Assembly: GCA_023247075.1 (NCBI GenBank)
Contig: JAHFHD010000004.1
Coordinates: forward strand, 1-39,822
Source: Candidatus Omnitrophota bacterium
GTDB taxonomy: Bacteria > Omnitrophota > Omnitrophia > Omnitrophales > Danuiimicrobiaceae
DNA: 39,822 nt
Direction: 5' to 3'
Made by a program: the position numbers and the translations under genes. The first letter of the stretch is position 1. Each line of letters starts with the position of its first letter. The notes under the pieces were generated by a model. The model did no database searches. It was not told where the DNA came from and saw only the letters and a program-made list of their open reading frames with translations. Below are positions 1 through 39,822 of this stretch, in pieces.

Positions 1-203
1 CCTCGATAAATAAAAAGAAACTAGTTGTTTGCAGCATCGGAGACAATAGTCAACATTGTCCCGATGCAGTACTTGCGCAACGGCGCAAGACGCCCGTTTA
101 ATTTGAAAATTAAGATTCAATATTTTAATTTACTGTCGCCCGCCCCACATAAAGCGTGGGACTGGCGCAAACCTCGATAAATAAAAAGAAATTAGTTGTT
201 TGC
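1..203. repeat. 32-bp direct repeat in front of tRNA-Arg (copies 1-32 and 172-203)
   Basis: The 32 bases at 1-32 recur at 172-203 with a single difference (position 21 versus 192). The second copy runs into the first two bases of tRNA-Arg. The first copy is followed instead by two hairpins: 34-40 pairs with 61-67, and 72-78 pairs with 83-89. The window begins exactly at copy one, so its left context is unknown. It could be a spacer of a tRNA cluster or a duplication scar. No coding region is seen in 1-201. Confidence 0.8.
34..89. other. Two tandem hairpins
   Basis: GCATCGG (34-40) pairs with CCGATGC (61-67), with a further inner ACAAT/ATTGT helix. CTTGCGC (72-78) pairs with GCGCAAG (83-89) around a 4-base loop. 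No T-run follows either, so they are not clear terminators. Role unknown. Confidence 0.6.
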
Positions 204-275
204 GCCCGTAGTTCAATTGGATAGAACGTCTGACTACGGATCAGAAGGTTAGAGGTTCAAGTCCTCTCGGGCGCA
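202..275 (+). tRNA. tRNA-Arg (anticodon ACG)
   Basis: The cloverleaf can be folded by eye. The acceptor stem is GCGCCCG (202-208) with CGGGCGC (268-274). The D arm is GTTC/GAAC, the anticodon stem TCTGA/TCAGA holds loop CTACGGA giving anticodon ACG, and the T arm is AGAGG/CCTCT with loop TTCAAGT. CCA is not encoded. The anticodon identifies the arginine isoacceptor reading CGU/CGC/CGA through inosine. The acceptor stem continues outward into a 12-bp flanking helix (190-201 with 275-286, one G-U), which is not normal for a tRNA gene. Confidence 0.95.
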
Positions 276-288
276 AATAACTAATTTG

Positions 289-333
289 GTGCTGCGCTGG
301 CGGCGGCCATAGATGCTGCCGTCCGTGCCGCAC
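289..333 (+). terminator. Imperfect GC-rich hairpin after tRNA-Arg, possible terminator
   Basis: Bases 289-292 pair with 330-333, 294-297 with 325-328, 299-300 with 323-324 and 301-307 with 315-321, around a 7-base loop. The tail is only weakly T-rich, so termination is plausible but unproven. It lies between the tRNA and the phosphate promoter region. Confidence 0.4.
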
Positions 334-375
334 ATCGTCTTTAATTGTTTCACCCCAATGTAATCCCCCGAAAAA

Positions 376-429
376 TTTACACCGTCTTTACACGGTCGTC
401 ACACAAACATAAAGTGACGCCGCTACTAT
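376..429 (+). promoter_or_regulatory. Pho-box-like triple repeat and promoter of the porin gene
   Basis: TTTACA occurs at 376-381 and 387-392, and the related GTCACA at 398-403. The three hexamers are spaced exactly 11 bp, i.e. each followed by 5 bases. Direct repeats with 11-bp period are the hallmark of PhoB/PhoP operators, and TT(A/T/C)ACA with 5-bp gaps is the Bacillus PhoP form. A weak -10 (TACTAT, 424-429) follows, placing transcription start near 436. A phosphate operon downstream supports the reading. Control by a PhoB/PhoP-type regulator is inferred. Confidence 0.6.
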
Positions 430-532
430 TTGTTCGTTGCAAGCGGACTACTTACAGACTCATTTCTACTTAATTAAAAATCAATCAGTTCACCCGAAAC
501 GAAACAAAAAAATAAAGAGGAGCTTGAGAATA

Positions 533-1999
533 ATGCGCGACAAAATCATAAAATGGGCAGGCGGCAGTATGTTGTTTGCATTTATTTCCAGCAATTTTGC
601 ATTTGCTGATGAAACAGTGGACACGCTTTCACTGGTGCGCGAACTTCAGGAACAGATGAAGCACATGCAGCAAACCATCAGTCAGCAGCAAGATGAAATC
701 CAAGCCTTAAAACAAGCGCGCGTTTCAATTGCGCCACAAAAAAGCGAAGCTGTTGTTGCGGCTCCTGCTCCTGCCGCGACGGCCATGACAGACGCTGATT
801 TTACCTCCATGCTTGACAACACAACCGGCGGCGCTACCAAATGGCTGAAGGACTTGAAATTTTCAGGAGACCTGAGAATGCGCTACGAAGGTTTACATTA
901 CCACAGCGGAAGTGCAAACGAAACCGACGACCGGAATCGTTTCCGTTACCGTTTGCGTTACGGCTTTGAAAAGAAAATGAATAGTGACATGAAAATTGGA
1001 TTTTCAATGGCTTCAGGCGAACAGTCCAGCGGCGCTAATAGCGACCCAAATTCCACCAACACCACATTTGACAATAATTTCAACTTCAAACCCATTTTTA
1101 TTGAAAGGGCCTACGCAACTTACACACCCAGATACCTAAGTAATCTCGGCCCATTAACCAAAACCGAAATCACCGGCGGAAAAATGACAAATGCTTTTGA
1201 GAAAGGGTCTTCTGACCTTGTTTGGGACCGGGACGTAAAGCCGGAAGGTGTTTATGAAAAAGCCGACTTTACTTTGATCGACACCCCAGACTTTGGTTTG
1301 AATGTGCATGCTACCTTGGGGCAATTTATTTTGGATGAAGACGCAACAGTTGGCGGAGACGCTAATTTATTTGCGTACCAAATCGGCGTTACCCCCTCGT
1401 TTCAATTAATGGACATGCCAGTTTCGTGGCTGCATGCTATTTCTTTCTATGATTTTGACCACTACGCAATCAACAATAATTTTACCGCTCCTGTTAGTTT
1501 GGCGCGTACGAACCCGGACGTTGACGGCATATCCACGGCGCTTGATGCTGGTTCGTTTAAGGTCATCGAGTATTACTCAGAACTTGGCTTCACCATTCTG
1601 AATAGTTTGCCGGCCGGGCTTTATTTGGATCTTGCCGGCAATCCAGCCGACAGAGCGAATGGTTCTAGCGGCACAACGCTTGACGCCAAATTCGGTAATG
1701 ATTTCGCGTGGGCGCTTGGCGCAAAGCTTGGCGGGGTTAAGAAAAAAGGCGATTGGGAAATCGGGTATCAATACAAATATATTGGCGCCGATGCCGTTCC
1801 CGCAGCTTTTAATGACAACGAATTTGGCGACGGATTTACCGGAAAGCGCGGAAGCGTTTTTAAACTTGGTTATGGTCTTACAGACACCATTATTTTTAAT
1901 GGAGCAGCCTTCTTTGTGGAAAATCTGAACCCAGGAACGGCATCAATCATCGATCAACAACAGCGCCGCTTCCAAGTCGATCTCGTTTGGAAGTTTTAA
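533..1999 (+). CDS. Outer-membrane porin, probably phosphate-regulated
   Basis: A predicted beta-barrel channel of 488 residues in the outer membrane. The start at 533 is preferred over the in-frame ATG at 437. It has GAGGAG at 517-522, begins a clear signal peptide (basic start, hydrophobic core, FAFA then DETV), and the 437 ATG sits at the inferred transcription start. After the signal peptide comes a coiled-coil stretch (about residues 30-70, Glu/Gln/Met heptads) and an Ala/Pro linker. The barrel has alternating polar/aromatic strands and ends in Phe (VDLVWKF), the usual outer-membrane signature. The look is that of the putative-porin family (Porin_5 type). Placement ahead of pstS and behind a Pho-box-like repeat suggests it admits phosphate or phosphorylated compounds when phosphate is scarce. 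The substrate is inference. Confidence 0.8.
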   Translation: MRDKIIKWAGGSMLFAFISSNFAFADETVDTLSLVRELQEQMKHMQQTISQQQDEIQALKQARVSIAPQKSEAVVAAPAPAATAMTDADFTSMLDNTTGGATKWLKDLKFSGDLRMRYEGLHYHSGSANETDDRNRFRYRLRYGFEKKMNSDMKIGFSMASGEQSSGANSDPNSTNTTFDNNFNFKPIFIERAYATYTPRYLSNLGPLTKTEITGGKMTNAFEKGSSDLVWDRDVKPEGVYEKADFTLIDTPDFGLNVHATLGQFILDEDATVGGDANLFAYQIGVTPSFQLMDMPVSWLHAISFYDFDHYAINNNFTAPVSLARTNPDVDGISTALDAGSFKVIEYYSELGFTILNSLPAGLYLDLAGNPADRANGSSGTTLDAKFGNDFAWALGAKLGGVKKKGDWEIGYQYKYIGADAVPAAFNDNEFGDGFTGKRGSVFKLGYGLTDTIIFNGAAFFVENLNPGTASIIDQQQRRFQVDLVWKF

Positions 2000-2036
2000 T
2001 GCCTCGTTCATTAAGTTCGTGTAAAGTTTGAGAGTC

Positions 2037-2166
2037 TGTCATCCCCGAAATCTTTTGTCGGGGATCCAGATTCTGGATTCCCGCCACTTTCGGAGAAGAA
2101 CGTCGAGTTCTTCCCGAAAAGTGCTTCGCGCATAGGCGCGAGTGTAGAAGCGTGCGGGAAGGACAA
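2037..2166. repeat. Dispersed palindromic element, 'GTCATCCCCG' family
   Basis: Begins TGTCATCCCCGA and ends GCGGGAAGGACA, an imperfect terminal inverted repeat. It contains nested hairpins, for example GAAGAAC/GTTCTTC inside CACTTTCGG/CCGAAAAGTG. Related to the copy at 26561-26626. It fills most of the 234-bp porin-pstS gap, and no separate promoter for pstS is evident. Confidence 0.8.
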
Positions 2167-2233
2167 ACCACCAATGAATTTATAGAACAGCGTACTTATT
2201 ATTAATGAAAAGCATAAAAAGGAGAAAAGCGAG

Positions 2234-3280
2234 ATGCAAAAAACCTTACTAAAATTAACAGCAGTGAGCGCGCTTCTGCTCAGTCTTGCGAGCCCGCAGG
2301 CTTTTGCAGAAGGGAAAAGAATTCTCATTAACGGAGCGGGGGCAACTTTCCCGTACCCAATTTACTCGAAATGGTTTTCAGAGTATTCCAAAGTGGTCAG
2401 ACCAGGCGTTGAATTTAATTACCAATCCATCGGTTCGGGCGGAGGAATTAAACAAATCAGCGCAAGGACTGTTGATTTTGGCGCGTCTGACGCAGCGCTT
2501 ACAAATGAACAATTGCGCTCCGCACCTGGAAAACTTCTGCATATTCCCATGGTCGGCGGCGCTGTTGGAGTCACGTACAATCTTGATGGCGTGACAGGGA
2601 GACTCAATATTTCACCTGAAGTTTTAGCCGGTATTTTCCTGGGTCAGATCAAGCGATGGAATGATCCGCTGCTTATGGCTGATAATGCCAATGCAAATTT
2701 GCCGTCCGCTGAAATTATTGTCGTGCATCGTTCAGATGGCAGCGGAACCTCCAACATTTTTACAGATTACCTTTCTTCAGTTTCTCCCGAATGGAAGCAA
2801 AAAGTTGGAAAAGGCACATCGGTTAGCTGGCCAGCCGGCTTGGGCGGAAAGGGAAATGAAGGCGTTGCCGGAACCATCAAACAAACTCCAGATTCTTTGG
2901 GCTATGTGGAGCTTGCCTACGGCGAAAAAAACAATCTTCCCTTCTTTGCGATTAAAAATAAAGCAGGCAAATTTATCGTACCAAGTTTAGAAGCCACAAC
3001 AGCGGCTATTGAAGGCAAGGCGAATGACATGCCTGCTGATTTCCGGGTTTCACTCGTGAATCCCGATGGAGAAACGGCATACCCAATTGCGGGACTTACC
3101 TGGATTCTGCTCTATCAAAAGCAGTTGGACGGGGCAAAGGGTCAAGAGATGGTTCAGTTTTTGCGCTGGGCAGTTCACGATGGACAAAAATACACCAAGG
3201 ATTTACTCTATGCCCCGTTGCCCCAGCAAATTGTGGCGGCAATTGATCAGCGTCTTTCAGAAATTCAAATTAAGTCTTGA
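2234..3280 (+). CDS. pstS: Periplasmic phosphate-binding protein PstS
   Basis: A 348-residue solute-binding protein that captures orthophosphate in the periplasm and hands it to PstCA. It has a signal peptide (basic MQKTLLK, hydrophobic core, QAFA then EGK). The mature start carries the family pattern GAGATFPYPIYSKW, followed by YQSIGSGGGIKQI, DFGASD and HRSDGSGTSNIF, which form the phosphate pocket. Length is typical. AAAAGGAGAA upstream supports this start. It is followed by a dispersed repeat, then pstC, pstA, pstB and phoU on the same strand. Confidence 0.97.
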   Translation: MQKTLLKLTAVSALLLSLASPQAFAEGKRILINGAGATFPYPIYSKWFSEYSKVVRPGVEFNYQSIGSGGGIKQISARTVDFGASDAALTNEQLRSAPGKLLHIPMVGGAVGVTYNLDGVTGRLNISPEVLAGIFLGQIKRWNDPLLMADNANANLPSAEIIVVHRSDGSGTSNIFTDYLSSVSPEWKQKVGKGTSVSWPAGLGGKGNEGVAGTIKQTPDSLGYVELAYGEKNNLPFFAIKNKAGKFIVPSLEATTAAIEGKANDMPADFRVSLVNPDGETAYPIAGLTWILLYQKQLDGAKGQEMVQFLRWAVHDGQKYTKDLLYAPLPQQIVAAIDQRLSEIQIKS

Positions 3281-3286
3281 GTTCTT

Positions 3287-3384
3287 AACTGTCATCCTGA
3301 GCGCCACATCTTGCGAGTGCGCAAAAGCGCGAGCGAAGGATCTAGCGAACGCGAGACTCTTCGGCTTCGCCTCAGAATGACAGT
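3287..3384. repeat. Dispersed palindromic element, 'GTCATCCTGAG' family
   Basis: Terminal inverted repeats AACTGTCAT (3287-3295) and ATGACAGTT (3376-3384) enclose GAAGGATCT-type internal palindromes. It sits in the 213-bp pstS-pstC gap. Its mRNA hairpin could stabilise the upstream pstS message, a common arrangement that raises binding protein over permease; that role is inference. Confidence 0.85.
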
Positions 3385-3493
3385 TGTATAAAACAGGTTT
3401 TTACTTGAGCAACAACTGGCCATCCGGCAAAAAATTTGGCTTTCCCTCTCTTTAGCCAGGTTTTAAAACCGGCCGCCAGTATTATTGTGACAT

Positions 3494-4438
3494 GTGACAA
3501 ACGAAATTCCTTTTAAAAAAATTTGGTGGGAAGACCCGCTGTTTAAAAGCAGCACTGCTTTTCTGGCCTGGTTTGTCTTTGGGCTCAGCGTCCTGCTTGT
3601 CTTCATCCTTGGCAAATTTTCTCTGCCCTCCATCGCACAATTTGGATTGCATTTTTTTTCATCAACCGAATGGAATCCGGTCACCGAAAACTTTGGCGCG
3701 CTCCCTTTTATTTATGGAACCATTGTTTCATCGCTGATTGCAATTTTAATCGCAGTTCCGCTTTCGCTTGGAGTCGCTCTTTACCTTTCAGAGCTTGGCC
3801 CCATGTGGATTCGAAATCCACTTAACTTTTTAATCGAGCTTCTTGCCGCAATTCCCAGCGTGATTTATGGATTGTGGGGGATTTTTGTTCTGGTTCCATT
3901 TGTCCGCAAATATGTAGAACCATTTTTGTCAGCCTGTTTTGGGTTCCATCCGCTTTTTCAAGGGCCGATGTATGGAATAGGCATGCTTTCTGCGGGAATC
4001 ATCTTAAGCATTATGATTATTCCAACCATTTCGTCCATTTCGCGGGAAGTTTTTTCCCTTGTGCCGGCAAGCTTAAAGGAAGGCGCTTTTGCAATCGGAG
4101 CAACTCGATGGGAAATGATTCGCCTTGTGATGCTTCCTTATGGACGCTCAGGAGTATTGGGCGCTGTTATTTTGGGACTTGGCCGCGCGCTCGGAGAAAC
4201 CATGGCAGTCACCATGGTCATTGGAAACCGGCCTGACATTGCCATTTCTCTTTTTGCTCCGGCGCACACTATGTCTTCAGTGATTGCAAATGAATTTAGT
4301 GAAGCAACCACCTCTCTTTACGCCGCGTCTTTGATGGAAATTGGGCTTGCACTTCTTGTCTTAACACTGGCTTTAAATATTCTTGCCAGAATGTTGGTGT
4401 GGTCATTTTATGGGAAAGCAAAAGGTACCCGCGCATGA
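3494..4438 (+). CDS. pstC: Phosphate ABC transporter permease PstC
   Basis: A 314-residue inner-membrane subunit of the PstSCAB phosphate importer. It starts at GTG: an in-frame TGA lies two codons upstream and the ATG at 3492 is out of frame. About six hydrophobic segments are visible, beginning around residues 22-45. The permease signature region (KEGAFAIGATRWEMI, near residue 195) matches the coupling loop that contacts PstB. ETMAVTMVIGNRPDI is a typical PstC segment. Its stop overlaps the pstA start by ATGA, so the two are translationally coupled. Confidence 0.95.
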   Translation: MTNEIPFKKIWWEDPLFKSSTAFLAWFVFGLSVLLVFILGKFSLPSIAQFGLHFFSSTEWNPVTENFGALPFIYGTIVSSLIAILIAVPLSLGVALYLSELGPMWIRNPLNFLIELLAAIPSVIYGLWGIFVLVPFVRKYVEPFLSACFGFHPLFQGPMYGIGMLSAGIILSIMIIPTISSISREVFSLVPASLKEGAFAIGATRWEMIRLVMLPYGRSGVLGAVILGLGRALGETMAVTMVIGNRPDIAISLFAPAHTMSSVIANEFSEATTSLYAASLMEIGLALLVLTLALNILARMLVWSFYGKAKGTRA

Positions 4439-5277
4439 AATCACATTTAAGAAGACGGGCTGAAAATAAAATCATGACAGGCCTCATGTTTTTGTTTGCC
4501 ATTCTGACCATTATTCCCCTCATTAGTATTTTTGCTTTTGTGATTACAAAAGGAGTTACGAGCATCAATCTCGATTTTTTTACCCATCTTCCAAAACCTG
4601 TGGGAGAGCCGGGCGGCGGCATGGCAAATGCAATTGTGGGAACTCTCTTGCTTGTTTCGCTTGCTTGTCTGTGGGCAATTCCGGTTGGAATTTTGGCCGG
4701 CGTCTACATGGTGGAATTTGCAGGCCCCCGCATTGCTTCCACAATTCGCTTTACAGCAGATGTGTTGAGTGGAATTCCTTCCATTGTGATTGGAGTGTTT
4801 GCTTACAGTTTGATGGTGCTGCCAATGCGCAGCTTCTCGACCATTAGCGGCGCCTTTGCTTTGGGATTTATGTTGATTCCAACTGTGCTGAGAACAACCG
4901 AAGAAATGATCAAACTTGTTCCTCAAACTCTTCGCGAAGGAGCGCTTGCGCTTGGCATCAGCCGATTTAAAACCACCATTCACATCGTGTTGTCTACAAC
5001 ACTTCCGGGAATTATTACCGGAACCCTGCTTGGAGTTGCAAGAATTGCCGGAGAAACCGCACCGCTTCTTTTTACAGCGTTTGGAAATCGCGTTTGGAGT
5101 ACCAATTTGTTTGAGCCCATCGCAGCACTCCCGTTACAAATTTTTGTTTATGCGATTTCACCTTTTGAGGATTGGCAAAGGCAGGCCTGGGCCGGCGCAC
5201 TAGTTTTAATTATGATGGTTTTTGTGTTGTCGGTTGTCAGCCGCAGCGCCACCAAAAGAAAATACAGCTTTTCATAG
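4435..5277 (+). CDS. pstA: Phosphate ABC transporter permease PstA
   Basis: A 280-residue partner permease of PstC. The start is the ATG overlapping the pstC stop (4435-4438), preferred over an ATG 12 codons upstream inside pstC. It is basic at the N terminus, with about six membrane segments. The coupling loop REGALALGISRFKTTIHIVL and the pore-side GETAPLLFTAF are characteristic of PstA. The pstB gene follows 21 bp later. Confidence 0.95.
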   Translation: MKSHLRRRAENKIMTGLMFLFAILTIIPLISIFAFVITKGVTSINLDFFTHLPKPVGEPGGGMANAIVGTLLLVSLACLWAIPVGILAGVYMVEFAGPRIASTIRFTADVLSGIPSIVIGVFAYSLMVLPMRSFSTISGAFALGFMLIPTVLRTTEEMIKLVPQTLREGALALGISRFKTTIHIVLSTTLPGIITGTLLGVARIAGETAPLLFTAFGNRVWSTNLFEPIAALPLQIFVYAISPFEDWQRQAWAGALVLIMMVFVLSVVSRSATKRKYSFS

Positions 5278-5298
5278 ACATAGAGGTTAGATGAGACA

Positions 5299-6126
5299 AT
5301 GGAAAATGATACAATCGAAACAGAAATGACAGCCGAGCAAACAATGACTCCTTCCCTAGAAGAAACACGAAAAGTTAAAATGTTTACCGAAGACCTAAAA
5401 GCTTACTTCGGCACTTTTCGGGCTTTGCATGGAATTGACATGCGGATTTTTTCAAACCGCGCAACCGCCATCATCGGACCTTCAGGATGCGGAAAATCCA
5501 CTTTTATTCGGTGCCTGAACCGGATGCATGAATTTGTGCCCGGAGCGCGCACAGAGGGCAAAGTTTTTTTGGATGAGAAAGACCTTTTTAAAAAAGACAT
5601 AGATTTAATTGAAATCAGGCGGAGCATCGGCATGGTTTTTCAGCGTCCCAATCCATTTCCCACCCTTTCGATTTATGACAATGTGTGCGCAGGCTTGAAA
5701 TTGAGCGGCATTAAAAATAAAAGCTTTCTCAATCAGGCGGTGGAAGAATCTCTTCTTAAAGCAGCTTTGTGGGAAGAGGTGAAGGACAAATTAAATCATT
5801 CTGGCATGAGCCTTTCGGGAGGGCAGCAGCAGAGGCTTTGCATTGCCCGCGCGCTCGCCGTCAAACCCGAAGTTATTTTGTTTGATGAACCTTGCTCCGC
5901 GCTTGACCCAATCTCAACGGGAAAAGTTGAGGAGCTGATTCACTCTTTAAAGGAAAACTACACGATTGTGATTGTAACCCACAACATGCAACAAGCTGCG
6001 CGCATCAGTGATTACACGGGTTACTTTTACCTGGGCACATTGGTTGAATTCGGCGCGACGAAAAAAATATTTACCAACCCAGACAAGCAAGAAACGGAAG
6101 ATTACATTACCGGAAGATTTGGTTAA
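5299..6126 (+). CDS. pstB: Phosphate ABC transporter ATPase PstB
   Basis: A 275-residue cytoplasmic ATPase powering PstCA. Walker [10 protein letters not shown] is at residues 60-68, the signature LSGGQQQR at 172-179, Walker B VILFDEP at 192-198, then SALDP, and the H-loop in [24 protein letters not shown] and [13 protein letters not shown] are PstB-type. A poorly conserved tail of about 27 residues precedes the ATPase core; a later ATG (MFTEDLK, residue 28) is a possible alternative start. It lies between pstA and phoU. Confidence 0.95.
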
Positions 6127-6136
6127 GAAAACCCTC

Positions 6137-6808
6137 ATGCGACATTTTCACGAAGAATTGCAGGAGCTAAAGCAGAAACTTTTAAAGATGAGTCTTGTGG
6201 TCGAAGAAGTGGTGCGTAAATCAACGGACGCATTGTTTAAACGCGACCTGGATTTGGCCGAGGAAGTTTTTGAAGATGAGAAATTAATCAATCGATTTGA
6301 AATTGAAATTGACGATGACGGTCACGGCCTGCTTGCTTTAGATCAACCGATGGCTGTTGATTTAAGACTCATCACCGCTATTTTAAAAATCAACACTGAT
6401 TTGGAAAGAATGGGCGACCACGCCATCAACATTGCCGAAAGAGCGCTGCTTTTGCTTGGGGCGCCGCCGATTGAAAAAATTGTGGATTTACCCGAGATGG
6501 CCACAACCGTTCGGAAAATGCTTCGGAATGCGCTGGGCTCTTTCGTGAATGATGATCTTGTTTTGGCTGAAAATGTTTTGAAGAGCGATGACCAGGTCGA
6601 TGCGTTTAATGACGGCTTAAATGAGCAACTCCAAAAAATAATGGAGAAAGATTCTTCTGTGATTAAAATCGGGATGATTCTTATTCGTGTGGGACATGAT
6701 TTGGAACGAATCGCTGACCTTGCCAATAATATTGCCGAAGGCGTCATTTACCTCAAACAAGGCAAAGAAGTCCGCCACCATCTCAGGGACGATTGCCCAC
6801 ATTCTTAG
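6137..6808 (+). CDS. phoU: Phosphate transport regulator PhoU
   Basis: A 223-residue all-helical protein made of two three-helix PhoU repeats. In characterised bacteria it links PstSCAB to the sensor kinase PhoR and damps the Pho response. MRHFHEELQELKQKLLKM is the typical N terminus, so 6137 is chosen although the frame stays open upstream into pstB. The metal-binding E/D-x-x-x-D-type segments are seen in each half (INTDLERMGDHAINIAE and RVGHDLERIADLANNIAEG). It follows pstB by 10 bp. No phoB/phoR pair lies in the window. Confidence 0.95.
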   Translation: MRHFHEELQELKQKLLKMSLVVEEVVRKSTDALFKRDLDLAEEVFEDEKLINRFEIEIDDDGHGLLALDQPMAVDLRLITAILKINTDLERMGDHAINIAERALLLLGAPPIEKIVDLPEMATTVRKMLRNALGSFVNDDLVLAENVLKSDDQVDAFNDGLNEQLQKIMEKDSSVIKIGMILIRVGHDLERIADLANNIAEGVIYLKQGKEVRHHLRDDCPHS

Positions 6809-6843
6809 AAGAAAATTTAATACCCCAGGGTGCAATCCATTTT

Positions 6844-7335
6844 ATGTCCATTCAAGTTCCGCATGAGTTGTTTATGAAGGAAGCGCTTAAGGAAGCCAAG
6901 AAAGCATTCGGCCGGGGCGAAGTTCCTGTCGGAGCGGTGATTGTGTCGAAGAATAAAATGATTGCGCGCGCTCACAATCAAATGGAAACTTTGCATGACC
7001 CCACCGCTCATGCCGAAATGATTGCAATCACTCAAGCGGCGGATGCATTTCACACAGAAGGCGGAGAGGCGCATCGGGGCTCGCTTGAAAAAGCCACGAT
7101 TTATGTCACGATGGAGCCTTGTCCGATGTGCGCGGGCGCGCTTGTGATGTCGCGTTGTGACGAACTTGTATTCGCCGCGCGCGACCCAAAGGCAGGCGCA
7201 TGTGGAAGTCTTTACAACATTGCTCAAGACGACCGGCTCAATCACCAGCTCAAAGTAACCAGCGGCATCCTAGAAACGGAATCGAAGCTGTTGCTTCAAG
7301 AATTTTTTCGTTTGTTAAGAAAAGAGCGGCGGTAA
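6844..7335 (+). CDS. tadA: tRNA-specific adenosine deaminase TadA
   Basis: A 163-residue zinc deaminase that converts wobble A34 to inosine, in bacteria chiefly in tRNA-Arg(ACG), the very tRNA found at 202-275. Zinc ligand and catalytic motifs are HAE (residues 56-58) and PCPMC (92-96), with the conserved EVPVGAVIV near the N terminus. The start at 6844 is preferred; 6877 is an alternative. The loop between the two motifs (FHTEGGEAHRGSLEKA) is longer than in the Escherichia coli enzyme. It follows phoU by 35 bp. Confidence 0.93.
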   Translation: MSIQVPHELFMKEALKEAKKAFGRGEVPVGAVIVSKNKMIARAHNQMETLHDPTAHAEMIAITQAADAFHTEGGEAHRGSLEKATIYVTMEPCPMCAGALVMSRCDELVFAARDPKAGACGSLYNIAQDDRLNHQLKVTSGILETESKLLLQEFFRLLRKERR

Positions 7336-7373
7336 TTGAGCAGCAATCGTTACGCTTGACTGGAACAGCTCAT

Positions 7374-7388
7374 GGAGAGGTCGCATAG
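7374..7388 (+). pseudogene. Fragment identical to the 5' end of tRNA-Ser
   Basis: GGAGAGGTCGCATAG repeats the first 15 bases of the tRNA-Ser gene at 7470, including the preceding AT. The sequence after it cannot fold as a tRNA. It makes a 9-bp hairpin instead (7387-7395 with 7401-7409, loop CAAAA), which may act as an RNA stop after tadA. Confidence 0.7.
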
Positions 7389-7469
7389 TCCCGCACAAAA
7401 TGCGGGACTGCTTGTGGGAGGCCTCAAGTAGCTAATCAGATTCATACGAACAGAAGTTATCAACAAAAT

Positions 7470-7558
7470 GGAGAGGTCGCATAGCCCGGCCTAGTGCGCT
7501 CGCTTGGAAAGCGAGTAGACCTGAAAGGGTCTCGCGAGTTCAAATCTCGCCCTCTCCG
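7470..7558 (+). tRNA. tRNA-Ser (anticodon GGA)
   Basis: Acceptor stem GGAGAGG (7470-7476) pairs with CCTCTCC (7551-7557). The anticodon stem CTCGC/GCGAG holds loop TTGGAAA, giving anticodon GGA (reads UCC/UCU). A long variable arm AGACC/GGGTCT marks a class II tRNA, and the T loop TTCAAAT is present. CCA is not encoded. Confidence 0.95.
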
Positions 7559-7629
7559 AAGTTCTTCAAAACAGTTTGAGGAACTTCTTCGAGGGCTGCG
7601 CAACAGTTGCGACTGCCCTCTCCGAAGTT
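7549..7629. repeat. Duplicated 3' end of tRNA-Ser and hairpin
   Basis: The last bases of tRNA-Ser plus flank (15 bases, 7549-7563) recur exactly at 7615-7629. Between them GAAGTTC (7558-7564) and TCAAA pair with TTTGA and GAACTTC (7581-7587), a strong hairpin that may terminate the tRNA transcript. With the 5' fragment at 7374, both ends of this tRNA are duplicated outward. Confidence 0.75.
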
Positions 7630-7671
7630 GACGGACTCGCTTCGCTCACTTACCGCAAGAACCTCACGGCA

Positions 7672-7814
7672 AGTTTTGAGCGAAGCGAAGGATCTAAGTT
7701 CGCTAGATTCTTCCGCCAAACTAATGGCGGACAAGTCGGCTCCGCCTCATCCGCCAGAGGACGGATTCGTCCTTTTGGCGAAGAATGACACACTGAATGA
7801 AGTGGGATGCGCAC
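7672..7814. repeat. Dispersed palindromic element, 'GTCATTCT' family, reverse orientation
   Basis: Read on the minus strand it begins TGTGTCATTCTTCGCC and contains AGAATCTAGCGAACTTAGA and GATCCTTCGCTTCGCTCA, like the copy at 18203-18267. The outer flank (7791-7814) also matches the flank of that copy (GTGCATCCCACTTCAT). It holds extra nested hairpins. The remaining 7630-7671 is palindromic debris without coding potential. Confidence 0.75.
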
Positions 7815-7832
7815 CCGCCAATTTTGACGCCA

Positions 7833-7860
7833 TTGACTTTGGCTTTTCCCATGGTAAAAT
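7833..7860 (+). promoter_or_regulatory. Sigma-70-type promoter for ndk
   Basis: TTGACT (7833-7838), a 16-bp spacer and TAAAAT (7855-7860) lie just before ndk. The predicted transcript would start near 7867, giving a leader of about 16 bases. Confidence 0.65.
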
Positions 7861-7882
7861 TACCGTTCTTTGCTAGGACTGT

Positions 7883-8434
7883 ATGATGACGATAACAGGA
7901 TTAAAACCAGATTTTGAAGCTACCTTATTAATTGTGAAGCCTGACGGCATTGCCAAGTCACTGACTGGCAATATCCTCACGCGACTTTCTGAAGCAAAAC
8001 TTGAAATTGCGGCGGCAAAATGTTTGCGCGTAAGCCGTGAGCTTGCCTTTGAGCATTACAAACATTTAAAACACAAACCATTTTTTGACGAGATCATTGA
8101 CTATTTGATGGGGCATTACCACCCGGACAGAAAAAAAGTACTTGCGCTCGTGTACGCAGGCGCAAATGCAATTTCAAAAGTCCGTGAACTTGCGGGCGCC
8201 ACGAATCCAGAGGAAGCTGATTCTTGCACCATCCGCGGCCAATTCGGCCGCATTACCACAAAAGGTGTTTATGAAAATGTGATTCATGCTTCTTCAGACC
8301 GCAATGAGGCAGAGCGGGAAATCAAGCTTTGGTTTGAACCAGATGAAATTATTTTTGACCTCTTTCCAACCGTCACCGAAAAAGTGACCACTCAAAAAAA
8401 GGTATGGGCGTCTGTCGCCAGCAAGGCAAATTAA
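7883..8434 (+). CDS. ndk: Nucleoside diphosphate kinase, long variant
   Basis: Transfers the gamma phosphate between nucleoside triphosphates and diphosphates through a phosphohistidine. Motifs in order: KPDG (residues 19-22), GATNPEEA near 105-112, TIRGQFG (116-122) and NVIHASSD with the catalytic His at residue 135. At 183 residues it is about 40 longer than the usual 140-150. The extra length lies in the middle (around HYHPDRKKVLALVYAG) and in a C-terminal tail. The start at 7883 is immediately followed by a second ATG at 7886. A promoter lies just upstream. Confidence 0.9.
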   Translation: MMTITGLKPDFEATLLIVKPDGIAKSLTGNILTRLSEAKLEIAAAKCLRVSRELAFEHYKHLKHKPFFDEIIDYLMGHYHPDRKKVLALVYAGANAISKVRELAGATNPEEADSCTIRGQFGRITTKGVYENVIHASSDRNEAEREIKLWFEPDEIIFDLFPTVTEKVTTQKKVWASVASKAN

Positions 8435-8455
8435 ATTCCGGTCCATACAACCCAG

Positions 8456-9769
8456 ATGAAATTTAAAAAATTACCAATTCTTACTCTTCTCTCATTTTTG
8501 ATTGTCATTACTGGCTGCAGTAAAAAAACAGAATCCGGGATTACTACTGGACAGCCCAAAGTCATTAGCGTTGCGTTTTGGGGTTCGCCAGAGGAAATCA
8601 GCATTGTCACCAAATCAACAGAGGTATGGCAGAAGGCAAATCCCCAAATCCAAATTCGTTTTGAACACACTCCCTATTCTGGTTACGATTCAAAAATTTT
8701 GACACGCATTGCAGGCGGCGCAGCGCCCGATGTAATTGCCGCCGAGGTCAATTATTTTGTGACTTTTGCAACGCACAATGTGTTTTACGACCTCGCCCCT
8801 TTTATCAAAGCCGACACGGATTTTTCTTTAGATGATTTTTTCCCTTCCATTGTCAACCGTTTTAAGGTGGGGGACGCGGTTTATGCCATTCCAAGAGATG
8901 TGGCGCCTTTCGCCTGTGTTTTTTACAACGAGGATTTGTTTGACCAGGCAGGGCTCGCATACCCAAAAGACGATTGGACTTGGAACGATTTACTTTCAAT
9001 GGCAAAGGCACTTACAAAACGCGACAACACCGGACGCGTTACCCAGTATGGTTTCTACGGCTGGGCCTGGCAGGACTTTGTTTATGGCAATGGCGGCAGC
9101 CTTGTGGATGATGTGGCACATCCAACCAAAACTTTAATTGATGATCCAAAATCAATCGAAGGGCTCCAATTTTTTAGCGACTTGATTAACAAGCACCAAG
9201 TAATGCCCGCTCCAGTAGCGCTTGCCAATATGGGAATGGGCATCGACAACATGTTTGCAGGCGGAAGACTCGCCATGTTTCTCTCCGGAGTTTGGGAAAC
9301 ACCTGCGCTGCGCGAAAAATATTCTTTTCGCTGGAACGTAGCGATGTTTCCAAAGAATCAAAACGGCGTGCGCCGTTTTGGAAGCGGCGGTACAGGTTAT
9401 GGTGTTCTTAAATCAACCCGACATCCAAAAGAAGCGTGGGAAGTAGTGAAGCTGCTCACAAGCGCTCAAGTCCAAGCTGAAAGCGCAAGACGCGGACTTG
9501 CCCAGCCTTCGCGCCGCGCCGTTGCTTTGGGTAAAGATTGGGCAGAGAATAATCTTCCACCTCAAAATAAGCAGATGCTGAATGAAGCGGTTGATTATAT
9601 TGTGTTTGACCCCTTCCATCCAAAGTGGAGGGAGATTGAAGCAAAGCTGATTATTCCAGAACTTGATTTGTTAAAGTCCGGAAAGAAAACAGCCGTGGAG
9701 GCAGCGCATGACATCGCTCCAAAAATCAATCAATTGCTTGTCTCAATTAATAATCATTCAACGTCCTGA
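8456..9769 (+). CDS. ABC transporter sugar-binding lipoprotein (family 1)
   Basis: A 437-residue periplasmic solute-binding protein of the MalE/UgpB type. The signal peptide ends in a lipobox with Cys21 (VITGC). SBP family 1 marks include SVAFWG, GGAAPDVIAAE, DDWTWNDLLSMAKALT, NMFAGGRLAMFLSG and AWEVVKLLTS. It probably binds an oligosaccharide for an importer. No permease or ATPase genes are beside it, so it either works with a distant transporter or its partners were lost. It lies 21 bp after ndk, upstream of GH94 and glucanase genes, pointing to a beta-glucan-type sugar. The ligand is inference. Confidence 0.9.
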   Translation: MKFKKLPILTLLSFLIVITGCSKKTESGITTGQPKVISVAFWGSPEEISIVTKSTEVWQKANPQIQIRFEHTPYSGYDSKILTRIAGGAAPDVIAAEVNYFVTFATHNVFYDLAPFIKADTDFSLDDFFPSIVNRFKVGDAVYAIPRDVAPFACVFYNEDLFDQAGLAYPKDDWTWNDLLSMAKALTKRDNTGRVTQYGFYGWAWQDFVYGNGGSLVDDVAHPTKTLIDDPKSIEGLQFFSDLINKHQVMPAPVALANMGMGIDNMFAGGRLAMFLSGVWETPALREKYSFRWNVAMFPKNQNGVRRFGSGGTGYGVLKSTRHPKEAWEVVKLLTSAQVQAESARRGLAQPSRRAVALGKDWAENNLPPQNKQMLNEAVDYIVFDPFHPKWREIEAKLIIPELDLLKSGKKTAVEAAHDIAPKINQLLVSINNHSTS

Positions 9770-9804
9770 AATTGGATTAAACATCAGGGCGCAACTTAAA
9801 CTAA

Positions 9805-9875
9805 TGCCGCGTTAAGCCCATTTTGATGGGTGCGCGGCACTGCGCAGATTGAAATGGCGTTTTGGCCGTTTCAAT
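9805..9875 (+). terminator. Two consecutive hairpins between the sugar-binding protein and GH94 genes
   Basis: Hairpin one: TGCCGCG (9805-9811) with CGCGGCA (9833-9839), plus an inner CCCAT/ATGGG helix. Hairpin two: 9848-9858 with 9865-9875, 11 bp around a 6-base loop, followed by TTTTGAC. They could end transcription of the binding protein or regulate the GH94 gene 31 bp later. Confidence 0.55.
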
Positions 9876-9906
9876 TTTGACAGAGCACTAGGGAGTAAAA
9901 CGAAAG

Positions 9907-12366
9907 ATGAGCGAAACCATGGTGGCAACTAAAAAAAATTCAAGCAGCAAAGATGAATCCCCAAAAGCAGAAGCAAAAGCTTTTGAATCTAAATACGGGC
10001 ATTTCACAAAAGATGGCCGTGAGTATGTCATTACACGGCCGGACACGCCGCGTCCATGGGTCAATGTGCTTTCAAATGGTGATTATGGCGCGATTGAATC
10101 ACAAACCGGTTCCGGATTTTCGTGGCGCGACAATTCCAATCTTTCAAGAATCACGCGCTGGGAACAGGATTTAATTCGGGACAACTACGGCAAATACTTG
10201 TACCTTCGAGACCGAGACTCAGGTAATTACTGGTCTGCAACCTTTAAACCTTGCATGCCCAACTTCGATTTTTTTGAAGCGAGATACGGATTTGGCTACC
10301 TAATCTTAACCAGTGTTTTAAATGAAATCCGCGCAGAGAAAACGGTATTTGTGCTTCAAAATGAACCAGCCGAAGTTTGGCGTCTTGTGCTTACTAATGA
10401 ATCCGACCGGACACGCAATTTGAGCGTGTTCAGTTATTTTGAATGGTGCCTTGGAAACGCAGCCGACACGCATCGGGAATTTCAAAAAACATTTATCGAA
10501 ACCTGGTTTGACGCAAAACTCGGAGCGTTGTGGGGAATGAAACGCGCAGCACTTGTGCCGGGTTTTATTTCAACCGGTTTGTCAGAAAATCCGCTCACGG
10601 CTTTTCTGGCGCTTGCCAACGTCAAACCTGCCGGATTCGAGGGGGCAAAGGAAAACTTTTTAGGTCGCTACGGCGAAATGCATTCTCCCGAAAGTGTTCG
10701 GCTTGGAAAATTAACAAACACAACCGGAAAACATTATGACCCAATGGCGGGCCTTCAGGCCGATGTTTCTCTTGAGCCCGGAGAAAGCAAAACGCTCATC
10801 TTTGTACTGGGCGGAACGAGCGACCAAGCGCAAGCTGCACGAATTGTGAAGCAGGTTGCCAGTGAAGCAAAAGCAGAAACTGCATTAAATGAGGTCAAAC
10901 TATTTTGGCGGGAACTTTTCGACCAAACGATGATTGACACGCCTGACGAAGCGATGAATTTTATGACCAACGGTTGGCTCAAATATCAAGCAATTGCCGG
11001 CCGAATTTGGGCGAAATGCGGTTATTACCAATCAAGCGGCGGTTATGGATTCCGCGACCAACTTCAAGACAGCCACATTTTTCTTCCGCTCAAACCTGAG
11101 TGGACGAAGAAACAAATTTTGGTGCATGCCGAACAGCAATTTGCAGATGGAACGGTGCATCACTGGTGGCATCCGGGAACTAAAATTGCGGCGGTGACTC
11201 ACATGACCGATGATCTTCTGTGGCTCGCGTTTCTCACGCTCCATTATTTGGAAGAGACCGGGGACATGGCGATTTTAAACACCAAGGTTAATTTTTTGCC
11301 GGACCCAAAAACAAAAAAAGTGACAAGCGCCACGCTTTACGACCATTGCGCAAGAGCAATTGATTGCGTGCTTGGCCGGTGGTCAAAGCGCGGACTTCCA
11401 TTAATTGGTGAAGGGGACTGGAATGATGGGTTGAGCCACGTGGGCCTGAAATGGAAGGGCGAATCGATTTGGCTTGGACAATTTCTGTACGGAATTCTTC
11501 AGAAATTTGTACCTCTTTGCGAGCTCAAGAAAGAACGCGCTCGTGCGGCCAAATATTTGAAACGTGCGGAAGCCCTTAAAACAGCCATCAATAAACACGG
11601 CTGGGAAGGCGACCGTTACATTGGCGCAACCCGAGACGATGGCCGTCCACTCGGAAGCAAAACTCAAAAAGAAGGGAAAATTTTCTTAAACACCCAGACA
11701 TGGGCGGTCATTCAAAATGCAGCGACGCCAGAACGGGCAAAAATTTGTATGGAGACAGCAGAGAAACTTCTATTTAAAAAATATGGTCCGCTTCTTCTAA
11801 CGCCTGCCTACACGGTAACGGATCCAACCATCGGTTACCTTTCCCGGTATGCGCCTGCTGTTCGGGAAAACGGCGGCCTTTACACGCATGCCGGCACATG
11901 GGCAATTCAGGCGCTTGCGATGATGGGTAGTGGTGATAAAGCGCATGAGGTGTATCAAAGTTTTTCGCCGATCTTGAGGAGTTCTGACCCAGATCTTTAT
12001 TTCGTGGAGCCTTATGTGTTGCCTGGAAATGTGGATGGACCTGAATCACCACACTTTGGCCGCGGCGGCTGGACTTGGTACACGGGCGCCGCCGGTTGGT
12101 ATTTTAGAGTCGTACTGGATTATGTGCTTGGAATCCACGCCACTTTAGATGGACTTCAAATCAATCCCAGCATTCCAAAAAAATGGGATGGATTTAAAGT
12201 GAAACGTCTCTTTAGGGGCGCCACCTATGAAATCGCGGTTCGGAATCCGAACCACGTTTCATCCGGGGTCAAGAAAATAACAGTTAATGGCGAGCCCATC
12301 GAAGGAAATGTTTTAAAACCACTTAGTGAAAAGGGTCCACACAAGGTAAGCGTAACACTTGGGTAA
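9907..12366 (+). CDS. GH94 disaccharide phosphorylase (cellobiose-phosphorylase-like)
   Basis: An 819-residue cytoplasmic enzyme with no signal peptide. GH94 enzymes cleave beta-linked disaccharides with inorganic phosphate, giving sugar 1-phosphate and saving ATP. After a polar N-terminal tail of about 28 residues it follows cellobiose/chitobiose phosphorylases closely: KYGHFTKDGREYVITRPDTP, then ITRWEQDLIRDNYGKYLYL, GYGFRDQLQDS, and catalytic-site GEGDWNDG at 501-508 (the general acid is one of these Asp, presumably D507). The C-terminal phosphate-site region reads NVDGPESPHFGRGGWTWYTG. Length matches the 800-820-residue cellobiose/diacetylchitobiose group rather than the much longer beta-1,2-oligoglucan phosphorylases. 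The exact sugar cannot be read from sequence. Confidence 0.92.
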   Translation: MSETMVATKKNSSSKDESPKAEAKAFESKYGHFTKDGREYVITRPDTPRPWVNVLSNGDYGAIESQTGSGFSWRDNSNLSRITRWEQDLIRDNYGKYLYLRDRDSGNYWSATFKPCMPNFDFFEARYGFGYLILTSVLNEIRAEKTVFVLQNEPAEVWRLVLTNESDRTRNLSVFSYFEWCLGNAADTHREFQKTFIETWFDAKLGALWGMKRAALVPGFISTGLSENPLTAFLALANVKPAGFEGAKENFLGRYGEMHSPESVRLGKLTNTTGKHYDPMAGLQADVSLEPGESKTLIFVLGGTSDQAQAARIVKQVASEAKAETALNEVKLFWRELFDQTMIDTPDEAMNFMTNGWLKYQAIAGRIWAKCGYYQSSGGYGFRDQLQDSHIFLPLKPEWTKKQILVHAEQQFADGTVHHWWHPGTKIAAVTHMTDDLLWLAFLTLHYLEETGDMAILNTKVNFLPDPKTKKVTSATLYDHCARAIDCVLGRWSKRGLPLIGEGDWNDGLSHVGLKWKGESIWLGQFLYGILQKFVPLCELKKERARAAKYLKRAEALKTAINKHGWEGDRYIGATRDDGRPLGSKTQKEGKIFLNTQTWAVIQNAATPERAKICMETAEKLLFKKYGPLLLTPAYTVTDPTIGYLSRYAPAVRENGGLYTHAGTWAIQALAMMGSGDKAHEVYQSFSPILRSSDPDLYFVEPYVLPGNVDGPESPHFGRGGWTWYTGAAGWYFRVVLDYVLGIHATLDGLQINPSIPKKWDGFKVKRLFRGATYEIAVRNPNHVSSGVKKITVNGEPIEGNVLKPLSEKGPHKVSVTLG

Positions 12367-12396
12367 TTTTTCAAAGCTTTAATGCTAAGGTATTAA

Positions 12397-12425
12397 TTGA
12401 CTAGGTTTTCAAGCAGCACTATAAT
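12397..12425 (+). promoter_or_regulatory. Strong sigma-70 promoter for the secreted glucanase gene
   Basis: TTGACT (12397-12402), a 17-bp spacer, and a perfect TATAAT (12420-12425). The start is expected near 12432, leaving a leader of about 57 bases before the ATG at 12489. It is the best promoter match in the window. Confidence 0.8.
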
Positions 12426-12488
12426 CAACACACTTTTTTAAAGCTTTTAATTCTTCTCAAAAGAAGTTAATTTACACTCATCAATTTA

Positions 12489-14492
12489 ATGGCTCTGGAA
12501 TTATTTTCCAATTTAAAAGTCAGGGCCGCATTCTTGCTCTTTCTCAGTATGGCAAGCTGTCCAAGTCTAATTTTGGGCGCTCCATTTGATGAAATCTCAC
12601 CACATAAAAATTTTGCCTCAAACAGTAAGTTTCAGGTGATTGATGACTTTGATTCTGGCATTTCTCAAAGTCATGTACAGACAAAATGGGAAATGCGCGG
12701 GTCTGGGGGTTCTGAGATTTCAGCAACCTCCATATCCGAAGATGGTTTTAAAAAATGGGGAAGAGCTGCACAATTAAATTACACCATCTCAAAACACAGC
12801 AGCGTAGAATTTTTCGTGCCGCTTGAGGGGCTTGACGTAAGCCGAGCAAAAGGGCTTATGCTTCTTGTTAAAACAGAAGAACTGAATACACTAGGCAACA
12901 TTACAGTGTCGCTTTCTGACATGGCTGGACATCAAAGAGCAGCAGATTTGAAGCAATTTGTGATGACGCCTACTCCAAAAACAGTTCAATCTGGGTGGAG
13001 TGTAGTTGATGTCCCAATTCAGAAATTCCAATTGCTGGACTTAAGCCGCCTTGAGCGGCTTACTTTCTTGATTGAAAGCGAAAATGCGAGCCATGGGCAA
13101 ATTACTTTTGATGAGCTTGCGTTCTTTGGCACGGGCGACCTTGTATTTGATTCTCATCGGGACAATTTGATTGCATTCCCCAAACAAACTGTCCAGTCAA
13201 AGAGACGCGAGGCGCTTTTGCGTCCCCAAGCCGACGCAACATTTTTTATGGAAATTGCCAAAGATACGTGGGGATATTTTAGAGACGAGACAGACCGCGA
13301 CACAGGGCTTTTGGTTGATCACATCCGGCTTGGGAAACAAAAAAGCATCGGAAGTTATATCAGCCCCACCAACATTGCTTTTTACTGGCTTGCGTGCGTG
13401 GCTGCAAGCGAATTGGAGATTATTTCAAAGCAGGAAGCCATAAAACTTGTTCGAAAAAGCTTTGAGTCTTTTAAAAAGCTGGAACGCTGGGAAAATGGAT
13501 TCCTTTTTAATTTTTATCAAACCAGGAGCTCAATTCCCACACGGCGCTATGTTTCTACGGTTGACAATGGCTGGCTTGCAGCCGCACTTGTTGTTTTAAG
13601 GCAGGCATTTCCAAATGAGTTTGGCGCGGAAGCAACTGCTTACCTTGATGAACTCGATTTTTCAAAATTTTATGACTCAAAAAACGGCCAGCTTCGAATC
13701 GGTTATGACGCTGACAAACATGCATATGCGCCTTATCACTACGGCCTTTTGGTCACTGAAGCGCGCATTGCAAGTTACGTTGCAATTGGAAAAGGAGACA
13801 TTGGCCGCGAGCATTGGGCGAAAATGTACCGAACCCTTCCCGGCTCTTGGGAGTGGCAAAAGCAAGCGCCCGGGGGAGCCGAGAAAACTCTTTTTGGCGT
13901 ACCTGTTTTTGAGGGTCATTACACTCATGCCGAACACTCATTTGTTCCAAGCTGGGGTGGTTCGCTCTTTGAATTTCTAGCACCAACTTTAGTGGTTGAT
14001 GAGCAGGCGTTTGCGCCAAAAAGTTTGGGAAAGAACAATCGATTGGCAGCCCAACTTCATGTAGAATATGCGCTGCATGAAAAAGGCTACCCAGTTTGGG
14101 GGCTTGCGCCATGCGCCATTCAAAACGGAAACGGATGGAGTTACCGAGAATACGGCGCGCCAGAGCTTGGCGCAAAAGGGTATTCGGATCTCGGGATTGT
14201 TGCCCCTTACGCATCTTTGTTAGCAATTGAAATTGATTCTGACGCGGTCAGTCGGAATGCGCGTGAATTTCTGAGCCGTTACAAAACCATTTATGGGCCT
14301 TACGGGTTTTATGATTCAGTTCAGGTTTCAAATAGCGGGATCAATCCCCAGTATCTTGCGCTTGACCAGGGGATGATTTTTATTGCCATTGCAAACTATT
14401 TAAAACACGGCACGATTCGGAACTACTTTCACCAAGATCCGGTTGGAAAAGTAGTTCAGGAGTTGATTCAAGAAGAAGAGTTCTTGCTGTGA
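12489..14492 (+). CDS. Secreted glucoamylase-like (GH144-type) protein with N-terminal binding domain
   Basis: A 667-residue exported protein. The signal peptide ends around SLILGA. Residues about 50-210 form a jelly-roll carbohydrate-binding-like domain (VIDDFDSG start, SVEFFVPLEGLDVSRAKGL, ITFDELAFFG end). Residues about 250-650 are an (alpha/alpha)6 barrel of the 'glycoamylase' family (PF10091 look): GYFRDETDRDTGLLVDH, YISPTNIAFYWLA, TVDNGWLAA, and HYTHAEHSFVPSWGGSLFEF near residues 475-495. Characterised members of this group (GH144) attack beta-1,2-glucans; other activities exist. It probably degrades a polysaccharide outside the cytoplasm, feeding the binding protein and GH94 enzyme upstream. 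It has its own strong promoter. Confidence 0.82.
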   Translation: MALELFSNLKVRAAFLLFLSMASCPSLILGAPFDEISPHKNFASNSKFQVIDDFDSGISQSHVQTKWEMRGSGGSEISATSISEDGFKKWGRAAQLNYTISKHSSVEFFVPLEGLDVSRAKGLMLLVKTEELNTLGNITVSLSDMAGHQRAADLKQFVMTPTPKTVQSGWSVVDVPIQKFQLLDLSRLERLTFLIESENASHGQITFDELAFFGTGDLVFDSHRDNLIAFPKQTVQSKRREALLRPQADATFFMEIAKDTWGYFRDETDRDTGLLVDHIRLGKQKSIGSYISPTNIAFYWLACVAASELEIISKQEAIKLVRKSFESFKKLERWENGFLFNFYQTRSSIPTRRYVSTVDNGWLAAALVVLRQAFPNEFGAEATAYLDELDFSKFYDSKNGQLRIGYDADKHAYAPYHYGLLVTEARIASYVAIGKGDIGREHWAKMYRTLPGSWEWQKQAPGGAEKTLFGVPVFEGHYTHAEHSFVPSWGGSLFEFLAPTLVVDEQAFAPKSLGKNNRLAAQLHVEYALHEKGYPVWGLAPCAIQNGNGWSYREYGAPELGAKGYSDLGIVAPYASLLAIEIDSDAVSRNAREFLSRYKTIYGPYGFYDSVQVSNSGINPQYLALDQGMIFIAIANYLKHGTIRNYFHQDPVGKVVQELIQEEEFLL

Positions 14493-14596
14493 AGGTGCAA
14501 AATCAGAACTCAAATCAGAAATTAGTTTTTAATCGTTAATACACAAAATTATTTAACAAGCAAATAAAAATCAAATGTTCGAAAGGAGAAACAAAA

Positions 14597-15223
14597 ATGA
14601 TGAAACCATATGCAATTGCGCTTTTAGTGATTGCGCTTGTTTGGTCAACACCAGTGCTGGCAGAAGAAGCTCAGGAATTTCCAGGCGTTTCCAGCGGAAC
14701 AGTTGGCGCAGAACTTGTCATCGCCGATTTTAATTCAGGGGACAAACCGAATAATGTTGGAGGGGATTTTGGTTCTTGGGACAAAGACCCCAATGATGAA
14801 AGCCAGGGCGCCAAGATTAATTTTGAGTCAGGAGACGCTCTTGGCGACGACACAGGTTACTCGCTTCGTATTGACTATGACGTCGACTCTTCAAATCCCG
14901 CGTACAATGGTTTGTGGATGAAACTCCAGAATCTGGACGCCACCAAGTACAATACTCTTTCATTTTATGTTCGCGGAGACGTGCAGCGCGGTTTTACCAA
15001 GCGGGTAAAAATTGAATTGAAAGATAATTCCGGTCAATCATCTCAATTCATCATCACAGGCATTACCGAGCAATGGCAGAAATTTTCAATTCCTTTTGAA
15101 AAATTTCGCCGAATCAAATCTTGGGACGCACTTACTGAGTTTGTATTGGTGTTTGATGACATCAACACAAATCCAAAAACCGGTTCTATTTACGTAGATC
15201 AAATTGCGCTTTCCTCTGAGTAA
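14597..15223 (+). CDS. Small secreted carbohydrate-binding-like (CBM11/CIA30-type jelly roll) protein
   Basis: A 208-residue protein with signal peptide (core ALLVIALVWSTPVLA, cut before EEAQ). The mature part is a single beta-sandwich: VIADFNSGDKPNNVGGDFG opening, GYSLRIDYDV, NTLSFYVRGD, RVKIELKDN, EQWQKFSIPFEKF and a closing SIYVDQIALS. This pattern is shared by CBM11 and CIA30-like domains, and resembles the N-terminal domain of the neighbouring glucanase. The domain stands alone, so it may hold glycans at the surface or act with the enzyme. A strong GAAAGGAG site lies upstream; ATG at 14600 is an alternative start. No catalytic motif is seen. Confidence 0.75.
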   Translation: MMKPYAIALLVIALVWSTPVLAEEAQEFPGVSSGTVGAELVIADFNSGDKPNNVGGDFGSWDKDPNDESQGAKINFESGDALGDDTGYSLRIDYDVDSSNPAYNGLWMKLQNLDATKYNTLSFYVRGDVQRGFTKRVKIELKDNSGQSSQFIITGITEQWQKFSIPFEKFRRIKSWDALTEFVLVFDDINTNPKTGSIYVDQIALSSE

Positions 15224-15275
15224 TAGCGATGAGAAAAGCACAAGAATATTTAAGTCTTAAGAAAGGAGGGCAATC

Positions 15276-16493
15276 GTGATTAAACAAATGCTTTTGAAGG
15301 ACAGAATTCTCACTGACAGGGAACGGAAAAATCTTGCCATTCTTGAGGTGGTTCGTAAAAACGGGCCTATTTCAAGAACGGATATTTCAAAAATCACCGA
15401 GCTCAACATTGTGACCGTTTCCAATTACGTGGCGCATTACATCAAACAGGGGTTGATTATCGAAGGAGAATTGGATGAATCAACAGGCGGCCGCAAGCCG
15501 GTTTTGGTGGAGCTTAACCCAAAGGCGGGTTACATCGTGGGCGTGGGTCTCAACATGCTCAACATGGTGGGCGTGCTTGTGGATCTTGAAATCAACGTGA
15601 TTACAGAAATCAAGCGGGAACGCATCCCTGAAAACTCTGAAGCAGTCGTCAATCAAATGGTGGACCTGGTTGCAGAGTTAATTGACAAGTCTGACGTAGA
15701 CAAAACTAAAATCGTAGGTGCAGGTGCAGGCATCCCGGGAATCATTGACGAACGCGGGCGAACTGTCCGGTGGCCGCAGAGTTTGGGCGAAAAAGATATT
15801 TCCGTCTGCCTTTCAATCAAGGACACATTTGAACGGCGGCTTAAAATTCCAACCTTCGTTGAAAACGATGCAAACGCGGCCGTTTTGGGCGAGAAATGGC
15901 TTGGGCTTGACCGGGACGTCAAACATCTTTTGTACATGTTTTCAGGCGTCGGTGTCGGCATTATTGTGAACGGGGAAATTTACCGCGGGGTAAGCGGTGC
16001 GGCCGGAGAGCTTGGCATTTCCAGTCCAAAGATTGATGCGAGTGAAGTGCTTGCTTTAGCACCCCAACTCGGGCGATGGGAAATGGATCTTGGCATGACC
16101 CGAAGAGCCCGTGAATTGGTCAAAAAGGGAAACACCTCTGTTTTAAAAGATTTGGCAAGCGGCGACGCAGACAAAATTAGCTTGAAAGATTTTGTGAAAG
16201 CGGTAAAACAAAAAGACCCGCTTGCGCTTCGAGTGGTCGAAGAGGGCGGTTACGCACTTGGCAAAAAGATTGCATTCCTCGTGAATCTTTTGAATCCGGA
16301 AATTGTCGTGATTGGTGGAGGCATTGAAGATTGCGGCGCGCCGCTTTTAGATGCGATTAAGAATGCGGTGAAAGAGTGGGCAATTGAAGAAGCTGCTTCG
16401 CGCGCGAAAATTATTCCGTCTGCTTTTGGAGAAAATGCAGTTGCTTTAGGCGTTGTTGGTATTGTGGCCCGAGAAGTGTTTGCGCAGGCTTAA
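15276..16493 (+). CDS. ROK-family transcriptional regulator
   Basis: A 405-residue NagC/XylR-type repressor. The N-terminal winged helix (about residues 15-75) includes GPISRTDISKITELNIVTVS and GGRKPVLVELNP. The actin-like sugar-kinase fold follows with GAGAGIPG, NDANAAVLGEKWLG, GVGVGIIVNGEIYRG and EIVVIGGGIE. It starts at GTG with an excellent GAAAGGAGGG six bases upstream. The region after GAAGELG, where ROK proteins normally have a zinc site with CxCGxxGC, reads GISSPKIDASEVLALAPQLG and has no cysteines. It likely senses a sugar and controls the preceding glycan genes; the targets are inference. Confidence 0.92.
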   Translation: MIKQMLLKDRILTDRERKNLAILEVVRKNGPISRTDISKITELNIVTVSNYVAHYIKQGLIIEGELDESTGGRKPVLVELNPKAGYIVGVGLNMLNMVGVLVDLEINVITEIKRERIPENSEAVVNQMVDLVAELIDKSDVDKTKIVGAGAGIPGIIDERGRTVRWPQSLGEKDISVCLSIKDTFERRLKIPTFVENDANAAVLGEKWLGLDRDVKHLLYMFSGVGVGIIVNGEIYRGVSGAAGELGISSPKIDASEVLALAPQLGRWEMDLGMTRRARELVKKGNTSVLKDLASGDADKISLKDFVKAVKQKDPLALRVVEEGGYALGKKIAFLVNLLNPEIVVIGGGIEDCGAPLLDAIKNAVKEWAIEEAASRAKIIPSAFGENAVALGVVGIVAREVFAQA

Positions 16494-16529
16494 AAGCCCT
16501 TCGTAAAACAAGCCACTGCTCGGATCAAA

Positions 16530-16598
16530 CACCCGCTTTTACGTACAGATGATGTGCCAGCGCCAATGCGTCGTATGTAAAAGCGGGTGCATCTTTTT
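16530..16598 (+). terminator. Long hairpin terminator after the ROK gene
   Basis: CACCCGCTTTTACGTAC (16530-16546) pairs with GTATGTAAAAGCGGGTG (16573-16589) with one mismatch, around a 26-base loop. CATCTTTTT follows. It separates the glycan block from the sulfate block. Confidence 0.7.
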
Positions 16599-16684
16599 CA
16601 ATCCCATCAGAAATTTTTTGTAATCCAAATATCATAGAAAAACACAGAATCAATTTTCAATTTATTTCACACAGGAGGACACAA

Positions 16685-17227
16685 ATGTCAACAGGAGTCA
16701 CTGTTTGGTTTACAGGCTTGTCCGGAGCGGGAAAGTCTACTATCGCCAGAATTTTAGAAAAGCGATTGAAAGACATGGGCCGCAAAGTTGAAATTTTGGA
16801 TGGAGACGTTGTTAGAACCAACTTAAGCAAAGGCCTTGGATTTTCAAAAGAAGACCGGGACACCAACATTAAACGGATTGGATTTGTCTGCCATTTGCTT
16901 ACCCGAAATGATGTAATTGCAATTTCCGCAGCCATATCCCCATACCGGGCTGTGCGGGATTATAATCGGAGCTTAATCGGAAATTTTGTAGAGGTGTTCA
17001 CAAAATGTTCCATCGACGAATGTGAGAAGCGCGACGTCAAGGGTCTTTATAAAAAAGCAAGAGCCGGAGAAATCAAAGGCTTCACTGGAGTCGATGACCC
17101 TTACGAGGAGCCGCTTCATGCCGAGGTGGTATGTGAAACAGACAAACAAACACCCGAAGAGTCAGCAGAACAAATTTTAAAAAAACTCGAAGAGCTTGGG
17201 TATATTCACCAAGCGTGCAAAGCATAG
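16685..17227 (+). CDS. cysC: Adenylylsulfate (APS) kinase
   Basis: A 180-residue P-loop kinase making PAPS from APS and ATP. Walker A GLSGAGKS is at residues 11-18. [20 protein letters not shown] is the APS-binding signature, followed by the lid-side [12 protein letters not shown] and [28 protein letters not shown] precedes the ATG. Full length for a stand-alone CysC. PAPS may serve sulfotransferases, since the reductase encoded downstream looks APS-specific. Confidence 0.95.
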
Positions 17228-17272
17228 ATTTCTTTGTCTAAAGTTAGTAATACTCAAAAGGTTAATTGAGAC

Positions 17273-18133
17273 ATGAAGCGCTGTGACCTCCATATGCATT
17301 CAACACATTCAGATGGTACTGTGCCACCAAGAGAATTGGTTCAGCTTGCCAAGGAGGCAGGACTTGCCTGCATTGCGCTCACAGACCACGACACATTGGA
17401 TGGCGTTAGGGAGGCCCAGGAAGAAGGTCGGCGGCTTGGGGTTGAGGTAATTCCCGGCGTTGAAATCAGCGTTAAGTTTGAGCCGGGCACGCTGCATATT
17501 TTGGGGTATTTCGTAGACCTAAACTCTAAAGAACTCGCCGCAGGACTTGAGAAAGTTCAACAAGCCAGAAAAGAAAGAAACCCAAAAATCATTGAGCTTT
17601 TGAGAACAAGTGGTGTTGAAATTACGCTTGAAGAAGTAGAGCGGGAATCAAATGGCGGTCAAATTGGAAGGCCTCATTTTGCGCGCGTGCTGATTCGAAA
17701 GGGATATGCTAAAGATTCAAAAGAAGCGTTTCAAAAATATCTTTCCAAAGGCGCGTCTGCTTATGTTGACAAACGAAATTTAACCAGTCAGGAAGCGCTT
17801 GACTTAATTAATCGCTCCGGTGGAGTGGCTTCAATTGCGCACCCCAAGCAAATGAAATTAGATGAAACACCCTCACAGCTTGAGGCGGAAGTAAAGCGCC
17901 TCAAAACAGAAGGAATGCTTGGGATTGAAGCTTATTCAAGCTGTCAGTCACGCGAAGAAGCAAGCGTTTACCGAGCGCTTGCCGAGCGGCTTGGTTTGCT
18001 TGTGACGGGTGGAAGCGATTTTCATGGGTCGAACAAGCCAAACATCCGGCTTGGTCAAATGGGACAAGGAGCAGCCATTCCCTATGAAACCGTAGATCAA
18101 ATGAGAAAAATAATTTTAGACCGAAAACTTTAA
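17273..18133 (+). CDS. PHP-domain phosphoesterase (YciV/RNase AM or nucleotide 3'-phosphatase type)
   Basis: A 286-residue metal-dependent phosphoesterase. The metal motifs are DLHMHSTHSDG (residues 5-15), LTDHDT (37-41), GVEIS (62-66), IGRPHFAR in the middle, IAHP near 185 and GSDFHG near 245. These match the stand-alone PHP group whose studied members remove 3'-phosphate from 3',5'-bisphosphonucleotides or act as 5'-3' exoribonuclease. It follows cysC by 45 bp. PAP, the by-product of PAPS use, is therefore an attractive substrate; this rests on context only. A DNA polymerase X/C role is unlikely because the protein has only the PHP domain. Confidence 0.85.
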   Translation: MKRCDLHMHSTHSDGTVPPRELVQLAKEAGLACIALTDHDTLDGVREAQEEGRRLGVEVIPGVEISVKFEPGTLHILGYFVDLNSKELAAGLEKVQQARKERNPKIIELLRTSGVEITLEEVERESNGGQIGRPHFARVLIRKGYAKDSKEAFQKYLSKGASAYVDKRNLTSQEALDLINRSGGVASIAHPKQMKLDETPSQLEAEVKRLKTEGMLGIEAYSSCQSREEASVYRALAERLGLLVTGGSDFHGSNKPNIRLGQMGQGAAIPYETVDQMRKIILDRKL

Positions 18134-18174
18134 ATAATACTTTCTGACATTTAATTGTATGGGCAGAAGGTATT

Positions 18175-18267
18175 GTGCGAGTGCATCCCACTTCATCCAG
18201 TGTGTCATTCTGAGGCGAAGCCGAAGAATCTAGCGAACTTAGATCCTTCGCTTCACTCAGGATGACA
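18175..18267. repeat. Dispersed palindromic element, 'GTCATTCTGAG' family
   Basis: The core 18203-18267 begins TGTCATTCTGAGG and ends CAGGATGACA, with internal AGAATCTAGCGA / AGATCCTTCG palindromes. Its left flank (GTGCATCCCACTTCATCCAG) is shared with the inverted copy at 7672-7814. Confidence 0.85.
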
Positions 18268-18324
18268 TGAAAAACAATTGCATCAAGTGGTATACGCCCG
18301 CATGCCTTTAACTCATACATCGAA

Positions 18325-18523
18325 TACTGGCGCACATAATCGTAGGCAACTTTGGACGTTGCCTACGATTAGTGCTGGTGCATTGGCACCTGCATCAGGC
18401 GCCGGCACATCATCGTAGACGGACATCAAGTCCGTCACAATGAGTACTGGCGCATTAGCGCCGGCACATCATCGTAGACGGACATCAAGTCCGTCACAAT
18501 GAGTACTGGCGCATTAGCGCCGG
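18325..18523. repeat. Tandem array of hairpin-rich 59-bp units upstream of cysH
   Basis: Units starting GCCGGCACATCATCG at 18401 and 18460 (period 59) are almost identical, and a third begins at 18519. Each carries hairpin GACGGAC/GTCCGTC and hairpin GGCGC-ATTA-GCGCC. A diverged unit to the left has 18339-18350 pairing with 18358-18369 (12 bp) and GGTGC-ATTG-GCACC at 18377-18390, where both arms have changed together. No coding potential is seen in 18134-18548. The array ends 26 bp before cysH, so it could form part of its leader. Confidence 0.8.
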
Positions 18524-18548
18524 AAAAATAAAATGAAACTCGGCACTA

Positions 18549-19322
18549 ATGATTCTGATGAAATCAAGAAACATTGATTTAGAAACTGTCAATGCGCGTT
18601 TTGAAAAAGCACAGCCGGAATTGATTCTTAAATGGGCTATTCAAGAATTCGAGCCGCGCATCGCGCTCACCTCGTCTTTTCAAACCGAGAGCATTGTGCT
18701 TCTTCACATGGTTTCGCAACTGAACCCGGCGATAGAAGTTCTTTTTCTAAACACAGGCTGGCATTTTGAGGAGACGCTTAAATTTAAAAACGAAGTAATC
18801 ACCTCGCTTGGACTTACCAATGTGATGGATCTTGAGGCGCTTCCAGGAAAGCGGGAAAAATCCATCAGCAGTTCGGATGGAAAGCCTTACTTTAAAGACC
18901 CTGACCACTGCTGCTACATTAATAAGGTAGAGCCGCTTGAGCTTGCGCTCAAAGAAGTAGATGCGTGGATTTCTGGGCTGCGCCGCTCACAATCAAAAAC
19001 CAGAAAAGATATTCAAATTGTTGAGGAATATCAAAAAGGTCTTTTTAAAATCAATCCGCTTGCCAATGTCACCTCCGGAGATATTTGGTGGTACATGAAA
19101 GAACACAAGCTGCCGGTGCACCCGCTTTTTGAGAAAGGTTATTTGAGCATTGGCTGCTGGCCATGCACCAAACCGGTTCAGCCCGGGGATGACGAACGTT
19201 CCGGCCGCTGGGCGGGAACCGAGAAAACAGAGTGCGGCATTCACACGTTTTTAAGACCCAAAAAAATAAGCGAGGGAATTTTAGAACAGAAAGAATCTAA
19301 GGAAGAAGGTGGTGGAATATGA
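18549..19322 (+). CDS. cysH: Phosphosulfate reductase, APS-reductase type (CysH)
   Basis: Reduces activated sulfate to sulfite in the cytoplasm. 257 residues; the N-terminal PP-loop region holds SSFQTESIVLLHM and LNTGWHF. Cysteines CC (121-122) and CWPC (203-206) match the four ligands of the [4Fe-4S] cluster in APS-preferring reductases, which enterobacterial PAPS reductases lack. The catalytic tail ECGIH (Cys229) is present. It starts at 18549; ATG at 18558 is equally possible and no strong ribosome site is seen for either. Its stop overlaps the sat start by four bases. APS use follows from family knowledge and is not shown directly. Confidence 0.93.
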   Translation: MILMKSRNIDLETVNARFEKAQPELILKWAIQEFEPRIALTSSFQTESIVLLHMVSQLNPAIEVLFLNTGWHFEETLKFKNEVITSLGLTNVMDLEALPGKREKSISSSDGKPYFKDPDHCCYINKVEPLELALKEVDAWISGLRRSQSKTRKDIQIVEEYQKGLFKINPLANVTSGDIWWYMKEHKLPVHPLFEKGYLSIGCWPCTKPVQPGDDERSGRWAGTEKTECGIHTFLRPKKISEGILEQKESKEEGGGI

Positions 19323-20503
19323 AACAAATTGAACCTCATGGAGGAGTGCTCGTATGTCGTGAAGTGACGGGCGCCGCGCGAGCTGAAACAAGTGAAAAAG
19401 CAAAGAAATTAAAATCCATCGTTTTGACTGAGCGCGAAGTCTGCGATTTGGAAATGATTGCAACAGGTGCTATGAGCCCGCTTCAGGGATTTATGATTGA
19501 AAGAGATTACAAAGCTTGTCTTGAATACAAAAGACTTGCAGATGGACTTCCGTGGACAATCCCAATTGTAAAGTCACTCAGCAGGGATGAGAAAGAAATA
19601 GTTGCCAAGGAAAAAGAAATTACCCTTCAAGACTCTAGCGGCCGAGCGCTTGCGATTTTGCAGGTTGAGAGTTTATTTGTTCATGACAAAGCCGAACACG
19701 CGCAGAAGATTTATGGCACGACGGATGAAGCGCATCCAGGAGTCAAGCAAATCAATCAAATGGGAGATTTTTTCCTGGGCGGCCGAATCACACTCTTTGC
19801 CCGCCCCGCCCACCAGGATTATTTAGATCACCGGTTTGACCCTGAGAAAACCCGCGCTTACTTTCGTGAAAAAGGATGGAAGCGCATCGTGGCTTTTCAG
19901 ACACGAAATCCGATTCACCGGGCGCACGAGTATTTGACCAAATGCGCTTTGGAAACTGTTGACGGACTTTTGATTCACCCACTTATGGGTGAAACCAAAA
20001 GCGACGATGTTCCGGCTCGCGTGAGATGGGATTGCTACACCACTTTGGTTGACCGGTATTACCCGAAGGACAAAGTGCTGCTCGGCGTTTTTCCTGCCTC
20101 AATGAGATACGCCGGCCCAAGAGAAGCTGTGTGGCATGCCATTTGCCGGAAAAATTATGGGTGCACGCACTTTATTGTGGGGCGGGACCACGCCGGCTGC
20201 AATCGGCCCGACGGCAAATCCTATTATGGCTCCTATGACGCGCAGCTGATTTTTGACGAGTTTTCCCCAAGTGAAATCGGCATTGAAATTTACAAGTTCG
20301 AGCATTCTTTTTACGACAGAAAATCAGGCGGAATTGTCAGTTACCGAACCGCTCCTCCAGACGCCGACCCATTTGTCGTTTCGGGGACCAAGCTCAGAGA
20401 ACTTTTGCGCGCCGGAGAAATTCCGCCGCCTGAAATCACGCGTCCTGAAGTCGCAAAAATTTTGATTGACGCAATGAGAGAAAACGAAAAAGTAAACCAA
20501 TAA
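19319..20503 (+). CDS. sat: Sulfate adenylyltransferase (ATP sulfurylase, Sat type)
   Basis: Makes APS from sulfate and ATP, supplying both CysH and CysC. 394 residues of the homomeric Sat family, unrelated to CysDN. QTRNPIHRAHE (194-204) carries the HxxH nucleotide-binding motif and GRDHAG lies at 288-293; SPLQGFM near residue 53 is also typical. It is translationally coupled to cysH by an ATGA overlap, with GAAGAAGG as ribosome site inside cysH. The thrC-like gene follows 11 bp later. The APS kinase is separate, not fused. Confidence 0.96.
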   Translation: MKQIEPHGGVLVCREVTGAARAETSEKAKKLKSIVLTEREVCDLEMIATGAMSPLQGFMIERDYKACLEYKRLADGLPWTIPIVKSLSRDEKEIVAKEKEITLQDSSGRALAILQVESLFVHDKAEHAQKIYGTTDEAHPGVKQINQMGDFFLGGRITLFARPAHQDYLDHRFDPEKTRAYFREKGWKRIVAFQTRNPIHRAHEYLTKCALETVDGLLIHPLMGETKSDDVPARVRWDCYTTLVDRYYPKDKVLLGVFPASMRYAGPREAVWHAICRKNYGCTHFIVGRDHAGCNRPDGKSYYGSYDAQLIFDEFSPSEIGIEIYKFEHSFYDRKSGGIVSYRTAPPDADPFVVSGTKLRELLRAGEIPPPEITRPEVAKILIDAMRENEKVNQ

Positions 20504-20514
20504 ACAGGCAAAAC

Positions 20515-21753
20515 ATGAGCTACGTTAAAGGGCTTAAGTGCAGAGAATGTGCGAGGACGTATCCAGCCGAAGCGATTTATGTCTGCGAATTTTGTTTTGC
20601 ATCGCTTGAGGTGGATTATGACTATGAGGCAATGCGCTCACACGTTACCCGCGCACGTATTGAGTCCGGTCCAAAAAGTTTGTGGCGCTACCGAGACCTC
20701 CTGCCAATTGACCGGGACCCTTCAGAGGGATTTCATTCAGGATTCACACCTCTTGTCCGAGCGGAACGTTTGGCGCAAGCGCTCGGCGTCAAAGAACTAT
20801 TCATTAAAGACGATTCAGTTTGCCACCCCACGCTTTCTTTTAAAGACCGAGTCGTGTCGGTTGCTCTTTCAAAAGCCAAAGAACTTGGTTTTGACACGGT
20901 TGCCTGCGCATCTACGGGAAATCTAGCGAATTCAGTTGCAGCACATGGCGCCAGAGCCGGCCTCAAGCGTTACATCTTTATTCCACATGATTTAGAAGCC
21001 GCAAAAGTTTTGGGGACGCTCATTTATGAGCCAAACCTGATTATGGTGAACGGCAATTACGATGACGTGAATCGTCTGTGTGGAGAAATTGCAGCGAAAT
21101 ACCGCTGGGCTTTTGTGAATGTCAATCTTCGCCCCTATTATGCGGAAGGGTCTAAAACATTTGGGTTTGAAGTGGCAGAACAATTAGGTTGGAAAACCCC
21201 GGCTCACGTGGTGTGCTGCGCGGCAAGCGGTTCGCTCATTACCAAAATTTGGAAAGGGTTTAAAGAATTTGAAAAACTCGACTTGCTTGAAGCGCCAGTT
21301 CAAACAAAACTTCATTGTGCGCAACCCGAAGGTTGTTCCCCCATTTCAGAACTGATTTTAAGCGGTGGCGATGCGCTCAGGCCAGTGAAACCTAAAACCA
21401 TTGCTAAGTCACTTGCCATCGGTAATCCAGCCGACGGCTATTATGCGCGTGACGCAGTACGGGAAAGCGGCGGAAGCGCTGAAGTGGCAACCGACCATGA
21501 AATCAGAGAGGGGATTCAACTACTCGCGCGCACCGAAGGTATTTTTACCGAAACTGCCGGAGGCGTTACCGTAGCCTGCGCCAAAAAATTAATTGAAACG
21601 AAAATAATTCCGAGAAATGACTCAATCGTACTTGCCATCACCGGAAACGGATTAAAGACTCAAGATGCGATTGAATCGGTCATAGAACCTGCCATCAAAA
21701 TCGAACCCCACCTTAAGTCTTTTGAAGAACAAATGCTCGCCGGCCGCAAGTAA
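20515..21753 (+). CDS. thrC: Threonine synthase family PLP enzyme
   Basis: 412 residues. An N-terminal zinc-ribbon-like piece has Cys9, Cys12, Cys24 and Cys27. The fold-type II PLP core has HPTLSFKDR with the lysine at 110, ACASTGNLANSVAAHGARAG binding phosphate, and ETAGGVTVACAKKL near the end. The family converts O-phosphohomoserine to threonine. This gene is fused in arrangement to cysH-sat (11-bp gap). Methanogen cysteate synthase, a threonine synthase paralogue that uses sulfite and phosphoserine, is therefore an alternative worth keeping in mind. Threonine synthase remains the default call. Confidence 0.88.
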   Translation: MSYVKGLKCRECARTYPAEAIYVCEFCFASLEVDYDYEAMRSHVTRARIESGPKSLWRYRDLLPIDRDPSEGFHSGFTPLVRAERLAQALGVKELFIKDDSVCHPTLSFKDRVVSVALSKAKELGFDTVACASTGNLANSVAAHGARAGLKRYIFIPHDLEAAKVLGTLIYEPNLIMVNGNYDDVNRLCGEIAAKYRWAFVNVNLRPYYAEGSKTFGFEVAEQLGWKTPAHVVCCAASGSLITKIWKGFKEFEKLDLLEAPVQTKLHCAQPEGCSPISELILSGGDALRPVKPKTIAKSLAIGNPADGYYARDAVRESGGSAEVATDHEIREGIQLLARTEGIFTETAGGVTVACAKKLIETKIIPRNDSIVLAITGNGLKTQDAIESVIEPAIKIEPHLKSFEEQMLAGRK

Positions 21754-21763
21754 CGAGACCTGT

Positions 21764-23179
21764 TTAATTTGATTTTTCGGGGCGGGAAGGCGCAGCAGTC
21801 TCTTTCGCCTCAGGGCCTTCCTCAAGGCGCTTCAGGTTTTCAAATAGTTTTTGGAAAACCCAATTTTGAATTACAAACGGAACAGAATTTCCGTGCATCA
21901 CCGCCGCATACCCATTTTTATCTTCAAGTGGGTCACCAACGTCAAGAATCTGAGGAAGTTCATTTGTCTCATAAATTTCAAGCGCGTATTTGGCAGGCGA
22001 CTTCACTTTTTTCTTTTGTTTTGAATCAAAGACAAGCGCTTTGACTTGAAAACTTTCAATGTCCTTTAGGTAAGCTGCAAGACCCTTCCAGTCCTTTGCG
22101 CCCGGGTCTACGGTGGTGGTTGCTCCATCCGAATGAATCACCAGTTTTTCGAGATGTTCTTTGGTAATCGCAAGCGCCTTTTCCTTAAAAAAGTGACTGT
22201 CATCAATCTGCAAGTTTTCAAATAAAAAAGGGAACAGGTGGAACAAAACAGGAGACCCAGAAACTTGGGCTGGGTAAGACGAGGCGTCTCCGCCTAAGCT
22301 AATTACGCGAAGGTTAATTGCAGGGCTGTTTTTAAACCCAATGTCAATTGTGATTAACGGAGATGAAAAGTCGAGCTTCGCATGTGCGGGGTCAATTGCC
22401 TCCTCAGCTTTTGAAGTTTTGAGAAGTTCTAAAAATTGAACCACCTTTTCACCATCAATTGGAAACGGAAGATCGTTTCGAACAAATTTCCAGCCTTTCT
22501 TAGACGGGTCTTTTGAGTCAGTTTCTAGAAGCGCTTGCGCAGTCACAATTTCTTGACCGTCAAAACGTCTTGCTACTCGAAGCGAAACCACTTGGTTTGT
22601 GTCGAAATCAATCATTTGAGTGGACGCCCAGTAGCCGCTTTCAAGAATTGCATCTGAAGAGTCGCGGTGAATTCCTGTCGCAAGTGGGAAATTGGTGTCG
22701 GTAAAAAATATTTGTTCAGACTCACTGCGCCGCACAAACACTTCTTCTTGTGCTTTCTTTTTTGCGCCAATGAGGAAATGAAGCAGTTCAGAACCGGTGG
22801 AATTGCTTAGCTTTACATGAAAAGCTTCTTCTGGCCCAATTCCAAAGCCAGAAAACAAAGATTTGCTTGTTCCCCGAAGCTCTCCTTTGGCCTCCAGGAT
22901 TTTTTTAAGAAAATTCTCAATTTTTTCTTGATCTGCGTGGGCGTTGGCAAGACTTTTCGCTTGCCAGTTAGCCCCCTCTTTAACGAGGAGAATTCCTTTG
23001 TCTGAACCGGCGCCCTTAAAAATTTCAATCTTTGAAACGCTTGACATGTCAAACGCGAATCCCAGAGAAGCAAATACCTCGGTGGAAAGTTCTTTTGGTT
23101 TTGCGAATTGCTTGAGCGCAACACCAATTGCGAGAAAAGAGAGAATGATTCCGAGAATCAGAAGATGACTACGCTTCAT
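21764..23179 (-). CDS. DUF4340-like membrane-anchored protein of a Gld-type ABC operon
   Basis: 471 residues. The start at 23179 (MKRSHLLILGIILSF) overlaps the upstream permease stop by four bases; the open frame further 5' lies inside that gene and is not used. One N-terminal membrane anchor is followed by a large extracytoplasmic part with repeated EVFASLGFAFD/VSKIEIFKG-type and LHFLIGAKKKAQEEVFVRR-type segments. These recall DUF4340 repeats (a LIGxxxxxxxxxYV pattern), a common partner of GldFG systems. The tail is Glu/Pro/Lys-rich. It converges on thrC with only 10 bp between stops and no terminator visible. Confidence 0.75.
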   Translation of the reverse strand: MKRSHLLILGIILSFLAIGVALKQFAKPKELSTEVFASLGFAFDMSSVSKIEIFKGAGSDKGILLVKEGANWQAKSLANAHADQEKIENFLKKILEAKGELRGTSKSLFSGFGIGPEEAFHVKLSNSTGSELLHFLIGAKKKAQEEVFVRRSESEQIFFTDTNFPLATGIHRDSSDAILESGYWASTQMIDFDTNQVVSLRVARRFDGQEIVTAQALLETDSKDPSKKGWKFVRNDLPFPIDGEKVVQFLELLKTSKAEEAIDPAHAKLDFSSPLITIDIGFKNSPAINLRVISLGGDASSYPAQVSGSPVLFHLFPFLFENLQIDDSHFFKEKALAITKEHLEKLVIHSDGATTTVDPGAKDWKGLAAYLKDIESFQVKALVFDSKQKKKVKSPAKYALEIYETNELPQILDVGDPLEDKNGYAAVMHGNSVPFVIQNWVFQKLFENLKRLEEGPEAKETAAPSRPEKSN

Positions 23180-25695
23180 GGCGTGTGAATCAAAAGGGCT
23201 TTTAGGTAATTGCGTTTTGAACGGCTGCGCATGAACATCCGCATTGCACCTGCCGCTGCAATCAAAGCAGGAATAAAAATGGTTACAAAAAAGCGCCACC
23301 ACACTTTAGTTGCGGTTGAAACATGTCCAAGCGACCGGTTAATCGGCTGCTTGGAGCGTATGGTCACCAAATCTTCGCCAAGTGTAATGGCGTTAATTGA
23401 GTTGAGGAAAAAAGGAAGATGTCCCGCACCCTGGACAAGTTCGCGGTCAAACATTCGAGCGTCTCCGACCAGAAGAAGCTGGCCGGGAGCCGCTGTGAGA
23501 TTTTCAGATTGTTCTGATTTGCTTTCTGGTTTTTTGGCTTGAGGCTCTTCTTCCGAGGTTTCGGTTTCCGGCCACGCGGGAACAACCTGGTTGTGGAATG
23601 TGTTTTCAAATTGTCCCCGCACAAGAACTGCAAGCGGGAATGGGCCATTTTCACTGCTCAAAGTTTTGTTCAGGTCTTTGGGGCGAATTGGGTCTTGGCG
23701 GAATGGAATTTTCCACGAGCGGGCACTTGAAGAAAAAAGTGTTTCGACCTTCAGTTTTTGTTCAGCTACTTTTTTTGAGTCAATTTTAAGGGCAGTGCCC
23801 CAAAGGTAAACAAGCGGAGAAAGATGCGAAGTAATGGACACATTTTGATTCATTCCGGATTGAATAATTCGAATGTGAAGCGGCAGCTTCACCGGAACCG
23901 TAAGGTCAAATGGCCCCATAGAAGAGCCGCCACTTAGATTAATAATGTCATGCTCCTCATCAAGGAGAATCGAATCATCCACTTCAAAACCCCACGGCTT
24001 GGTCAGCGCATTGACGCCCGAATCTTTCCCGCGCGGCATAATGTTAAGACGTGACCCGGCAACGGAATAATCGTACTCATGCTGCTGAACTGCGAGAAAA
24101 ACAGAACCGCCTTGGTAGAGAAATTTATTGATTTCGTAATCTTGACGGTCGCTTAGTTTTTCCGGGTCCAAAATCACAAGTGTTTTCGTACCTTGCGGGA
24201 TGGGCTCAGATTCACTAAGCCGAATTCGTTCGGCGGGAAATCCTTCGTAAGAAAGGGCAAGCCCCACAAGTTCAAACTTGTCGTCACGGTACTGAGGCGG
24301 CACACGACCGCCCCCGAGTTGAGCAAGCAAAGCCTGCATTCCTTTGGGCACCGATTTTTCTTCGTATGGAGCCATGAGCGCAACTTTGGGCTCTTCATCA
24401 AGCGTCATCCGGTAAATTTTAGAAATGACCGTGTATTCAAGCTCGTGAATCGTGTCCGGAATCACTCTGGGAATTACTTCATCAGGCTTATCTTTGTAGG
24501 AAACTGAAAGTGAAGCATAGACAAGCCGCACAGCTACTTCATCTGAAACAATAGCCCTGACTTGAAACGGCTGAATGCCCTTTTGCTGGAGCTGCTCTTC
24601 AAGTGAGCCCCCGTTTTTGCCTGATTCAGCACCCTCAACTACGTTTGCGGCTTCCATGTGGAAAATTTTGTAACGGAAATTGCCTTTTGAAGCAACCACA
24701 AATTCATCCAGCTTGTCGACCACATCCTGCTCAAGTGACTTCATGCCAGTCGGCATTTTGTCGGAAGGCGAAACATAAAACTTCACATTGACAGGAGCTT
24801 CAAGTGCGCGAAGAATTTTCTTGGTCGCTTTTGAAATGGTGTAAATTTTTCCCTGGGTCAGGTCAAAGCGGCCAATCGGAATGCCTGCAAGCAGCCAGTT
24901 TGACAAAAAGAAAATACCCACGCAAGCGGTCACCGCAGTGGTAAAAATTTTCTTCGCATTCGGCCGCATTCGGCCTTCCAGCCAAAATCCGTTCAGGACG
25001 AGAAAAATTCCGGTTCCAAGCAGGAAATAAAGAGCGTCCCGATTGTCAAGAACCCCTTTGCCAAACGATTCAAAGTGACTGGCTGAACCCACATGCGAGC
25101 GAAGTAAGGTGCCAAGACCAGGCAGCCAGCCATCAATAGAAGAAGCAATGTATTCAGTGCCGGTCAGGTGAAGCCCGTAGCAAATAATCATTGCAAGAAT
25201 AAACGCCACAATTTGGTCGCGGCAAAGGCCCGAAATAAAAATGCCGATTGCGAGAAAAAAAGAGCCAAGCAAAATTGCACCCAAATATCCACCCATAATC
25301 ATTCCGAAATCCGGACGGCCGAGCAGGCAAATCATAATGGGAAGGGGAAGCGTGCTTACAAGCGCTGAAAGATAAAACACAAGGCTTGCAAGGAATTTGC
25401 CAAGCACAAGCTCGCGCGTTTCCATTGGAAAGGTGAGCAAAAGTTCAAGCGTGTTGCCCCGCCGTTCCTCAGCCCAAAGGCGCATCGTAACGGCCGGCAG
25501 GAATATGGAAAGGACAAACGGCAGCATTTCAAAAAATGTCCGCATGTCCGCCATGCCAATGAGAAAGAACTGCGTCATAAAAAGCCCGCCGTTCAAAATG
25601 ATAAAGACGATGATGAAGATGTAGGCGATGGCAGAATTAAAATAAGCAGCCATTTCGCGGCGAAATACGGTTAAGAGTCGGGAAACATTAATCAT
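23176..25695 (-). CDS. GldF-GldG fusion, ABC-2 type permease with substrate-binding-like domain
   Basis: 839 residues. The first ~245 are a GldF-like ABC-2 permease: FRREMAAYFNSAIAYIF, then FLPAVTMRLWAEERRGNTLE, with six hydrophobic helices. A further helix near residue 260 leads into the GldG part: GRFDLTQGKIYTISKATKKI, NVKFYVSPSDKMPTGM, the Rossmann-like VILDPEKLSDRQDYEINKFL, and VGDARMFDRELV. A C-terminal membrane helix (WWRFFVTIFIPALIAAAGA) closes it. GldF and GldG are separate proteins in Flavobacterium, where with GldA they are needed for gliding; such loci are also widespread in non-gliding bacteria. Both neighbours overlap it by four bases, so the three genes form one operon. Confidence 0.9.
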   Translation of the reverse strand: MINVSRLLTVFRREMAAYFNSAIAYIFIIVFIILNGGLFMTQFFLIGMADMRTFFEMLPFVLSIFLPAVTMRLWAEERRGNTLELLLTFPMETRELVLGKFLASLVFYLSALVSTLPLPIMICLLGRPDFGMIMGGYLGAILLGSFFLAIGIFISGLCRDQIVAFILAMIICYGLHLTGTEYIASSIDGWLPGLGTLLRSHVGSASHFESFGKGVLDNRDALYFLLGTGIFLVLNGFWLEGRMRPNAKKIFTTAVTACVGIFFLSNWLLAGIPIGRFDLTQGKIYTISKATKKILRALEAPVNVKFYVSPSDKMPTGMKSLEQDVVDKLDEFVVASKGNFRYKIFHMEAANVVEGAESGKNGGSLEEQLQQKGIQPFQVRAIVSDEVAVRLVYASLSVSYKDKPDEVIPRVIPDTIHELEYTVISKIYRMTLDEEPKVALMAPYEEKSVPKGMQALLAQLGGGRVPPQYRDDKFELVGLALSYEGFPAERIRLSESEPIPQGTKTLVILDPEKLSDRQDYEINKFLYQGGSVFLAVQQHEYDYSVAGSRLNIMPRGKDSGVNALTKPWGFEVDDSILLDEEHDIINLSGGSSMGPFDLTVPVKLPLHIRIIQSGMNQNVSITSHLSPLVYLWGTALKIDSKKVAEQKLKVETLFSSSARSWKIPFRQDPIRPKDLNKTLSSENGPFPLAVLVRGQFENTFHNQVVPAWPETETSEEEPQAKKPESKSEQSENLTAAPGQLLLVGDARMFDRELVQGAGHLPFFLNSINAITLGEDLVTIRSKQPINRSLGHVSTATKVWWRFFVTIFIPALIAAAGAMRMFMRSRSKRNYLKALLIHTP

Positions 25696-26453
25696 ATTCC
25701 AGTTTTCCCTCCACGATTTGGCAAAAGCAGCGCAATAAAAATGTCTTCAAGACTTGGGTTTGATTTCAACTCGCTGCCGCGCAAGCGCACTTCACTTGCA
25801 AGTTCGCTTTGCGTTCCTTGAGAAACAATTTTTCCTTCATTAATAATAACAATTCGGTCAGCCGCAGCCTCTACTTCCTGGAGAATATGTGTTGAAAAAA
25901 TAATGGTTTTTTCTTTAGCTAAATTTCGAATCAATTCCCGGATTCCAATGATTTGAAGCGGGTCAAGTCCTGAGGTGGGCTCATCAAGAATAAGCACTTT
26001 CGGGTCGTGGATGAGCGCTTGGGCAAGTCCAACGCGCTGGCGAAACCCTTTTGAAAGTTCCGAGATCAAATGCTTCCAAACAGATTCAAGATTGCAGGCT
26101 TCGCGCACCCAGCGCAGCCGCTCCGTTAATTTTTGTCCTTGAAGACCACGCGCACTTCCAACAAATGTGAGATATTCCTCAGTTTGCATGTCAGGGTAAA
26201 GCGGTGCGGTTTCAGGAAGATAACCAATGCATCTGCGGACTTTTTCAGAATTTTCTAAAATGTCGAGGCCATCAATTTTGGCCGTTCCCGATGAGGGGTA
26301 CAGGTAAGTTGTGAGAATACGCATCGCAGTCGTTTTGCCCGCGCCATTTGGCCCAAGAAGCCCGAGCACTTCCCGCTCGTTTGCACGGAACGACACATTT
26401 GAAAGCGCCACATAATTTCCGTAGCGCATGGTAAGAGACCGAACATCAATCAT
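25692..26453 (-). CDS. ABC transporter ATPase, GldA-like
   Basis: 253 residues. Starts at 26453 with MIDVRSLTMRYGNYVALSNV; the open frame upstream is a translation of the repeat at 26561-26626 and is not believed. Walker A GPNGAGKT is at 34-41, then the Q-loop/GYLPETAPLYPDMQTEEYL typical of GldA/CcmA-type ATPases, signature ELSKGFRQRVGLAQAL, and Walker B VLILDEPTSGLDP. It energises the GldFG fusion next to it. Role of the complex unknown; gliding, export or envelope assembly are possible. Confidence 0.93.
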   Translation of the reverse strand: MIDVRSLTMRYGNYVALSNVSFRANEREVLGLLGPNGAGKTTAMRILTTYLYPSSGTAKIDGLDILENSEKVRRCIGYLPETAPLYPDMQTEEYLTFVGSARGLQGQKLTERLRWVREACNLESVWKHLISELSKGFRQRVGLAQALIHDPKVLILDEPTSGLDPLQIIGIRELIRNLAKEKTIIFSTHILQEVEAAADRIVIINEGKIVSQGTQSELASEVRLRGSELKSNPSLEDIFIALLLPNRGGKTGI

Positions 26454-26560
26454 AACTGCTCCAAAGTTTGAATTACATTTTACACACCCTGTCAAGAGTA
26501 CGGCCCTGACTGCGCCATTAAAATTGTGTTCTTTGCCTGTAAAGCAGCACTGCTTCACTG

Positions 26561-26626
26561 TGTCATTCCCGCGAAAGCGGGAATCCACTAATCCTGGATC
26601 CCCGCTTAAAGAGTGCGGGGATGACA
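26561..26626. repeat. Dispersed palindromic element, 'GTCATTCCCG' family
   Basis: TGTCATTCCC at the left and GGGGATGACA at the right, enclosing CCCGC-GAAA-GCGGG and CCCCGC/GCGGGG hairpins. It lies in the 279-bp divergent gap between the GldA-like gene and the sulfur carrier gene. Confidence 0.85.
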
Positions 26627-26717
26627 ATGGGGCGCGAAGTAAAGTGCGCAATTTTAGTTTCGGGATTTATGGTTTTATGCGCAAGGAATTTCTTTTGCGC
26701 GGCAGAGCTTGATCAGC

Positions 26718-26723
26718 TAGAAT
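26718..26723 (+). promoter_or_regulatory. Possible -10 element very close to the sulfur-carrier start
   Basis: TAGAAT ends nine bases before the ATG at 26733. No good -35 and no ribosome site lie between. If used, the transcript would begin within a few bases of the start codon, i.e. almost leaderless. Confidence 0.35.
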
Positions 26724-26732
26724 ACAAATCCT

Positions 26733-27008
26733 ATGGCAATTAAAGTAAGAATTCCAACGCCTCTACAAAAACTAACGCAAGAAAAGCCTGAAGTGGAACT
26801 TCACGCAAGCTCGATCGAACACTTAATTCAGGAGCTTGAACATGCCTACCCCGGGATGAAAGCCCGCATTTGTGATGAGTCGGGGAATGTCAGGCGCTTC
26901 ATTAATATCTTCCTCAATGAAGAAGACATCCGGTTCCTGAGCCGGGAAAAAACAGCGCTTAAAGACGGGGATGAAGTCTCCATTCTGCCGGCAATTGCGG
27001 GCGGCTAA
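26733..27008 (+). CDS. CysO/MoaD/ThiS-family sulfur carrier protein
   Basis: 91 residues with a ubiquitin-like fold ending in the diglycine (AIAGG) that carries sulfur as a thiocarboxylate after adenylation by a ThiF/MoeB enzyme. The pattern VRRFINIFLNEEDIRFL followed by LKDGDEVSILPAIAGG is much closer to mycobacterial CysO, the sulfur donor in cysteine synthesis, than to MoaD or ThiS. It is eight bases ahead of bioB and near a sulfate-assimilation block. No E1-like activating enzyme or cysM is in the window. Confidence 0.85.
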   Translation: MAIKVRIPTPLQKLTQEKPEVELHASSIEHLIQELEHAYPGMKARICDESGNVRRFINIFLNEEDIRFLSREKTALKDGDEVSILPAIAGG

Positions 27009-27016
27009 CTCCCTTC

Positions 27017-28003
27017 ATGGCACTGACCCTAGACCTAATTTCTGACCTCAAAGAGCGTGTGATTGAAGGTGGTGAAATCACGCGCGAAGAAGCTTGTTTG
27101 CTTATGTCTGTAGAGGGCACTGATTTATTTGAAGCACTGCTTTGCGCTGCCCATGACATCACTTTAGCGTACCACTCAAAAAGAGCAGGACTTTGCTCGC
27201 TCATTAACGCAAAAAGTTATTTGTGCGCGGAAGATTGTGGATTTTGCGCGCAATCCGTCCGCTTTGAAACTTCTGCTGCGCGGTATGAATTACTTGAGCC
27301 GGATGTGATTATTGCCGCGGCAAAAAAAGCCGAGGAAAATGGCGCCCAAAATTTTTGCATTGTGACAAGCGGTGGCGCTTTAAGCGATGACGAATTCGAA
27401 AAAATGCTTCCGATTATCCGCCGGTTGAAGAACGAGACAAAACTTGGCATTGATGGCTCACTCGGATTTTTAACCGCTGAGCGTGTCACTCAATTGAAAG
27501 CTGCAGGACTCAGGCGTTTCAACAGCAATCTTCAAACCTCCCGTGAATTTTACCCCGAAATTGTGTCCACTCATTCCTATGACAAACGCATTGAGACACT
27601 TGAACTTCTTCGCGAGGGCGAACTTGAAATGTGTTCAGGGGGAATTTTAGGAATGGGCGAAAGCGCAGAAGACCGTGTAAATATGGTTTTTGAACTCAAG
27701 CGTTTCAAGCCTGAATGTCTTCCAGTAAATATTTTAAATCCACGCCCTGGCACGCCGCTTGAACAAGTCACCAAACTTTCATCCGAAGAAATTCTTAAAA
27801 CCATAGCGGTTTACCGATTTGTTCTTCCACAATCCAACATCAAGCTTTCAGGAGGAAGGGAAGTGAATCTCTCGCAATTGGAACAAGAACAGGCGCTTCG
27901 CGGCGGCGCAAACGGACTAATTGTCGGCGGCTACCTCACGACAGGCGCAAATCCGGTGAAGCAGGATCTTGAGATGCTCAAACGCGCCGGCTACGAATTT
28001 TAG
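27017..28003 (+). CDS. bioB: Biotin synthase BioB
   Basis: 328 residues; a radical SAM enzyme that inserts sulfur into dethiobiotin. The [4Fe-4S] ligands are Cys70, Cys74 and Cys77 in LCAEDCGFCAQS. FCIVTSGG, FNSNLQTSREFYPEIVSTHS, MCSGGILGMGE and NILNPRPGTPLE are conserved BioB stretches, including the later cysteines for the sacrificial [2Fe-2S] cluster. It follows the sulfur carrier by eight bases and precedes a ketoacyl synthase and bioF. bioA and bioD are not in the window. Confidence 0.96.
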   Translation: MALTLDLISDLKERVIEGGEITREEACLLMSVEGTDLFEALLCAAHDITLAYHSKRAGLCSLINAKSYLCAEDCGFCAQSVRFETSAARYELLEPDVIIAAAKKAEENGAQNFCIVTSGGALSDDEFEKMLPIIRRLKNETKLGIDGSLGFLTAERVTQLKAAGLRRFNSNLQTSREFYPEIVSTHSYDKRIETLELLREGELEMCSGGILGMGESAEDRVNMVFELKRFKPECLPVNILNPRPGTPLEQVTKLSSEEILKTIAVYRFVLPQSNIKLSGGREVNLSQLEQEQALRGGANGLIVGGYLTTGANPVKQDLEMLKRAGYEF

Positions 28004-28017
28004 GTGCCTAGTTGTTG

Positions 28018-28135
28018 TCATTACGAAGCGGCATTCCATGCAATGCTGACTTGTCCGCCAGTAGTTTGGTGGAAGCAATCCAAAATTTAAATTGCTTCGT
28101 CCCCGCCAGAAAATCTGGCGAGTCCTCGCAATGAC
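28018..28135. repeat. Dispersed palindromic element, 'GTCATTACGA / CGCAATGAC' family
   Basis: GTCATTACGAAGC at the left and CCTCGCAATGAC at the right form terminal inverted repeats. Inside are GAAGCAATC/GATTGCTTC-like arms and the CCGCCAG-AAAAT-CTGGCG hairpin. The right end contains the ATG used by the ketoacyl synthase. Same family as the in-frame insertion at 32219. Confidence 0.85.
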
Positions 28136-29348
28136 GAACGTCGTAGACATAAATCAAATTGTTATTACAGGCATTGGCGCTGTCACTTCAATCGGTACAA
28201 ATGCACAAGCATTTGGGGAAGGATTGAAGCAAGGCGCAGTCGGTGTCGGCATTGTGCATGACCTTGACTGCGAAGGCCGCTTGAAACCCGAGCGTGCTTT
28301 TCGGGTACGTGATTTTAGCCCACCCAAATACGCCAAAATTCTCGACCCGTTTATTCAATACATTCTTGCCGCGACGGAAGAAGCGCTTGCCGACAGCGCG
28401 CTTGATTTGAGCCGCATTGATTCCAATCGCATTGGAATCGCAGTCAGCTCAAGCAAGGGCGGCATGATGACTTTTGAAAAATTTTTCGAGAGATTCAAAA
28501 AAAGACCAAGTGCGATTCTCGGCGCTCGAATCTACGCAAATTTTATTCCCAATATTGCCGCTCAATGGGTTGCAAGACATTGGAAAATCACGGGACCTGC
28601 CAAACCTGTTTCAGCTGCTTGTGCCACAGGGCTGTTCTCACTGCTCGAAGGAATTCGAATGATTGAAGATGGGGAAATCGATTATTGCATTGCAGGTGCC
28701 GGCGACGCGTCTGTAACGCGCCTCGTGACAGCAGGGTACCGGAACATGGGCGTCCTTTCCTCTGGCTGCATGCGTCCGTTTGACAAGCGGCGTGACGGGT
28801 TTTTAATTGGCGAAGGAGCGGGCATTGTTATTTTTGAAAGAGAGTCATCTGCCCGCGCACGCGGCGCAAAAATCTATGGCCATGTCAAGCGTTACGCTTA
28901 TGGATTTGAGTCGTCGCATCCCTATGCTTTTTCATGTGATGGTGATGGACTTTCAAGCTGCCTCAAAAAACTCATTCGTGATGCAAACATTTACCCGCGG
29001 GAAATAGACTACCTCAATCTTCACGGCACCGCCACGTCACAAGGGGACCGTTACGAGACGGCTCAAATCAAATCAGCGTTTGGAAGCGAAGCAAATAAAA
29101 TTGCGATGAGTTCCACAAAGTCGCTTGTGGGGCACATGATTGGCGCTTCGGGAGCCGTTGAAGTGATTGCATGTTTAATTGCGATGAGAGACAGCTTTGT
29201 TCCACCAACTGCAAATCTTGAAGAGCCTGACCCCGAATGTGATTTAGATTACACGCCGCTTGTGGCAAAAGAAAAAAAAGTAAATTTGAGTTGTTCTATT
29301 TCAATTGGTTTCGGCGGCCATCTCGGCGCAATTTTAATCGAGAAATAA
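28131..29348 (+). CDS. Beta-ketoacyl synthase (KAS II/FabF family) in the biotin operon
   Basis: 405 residues. The thiolase-fold catalytic triad of FabB/FabF is complete: Cys164 in SAACATG, His298 in LHGTATSQGD and His335 in KSLVGHMIGASG, with Lys330. The N terminus QIVITGIGAVTSIG is standard. The first plausible start is ATG 28131, which belongs to the end of a dispersed repeat. Its stop overlaps the bioF start (TAATG). Being sandwiched between bioB and bioF suggests a dedicated role in making the pimeloyl chain, but it may equally be a general fatty-acid enzyme. It is shorter in linker regions but otherwise full length. Confidence 0.9.
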   Translation: MTNVVDINQIVITGIGAVTSIGTNAQAFGEGLKQGAVGVGIVHDLDCEGRLKPERAFRVRDFSPPKYAKILDPFIQYILAATEEALADSALDLSRIDSNRIGIAVSSSKGGMMTFEKFFERFKKRPSAILGARIYANFIPNIAAQWVARHWKITGPAKPVSAACATGLFSLLEGIRMIEDGEIDYCIAGAGDASVTRLVTAGYRNMGVLSSGCMRPFDKRRDGFLIGEGAGIVIFERESSARARGAKIYGHVKRYAYGFESSHPYAFSCDGDGLSSCLKKLIRDANIYPREIDYLNLHGTATSQGDRYETAQIKSAFGSEANKIAMSSTKSLVGHMIGASGAVEVIACLIAMRDSFVPPTANLEEPDPECDLDYTPLVAKEKKVNLSCSISIGFGGHLGAILIEK

Positions 29349-30526
29349 TGAATTTTACTCAAACCCTTGAAGCGCTTAAAGAAACAAATCTGTACCGCAG
29401 CCCCCGTGTTTTAGAAAACTTAAAAGGTGTTCGCGCAAATTTTGAAGGAAGACCAGTCATTCTTTTTTGTGGCAACGACTATTTAGGTTTAAGCGAACAT
29501 CCTAAAGTAGTGAAAGCTGCGAAAATTGCGCTTGAAGTTTGCGGCGTTGGCTCAGGCAGCGCACGCCTCATTTCTGGAACAGGCACTTTCCACGATGCGC
29601 TTGAGCAAAAAATCGCAAGCTTTCTTCAAAAAGAAAGCGCGCTTCTTTTTTCTTCAGGCTACCTTGCCAATCTCGGAGTTTTGACTGCGCTTACGGACAA
29701 AGACGATTTAATTGCGCTCGACAAATTAAGTCACGCCTCACTGATTGATGCCGCGCAGGCGGCCAAAGCCGAACTTAGAATTTTCCCTCATCGAAACATG
29801 AATTACCTCAGGCGGCTTCTGAGTCGAAGCAAGGCAAAGCGCAAATGGATTGTTACAGATTCGGTATTTAGTATGGATGGCGACCTTGCGCCTATTCAAG
29901 AATTGGTTCAGCTAAAGCATGAATTTAAAGCAGTGCTTATGCTTGATGAAGCACATGGATTCGGCATTTTTGGCAAAGGCGGCCGAGGCGCGGCAGAAGC
30001 AGCGGATGCGCTTGACCAAGTAGACATTGTGATTGGAACTTGCTCAAAAGCACTTGGTTCCGTCGGTGGTTTTGTAAGTGGAACGCGCGAGACCATTGAA
30101 ATGCTTGTCAATTTCGCCCGAACTTTTATTTTTGACACCGCACTTCCTCAGGCAATTTGTGCCGCTTCGCTCGAAGCGCTTCAAATTATTGAAGCGAATC
30201 CCAAAATGAGAGAACATCTTTTTTCAAACACCAAACATTTGCGCGAAGGACTTCACTCAATCAAGGCGCCGGTAATTAAGGGGGAATCGCCCATTGTCCC
30301 GCTCCTGATTGGAGATGAGAAAAATGCGCTTCAAATGTCCACAGCCCTTCTTAAAAAAGGATTCCTCGTGCCAGCGATTCGCTACCCGGCTGTGGCTCGC
30401 GGAAGCGCCCGGCTTCGGCTAACAGTTTCCGTTTCTCACACCTCTGACCAAATCGATTCTCTTTCGATTGCAATCAGGGAATTATTTTCTGGGCGCCAAG
30501 CAAACAACCGACACCTGTCATCCTGA
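29348..30526 (+). CDS. bioF: 8-amino-7-oxononanoate synthase BioF
   Basis: 392 residues; an alpha-oxoamine synthase condensing pimeloyl thioester with alanine using PLP. FCGNDYLGLSEHPKV, ISGTGTFHDALEQ, DEAHGFGIFG and the Schiff-base lysine 234 in GTCSKALGSVGG are seen. It could in principle be the close relative Kbl (glycine C-acetyltransferase), but the biotin neighbours favour BioF. The start overlaps the preceding stop. The last residues (LSS) and the TGA come from a dispersed repeat. Confidence 0.92.
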   Translation: MNFTQTLEALKETNLYRSPRVLENLKGVRANFEGRPVILFCGNDYLGLSEHPKVVKAAKIALEVCGVGSGSARLISGTGTFHDALEQKIASFLQKESALLFSSGYLANLGVLTALTDKDDLIALDKLSHASLIDAAQAAKAELRIFPHRNMNYLRRLLSRSKAKRKWIVTDSVFSMDGDLAPIQELVQLKHEFKAVLMLDEAHGFGIFGKGGRGAAEAADALDQVDIVIGTCSKALGSVGGFVSGTRETIEMLVNFARTFIFDTALPQAICAASLEALQIIEANPKMREHLFSNTKHLREGLHSIKAPVIKGESPIVPLLIGDEKNALQMSTALLKKGFLVPAIRYPAVARGSARLRLTVSVSHTSDQIDSLSIAIRELFSGRQANNRHLSS

Positions 30527-30634
30527 AGCCAGCATTCAAGGCGAAGGCCGAAGGATCTAGAGTTCGGAGTAAACTCCACGAAAAATCGAACAAATGCTAG
30601 ATCCTTCGCTGTCCCTAAGGCGCTCAGGATGACA
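30516..30634. repeat. Dispersed palindromic element overlapping the end of bioF
   Basis: CTGTCATCCTGAAG at the left and CGCTCAGGATGACA at the right are terminal inverted repeats, with CTAGATCCTTCG-type internal palindromes. It supplies the bioF stop codon. Confidence 0.85.
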
Positions 30635-30688
30635 AGTGATTAGCTTAAGATAGTGTTTGTTTAGCGTTTTGAAGCACTTCACAAACTA

Positions 30689-30829
30689 TGTCATTCTGAA
30701 GGAGCCCCGTAAATTTATTCTGCGGGGCGAACTGAAGAATCTGGCGAATCTAGATCCTTCACGGAGTTTACCCTGAGCGCCAGATCCTTCACTTCGTTCA
30801 GGATGACAAACGAAGGGCTCAGGATGACA
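30689..30829. repeat. Composite dispersed palindromic element
   Basis: It begins TGTCATTCTGAAGG and ends with two successive CAGGATGACA ends (to 30808 and 30829), as if two elements were nested or one end was duplicated. Internal CCCCG-TAAATTTATTCTG-CGGGG and repeated AGATCCTTCAC stretches are visible. Apart from the two elements, 30527-30993 holds nothing recognisable except an AT-rich stretch before the next gene. Confidence 0.8.
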
Positions 30830-30993
30830 AGCCTGTTATGAACTTCAATGGGCTAAACAGTTACTTAAGATAAGGCGAAAAATAACCCTCGTCAGACCTT
30901 TGCCCGCTTGCTGAAAAGAAACAGATTGCGTCATTTTATTAAAAATAGTAAACTTTCTAAACTTCTTAAGAAAGAGAACTATAAAAACTAAAT

Positions 30994-33900
30994 ATGCAAG
31001 GACGTTTTTTAAAGTCTGTTTCACTCATCACCGCTGCTGTATTTTCCATCACCCAATTTTCATTTCCTGAACGTTTAAACGCTTCGGTCATTCCTTCTCC
31101 CGCATTTAATTTTGAACAGGCATCTTCGCGAGTTAGCGCTGCCGCACCTTTTCGACTCTCCATTCCCAAAGAACTTGCTGCAATTAACAACATTCATTCT
31201 GGAGTTGGGCCAAAGTTAATTCATATTCAAACTTCACACATGAGTTTTGAGGCCCAGAAAAAAATCAAAAGCATTTTGAAACACCTTGAGAAAGAAGAGG
31301 GAATCAAAACACTTTTTTTAGAAGGCACTGCTTTTAAGCTAGACCCATCACTCCTTCGCTTTTTCCCAACCCGCCCGGATTTAAACGAAAAAGCGCTTGA
31401 GCAACTCTCCCAAAAATCCTTAGTTGATGGAGCAGAACTTTTTCTTGCTGATTCTCAAAACGCAAGTGCGTACGGCATTGAAGACGCAGAAGTTTACAAA
31501 AAAGGCACCGAAATTTTTCGCGACGTTTTGCGCGCGCGCCGCGGGTCAGAGCAATTCCTTAAAGATTTTGACCAGCAAATTTCCCGCATTGCAAGCACCC
31601 GGCTAAATCCAAAGCTAAGGGATTTTTTAAAAGAGTGCAGCCGCTACACGAGCGGCACAAATAGCCCGAGCAGCCAGATTTCATTTTTAAAACAGCGCGC
31701 ACTAGAAACGCTTGAGCTTGAGTTTACCAATCCGGTGAATCAAGTTGATTGGCCCATGCTCGTGCGGCTTACAAAATTAGAAAAATGGGAAAAGGAAATT
31801 AATCAAGCCGCACTCAAAAAAGAAAAAGATTTGTTTCTTGCGGTAGTCTCAAAAAAACTTACCCCATCTCTTGCGGCTTTAATTGAAGAATTGCTTTCCT
31901 CGCCGCTTGTGTCTTCAACCAGGTCAAGCGACGGCTTCGACCTAATTTTTGAAGAGATGGCGGACAAGCTGCCTCGAGATTTTAATTACGCAGCTTACCC
32001 AAATCTAAATCGTGCCATTGGTTTTCGCCTGTTAAATAGCGAAATCGACCCCTCTTTGCTCATGAAGGAAGTCGAACAGCTGAGTCAAAAAATCGCAGAG
32101 TCACTGGCGCAAAGCCAAACCGAGAAAAAAATCCTCGACGTGCTTAACAAACATCGTTTGCTTCGAAAACTATTTGCACTTGAGCTCGGCCCAGATGATT
32201 ACGAAGAAATTCAACAGCTGTCATTGCGAGAAGCCCCGAATGGGGCGACGAAGCAATCTCAGTTCTGGATTGCTTCGTCAACACTTGGAACGCTTCCTCG
32301 CAATGACGAAACGTCAAAGCGCTTACGGGCATATTTTCAACCATCTCAGCTAATTCAAGAATTGCTCGCACTTTGCGTGTCCGAACATGTAAGCGTTGCT
32401 GCATTTGACAGTCATCTAGGAGAAATCGACCAGTTGTTTCGCCGAGCACTTGATTTTTACGCGGTGGTCAAAGAGCGTGACCAGTGCATGATTCGAAATG
32501 TGGAACGCCGATTTAAAGAAACGGGTGTGGATAAAGCAGTGGTAATTACCGGCGGTTTTCACTCACGACCGTTTCAGGAATATTTTTCAAAACACGGTTA
32601 TCGCTACGCGCTTCTTTCGCCTAATTTTACTTCTGGTTCAAAAGAAGATTCTGAAGAGGGCAAAGCGGGTTACATCCGATTCATTCTTGAAACTGACCCG
32701 CGGAAGCTCGAAACTCAAACCCACGCAGCCACTCCAATTGCGCAGGACGAAGTTAATTTCGCGCCGCTTGGTTATGATTTCAAAATTACCGCAACACTTG
32801 TCCGGGATGAGTTGAGAGCCACCTTCGGGACAACGCCTTCATCAGCCTTTAACCCAAAGGTTGCTGCCCATTGGGGGATTCAACTTCCCGCTTCCGTTAT
32901 TGATAAAGGAATTGCTCCTCGCCAGGAAGTGCGCTCCTCAGCGCATAGCTCAAAAGCGCCGGAGCCCGCTCGTCAACACCGCCAAGGGATACGCGGTTTT
33001 TACAATGAAGAAATTAGCTTTGTGGAACTTATGTTGATTACCGCTTTATTGTCCTTTCTGTCTTTAGGTTTTTTCCCATTTTTTGTTGCGCACGGCATTC
33101 AACAAAAGAATAGATTTTTAGTTATCGTAGCTGGTATCCCAAGCGCTTTAGCAGCAGTTGGATTTTTGGGAGCGCTTGCCTATTTTCTCAACTGGAGTAT
33201 CCAACGACGCTTGAAAAAGAGCAACACCACAATTGCCGGCGAAGTTCCTAGAAAAGAACTTCGCGCGAGCAAAAACCCACTGTCTTTAGGAAAGTATTTA
33301 GCAGGAACGGCGTTTAGATTAGCAGCTTCCTTCGCGCTTGCGGGAACGCTTTTTGTAACATCCGTTTTTGCTCAATCAGATTCTCAAGGACAAACCGGCC
33401 GCCCAACAACTAATTCAACTGCGCTGGTTCGACAAAGAAAATCGGACGGCGGATCGACGATTGAAATTTTTAGCCCAGACGGAGCAAAAATAAAGCTCAC
33501 AAAACTTGTTGCTCAGTCCATGAAAACGCCAGGCGGCGATTGGTCGCTAATTTATTCCGAGCCCGGCAGCCGTTTTCTTAGCGGCCGCGCTCAAGCGCGT
33601 GATTTAGAGACAAAGGAGTCGGGATGGGTTACAAGGTTTCAAGCGGAGCTGCCCGAGTTTGATTTGATATTTACCTTTACGAGTCAAAAGCCCGACCAAT
33701 TTGAAGTTACAGTTACTGGCATGAACGGCAGCCAAATTAACCCCCGTCCTGAACTGCGGAGTAAATTATCCTCATCACGCCCCAAAATCCATCCCAAACA
33801 ACCTCCTTGGAGGTTTGTTAGGAGGCTTAAGGAGATCGCCGCCAGTAAAACTGTCTCCACGAAAGGCAGCGTTCCTCCTGCACGGGTTTTTACGGGGCGA

Positions 33901-36900
33901 AGAAATTTATCGAAAACGAAGCAAGCGCCTCAACCGGCGGTTTTCCACCCGAGAAAAAAATGGGCATCTACCGTATCAGCCAAAAGACAGTTGGACAGAA
34001 ACAGAGAAAGAGAAGGGCCTGCAAAAACATATCAACAAAAGGGCCTGGGCGCGAAGGGTGGAAGCACAGGGAACGGTCACACACGACAACTCAGCGGACG
34101 CATGGGGCGGCTAAGGGCTTTTGTGGTTCAGTTTGGTTTTGGATTTCTTATGTGGTCGGCTGATTTGGTTGCTCAGGACGCACCTCAACAAGGCCAGAAC
34201 TTTTTGCGTTCGTCTGGAGAGGTTATCAATCCAAACGCAGCTACCTACGCGCACGCTGAACTGCGAAGCAGCGAAAGGCTGGTTCAATTAATTGATTCCC
34301 GAAGCGCATGGGAAGACGTTGACAGTTTTGTAAAACAATTTGAGCGTCAAGCTAAAAAGCGCATTGCGGCAAATTTAATGAGCACAAGCGGTCCATTACT
34401 TAACGAGTTTTTTGAGGGACTTGATTTTACCCATGACTGGATTCATTTCTCTAGTTCTCACAAAAATCGGCTAATCATTTTGAAATTTGGAAAAGTGGGA
34501 ACAACTAAAACAGGAGCGAGCGTTTACACAATAGAACTGGATTTCAAAAATCAAAAATCGTACGTTGCGAAAAACTCGCTGGATAATCTTTTATTTAAGC
34601 CGCTTCCCATCGAACTCAATCAATTACGCGCAATCGAATTTGATTTTAAGCGCGGCATAATCCATTTCAAATTCACTTCACCGCCCAATCTTGAATCTTT
34701 AAAAAGCGCACTCGGGCCAGATTTATTTGAGCGAGTCAAGTTTGAGATGTTTGAAGAAGTGACACACGGCAAAGTTTCTGTGCCGCAGGATTTTCAAACG
34801 TACGCTTCGCTTTTGCAAAATGAACGTCGCCACAGCGCGCGCGACTTTGCAGACTATGTGAATGCCATGTTAATTAAGTATCCAGACGGCAGAACCACTG
34901 GCGCCGACCAAAAGTTTGATGATGAAGTGACGGCTCTTCATCCAGAAATCGCAACACTTTGGTTTATGGTTTCAATCGCTAGCAAGGTGGTTGAAAATCC
35001 AGCCGCTCCACCGAACAGTTATTTTGGAAGCTTTGAGCAAGCTTATTTGCGGCGTTTCGACAAATACAAAATGTTTGAAGCAACAAGAAAACAAATACAC
35101 ACAATCCAAGTTTCCCGAAAAAGTAGAGAATTCCCCAAACTTGTTTTTCCTACTCTAAATATCTCGCTCCCATTGACTCAAACGGACACACTTCAATTTG
35201 AATTGGAAGCTGGCAATCGTCAAGAGCTTCGGAGCAATTTATTTCAATTCAGCAGAAGGGGAATTATCTTTGCATCTTTAATGGGTTTTATTGCTGTAAG
35301 CGAGCTTCTTACACCTGCAGTCGCTAGCGATGAAAGTTTGCCAGTTACTGATGAGCAAACAGTGAGCACTCAAAGCGAAAGCCCCGCTCCTTTAACAGAC
35401 CTGTATCCGTTGGTTCAAGCGCCATCTGATTTGGCACAGGCCATCCCGTATCTTGAAAAGAAACTGACTGAGTTTGAAATCGAAGGGGGCGGCGGTCTGC
35501 TCCGCTCCTATTATGTTGATGATCGAGACAAACAGTTTCTCGAATTTAAAAATATCACCTGCATTTATGATCAAGCTATTGCGATCGTCGCGATGACCGC
35601 TTTAGGCCGGCAGGAAACAGCAGAGCGTTGGATGCGGGCATTAATTCGATCTGCACATCCTGACGGGCAATTTCCATTTTTTGTTCGCTACGACAAGAAT
35701 GAGTCAGATCCCTACTACAGGACAGGCTCCCAAATGTGGGCAGCATATGCGATGGGATTTTTCTTACAAAAATTTCCAGAAAGTTCGCTAACTCCTCACA
35801 TTAAAGCGGCACTCAAAAAGCACTTGGATGCCATGATTAAAAACTATTGGCTTGAAGGAAGTGAACAAGGCACTCAGGAAGATACTTTCACCGGAGGCAA
35901 AGGCCAGTACCCAAATTACCCAAAAACGGAAGGTTTCGATCCAAAACCTAAGCAGTGGAGCAGCACGAAGCAGAATATCGATGCTTATTTTACTTTGGAG
36001 CTAGCCGGCAGGGTTTTGGGCGACTCAAAATATACCGCCATCGCTCAGCGCGTCAAAAAGGCTCTCCTCAATCGACTCTGGAACAATGAAAGCAATGAAG
36101 CGTATCAAGGGGTTACGGGCCCTGCCGGTCAAGATAAAAATCACGCTCTGGATGTCGGTTCCTGGTACAGCATCTTTGCTTCTTTGGTTGGTGAACACGA
36201 TCGCGCGAAGCTGGCTTTAAAAAGCACGGATCAGTATCTGGTTGTTGAAGAAGGCGTCCGTGGATACACACCTTATCTAAAGGAAAGAGGATATCCTGAA
36301 GCGGCGGGCGGAATTTGGGGCGAGGGAACAGCAGGCGTCCTCCTCGCAAAAAGATTGGCGCCGCGACCTGCAGAGACAGAAGTTGTAGATGATGTTGAGA
36401 ATTTATTAAAGCTGATGACAGACCATGGCCTTTTGGATCACACCCAAAATGTCGAGATTGATGATTTAAAACGTTTGCCTTCTGCGGTCTCGACAGCCTG
36501 GACTTTAATCGCTCTCCATCCGAATGGGTTTTGGAACACGGATGTGCCTCCGCTAGGTGCAAAACCCGTGGAAGCACCTGCCAGAGAAATTCGTAAGGAA
36601 CTTCGAAGCAATCCATTTCAATTCAGCAGAAGGGGAATTGTCTTTGCATCTTTAATGGGTTTTATTGCTGTAAGCGAGCTTCTTACACCTGCAGTCGCTA
36701 GCGATGAAAATTTACCAGCCGCTGATGAGCAAACAGTGAGCGCTCAAAGCGAAAGCCCCGCTCCTTTATTTGACATACCGTTGGCTGGATTTGATTCTCA
36801 AATAGGCAGGGTTGTTAATAAAAAGCTTACAGTGACGAAGGGTAGCGACGGCAAAATAACGGCTAGGATTGTTGAAGACTTTGAATTGTCAGAAACTCCA

Positions 36901-39822
36901 AAACGTGAAGCGGCCCCCGCCATATCTACTTCTCCCCAAAAAATTGTTTTGACCGGACAAACTCAGGATGAAAAAAAAGTGTCTTTCATTGGCTCGAAAG
37001 GCGAGAAAAATAACTACGCTGGAATTGTCATTTTTGAAACACAGGTTACTTCCGAGTTTTTTGACGCCCCCCTGCTTCTTAAAGAGATGTACACAGTATC
37101 AAGCGACCAGGCTTCTGAAAAGAATAGTGAATGGTATGACAATAATAAAGTCTTGGTTCAAAAAATTAATTCAGACGGTTCCATCGAACTCTTCAGTCCC
37201 AAGAAAAGTTTGACGGTGCATATTTCAAAAGAAGATGCCAACGGCCGCCAAAGTTTAACCATCCACACCCCTTCTGCTCAAGGTAATGTTGAGGGAAAAG
37301 CATGGACTGAAAAATCCTCAGGACTTGTGGAAGGTGTTAATGGAAATAGCTTCAATAACCCCGGGTGGAGCCTCTTCGTTAAAAGGCTCGAAGATGGGTC
37401 GCTCAAGGTTTTTCTTACGAACCTGTATCCATTGGTTCAAGCGCCATCTGATTTGGCGCAGGCCATCTCGGATCTTGAAGCGAAACTGATTGATTTTGAA
37501 ATCGAAGGAGGAGGCGGCCTCCTTCGTTCTTATTACGTCAATGACCGAGACGAGCAATATTTGTGGGTTAAAGACATCACCTACATTTATGATCAAGCGG
37601 CTGCAATAGTTGCGATGACTGCTTTAGGCCGGCAAGAAATAGCAGAACGTTGGATGCAGGCGCTGATTCGGTCTGCACATCCTGACGGGCAATTTCCATT
37701 TTTTGTTCGCTACGACAGGGTTAAGTCAGATCCTTACTACAGGACAGGCTCCCAAATGTGGGCAGCATATGCGATGGGATTTTTCTTACAAAAATTTCCA
37801 GAAAGTTCGCTAACTCCTCACATTAAAGCGGCACTCAAAAAGAACTTGGATGTCATGATTGAAAAGTATTGGCTTGAGGGAAGTGAACAAGGCACTCAGG
37901 AAGATACTTTCATGGGAGGCAAAGGCGTTTATCCAAATTACCCAAAAACGAAAGGCTTCAATCCAAACATTAAAAAAGAGTGGAGCAGCACAGAGCATAA
38001 TATCGATGCTTATTTTGCTTTGGAGCTAGCCGGCAGGGTTTTGGGTGATTCAAGATACGCTGCCATCGCTCAGCGCGTCAAAAAGTCTCTCCTCAATCGA
38101 CTTTGGAATAATGAAAGCAATGAAGCGTATCAAGGAACTAGCCATGAAGGTCCAGATAAAGATCATGCTCTGGACGTCGCTTCTTGGTACAGCCTTTTTG
38201 CTTCTTCGGTCGGGGAACACGACCGCGCGAAGCTGGCTTTAAAAAGTGCGGATCAATATCTGGTTGTTGAAGAAGGCATCCGTGGATACCCACCCTATCT
38301 AAGGGAAAAAGGATATTCTAAAGCGACGGGCGGAGTTTGGGGCGAGGGAACAGCAGGCGTCCTCCTCGCAAAAAGATTGGCGCTGCGACCTGCAGAGACA
38401 GAAGTTGTAGATGATGTTGAGAATTTATTAAAGCTGATGACAAACCATGGCCTTTTGTATCACACCCAAAACGCGGCTTATGATTCAAAACATTTGCCTT
38501 CTGTGGTCTCGACAGCCTGGACCTTAATCGCTATCCATCCGAATGGGTTTTGGAATACGGATGTGCCCATGTTAGGCGCAAAACCCGCGGAAGCACCTGC
38601 CAGAGAAATTCGTAAGGAACTTCGGAACAATCCGTTTAAATCCAGCAGAAAAAGAATTGTTTCCGCATCTTTAGCAGGTCTTATTGCTGTGGGCGAGTTT
38701 TTTACACCCGCACCCGTTTCACAAGCCTCTAGCGATGGAAGTTTACCAGCTACTGATGAGCAAACAGTGAGCGCTCAAAACAAAAGTCCCGCTCCTTTAT
38801 TTGAAATGCCGTTCGGCGCTGAGCTTGACTCTCAAACAGGCAAAGTTATTAATGGAAAGCTTATGGTGACGAAAAATGGCGGCGGCAAAATAACGGCTAG
38901 GATTTTTGGCGGCCCCGTTTCCGAGACACTCATTAAAGAATTTGAATTGTCAGGAATTCCAGAACGCGAAGACACTCCCACTACTCCTAACTCCCCAAGA
39001 AAGATTGTTTTGACCGGACAAACTCTGGATGGAAAGAAAGTGTCTTTCATTGGCTTGAAAGGCAAGAAAAATAGCTACGCCGGCGTTTTCATCGTTGAAA
39101 CCGAAGTCACTTCCGAGTTTTTTGACGCCCCCGTACGTCTTAAAAAGATGTACACAGTATCAGGGGGCAAGGTTTCTGAAAAGGGCAGTGAATGGTATGA
39201 CAAAAATAAAACCTTAATTCAAAAGACTAATCCAGACGGTTCCATTGAATTATTCGATTCCAAGAAAAGTTTGACGGTGCATATTTCAAAAGAAGATGCC
39301 AACGGCCGCCGGAGTGTAACCACCCTCTTTTCAGGTGAAATCCCTTCTGCTCAAGGCTATGTTGAGGGAAAAGCATGGACTGAAGAATCCTCAGGGCTTG
39401 TGGAAGGTGTTAGTGGAAATAGCTTCAACAACCCTGGGTGGCGCCTCGTCGTTAAAAGACTCGAAAATGGGTTGCTGTTTGTGTTACGGAAGTATGTGAA
39501 TACTGACGAAAGCGGCGCTCCAGACCCCCGCTCGTTGTTACCGCCTCTTCCGGCGCAAGATAAGCAAACACCTAATACTGACGAACGGCGTGAGTTGCGC
39601 AGCAGTTCCAAAATAAATTTTTCAAACGCAATACCGGACAGCCATCAGGCCGCAGAATTCCAAACCGTTTCTTTGGGGGGCAAAAATTTAATTATTGGTC
39701 CCAACGGAGCTATGACAAAAATAAAATTAGGAGAATCTTTTGACGATGCCATTGCACGTTACCTTGAAGAAAGACAGCCCGAAAGCGATTCCCTTTCCGC
39801 GCAATATGCCCGCACCGGCGGC
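30994..39822 (+). CDS. Giant modular secreted protein with repeated RxELR motifs, partial (runs off the window)
   Basis: One frame without a stop from ATG 30994 to the last base, 2943 codons and continuing; I read every codon. An in-frame TAA at 30982 fixes the start. Order by residue: signal peptide 1-30; Tiki/ChaN-like module to about 600 (HIQTSH 77-82, LEG 109-111, GIED 161-164, GGFH 520-523); two membrane helices about 676-700 and 708-734; a beta module about 800-915; a basic low-complexity stretch 920-1040; an unassigned module 1090-1400; helical-toroid module 1470-1866; beta module 1925-2143; second toroid 2144-2539; second beta module 2602-2835; start of another. [R/H]xE[L/V]R[S/A/N] occurs at 604, 643, 753, 918, 1087, 1409, 1867, 2540 and 2865. 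Hydrophobic segments with A-x-A/S-like ends follow 753, 1409, 1867 and 2540. Likely exported; function unknown. Not assignable to one named family. Confidence 0.85.
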   Translation, partial: MQGRFLKSVSLITAAVFSITQFSFPERLNASVIPSPAFNFEQASSRVSAAAPFRLSIPKELAAINNIHSGVGPKLIHIQTSHMSFEAQKKIKSILKHLEKEEGIKTLFLEGTAFKLDPSLLRFFPTRPDLNEKALEQLSQKSLVDGAELFLADSQNASAYGIEDAEVYKKGTEIFRDVLRARRGSEQFLKDFDQQISRIASTRLNPKLRDFLKECSRYTSGTNSPSSQISFLKQRALETLELEFTNPVNQVDWPMLVRLTKLEKWEKEINQAALKKEKDLFLAVVSKKLTPSLAALIEELLSSPLVSSTRSSDGFDLIFEEMADKLPRDFNYAAYPNLNRAIGFRLLNSEIDPSLLMKEVEQLSQKIAESLAQSQTEKKILDVLNKHRLLRKLFALELGPDDYEEIQQLSLREAPNGATKQSQFWIASSTLGTLPRNDETSKRLRAYFQPSQLIQELLALCVSEHVSVAAFDSHLGEIDQLFRRALDFYAVVKERDQCMIRNVERRFKETGVDKAVVITGGFHSRPFQEYFSKHGYRYALLSPNFTSGSKEDSEEGKAGYIRFILETDPRKLETQTHAATPIAQDEVNFAPLGYDFKITATLVRDELRATFGTTPSSAFNPKVAAHWGIQLPASVIDKGIAPRQEVRSSAHSSKAPEPARQHRQGIRGFYNEEISFVELMLITALLSFLSLGFFPFFVAHGIQQKNRFLVIVAGIPSALAAVGFLGALAYFLNWSIQRRLKKSNTTIAGEVPRKELRASKNPLSLGKYLAGTAFRLAASFALAGTLFVTSVFAQSDSQGQTGRPTTNSTALVRQRKSDGGSTIEIFSPDGAKIKLTKLVAQSMKTPGGDWSLIYSEPGSRFLSGRAQARDLETKESGWVTRFQAELPEFDLIFTFTSQKPDQFEVTVTGMNGSQINPRPELRSKLSSSRPKIHPKQPPWRFVRRLKEIAASKTVSTKGSVPPARVFTGRRNLSKTKQAPQPAVFHPRKKWASTVSAKRQLDRNREREGPAKTYQQKGLGAKGGSTGNGHTRQLSGRMGRLRAFVVQFGFGFLMWSADLVAQDAPQQGQNFLRSSGEVINPNAATYAHAELRSSERLVQLIDSRSAWEDVDSFVKQFERQAKKRIAANLMSTSGPLLNEFFEGLDFTHDWIHFSSSHKNRLIILKFGKVGTTKTGASVYTIELDFKNQKSYVAKNSLDNLLFKPLPIELNQLRAIEFDFKRGIIHFKFTSPPNLESLKSALGPDLFERVKFEMFEEVTHGKVSVPQDFQTYASLLQNERRHSARDFADYVNAMLIKYPDGRTTGADQKFDDEVTALHPEIATLWFMVSIASKVVENPAAPPNSYFGSFEQAYLRRFDKYKMFEATRKQIHTIQVSRKSREFPKLVFPTLNISLPLTQTDTLQFELEAGNRQELRSNLFQFSRRGIIFASLMGFIAVSELLTPAVASDESLPVTDEQTVSTQSESPAPLTDLYPLVQAPSDLAQAIPYLEKKLTEFEIEGGGGLLRSYYVDDRDKQFLEFKNITCIYDQAIAIVAMTALGRQETAERWMRALIRSAHPDGQFPFFVRYDKNESDPYYRTGSQMWAAYAMGFFLQKFPESSLTPHIKAALKKHLDAMIKNYWLEGSEQGTQEDTFTGGKGQYPNYPKTEGFDPKPKQWSSTKQNIDAYFTLELAGRVLGDSKYTAIAQRVKKALLNRLWNNESNEAYQGVTGPAGQDKNHALDVGSWYSIFASLVGEHDRAKLALKSTDQYLVVEEGVRGYTPYLKERGYPEAAGGIWGEGTAGVLLAKRLAPRPAETEVVDDVENLLKLMTDHGLLDHTQNVEIDDLKRLPSAVSTAWTLIALHPNGFWNTDVPPLGAKPVEAPAREIRKELRSNPFQFSRRGIVFASLMGFIAVSELLTPAVASDENLPAADEQTVSAQSESPAPLFDIPLAGFDSQIGRVVNKKLTVTKGSDGKITARIVEDFELSETPKREAAPAISTSPQKIVLTGQTQDEKKVSFIGSKGEKNNYAGIVIFETQVTSEFFDAPLLLKEMYTVSSDQASEKNSEWYDNNKVLVQKINSDGSIELFSPKKSLTVHISKEDANGRQSLTIHTPSAQGNVEGKAWTEKSSGLVEGVNGNSFNNPGWSLFVKRLEDGSLKVFLTNLYPLVQAPSDLAQAISDLEAKLIDFEIEGGGGLLRSYYVNDRDEQYLWVKDITYIYDQAAAIVAMTALGRQEIAERWMQALIRSAHPDGQFPFFVRYDRVKSDPYYRTGSQMWAAYAMGFFLQKFPESSLTPHIKAALKKNLDVMIEKYWLEGSEQGTQEDTFMGGKGVYPNYPKTKGFNPNIKKEWSSTEHNIDAYFALELAGRVLGDSRYAAIAQRVKKSLLNRLWNNESNEAYQGTSHEGPDKDHALDVASWYSLFASSVGEHDRAKLALKSADQYLVVEEGIRGYPPYLREKGYSKATGGVWGEGTAGVLLAKRLALRPAETEVVDDVENLLKLMTNHGLLYHTQNAAYDSKHLPSVVSTAWTLIAIHPNGFWNTDVPMLGAKPAEAPAREIRKELRNNPFKSSRKRIVSASLAGLIAVGEFFTPAPVSQASSDGSLPATDEQTVSAQNKSPAPLFEMPFGAELDSQTGKVINGKLMVTKNGGGKITARIFGGPVSETLIKEFELSGIPEREDTPTTPNSPRKIVLTGQTLDGKKVSFIGLKGKKNSYAGVFIVETEVTSEFFDAPVRLKKMYTVSGGKVSEKGSEWYDKNKTLIQKTNPDGSIELFDSKKSLTVHISKEDANGRRSVTTLFSGEIPSAQGYVEGKAWTEESSGLVEGVSGNSFNNPGWRLVVKRLENGLLFVLRKYVNTDESGAPDPRSLLPPLPAQDKQTPNTDERRELRSSSKINFSNAIPDSHQAAEFQTVSLGGKNLIIGPNGAMTKIKLGESFDDAIARYLEERQPESDSLSAQYARTGG
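31183..32640 (+). other. Tiki/ChaN/TraB-like module of the giant protein (residues about 64-549)
   Basis: HIQTSH, AQKKIKSILKHL, LFLEGT, GAELF, YGIED and the late GGFH (GX2H form) are in the order seen in the Tiki superfamily (ChaN, TraB, EreA-type), where His and Glu bind metal or heme. The middle is long, helical and interrupted by the palindromic insertion. A metallohydrolase or cofactor-binding role is possible; the assignment is by motif only. Confidence 0.45.
32219..32307. repeat. Palindromic element inserted in frame in the giant ORF
   Basis: TGTCATTGCGAGAAGC at the left and CCTCGCAATGAC at the right, with GAAGCAATCTC/TGGATTGCTTC arms, are the same family as the element at 28018-28135. 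It is translated as about 30 residues (409-438) of the Tiki/ChaN-like module without breaking the frame, like Rickettsia palindromic elements. Confidence 0.85.
33673..34260 (+). other. Basic low-complexity linker with signal-like segment (residues about 894-1089)
   Basis: Between RPELRSK (918) and HAELRSS (1087), residues 920-1035 are crowded with Lys, Arg, Gln, Ser and Pro and lack fold-like patterning. They end in GRMGRLRAFVVQFGFGF and SADLVAQD, a basic plus hydrophobic segment resembling a signal peptide. Another frame stays open from 33815 to 34114, so an old pair of compensating frameshifts is possible. Confidence 0.5.
35218..36591 (+). repeat. Module unit A: RQELR linker plus helical-toroid domain, no beta domain
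   Basis: The linker 35218-35400 is near-identical in DNA to 36592-36765. The toroid domain 35401-36591 (397 codons) matches 37423-38610 (396 codons) with long identical stretches. Patterns such as CIYDQAIAIVAMTALG, HPDGQFPFFVRYD, QNIDAYFTLELAGRVLG, HALDVGSWYS and GGIWGEGTAGVLLAKRLA repeat about every 50-60 residues, as in (alpha/alpha)6 barrels of glycoside hydrolases. No catalytic pair can be named. Confidence 0.8.
36592..38610 (+). repeat. Module unit B: RKELR linker, beta domain and helical-toroid domain
   Basis: The linker (36592-36765) is followed by a beta-rich domain (36766-37422) with KIVLTGQTQDEKKVSFIG, SDGSIELFSPKKSLTVHI and WTEKSSGLVEGVNGNSFN, then the second toroid copy (37423-38610). 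The DNA similarity to units A and C implies recent tandem duplication. Confidence 0.8.
38611..39585 (+). repeat. Module unit C: RKELR linker and second beta domain
   Basis: The linker (38611-38796) is more diverged, with SSRKRIVSASLAGLIAVG as its basic-hydrophobic part. The beta domain (38797 to about 39495) repeats the unit B beta domain almost residue for residue, with a short insertion (FGGPVSETLIK). No toroid copy follows. The next RRELRSS is at 39586-39606 and a new module starts before the window ends. Confidence 0.8.

Follow-up and report, generated by a model that had tools for sequence, protein, structure and literature searches.

A dispersed palindromic element, probably translated, within genes of an Omnitrophota bacterium

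Introduction

Translated palindromes are known best from Rickettsia. The Rickettsia palindromic elements (RPEs; Ogata et al., 2000, 2002, as described in PMC10969869 and PMC3733652) are about 150 bp long, and two elements of Rickettsia conorii, RPE-4 (CGTC-4) and RPE-6 (CGTC-1), were placed, together with dRS3, among the CGTC-tagged REPs (Di Nocera et al., 2013; PMC3733652). Intragenic copies of CGTC-REPs encode 20-30 residues, and REPs are often transcribed and have been suggested to function as RNA elements (PMC3733652). Omnitrophota, a phylum without cultured members (PMC10066038), is not among the five phyla listed for CGTC-REPs (PMC3733652). In the literature, no paper was found that links the sequence described here to palindromic elements or that deals with such repeats in Omnitrophota. 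Here, a palindromic element is analysed that lies in a 39,822-nt stretch of DNA from an Omnitrophota bacterium (this whole stretch is referred to as the window) and recurs in the genome to which the window belongs, a single MAG of 2.28 Mb.

Results

Structure of the element

The first-pass annotation had described an 89-bp element related to an intergenic copy in the window. The palindrome is real and the kinship holds; however, the core comprises 88 nt, bounded by perfect 11-bp terminal repeats, and the 89th position is one flanking base (Table 1). In the intergenic copy, the left terminal repeat carries two mismatches. The predicted fold of the 88-nt element has an energy of -46.9 kcal/mol. 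Each half-element follows the plan YGTC-ATTGC-GAG-arm-GAAGCAAT-C, and the halves are joined around GAAGCAATC...GATTGCTTC, an arrangement that resembles a head-to-head dimer of YGTC-tagged repeats. The arms are of several types, among them GACTGGC...GCCGGGAC and TTCCAAG-containing ones, and fold better than shuffled arms (-7.0 vs. -3.9 kcal/mol).

Table 1. Coordinates of the element, its parts, its intergenic relative and its host frame (positions in the window).
Feature	Position	Strand	Remark
Palindromic element, 88-nt core	32220..32307	+	In-frame product, residues 409-438: LSLREAPNGATKQSQFWIASSTLGTLPRND
Left terminal repeat GTCATTGCGAG	32220..32230	+	T just before (YGTC tag)
Left variable arm AAGCCCCGAATGGGGCGAC	32231..32249	+	Self-folding, -10.6 kcal/mol
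Central inverted repeat GAAGCAATC/GATTGCTTC	32250..32276	.	Head-to-head junction of both half-elements
Right arm	32277..32296	-	Recurrent TTCCAAG motif in reverse complement
Right terminal repeat, CTCGCAATGAC on the + strand	32297..32307	-	G just after
Intergenic copy, same family	28017..28135	.	119-nt core
Host open frame	30994..39822	+	Runs past window end; 2943 codons shown, no stop
Predicted peptides diagnostic for insert translation			EAPNGATK, QSQFWIASSTLGTLPR

In the intergenic copy, the right terminal repeat (CGCAATGAC) contributes an ATG (28131-28133) resembling the start codon of the downstream ketoacyl-synthase ORF (MTNVVDINQIVITGIGAVTS), and a SCO1-like gene elsewhere (G000:C82) appears to begin likewise inside an element. 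The window also contains at least two other palindromic families of the form YGTC-AT...AT (30527-30830, 7677-7810, 18183-18259, 2037-2069 and 26594-26626), related loci of which are translated as VILNEVKDL... and WIPAFAGMT, and a perfect 59-bp tandem repeat (18399-18516).

The host frame and the insertion site

The host frame opens with the ATG at 30994, and the insertion falls within its N-terminal module, which spans about 515 residues. The element is covered by precisely 30 codons, 409-438 (32218-32307); they belong to one open frame without a stop, in agreement with the earlier claim of a read-through adding about 30 residues, and the translated insert is accordingly predicted to be 30 residues long. 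The first-pass annotation had proposed a comparison with homologues lacking the insertion. In an alignment with 18 homologous loci of other species, the element sequence was absent at this site from all 18. In nearly all homologues a loop of variable length follows a conserved LEL motif. This region measures 83 residues in the window protein and 53 after subtraction of the insert, which is inside the range of the homologues (26-95, median 58). One homologue (L062, from genome G041) has in this loop a repeat-like piece of another kind (...AISEIASSPEAPRND), which indicates that the site took up repeat DNA more than once.

In the AF2 model of the module (mean pLDDT 82.9), the sole long internal segment with pLDDT below 50 comprises model residues 368-400, located between two helices. 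The insert corresponds to model residues 364-393, most of it in this segment, and a few residues of the segment lie downstream. The module would thus tolerate surface insertions, as had been suggested, since the insert sits in a variable-length loop for which the model predicts disorder. The label Tiki/ChaN for the module is a plausible guess: Pfam returned nothing significant, and a fold search of the PDB gave weak matches to 5t09 and 2rad, none of them significant (best E-value 0.07). A GGFH motif near the C-terminus is almost invariant. Farther along the same giant ORF there is a 2-kb tandem duplication (35217-39476, blocks 80-93% identical), and a (K/A)ELRS motif is repeated along the giant protein (30994-39822) and its paralogues, often between modules.

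Copies in the own genome and their reading frame

BLAST of the element against its own genome gave 91 matches, many of which are the two strands or halves of one copy, with E-values of 1.1e-42 for the element itself and down to 4e-23 for other places. A half-element pattern matched 48 times and its reversed control 0 times; together with the BLAST E-values, this shows that the likeness is not due to chance. The genome holds dozens of copies. Full copies with intact or nearly intact ends, defined by at most one mismatch per terminal repeat and collected from the fetched regions and the window, number 27. Long ORFs contain 20 of them; the remaining seven are intergenic or coincide with the start of a gene, without splitting any. 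Since 74% of the copies and 84% of the sampled DNA of this genome lie in ORFs (for the DNA, ORFs of at least 200 codons), the copies are only mildly depleted in genes. In-gene copies, which the first-pass annotation had proposed to look for together with their frames, are present in other genes and are open in frame. The mobility that it had ascribed to these repeats is likewise suggested by the dispersed copies and the empty sites.

The interrupted proteins include PurL, AstD, peptidase M1 (PepN), DnaX, an HAD hydrolase, an MbnB/TglH-type protein, an epimerase and a T2SSB-like protein, as well as giant ORFs of the same family as that of the window; in ScpA, the N-terminus is extended by the element. 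PurL of relatives lacks the insert (identity downstream of the site 78-84%), and AstD aligns with PDB 3ju8 on both sides of it. The empty sites are protein-level comparisons with relatives and paralogues. The departures from a clean insertion, about +4 residues in PurL, +2 in PepN and -7 in AstD, are within normal linker variation.

In 18 of the 20 copies in ORFs, found in both orientations relative to the contig, the element is read in one common frame, xSLR...RND (p = 0.0004); the exceptions are L092 and L109, whose reading begins in phase 1. Stop codons do not account for the preference for phase 2, since the elements offer about as many stop-free openings in phase 1 as in phase 2 (37 and 36). 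The core length is 3n+1 in most retained copies of the own genome, which are stop-free in the xSLR...RND frame, and with two more bases a whole number of codons is added. However, an intact ORF already demands a net length divisible by three, which makes the length bias partly circular; it was dropped as a proof of selection, and the choice of frame and the share in genes, neither of which is circular, are taken as the main evidence.

Distribution in other genomes

Of 193 genomes of the phylum, 52 contain a two-ended pattern. In strict sets, long ORFs hold 13 of 18 copies of the own genome; the figures for three other genomes are 8/23, 7/23 and 3/23, and those for two mixed sets are 9/35 and 4/26. 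The mixed set of near relatives has a few copies in common with the single genomes. The in-ORF share is therefore 13-35% in the other sets sampled and higher in the own genome than in each of them (p 0.0002-0.02). In other genomes the frames are mixed (SLR...LAMT, VIA...LAMT and CHCE...RND), and there the net insertion length also varies, as the SLR...LAMT and VIA...LAMT forms show, which counts against an insertion of precisely fixed size. A looser pattern was matched by 115 stretches of IMG/VR, which makes the wider family a common one among environmental contigs. Phage records, plasmid records (by BLAST) and Rfam gave no match to the element. Two more similarly tagged families, ATCCTGA/ATTCTGA...AGGATCT and ATCCC...GGGATCC, are also read inside long ORFs. 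At another locus (L198, G028:C116:17000-24500), a giant protein has a linker of repeated element pieces, LLAMTKEQNAGLSSSLSLRGSEQ...LAMTKEQNAGLSSSLSL, which suggests that elements and tandem duplication may build linkers.

Flanking sequences and candidate transposases

The copies are preceded by YY and followed by RR, that is, the flanks are complementary and are not direct repeats. As for a target duplication, the adjoining base is shared in 0 of 27 copies, and none of the offsets stands out clearly. Two genes for Y1 transposases were found in the own genome, neither directly flanked by an element. Across the 193 genomes of the phylum, the Y1 family is present in 44 of the 52 that bear the element and in 110 of the 141 that do not (p = 0.42), and Y1 and element copy numbers are uncorrelated (rho 0.09). 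Y1/RAYT as the mobiliser is thus unsupported, and no mobilising enzyme was found in the own genome or in the 193-genome comparison, in which Y1 was tested.

Discussion

Very probably, the element is a translated, non-autonomous mobile palindrome that is mobilised in trans and kept in linkers and surface loops. The direct observations behind this reading are the dispersed copies, the empty sites in relatives and paralogues, the open frame, the frame preference and the low-confidence loop of the model. It is proposed that the palindrome consists of two head-to-head half-elements, each YGTC-ATTGC-(hairpin arm)-GCAAT-CY, and that an enzyme acting in trans would copy it about the genome, leaving no detectable target duplication. 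Ribosomes would then read through the copy and produce a loop of about 29-43 residues that is polar and flexible; that this peptide exists we infer from the open frames and the frame preference. Selection would retain insertions in linkers and surface loops, such as the site between two helices in the window module, PurL and the DnaX linker, where the host proteins presumably still work.

It could be argued that the segment has long been a regular constituent of the domain and resembles the repeat by chance or convergence, as the length of the site varies in all homologues and some of their loops are equally long. This is highly improbable: matching DNA recurs at dozens of further genomic sites, both within unrelated genes and in intergenic regions, the sequence is absent from the homologues at this site, and L062 has a different repeat-like piece of its own there. 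A hairpin as stable as the predicted one might in principle also be bypassed by the ribosome or cut out of the RNA, in which case the element would be in the gene and no loop in the protein. There is little likelihood of this, because a skipped or excised segment needs no open frame, yet all 20 copies in ORFs are stop-free and 18 share a frame; the absence of stops is partly due to the way in which the copies were found, but the shared frame is not.

The short length and the terminal inverted repeats are also those of a classical MITE that is moved by a DDE transposase and duplicates its target. With flanks that are complementary (YY...RR) rather than directly repeated, and no adjoining base shared among the 27 copies, such an origin seems unlikely. 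Somewhat less unlikely, though still improbable, is that the element is kept for a role of its RNA or DNA (pausing, mRNA protection or protein binding), translation being a side effect. The frequent transcription of REPs, their proposed action as RNA elements (PMC3733652) and the better folding of the arms compared with shuffles speak for such a role; the distribution of the copies, however, nearly follows gene content and does not favour gene ends, and Rfam contains no match.

If the element is indeed a translated mobile palindrome, it may, as a tentative suggestion, be adapted to life in genes, with copies of whole codons, one benign frame and a spread almost equal through coding and non-coding DNA, and may, together with the two further YGTC-tagged families, supply the disordered linkers of the giant proteins of these bacteria. 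The copies provide some 20 natural insertion experiments in proteins of well-known fold and a testable route from mobile DNA to new segments of proteins, especially of giant multidomain ones.

Comparison with known systems

REPINs with RAYT are likewise inverted pairs of hairpin-forming repeats, and two Y1 genes are present in the own genome; the element differs in having no GTAG tag and no position directly flanking these genes. The plan is that of CGTC-tagged REPs: a YGTC tag at the outer end, where CGTC-REPs have CGTC (or TGTC/CCTC) (the base at -1 is C or T in 26/27 own copies and 114/129 others), a stem opening with complementary AT (ATTGC...GCAAT in each half), head-to-head dimers (27/27 full copies, in a search that required both ends), intragenic copies and no dedicated flanking transposase. 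However, CGTC-REPs have an 8-9-bp stem with a 4-5-base loop, whereas here a 5-bp ATTGC/GCAAT stem closes an arm of 14-53 bases, usually self-folding. The unpaired tail, CCA in CGTC-REPs, is mostly CT or CC here, and the A is not constant. Because the stem and loop sizes differ, the element is not filed as a member of the CGTC-REPs.

Like RPEs, it is a palindrome in frame within unrelated genes, essential ones included: the 20 copies lie in intact ORFs of different families. The parallel with Rickettsia drawn by the first-pass annotation fits the published scheme, in which RPE-4 and RPE-6 stand among the CGTC-tagged repeats (PMC3733652), and it is a likeness of plan and description. The differences are the phylum, the length, which is shorter here than the about 150 bp of RPEs, and, unlike RPEs, one preferred frame in nearly all coding copies. 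What is new here is a variant of such palindromes, probably translated, of which most full copies in one genome are intragenic, share a reading frame and are inserted in core enzymes.
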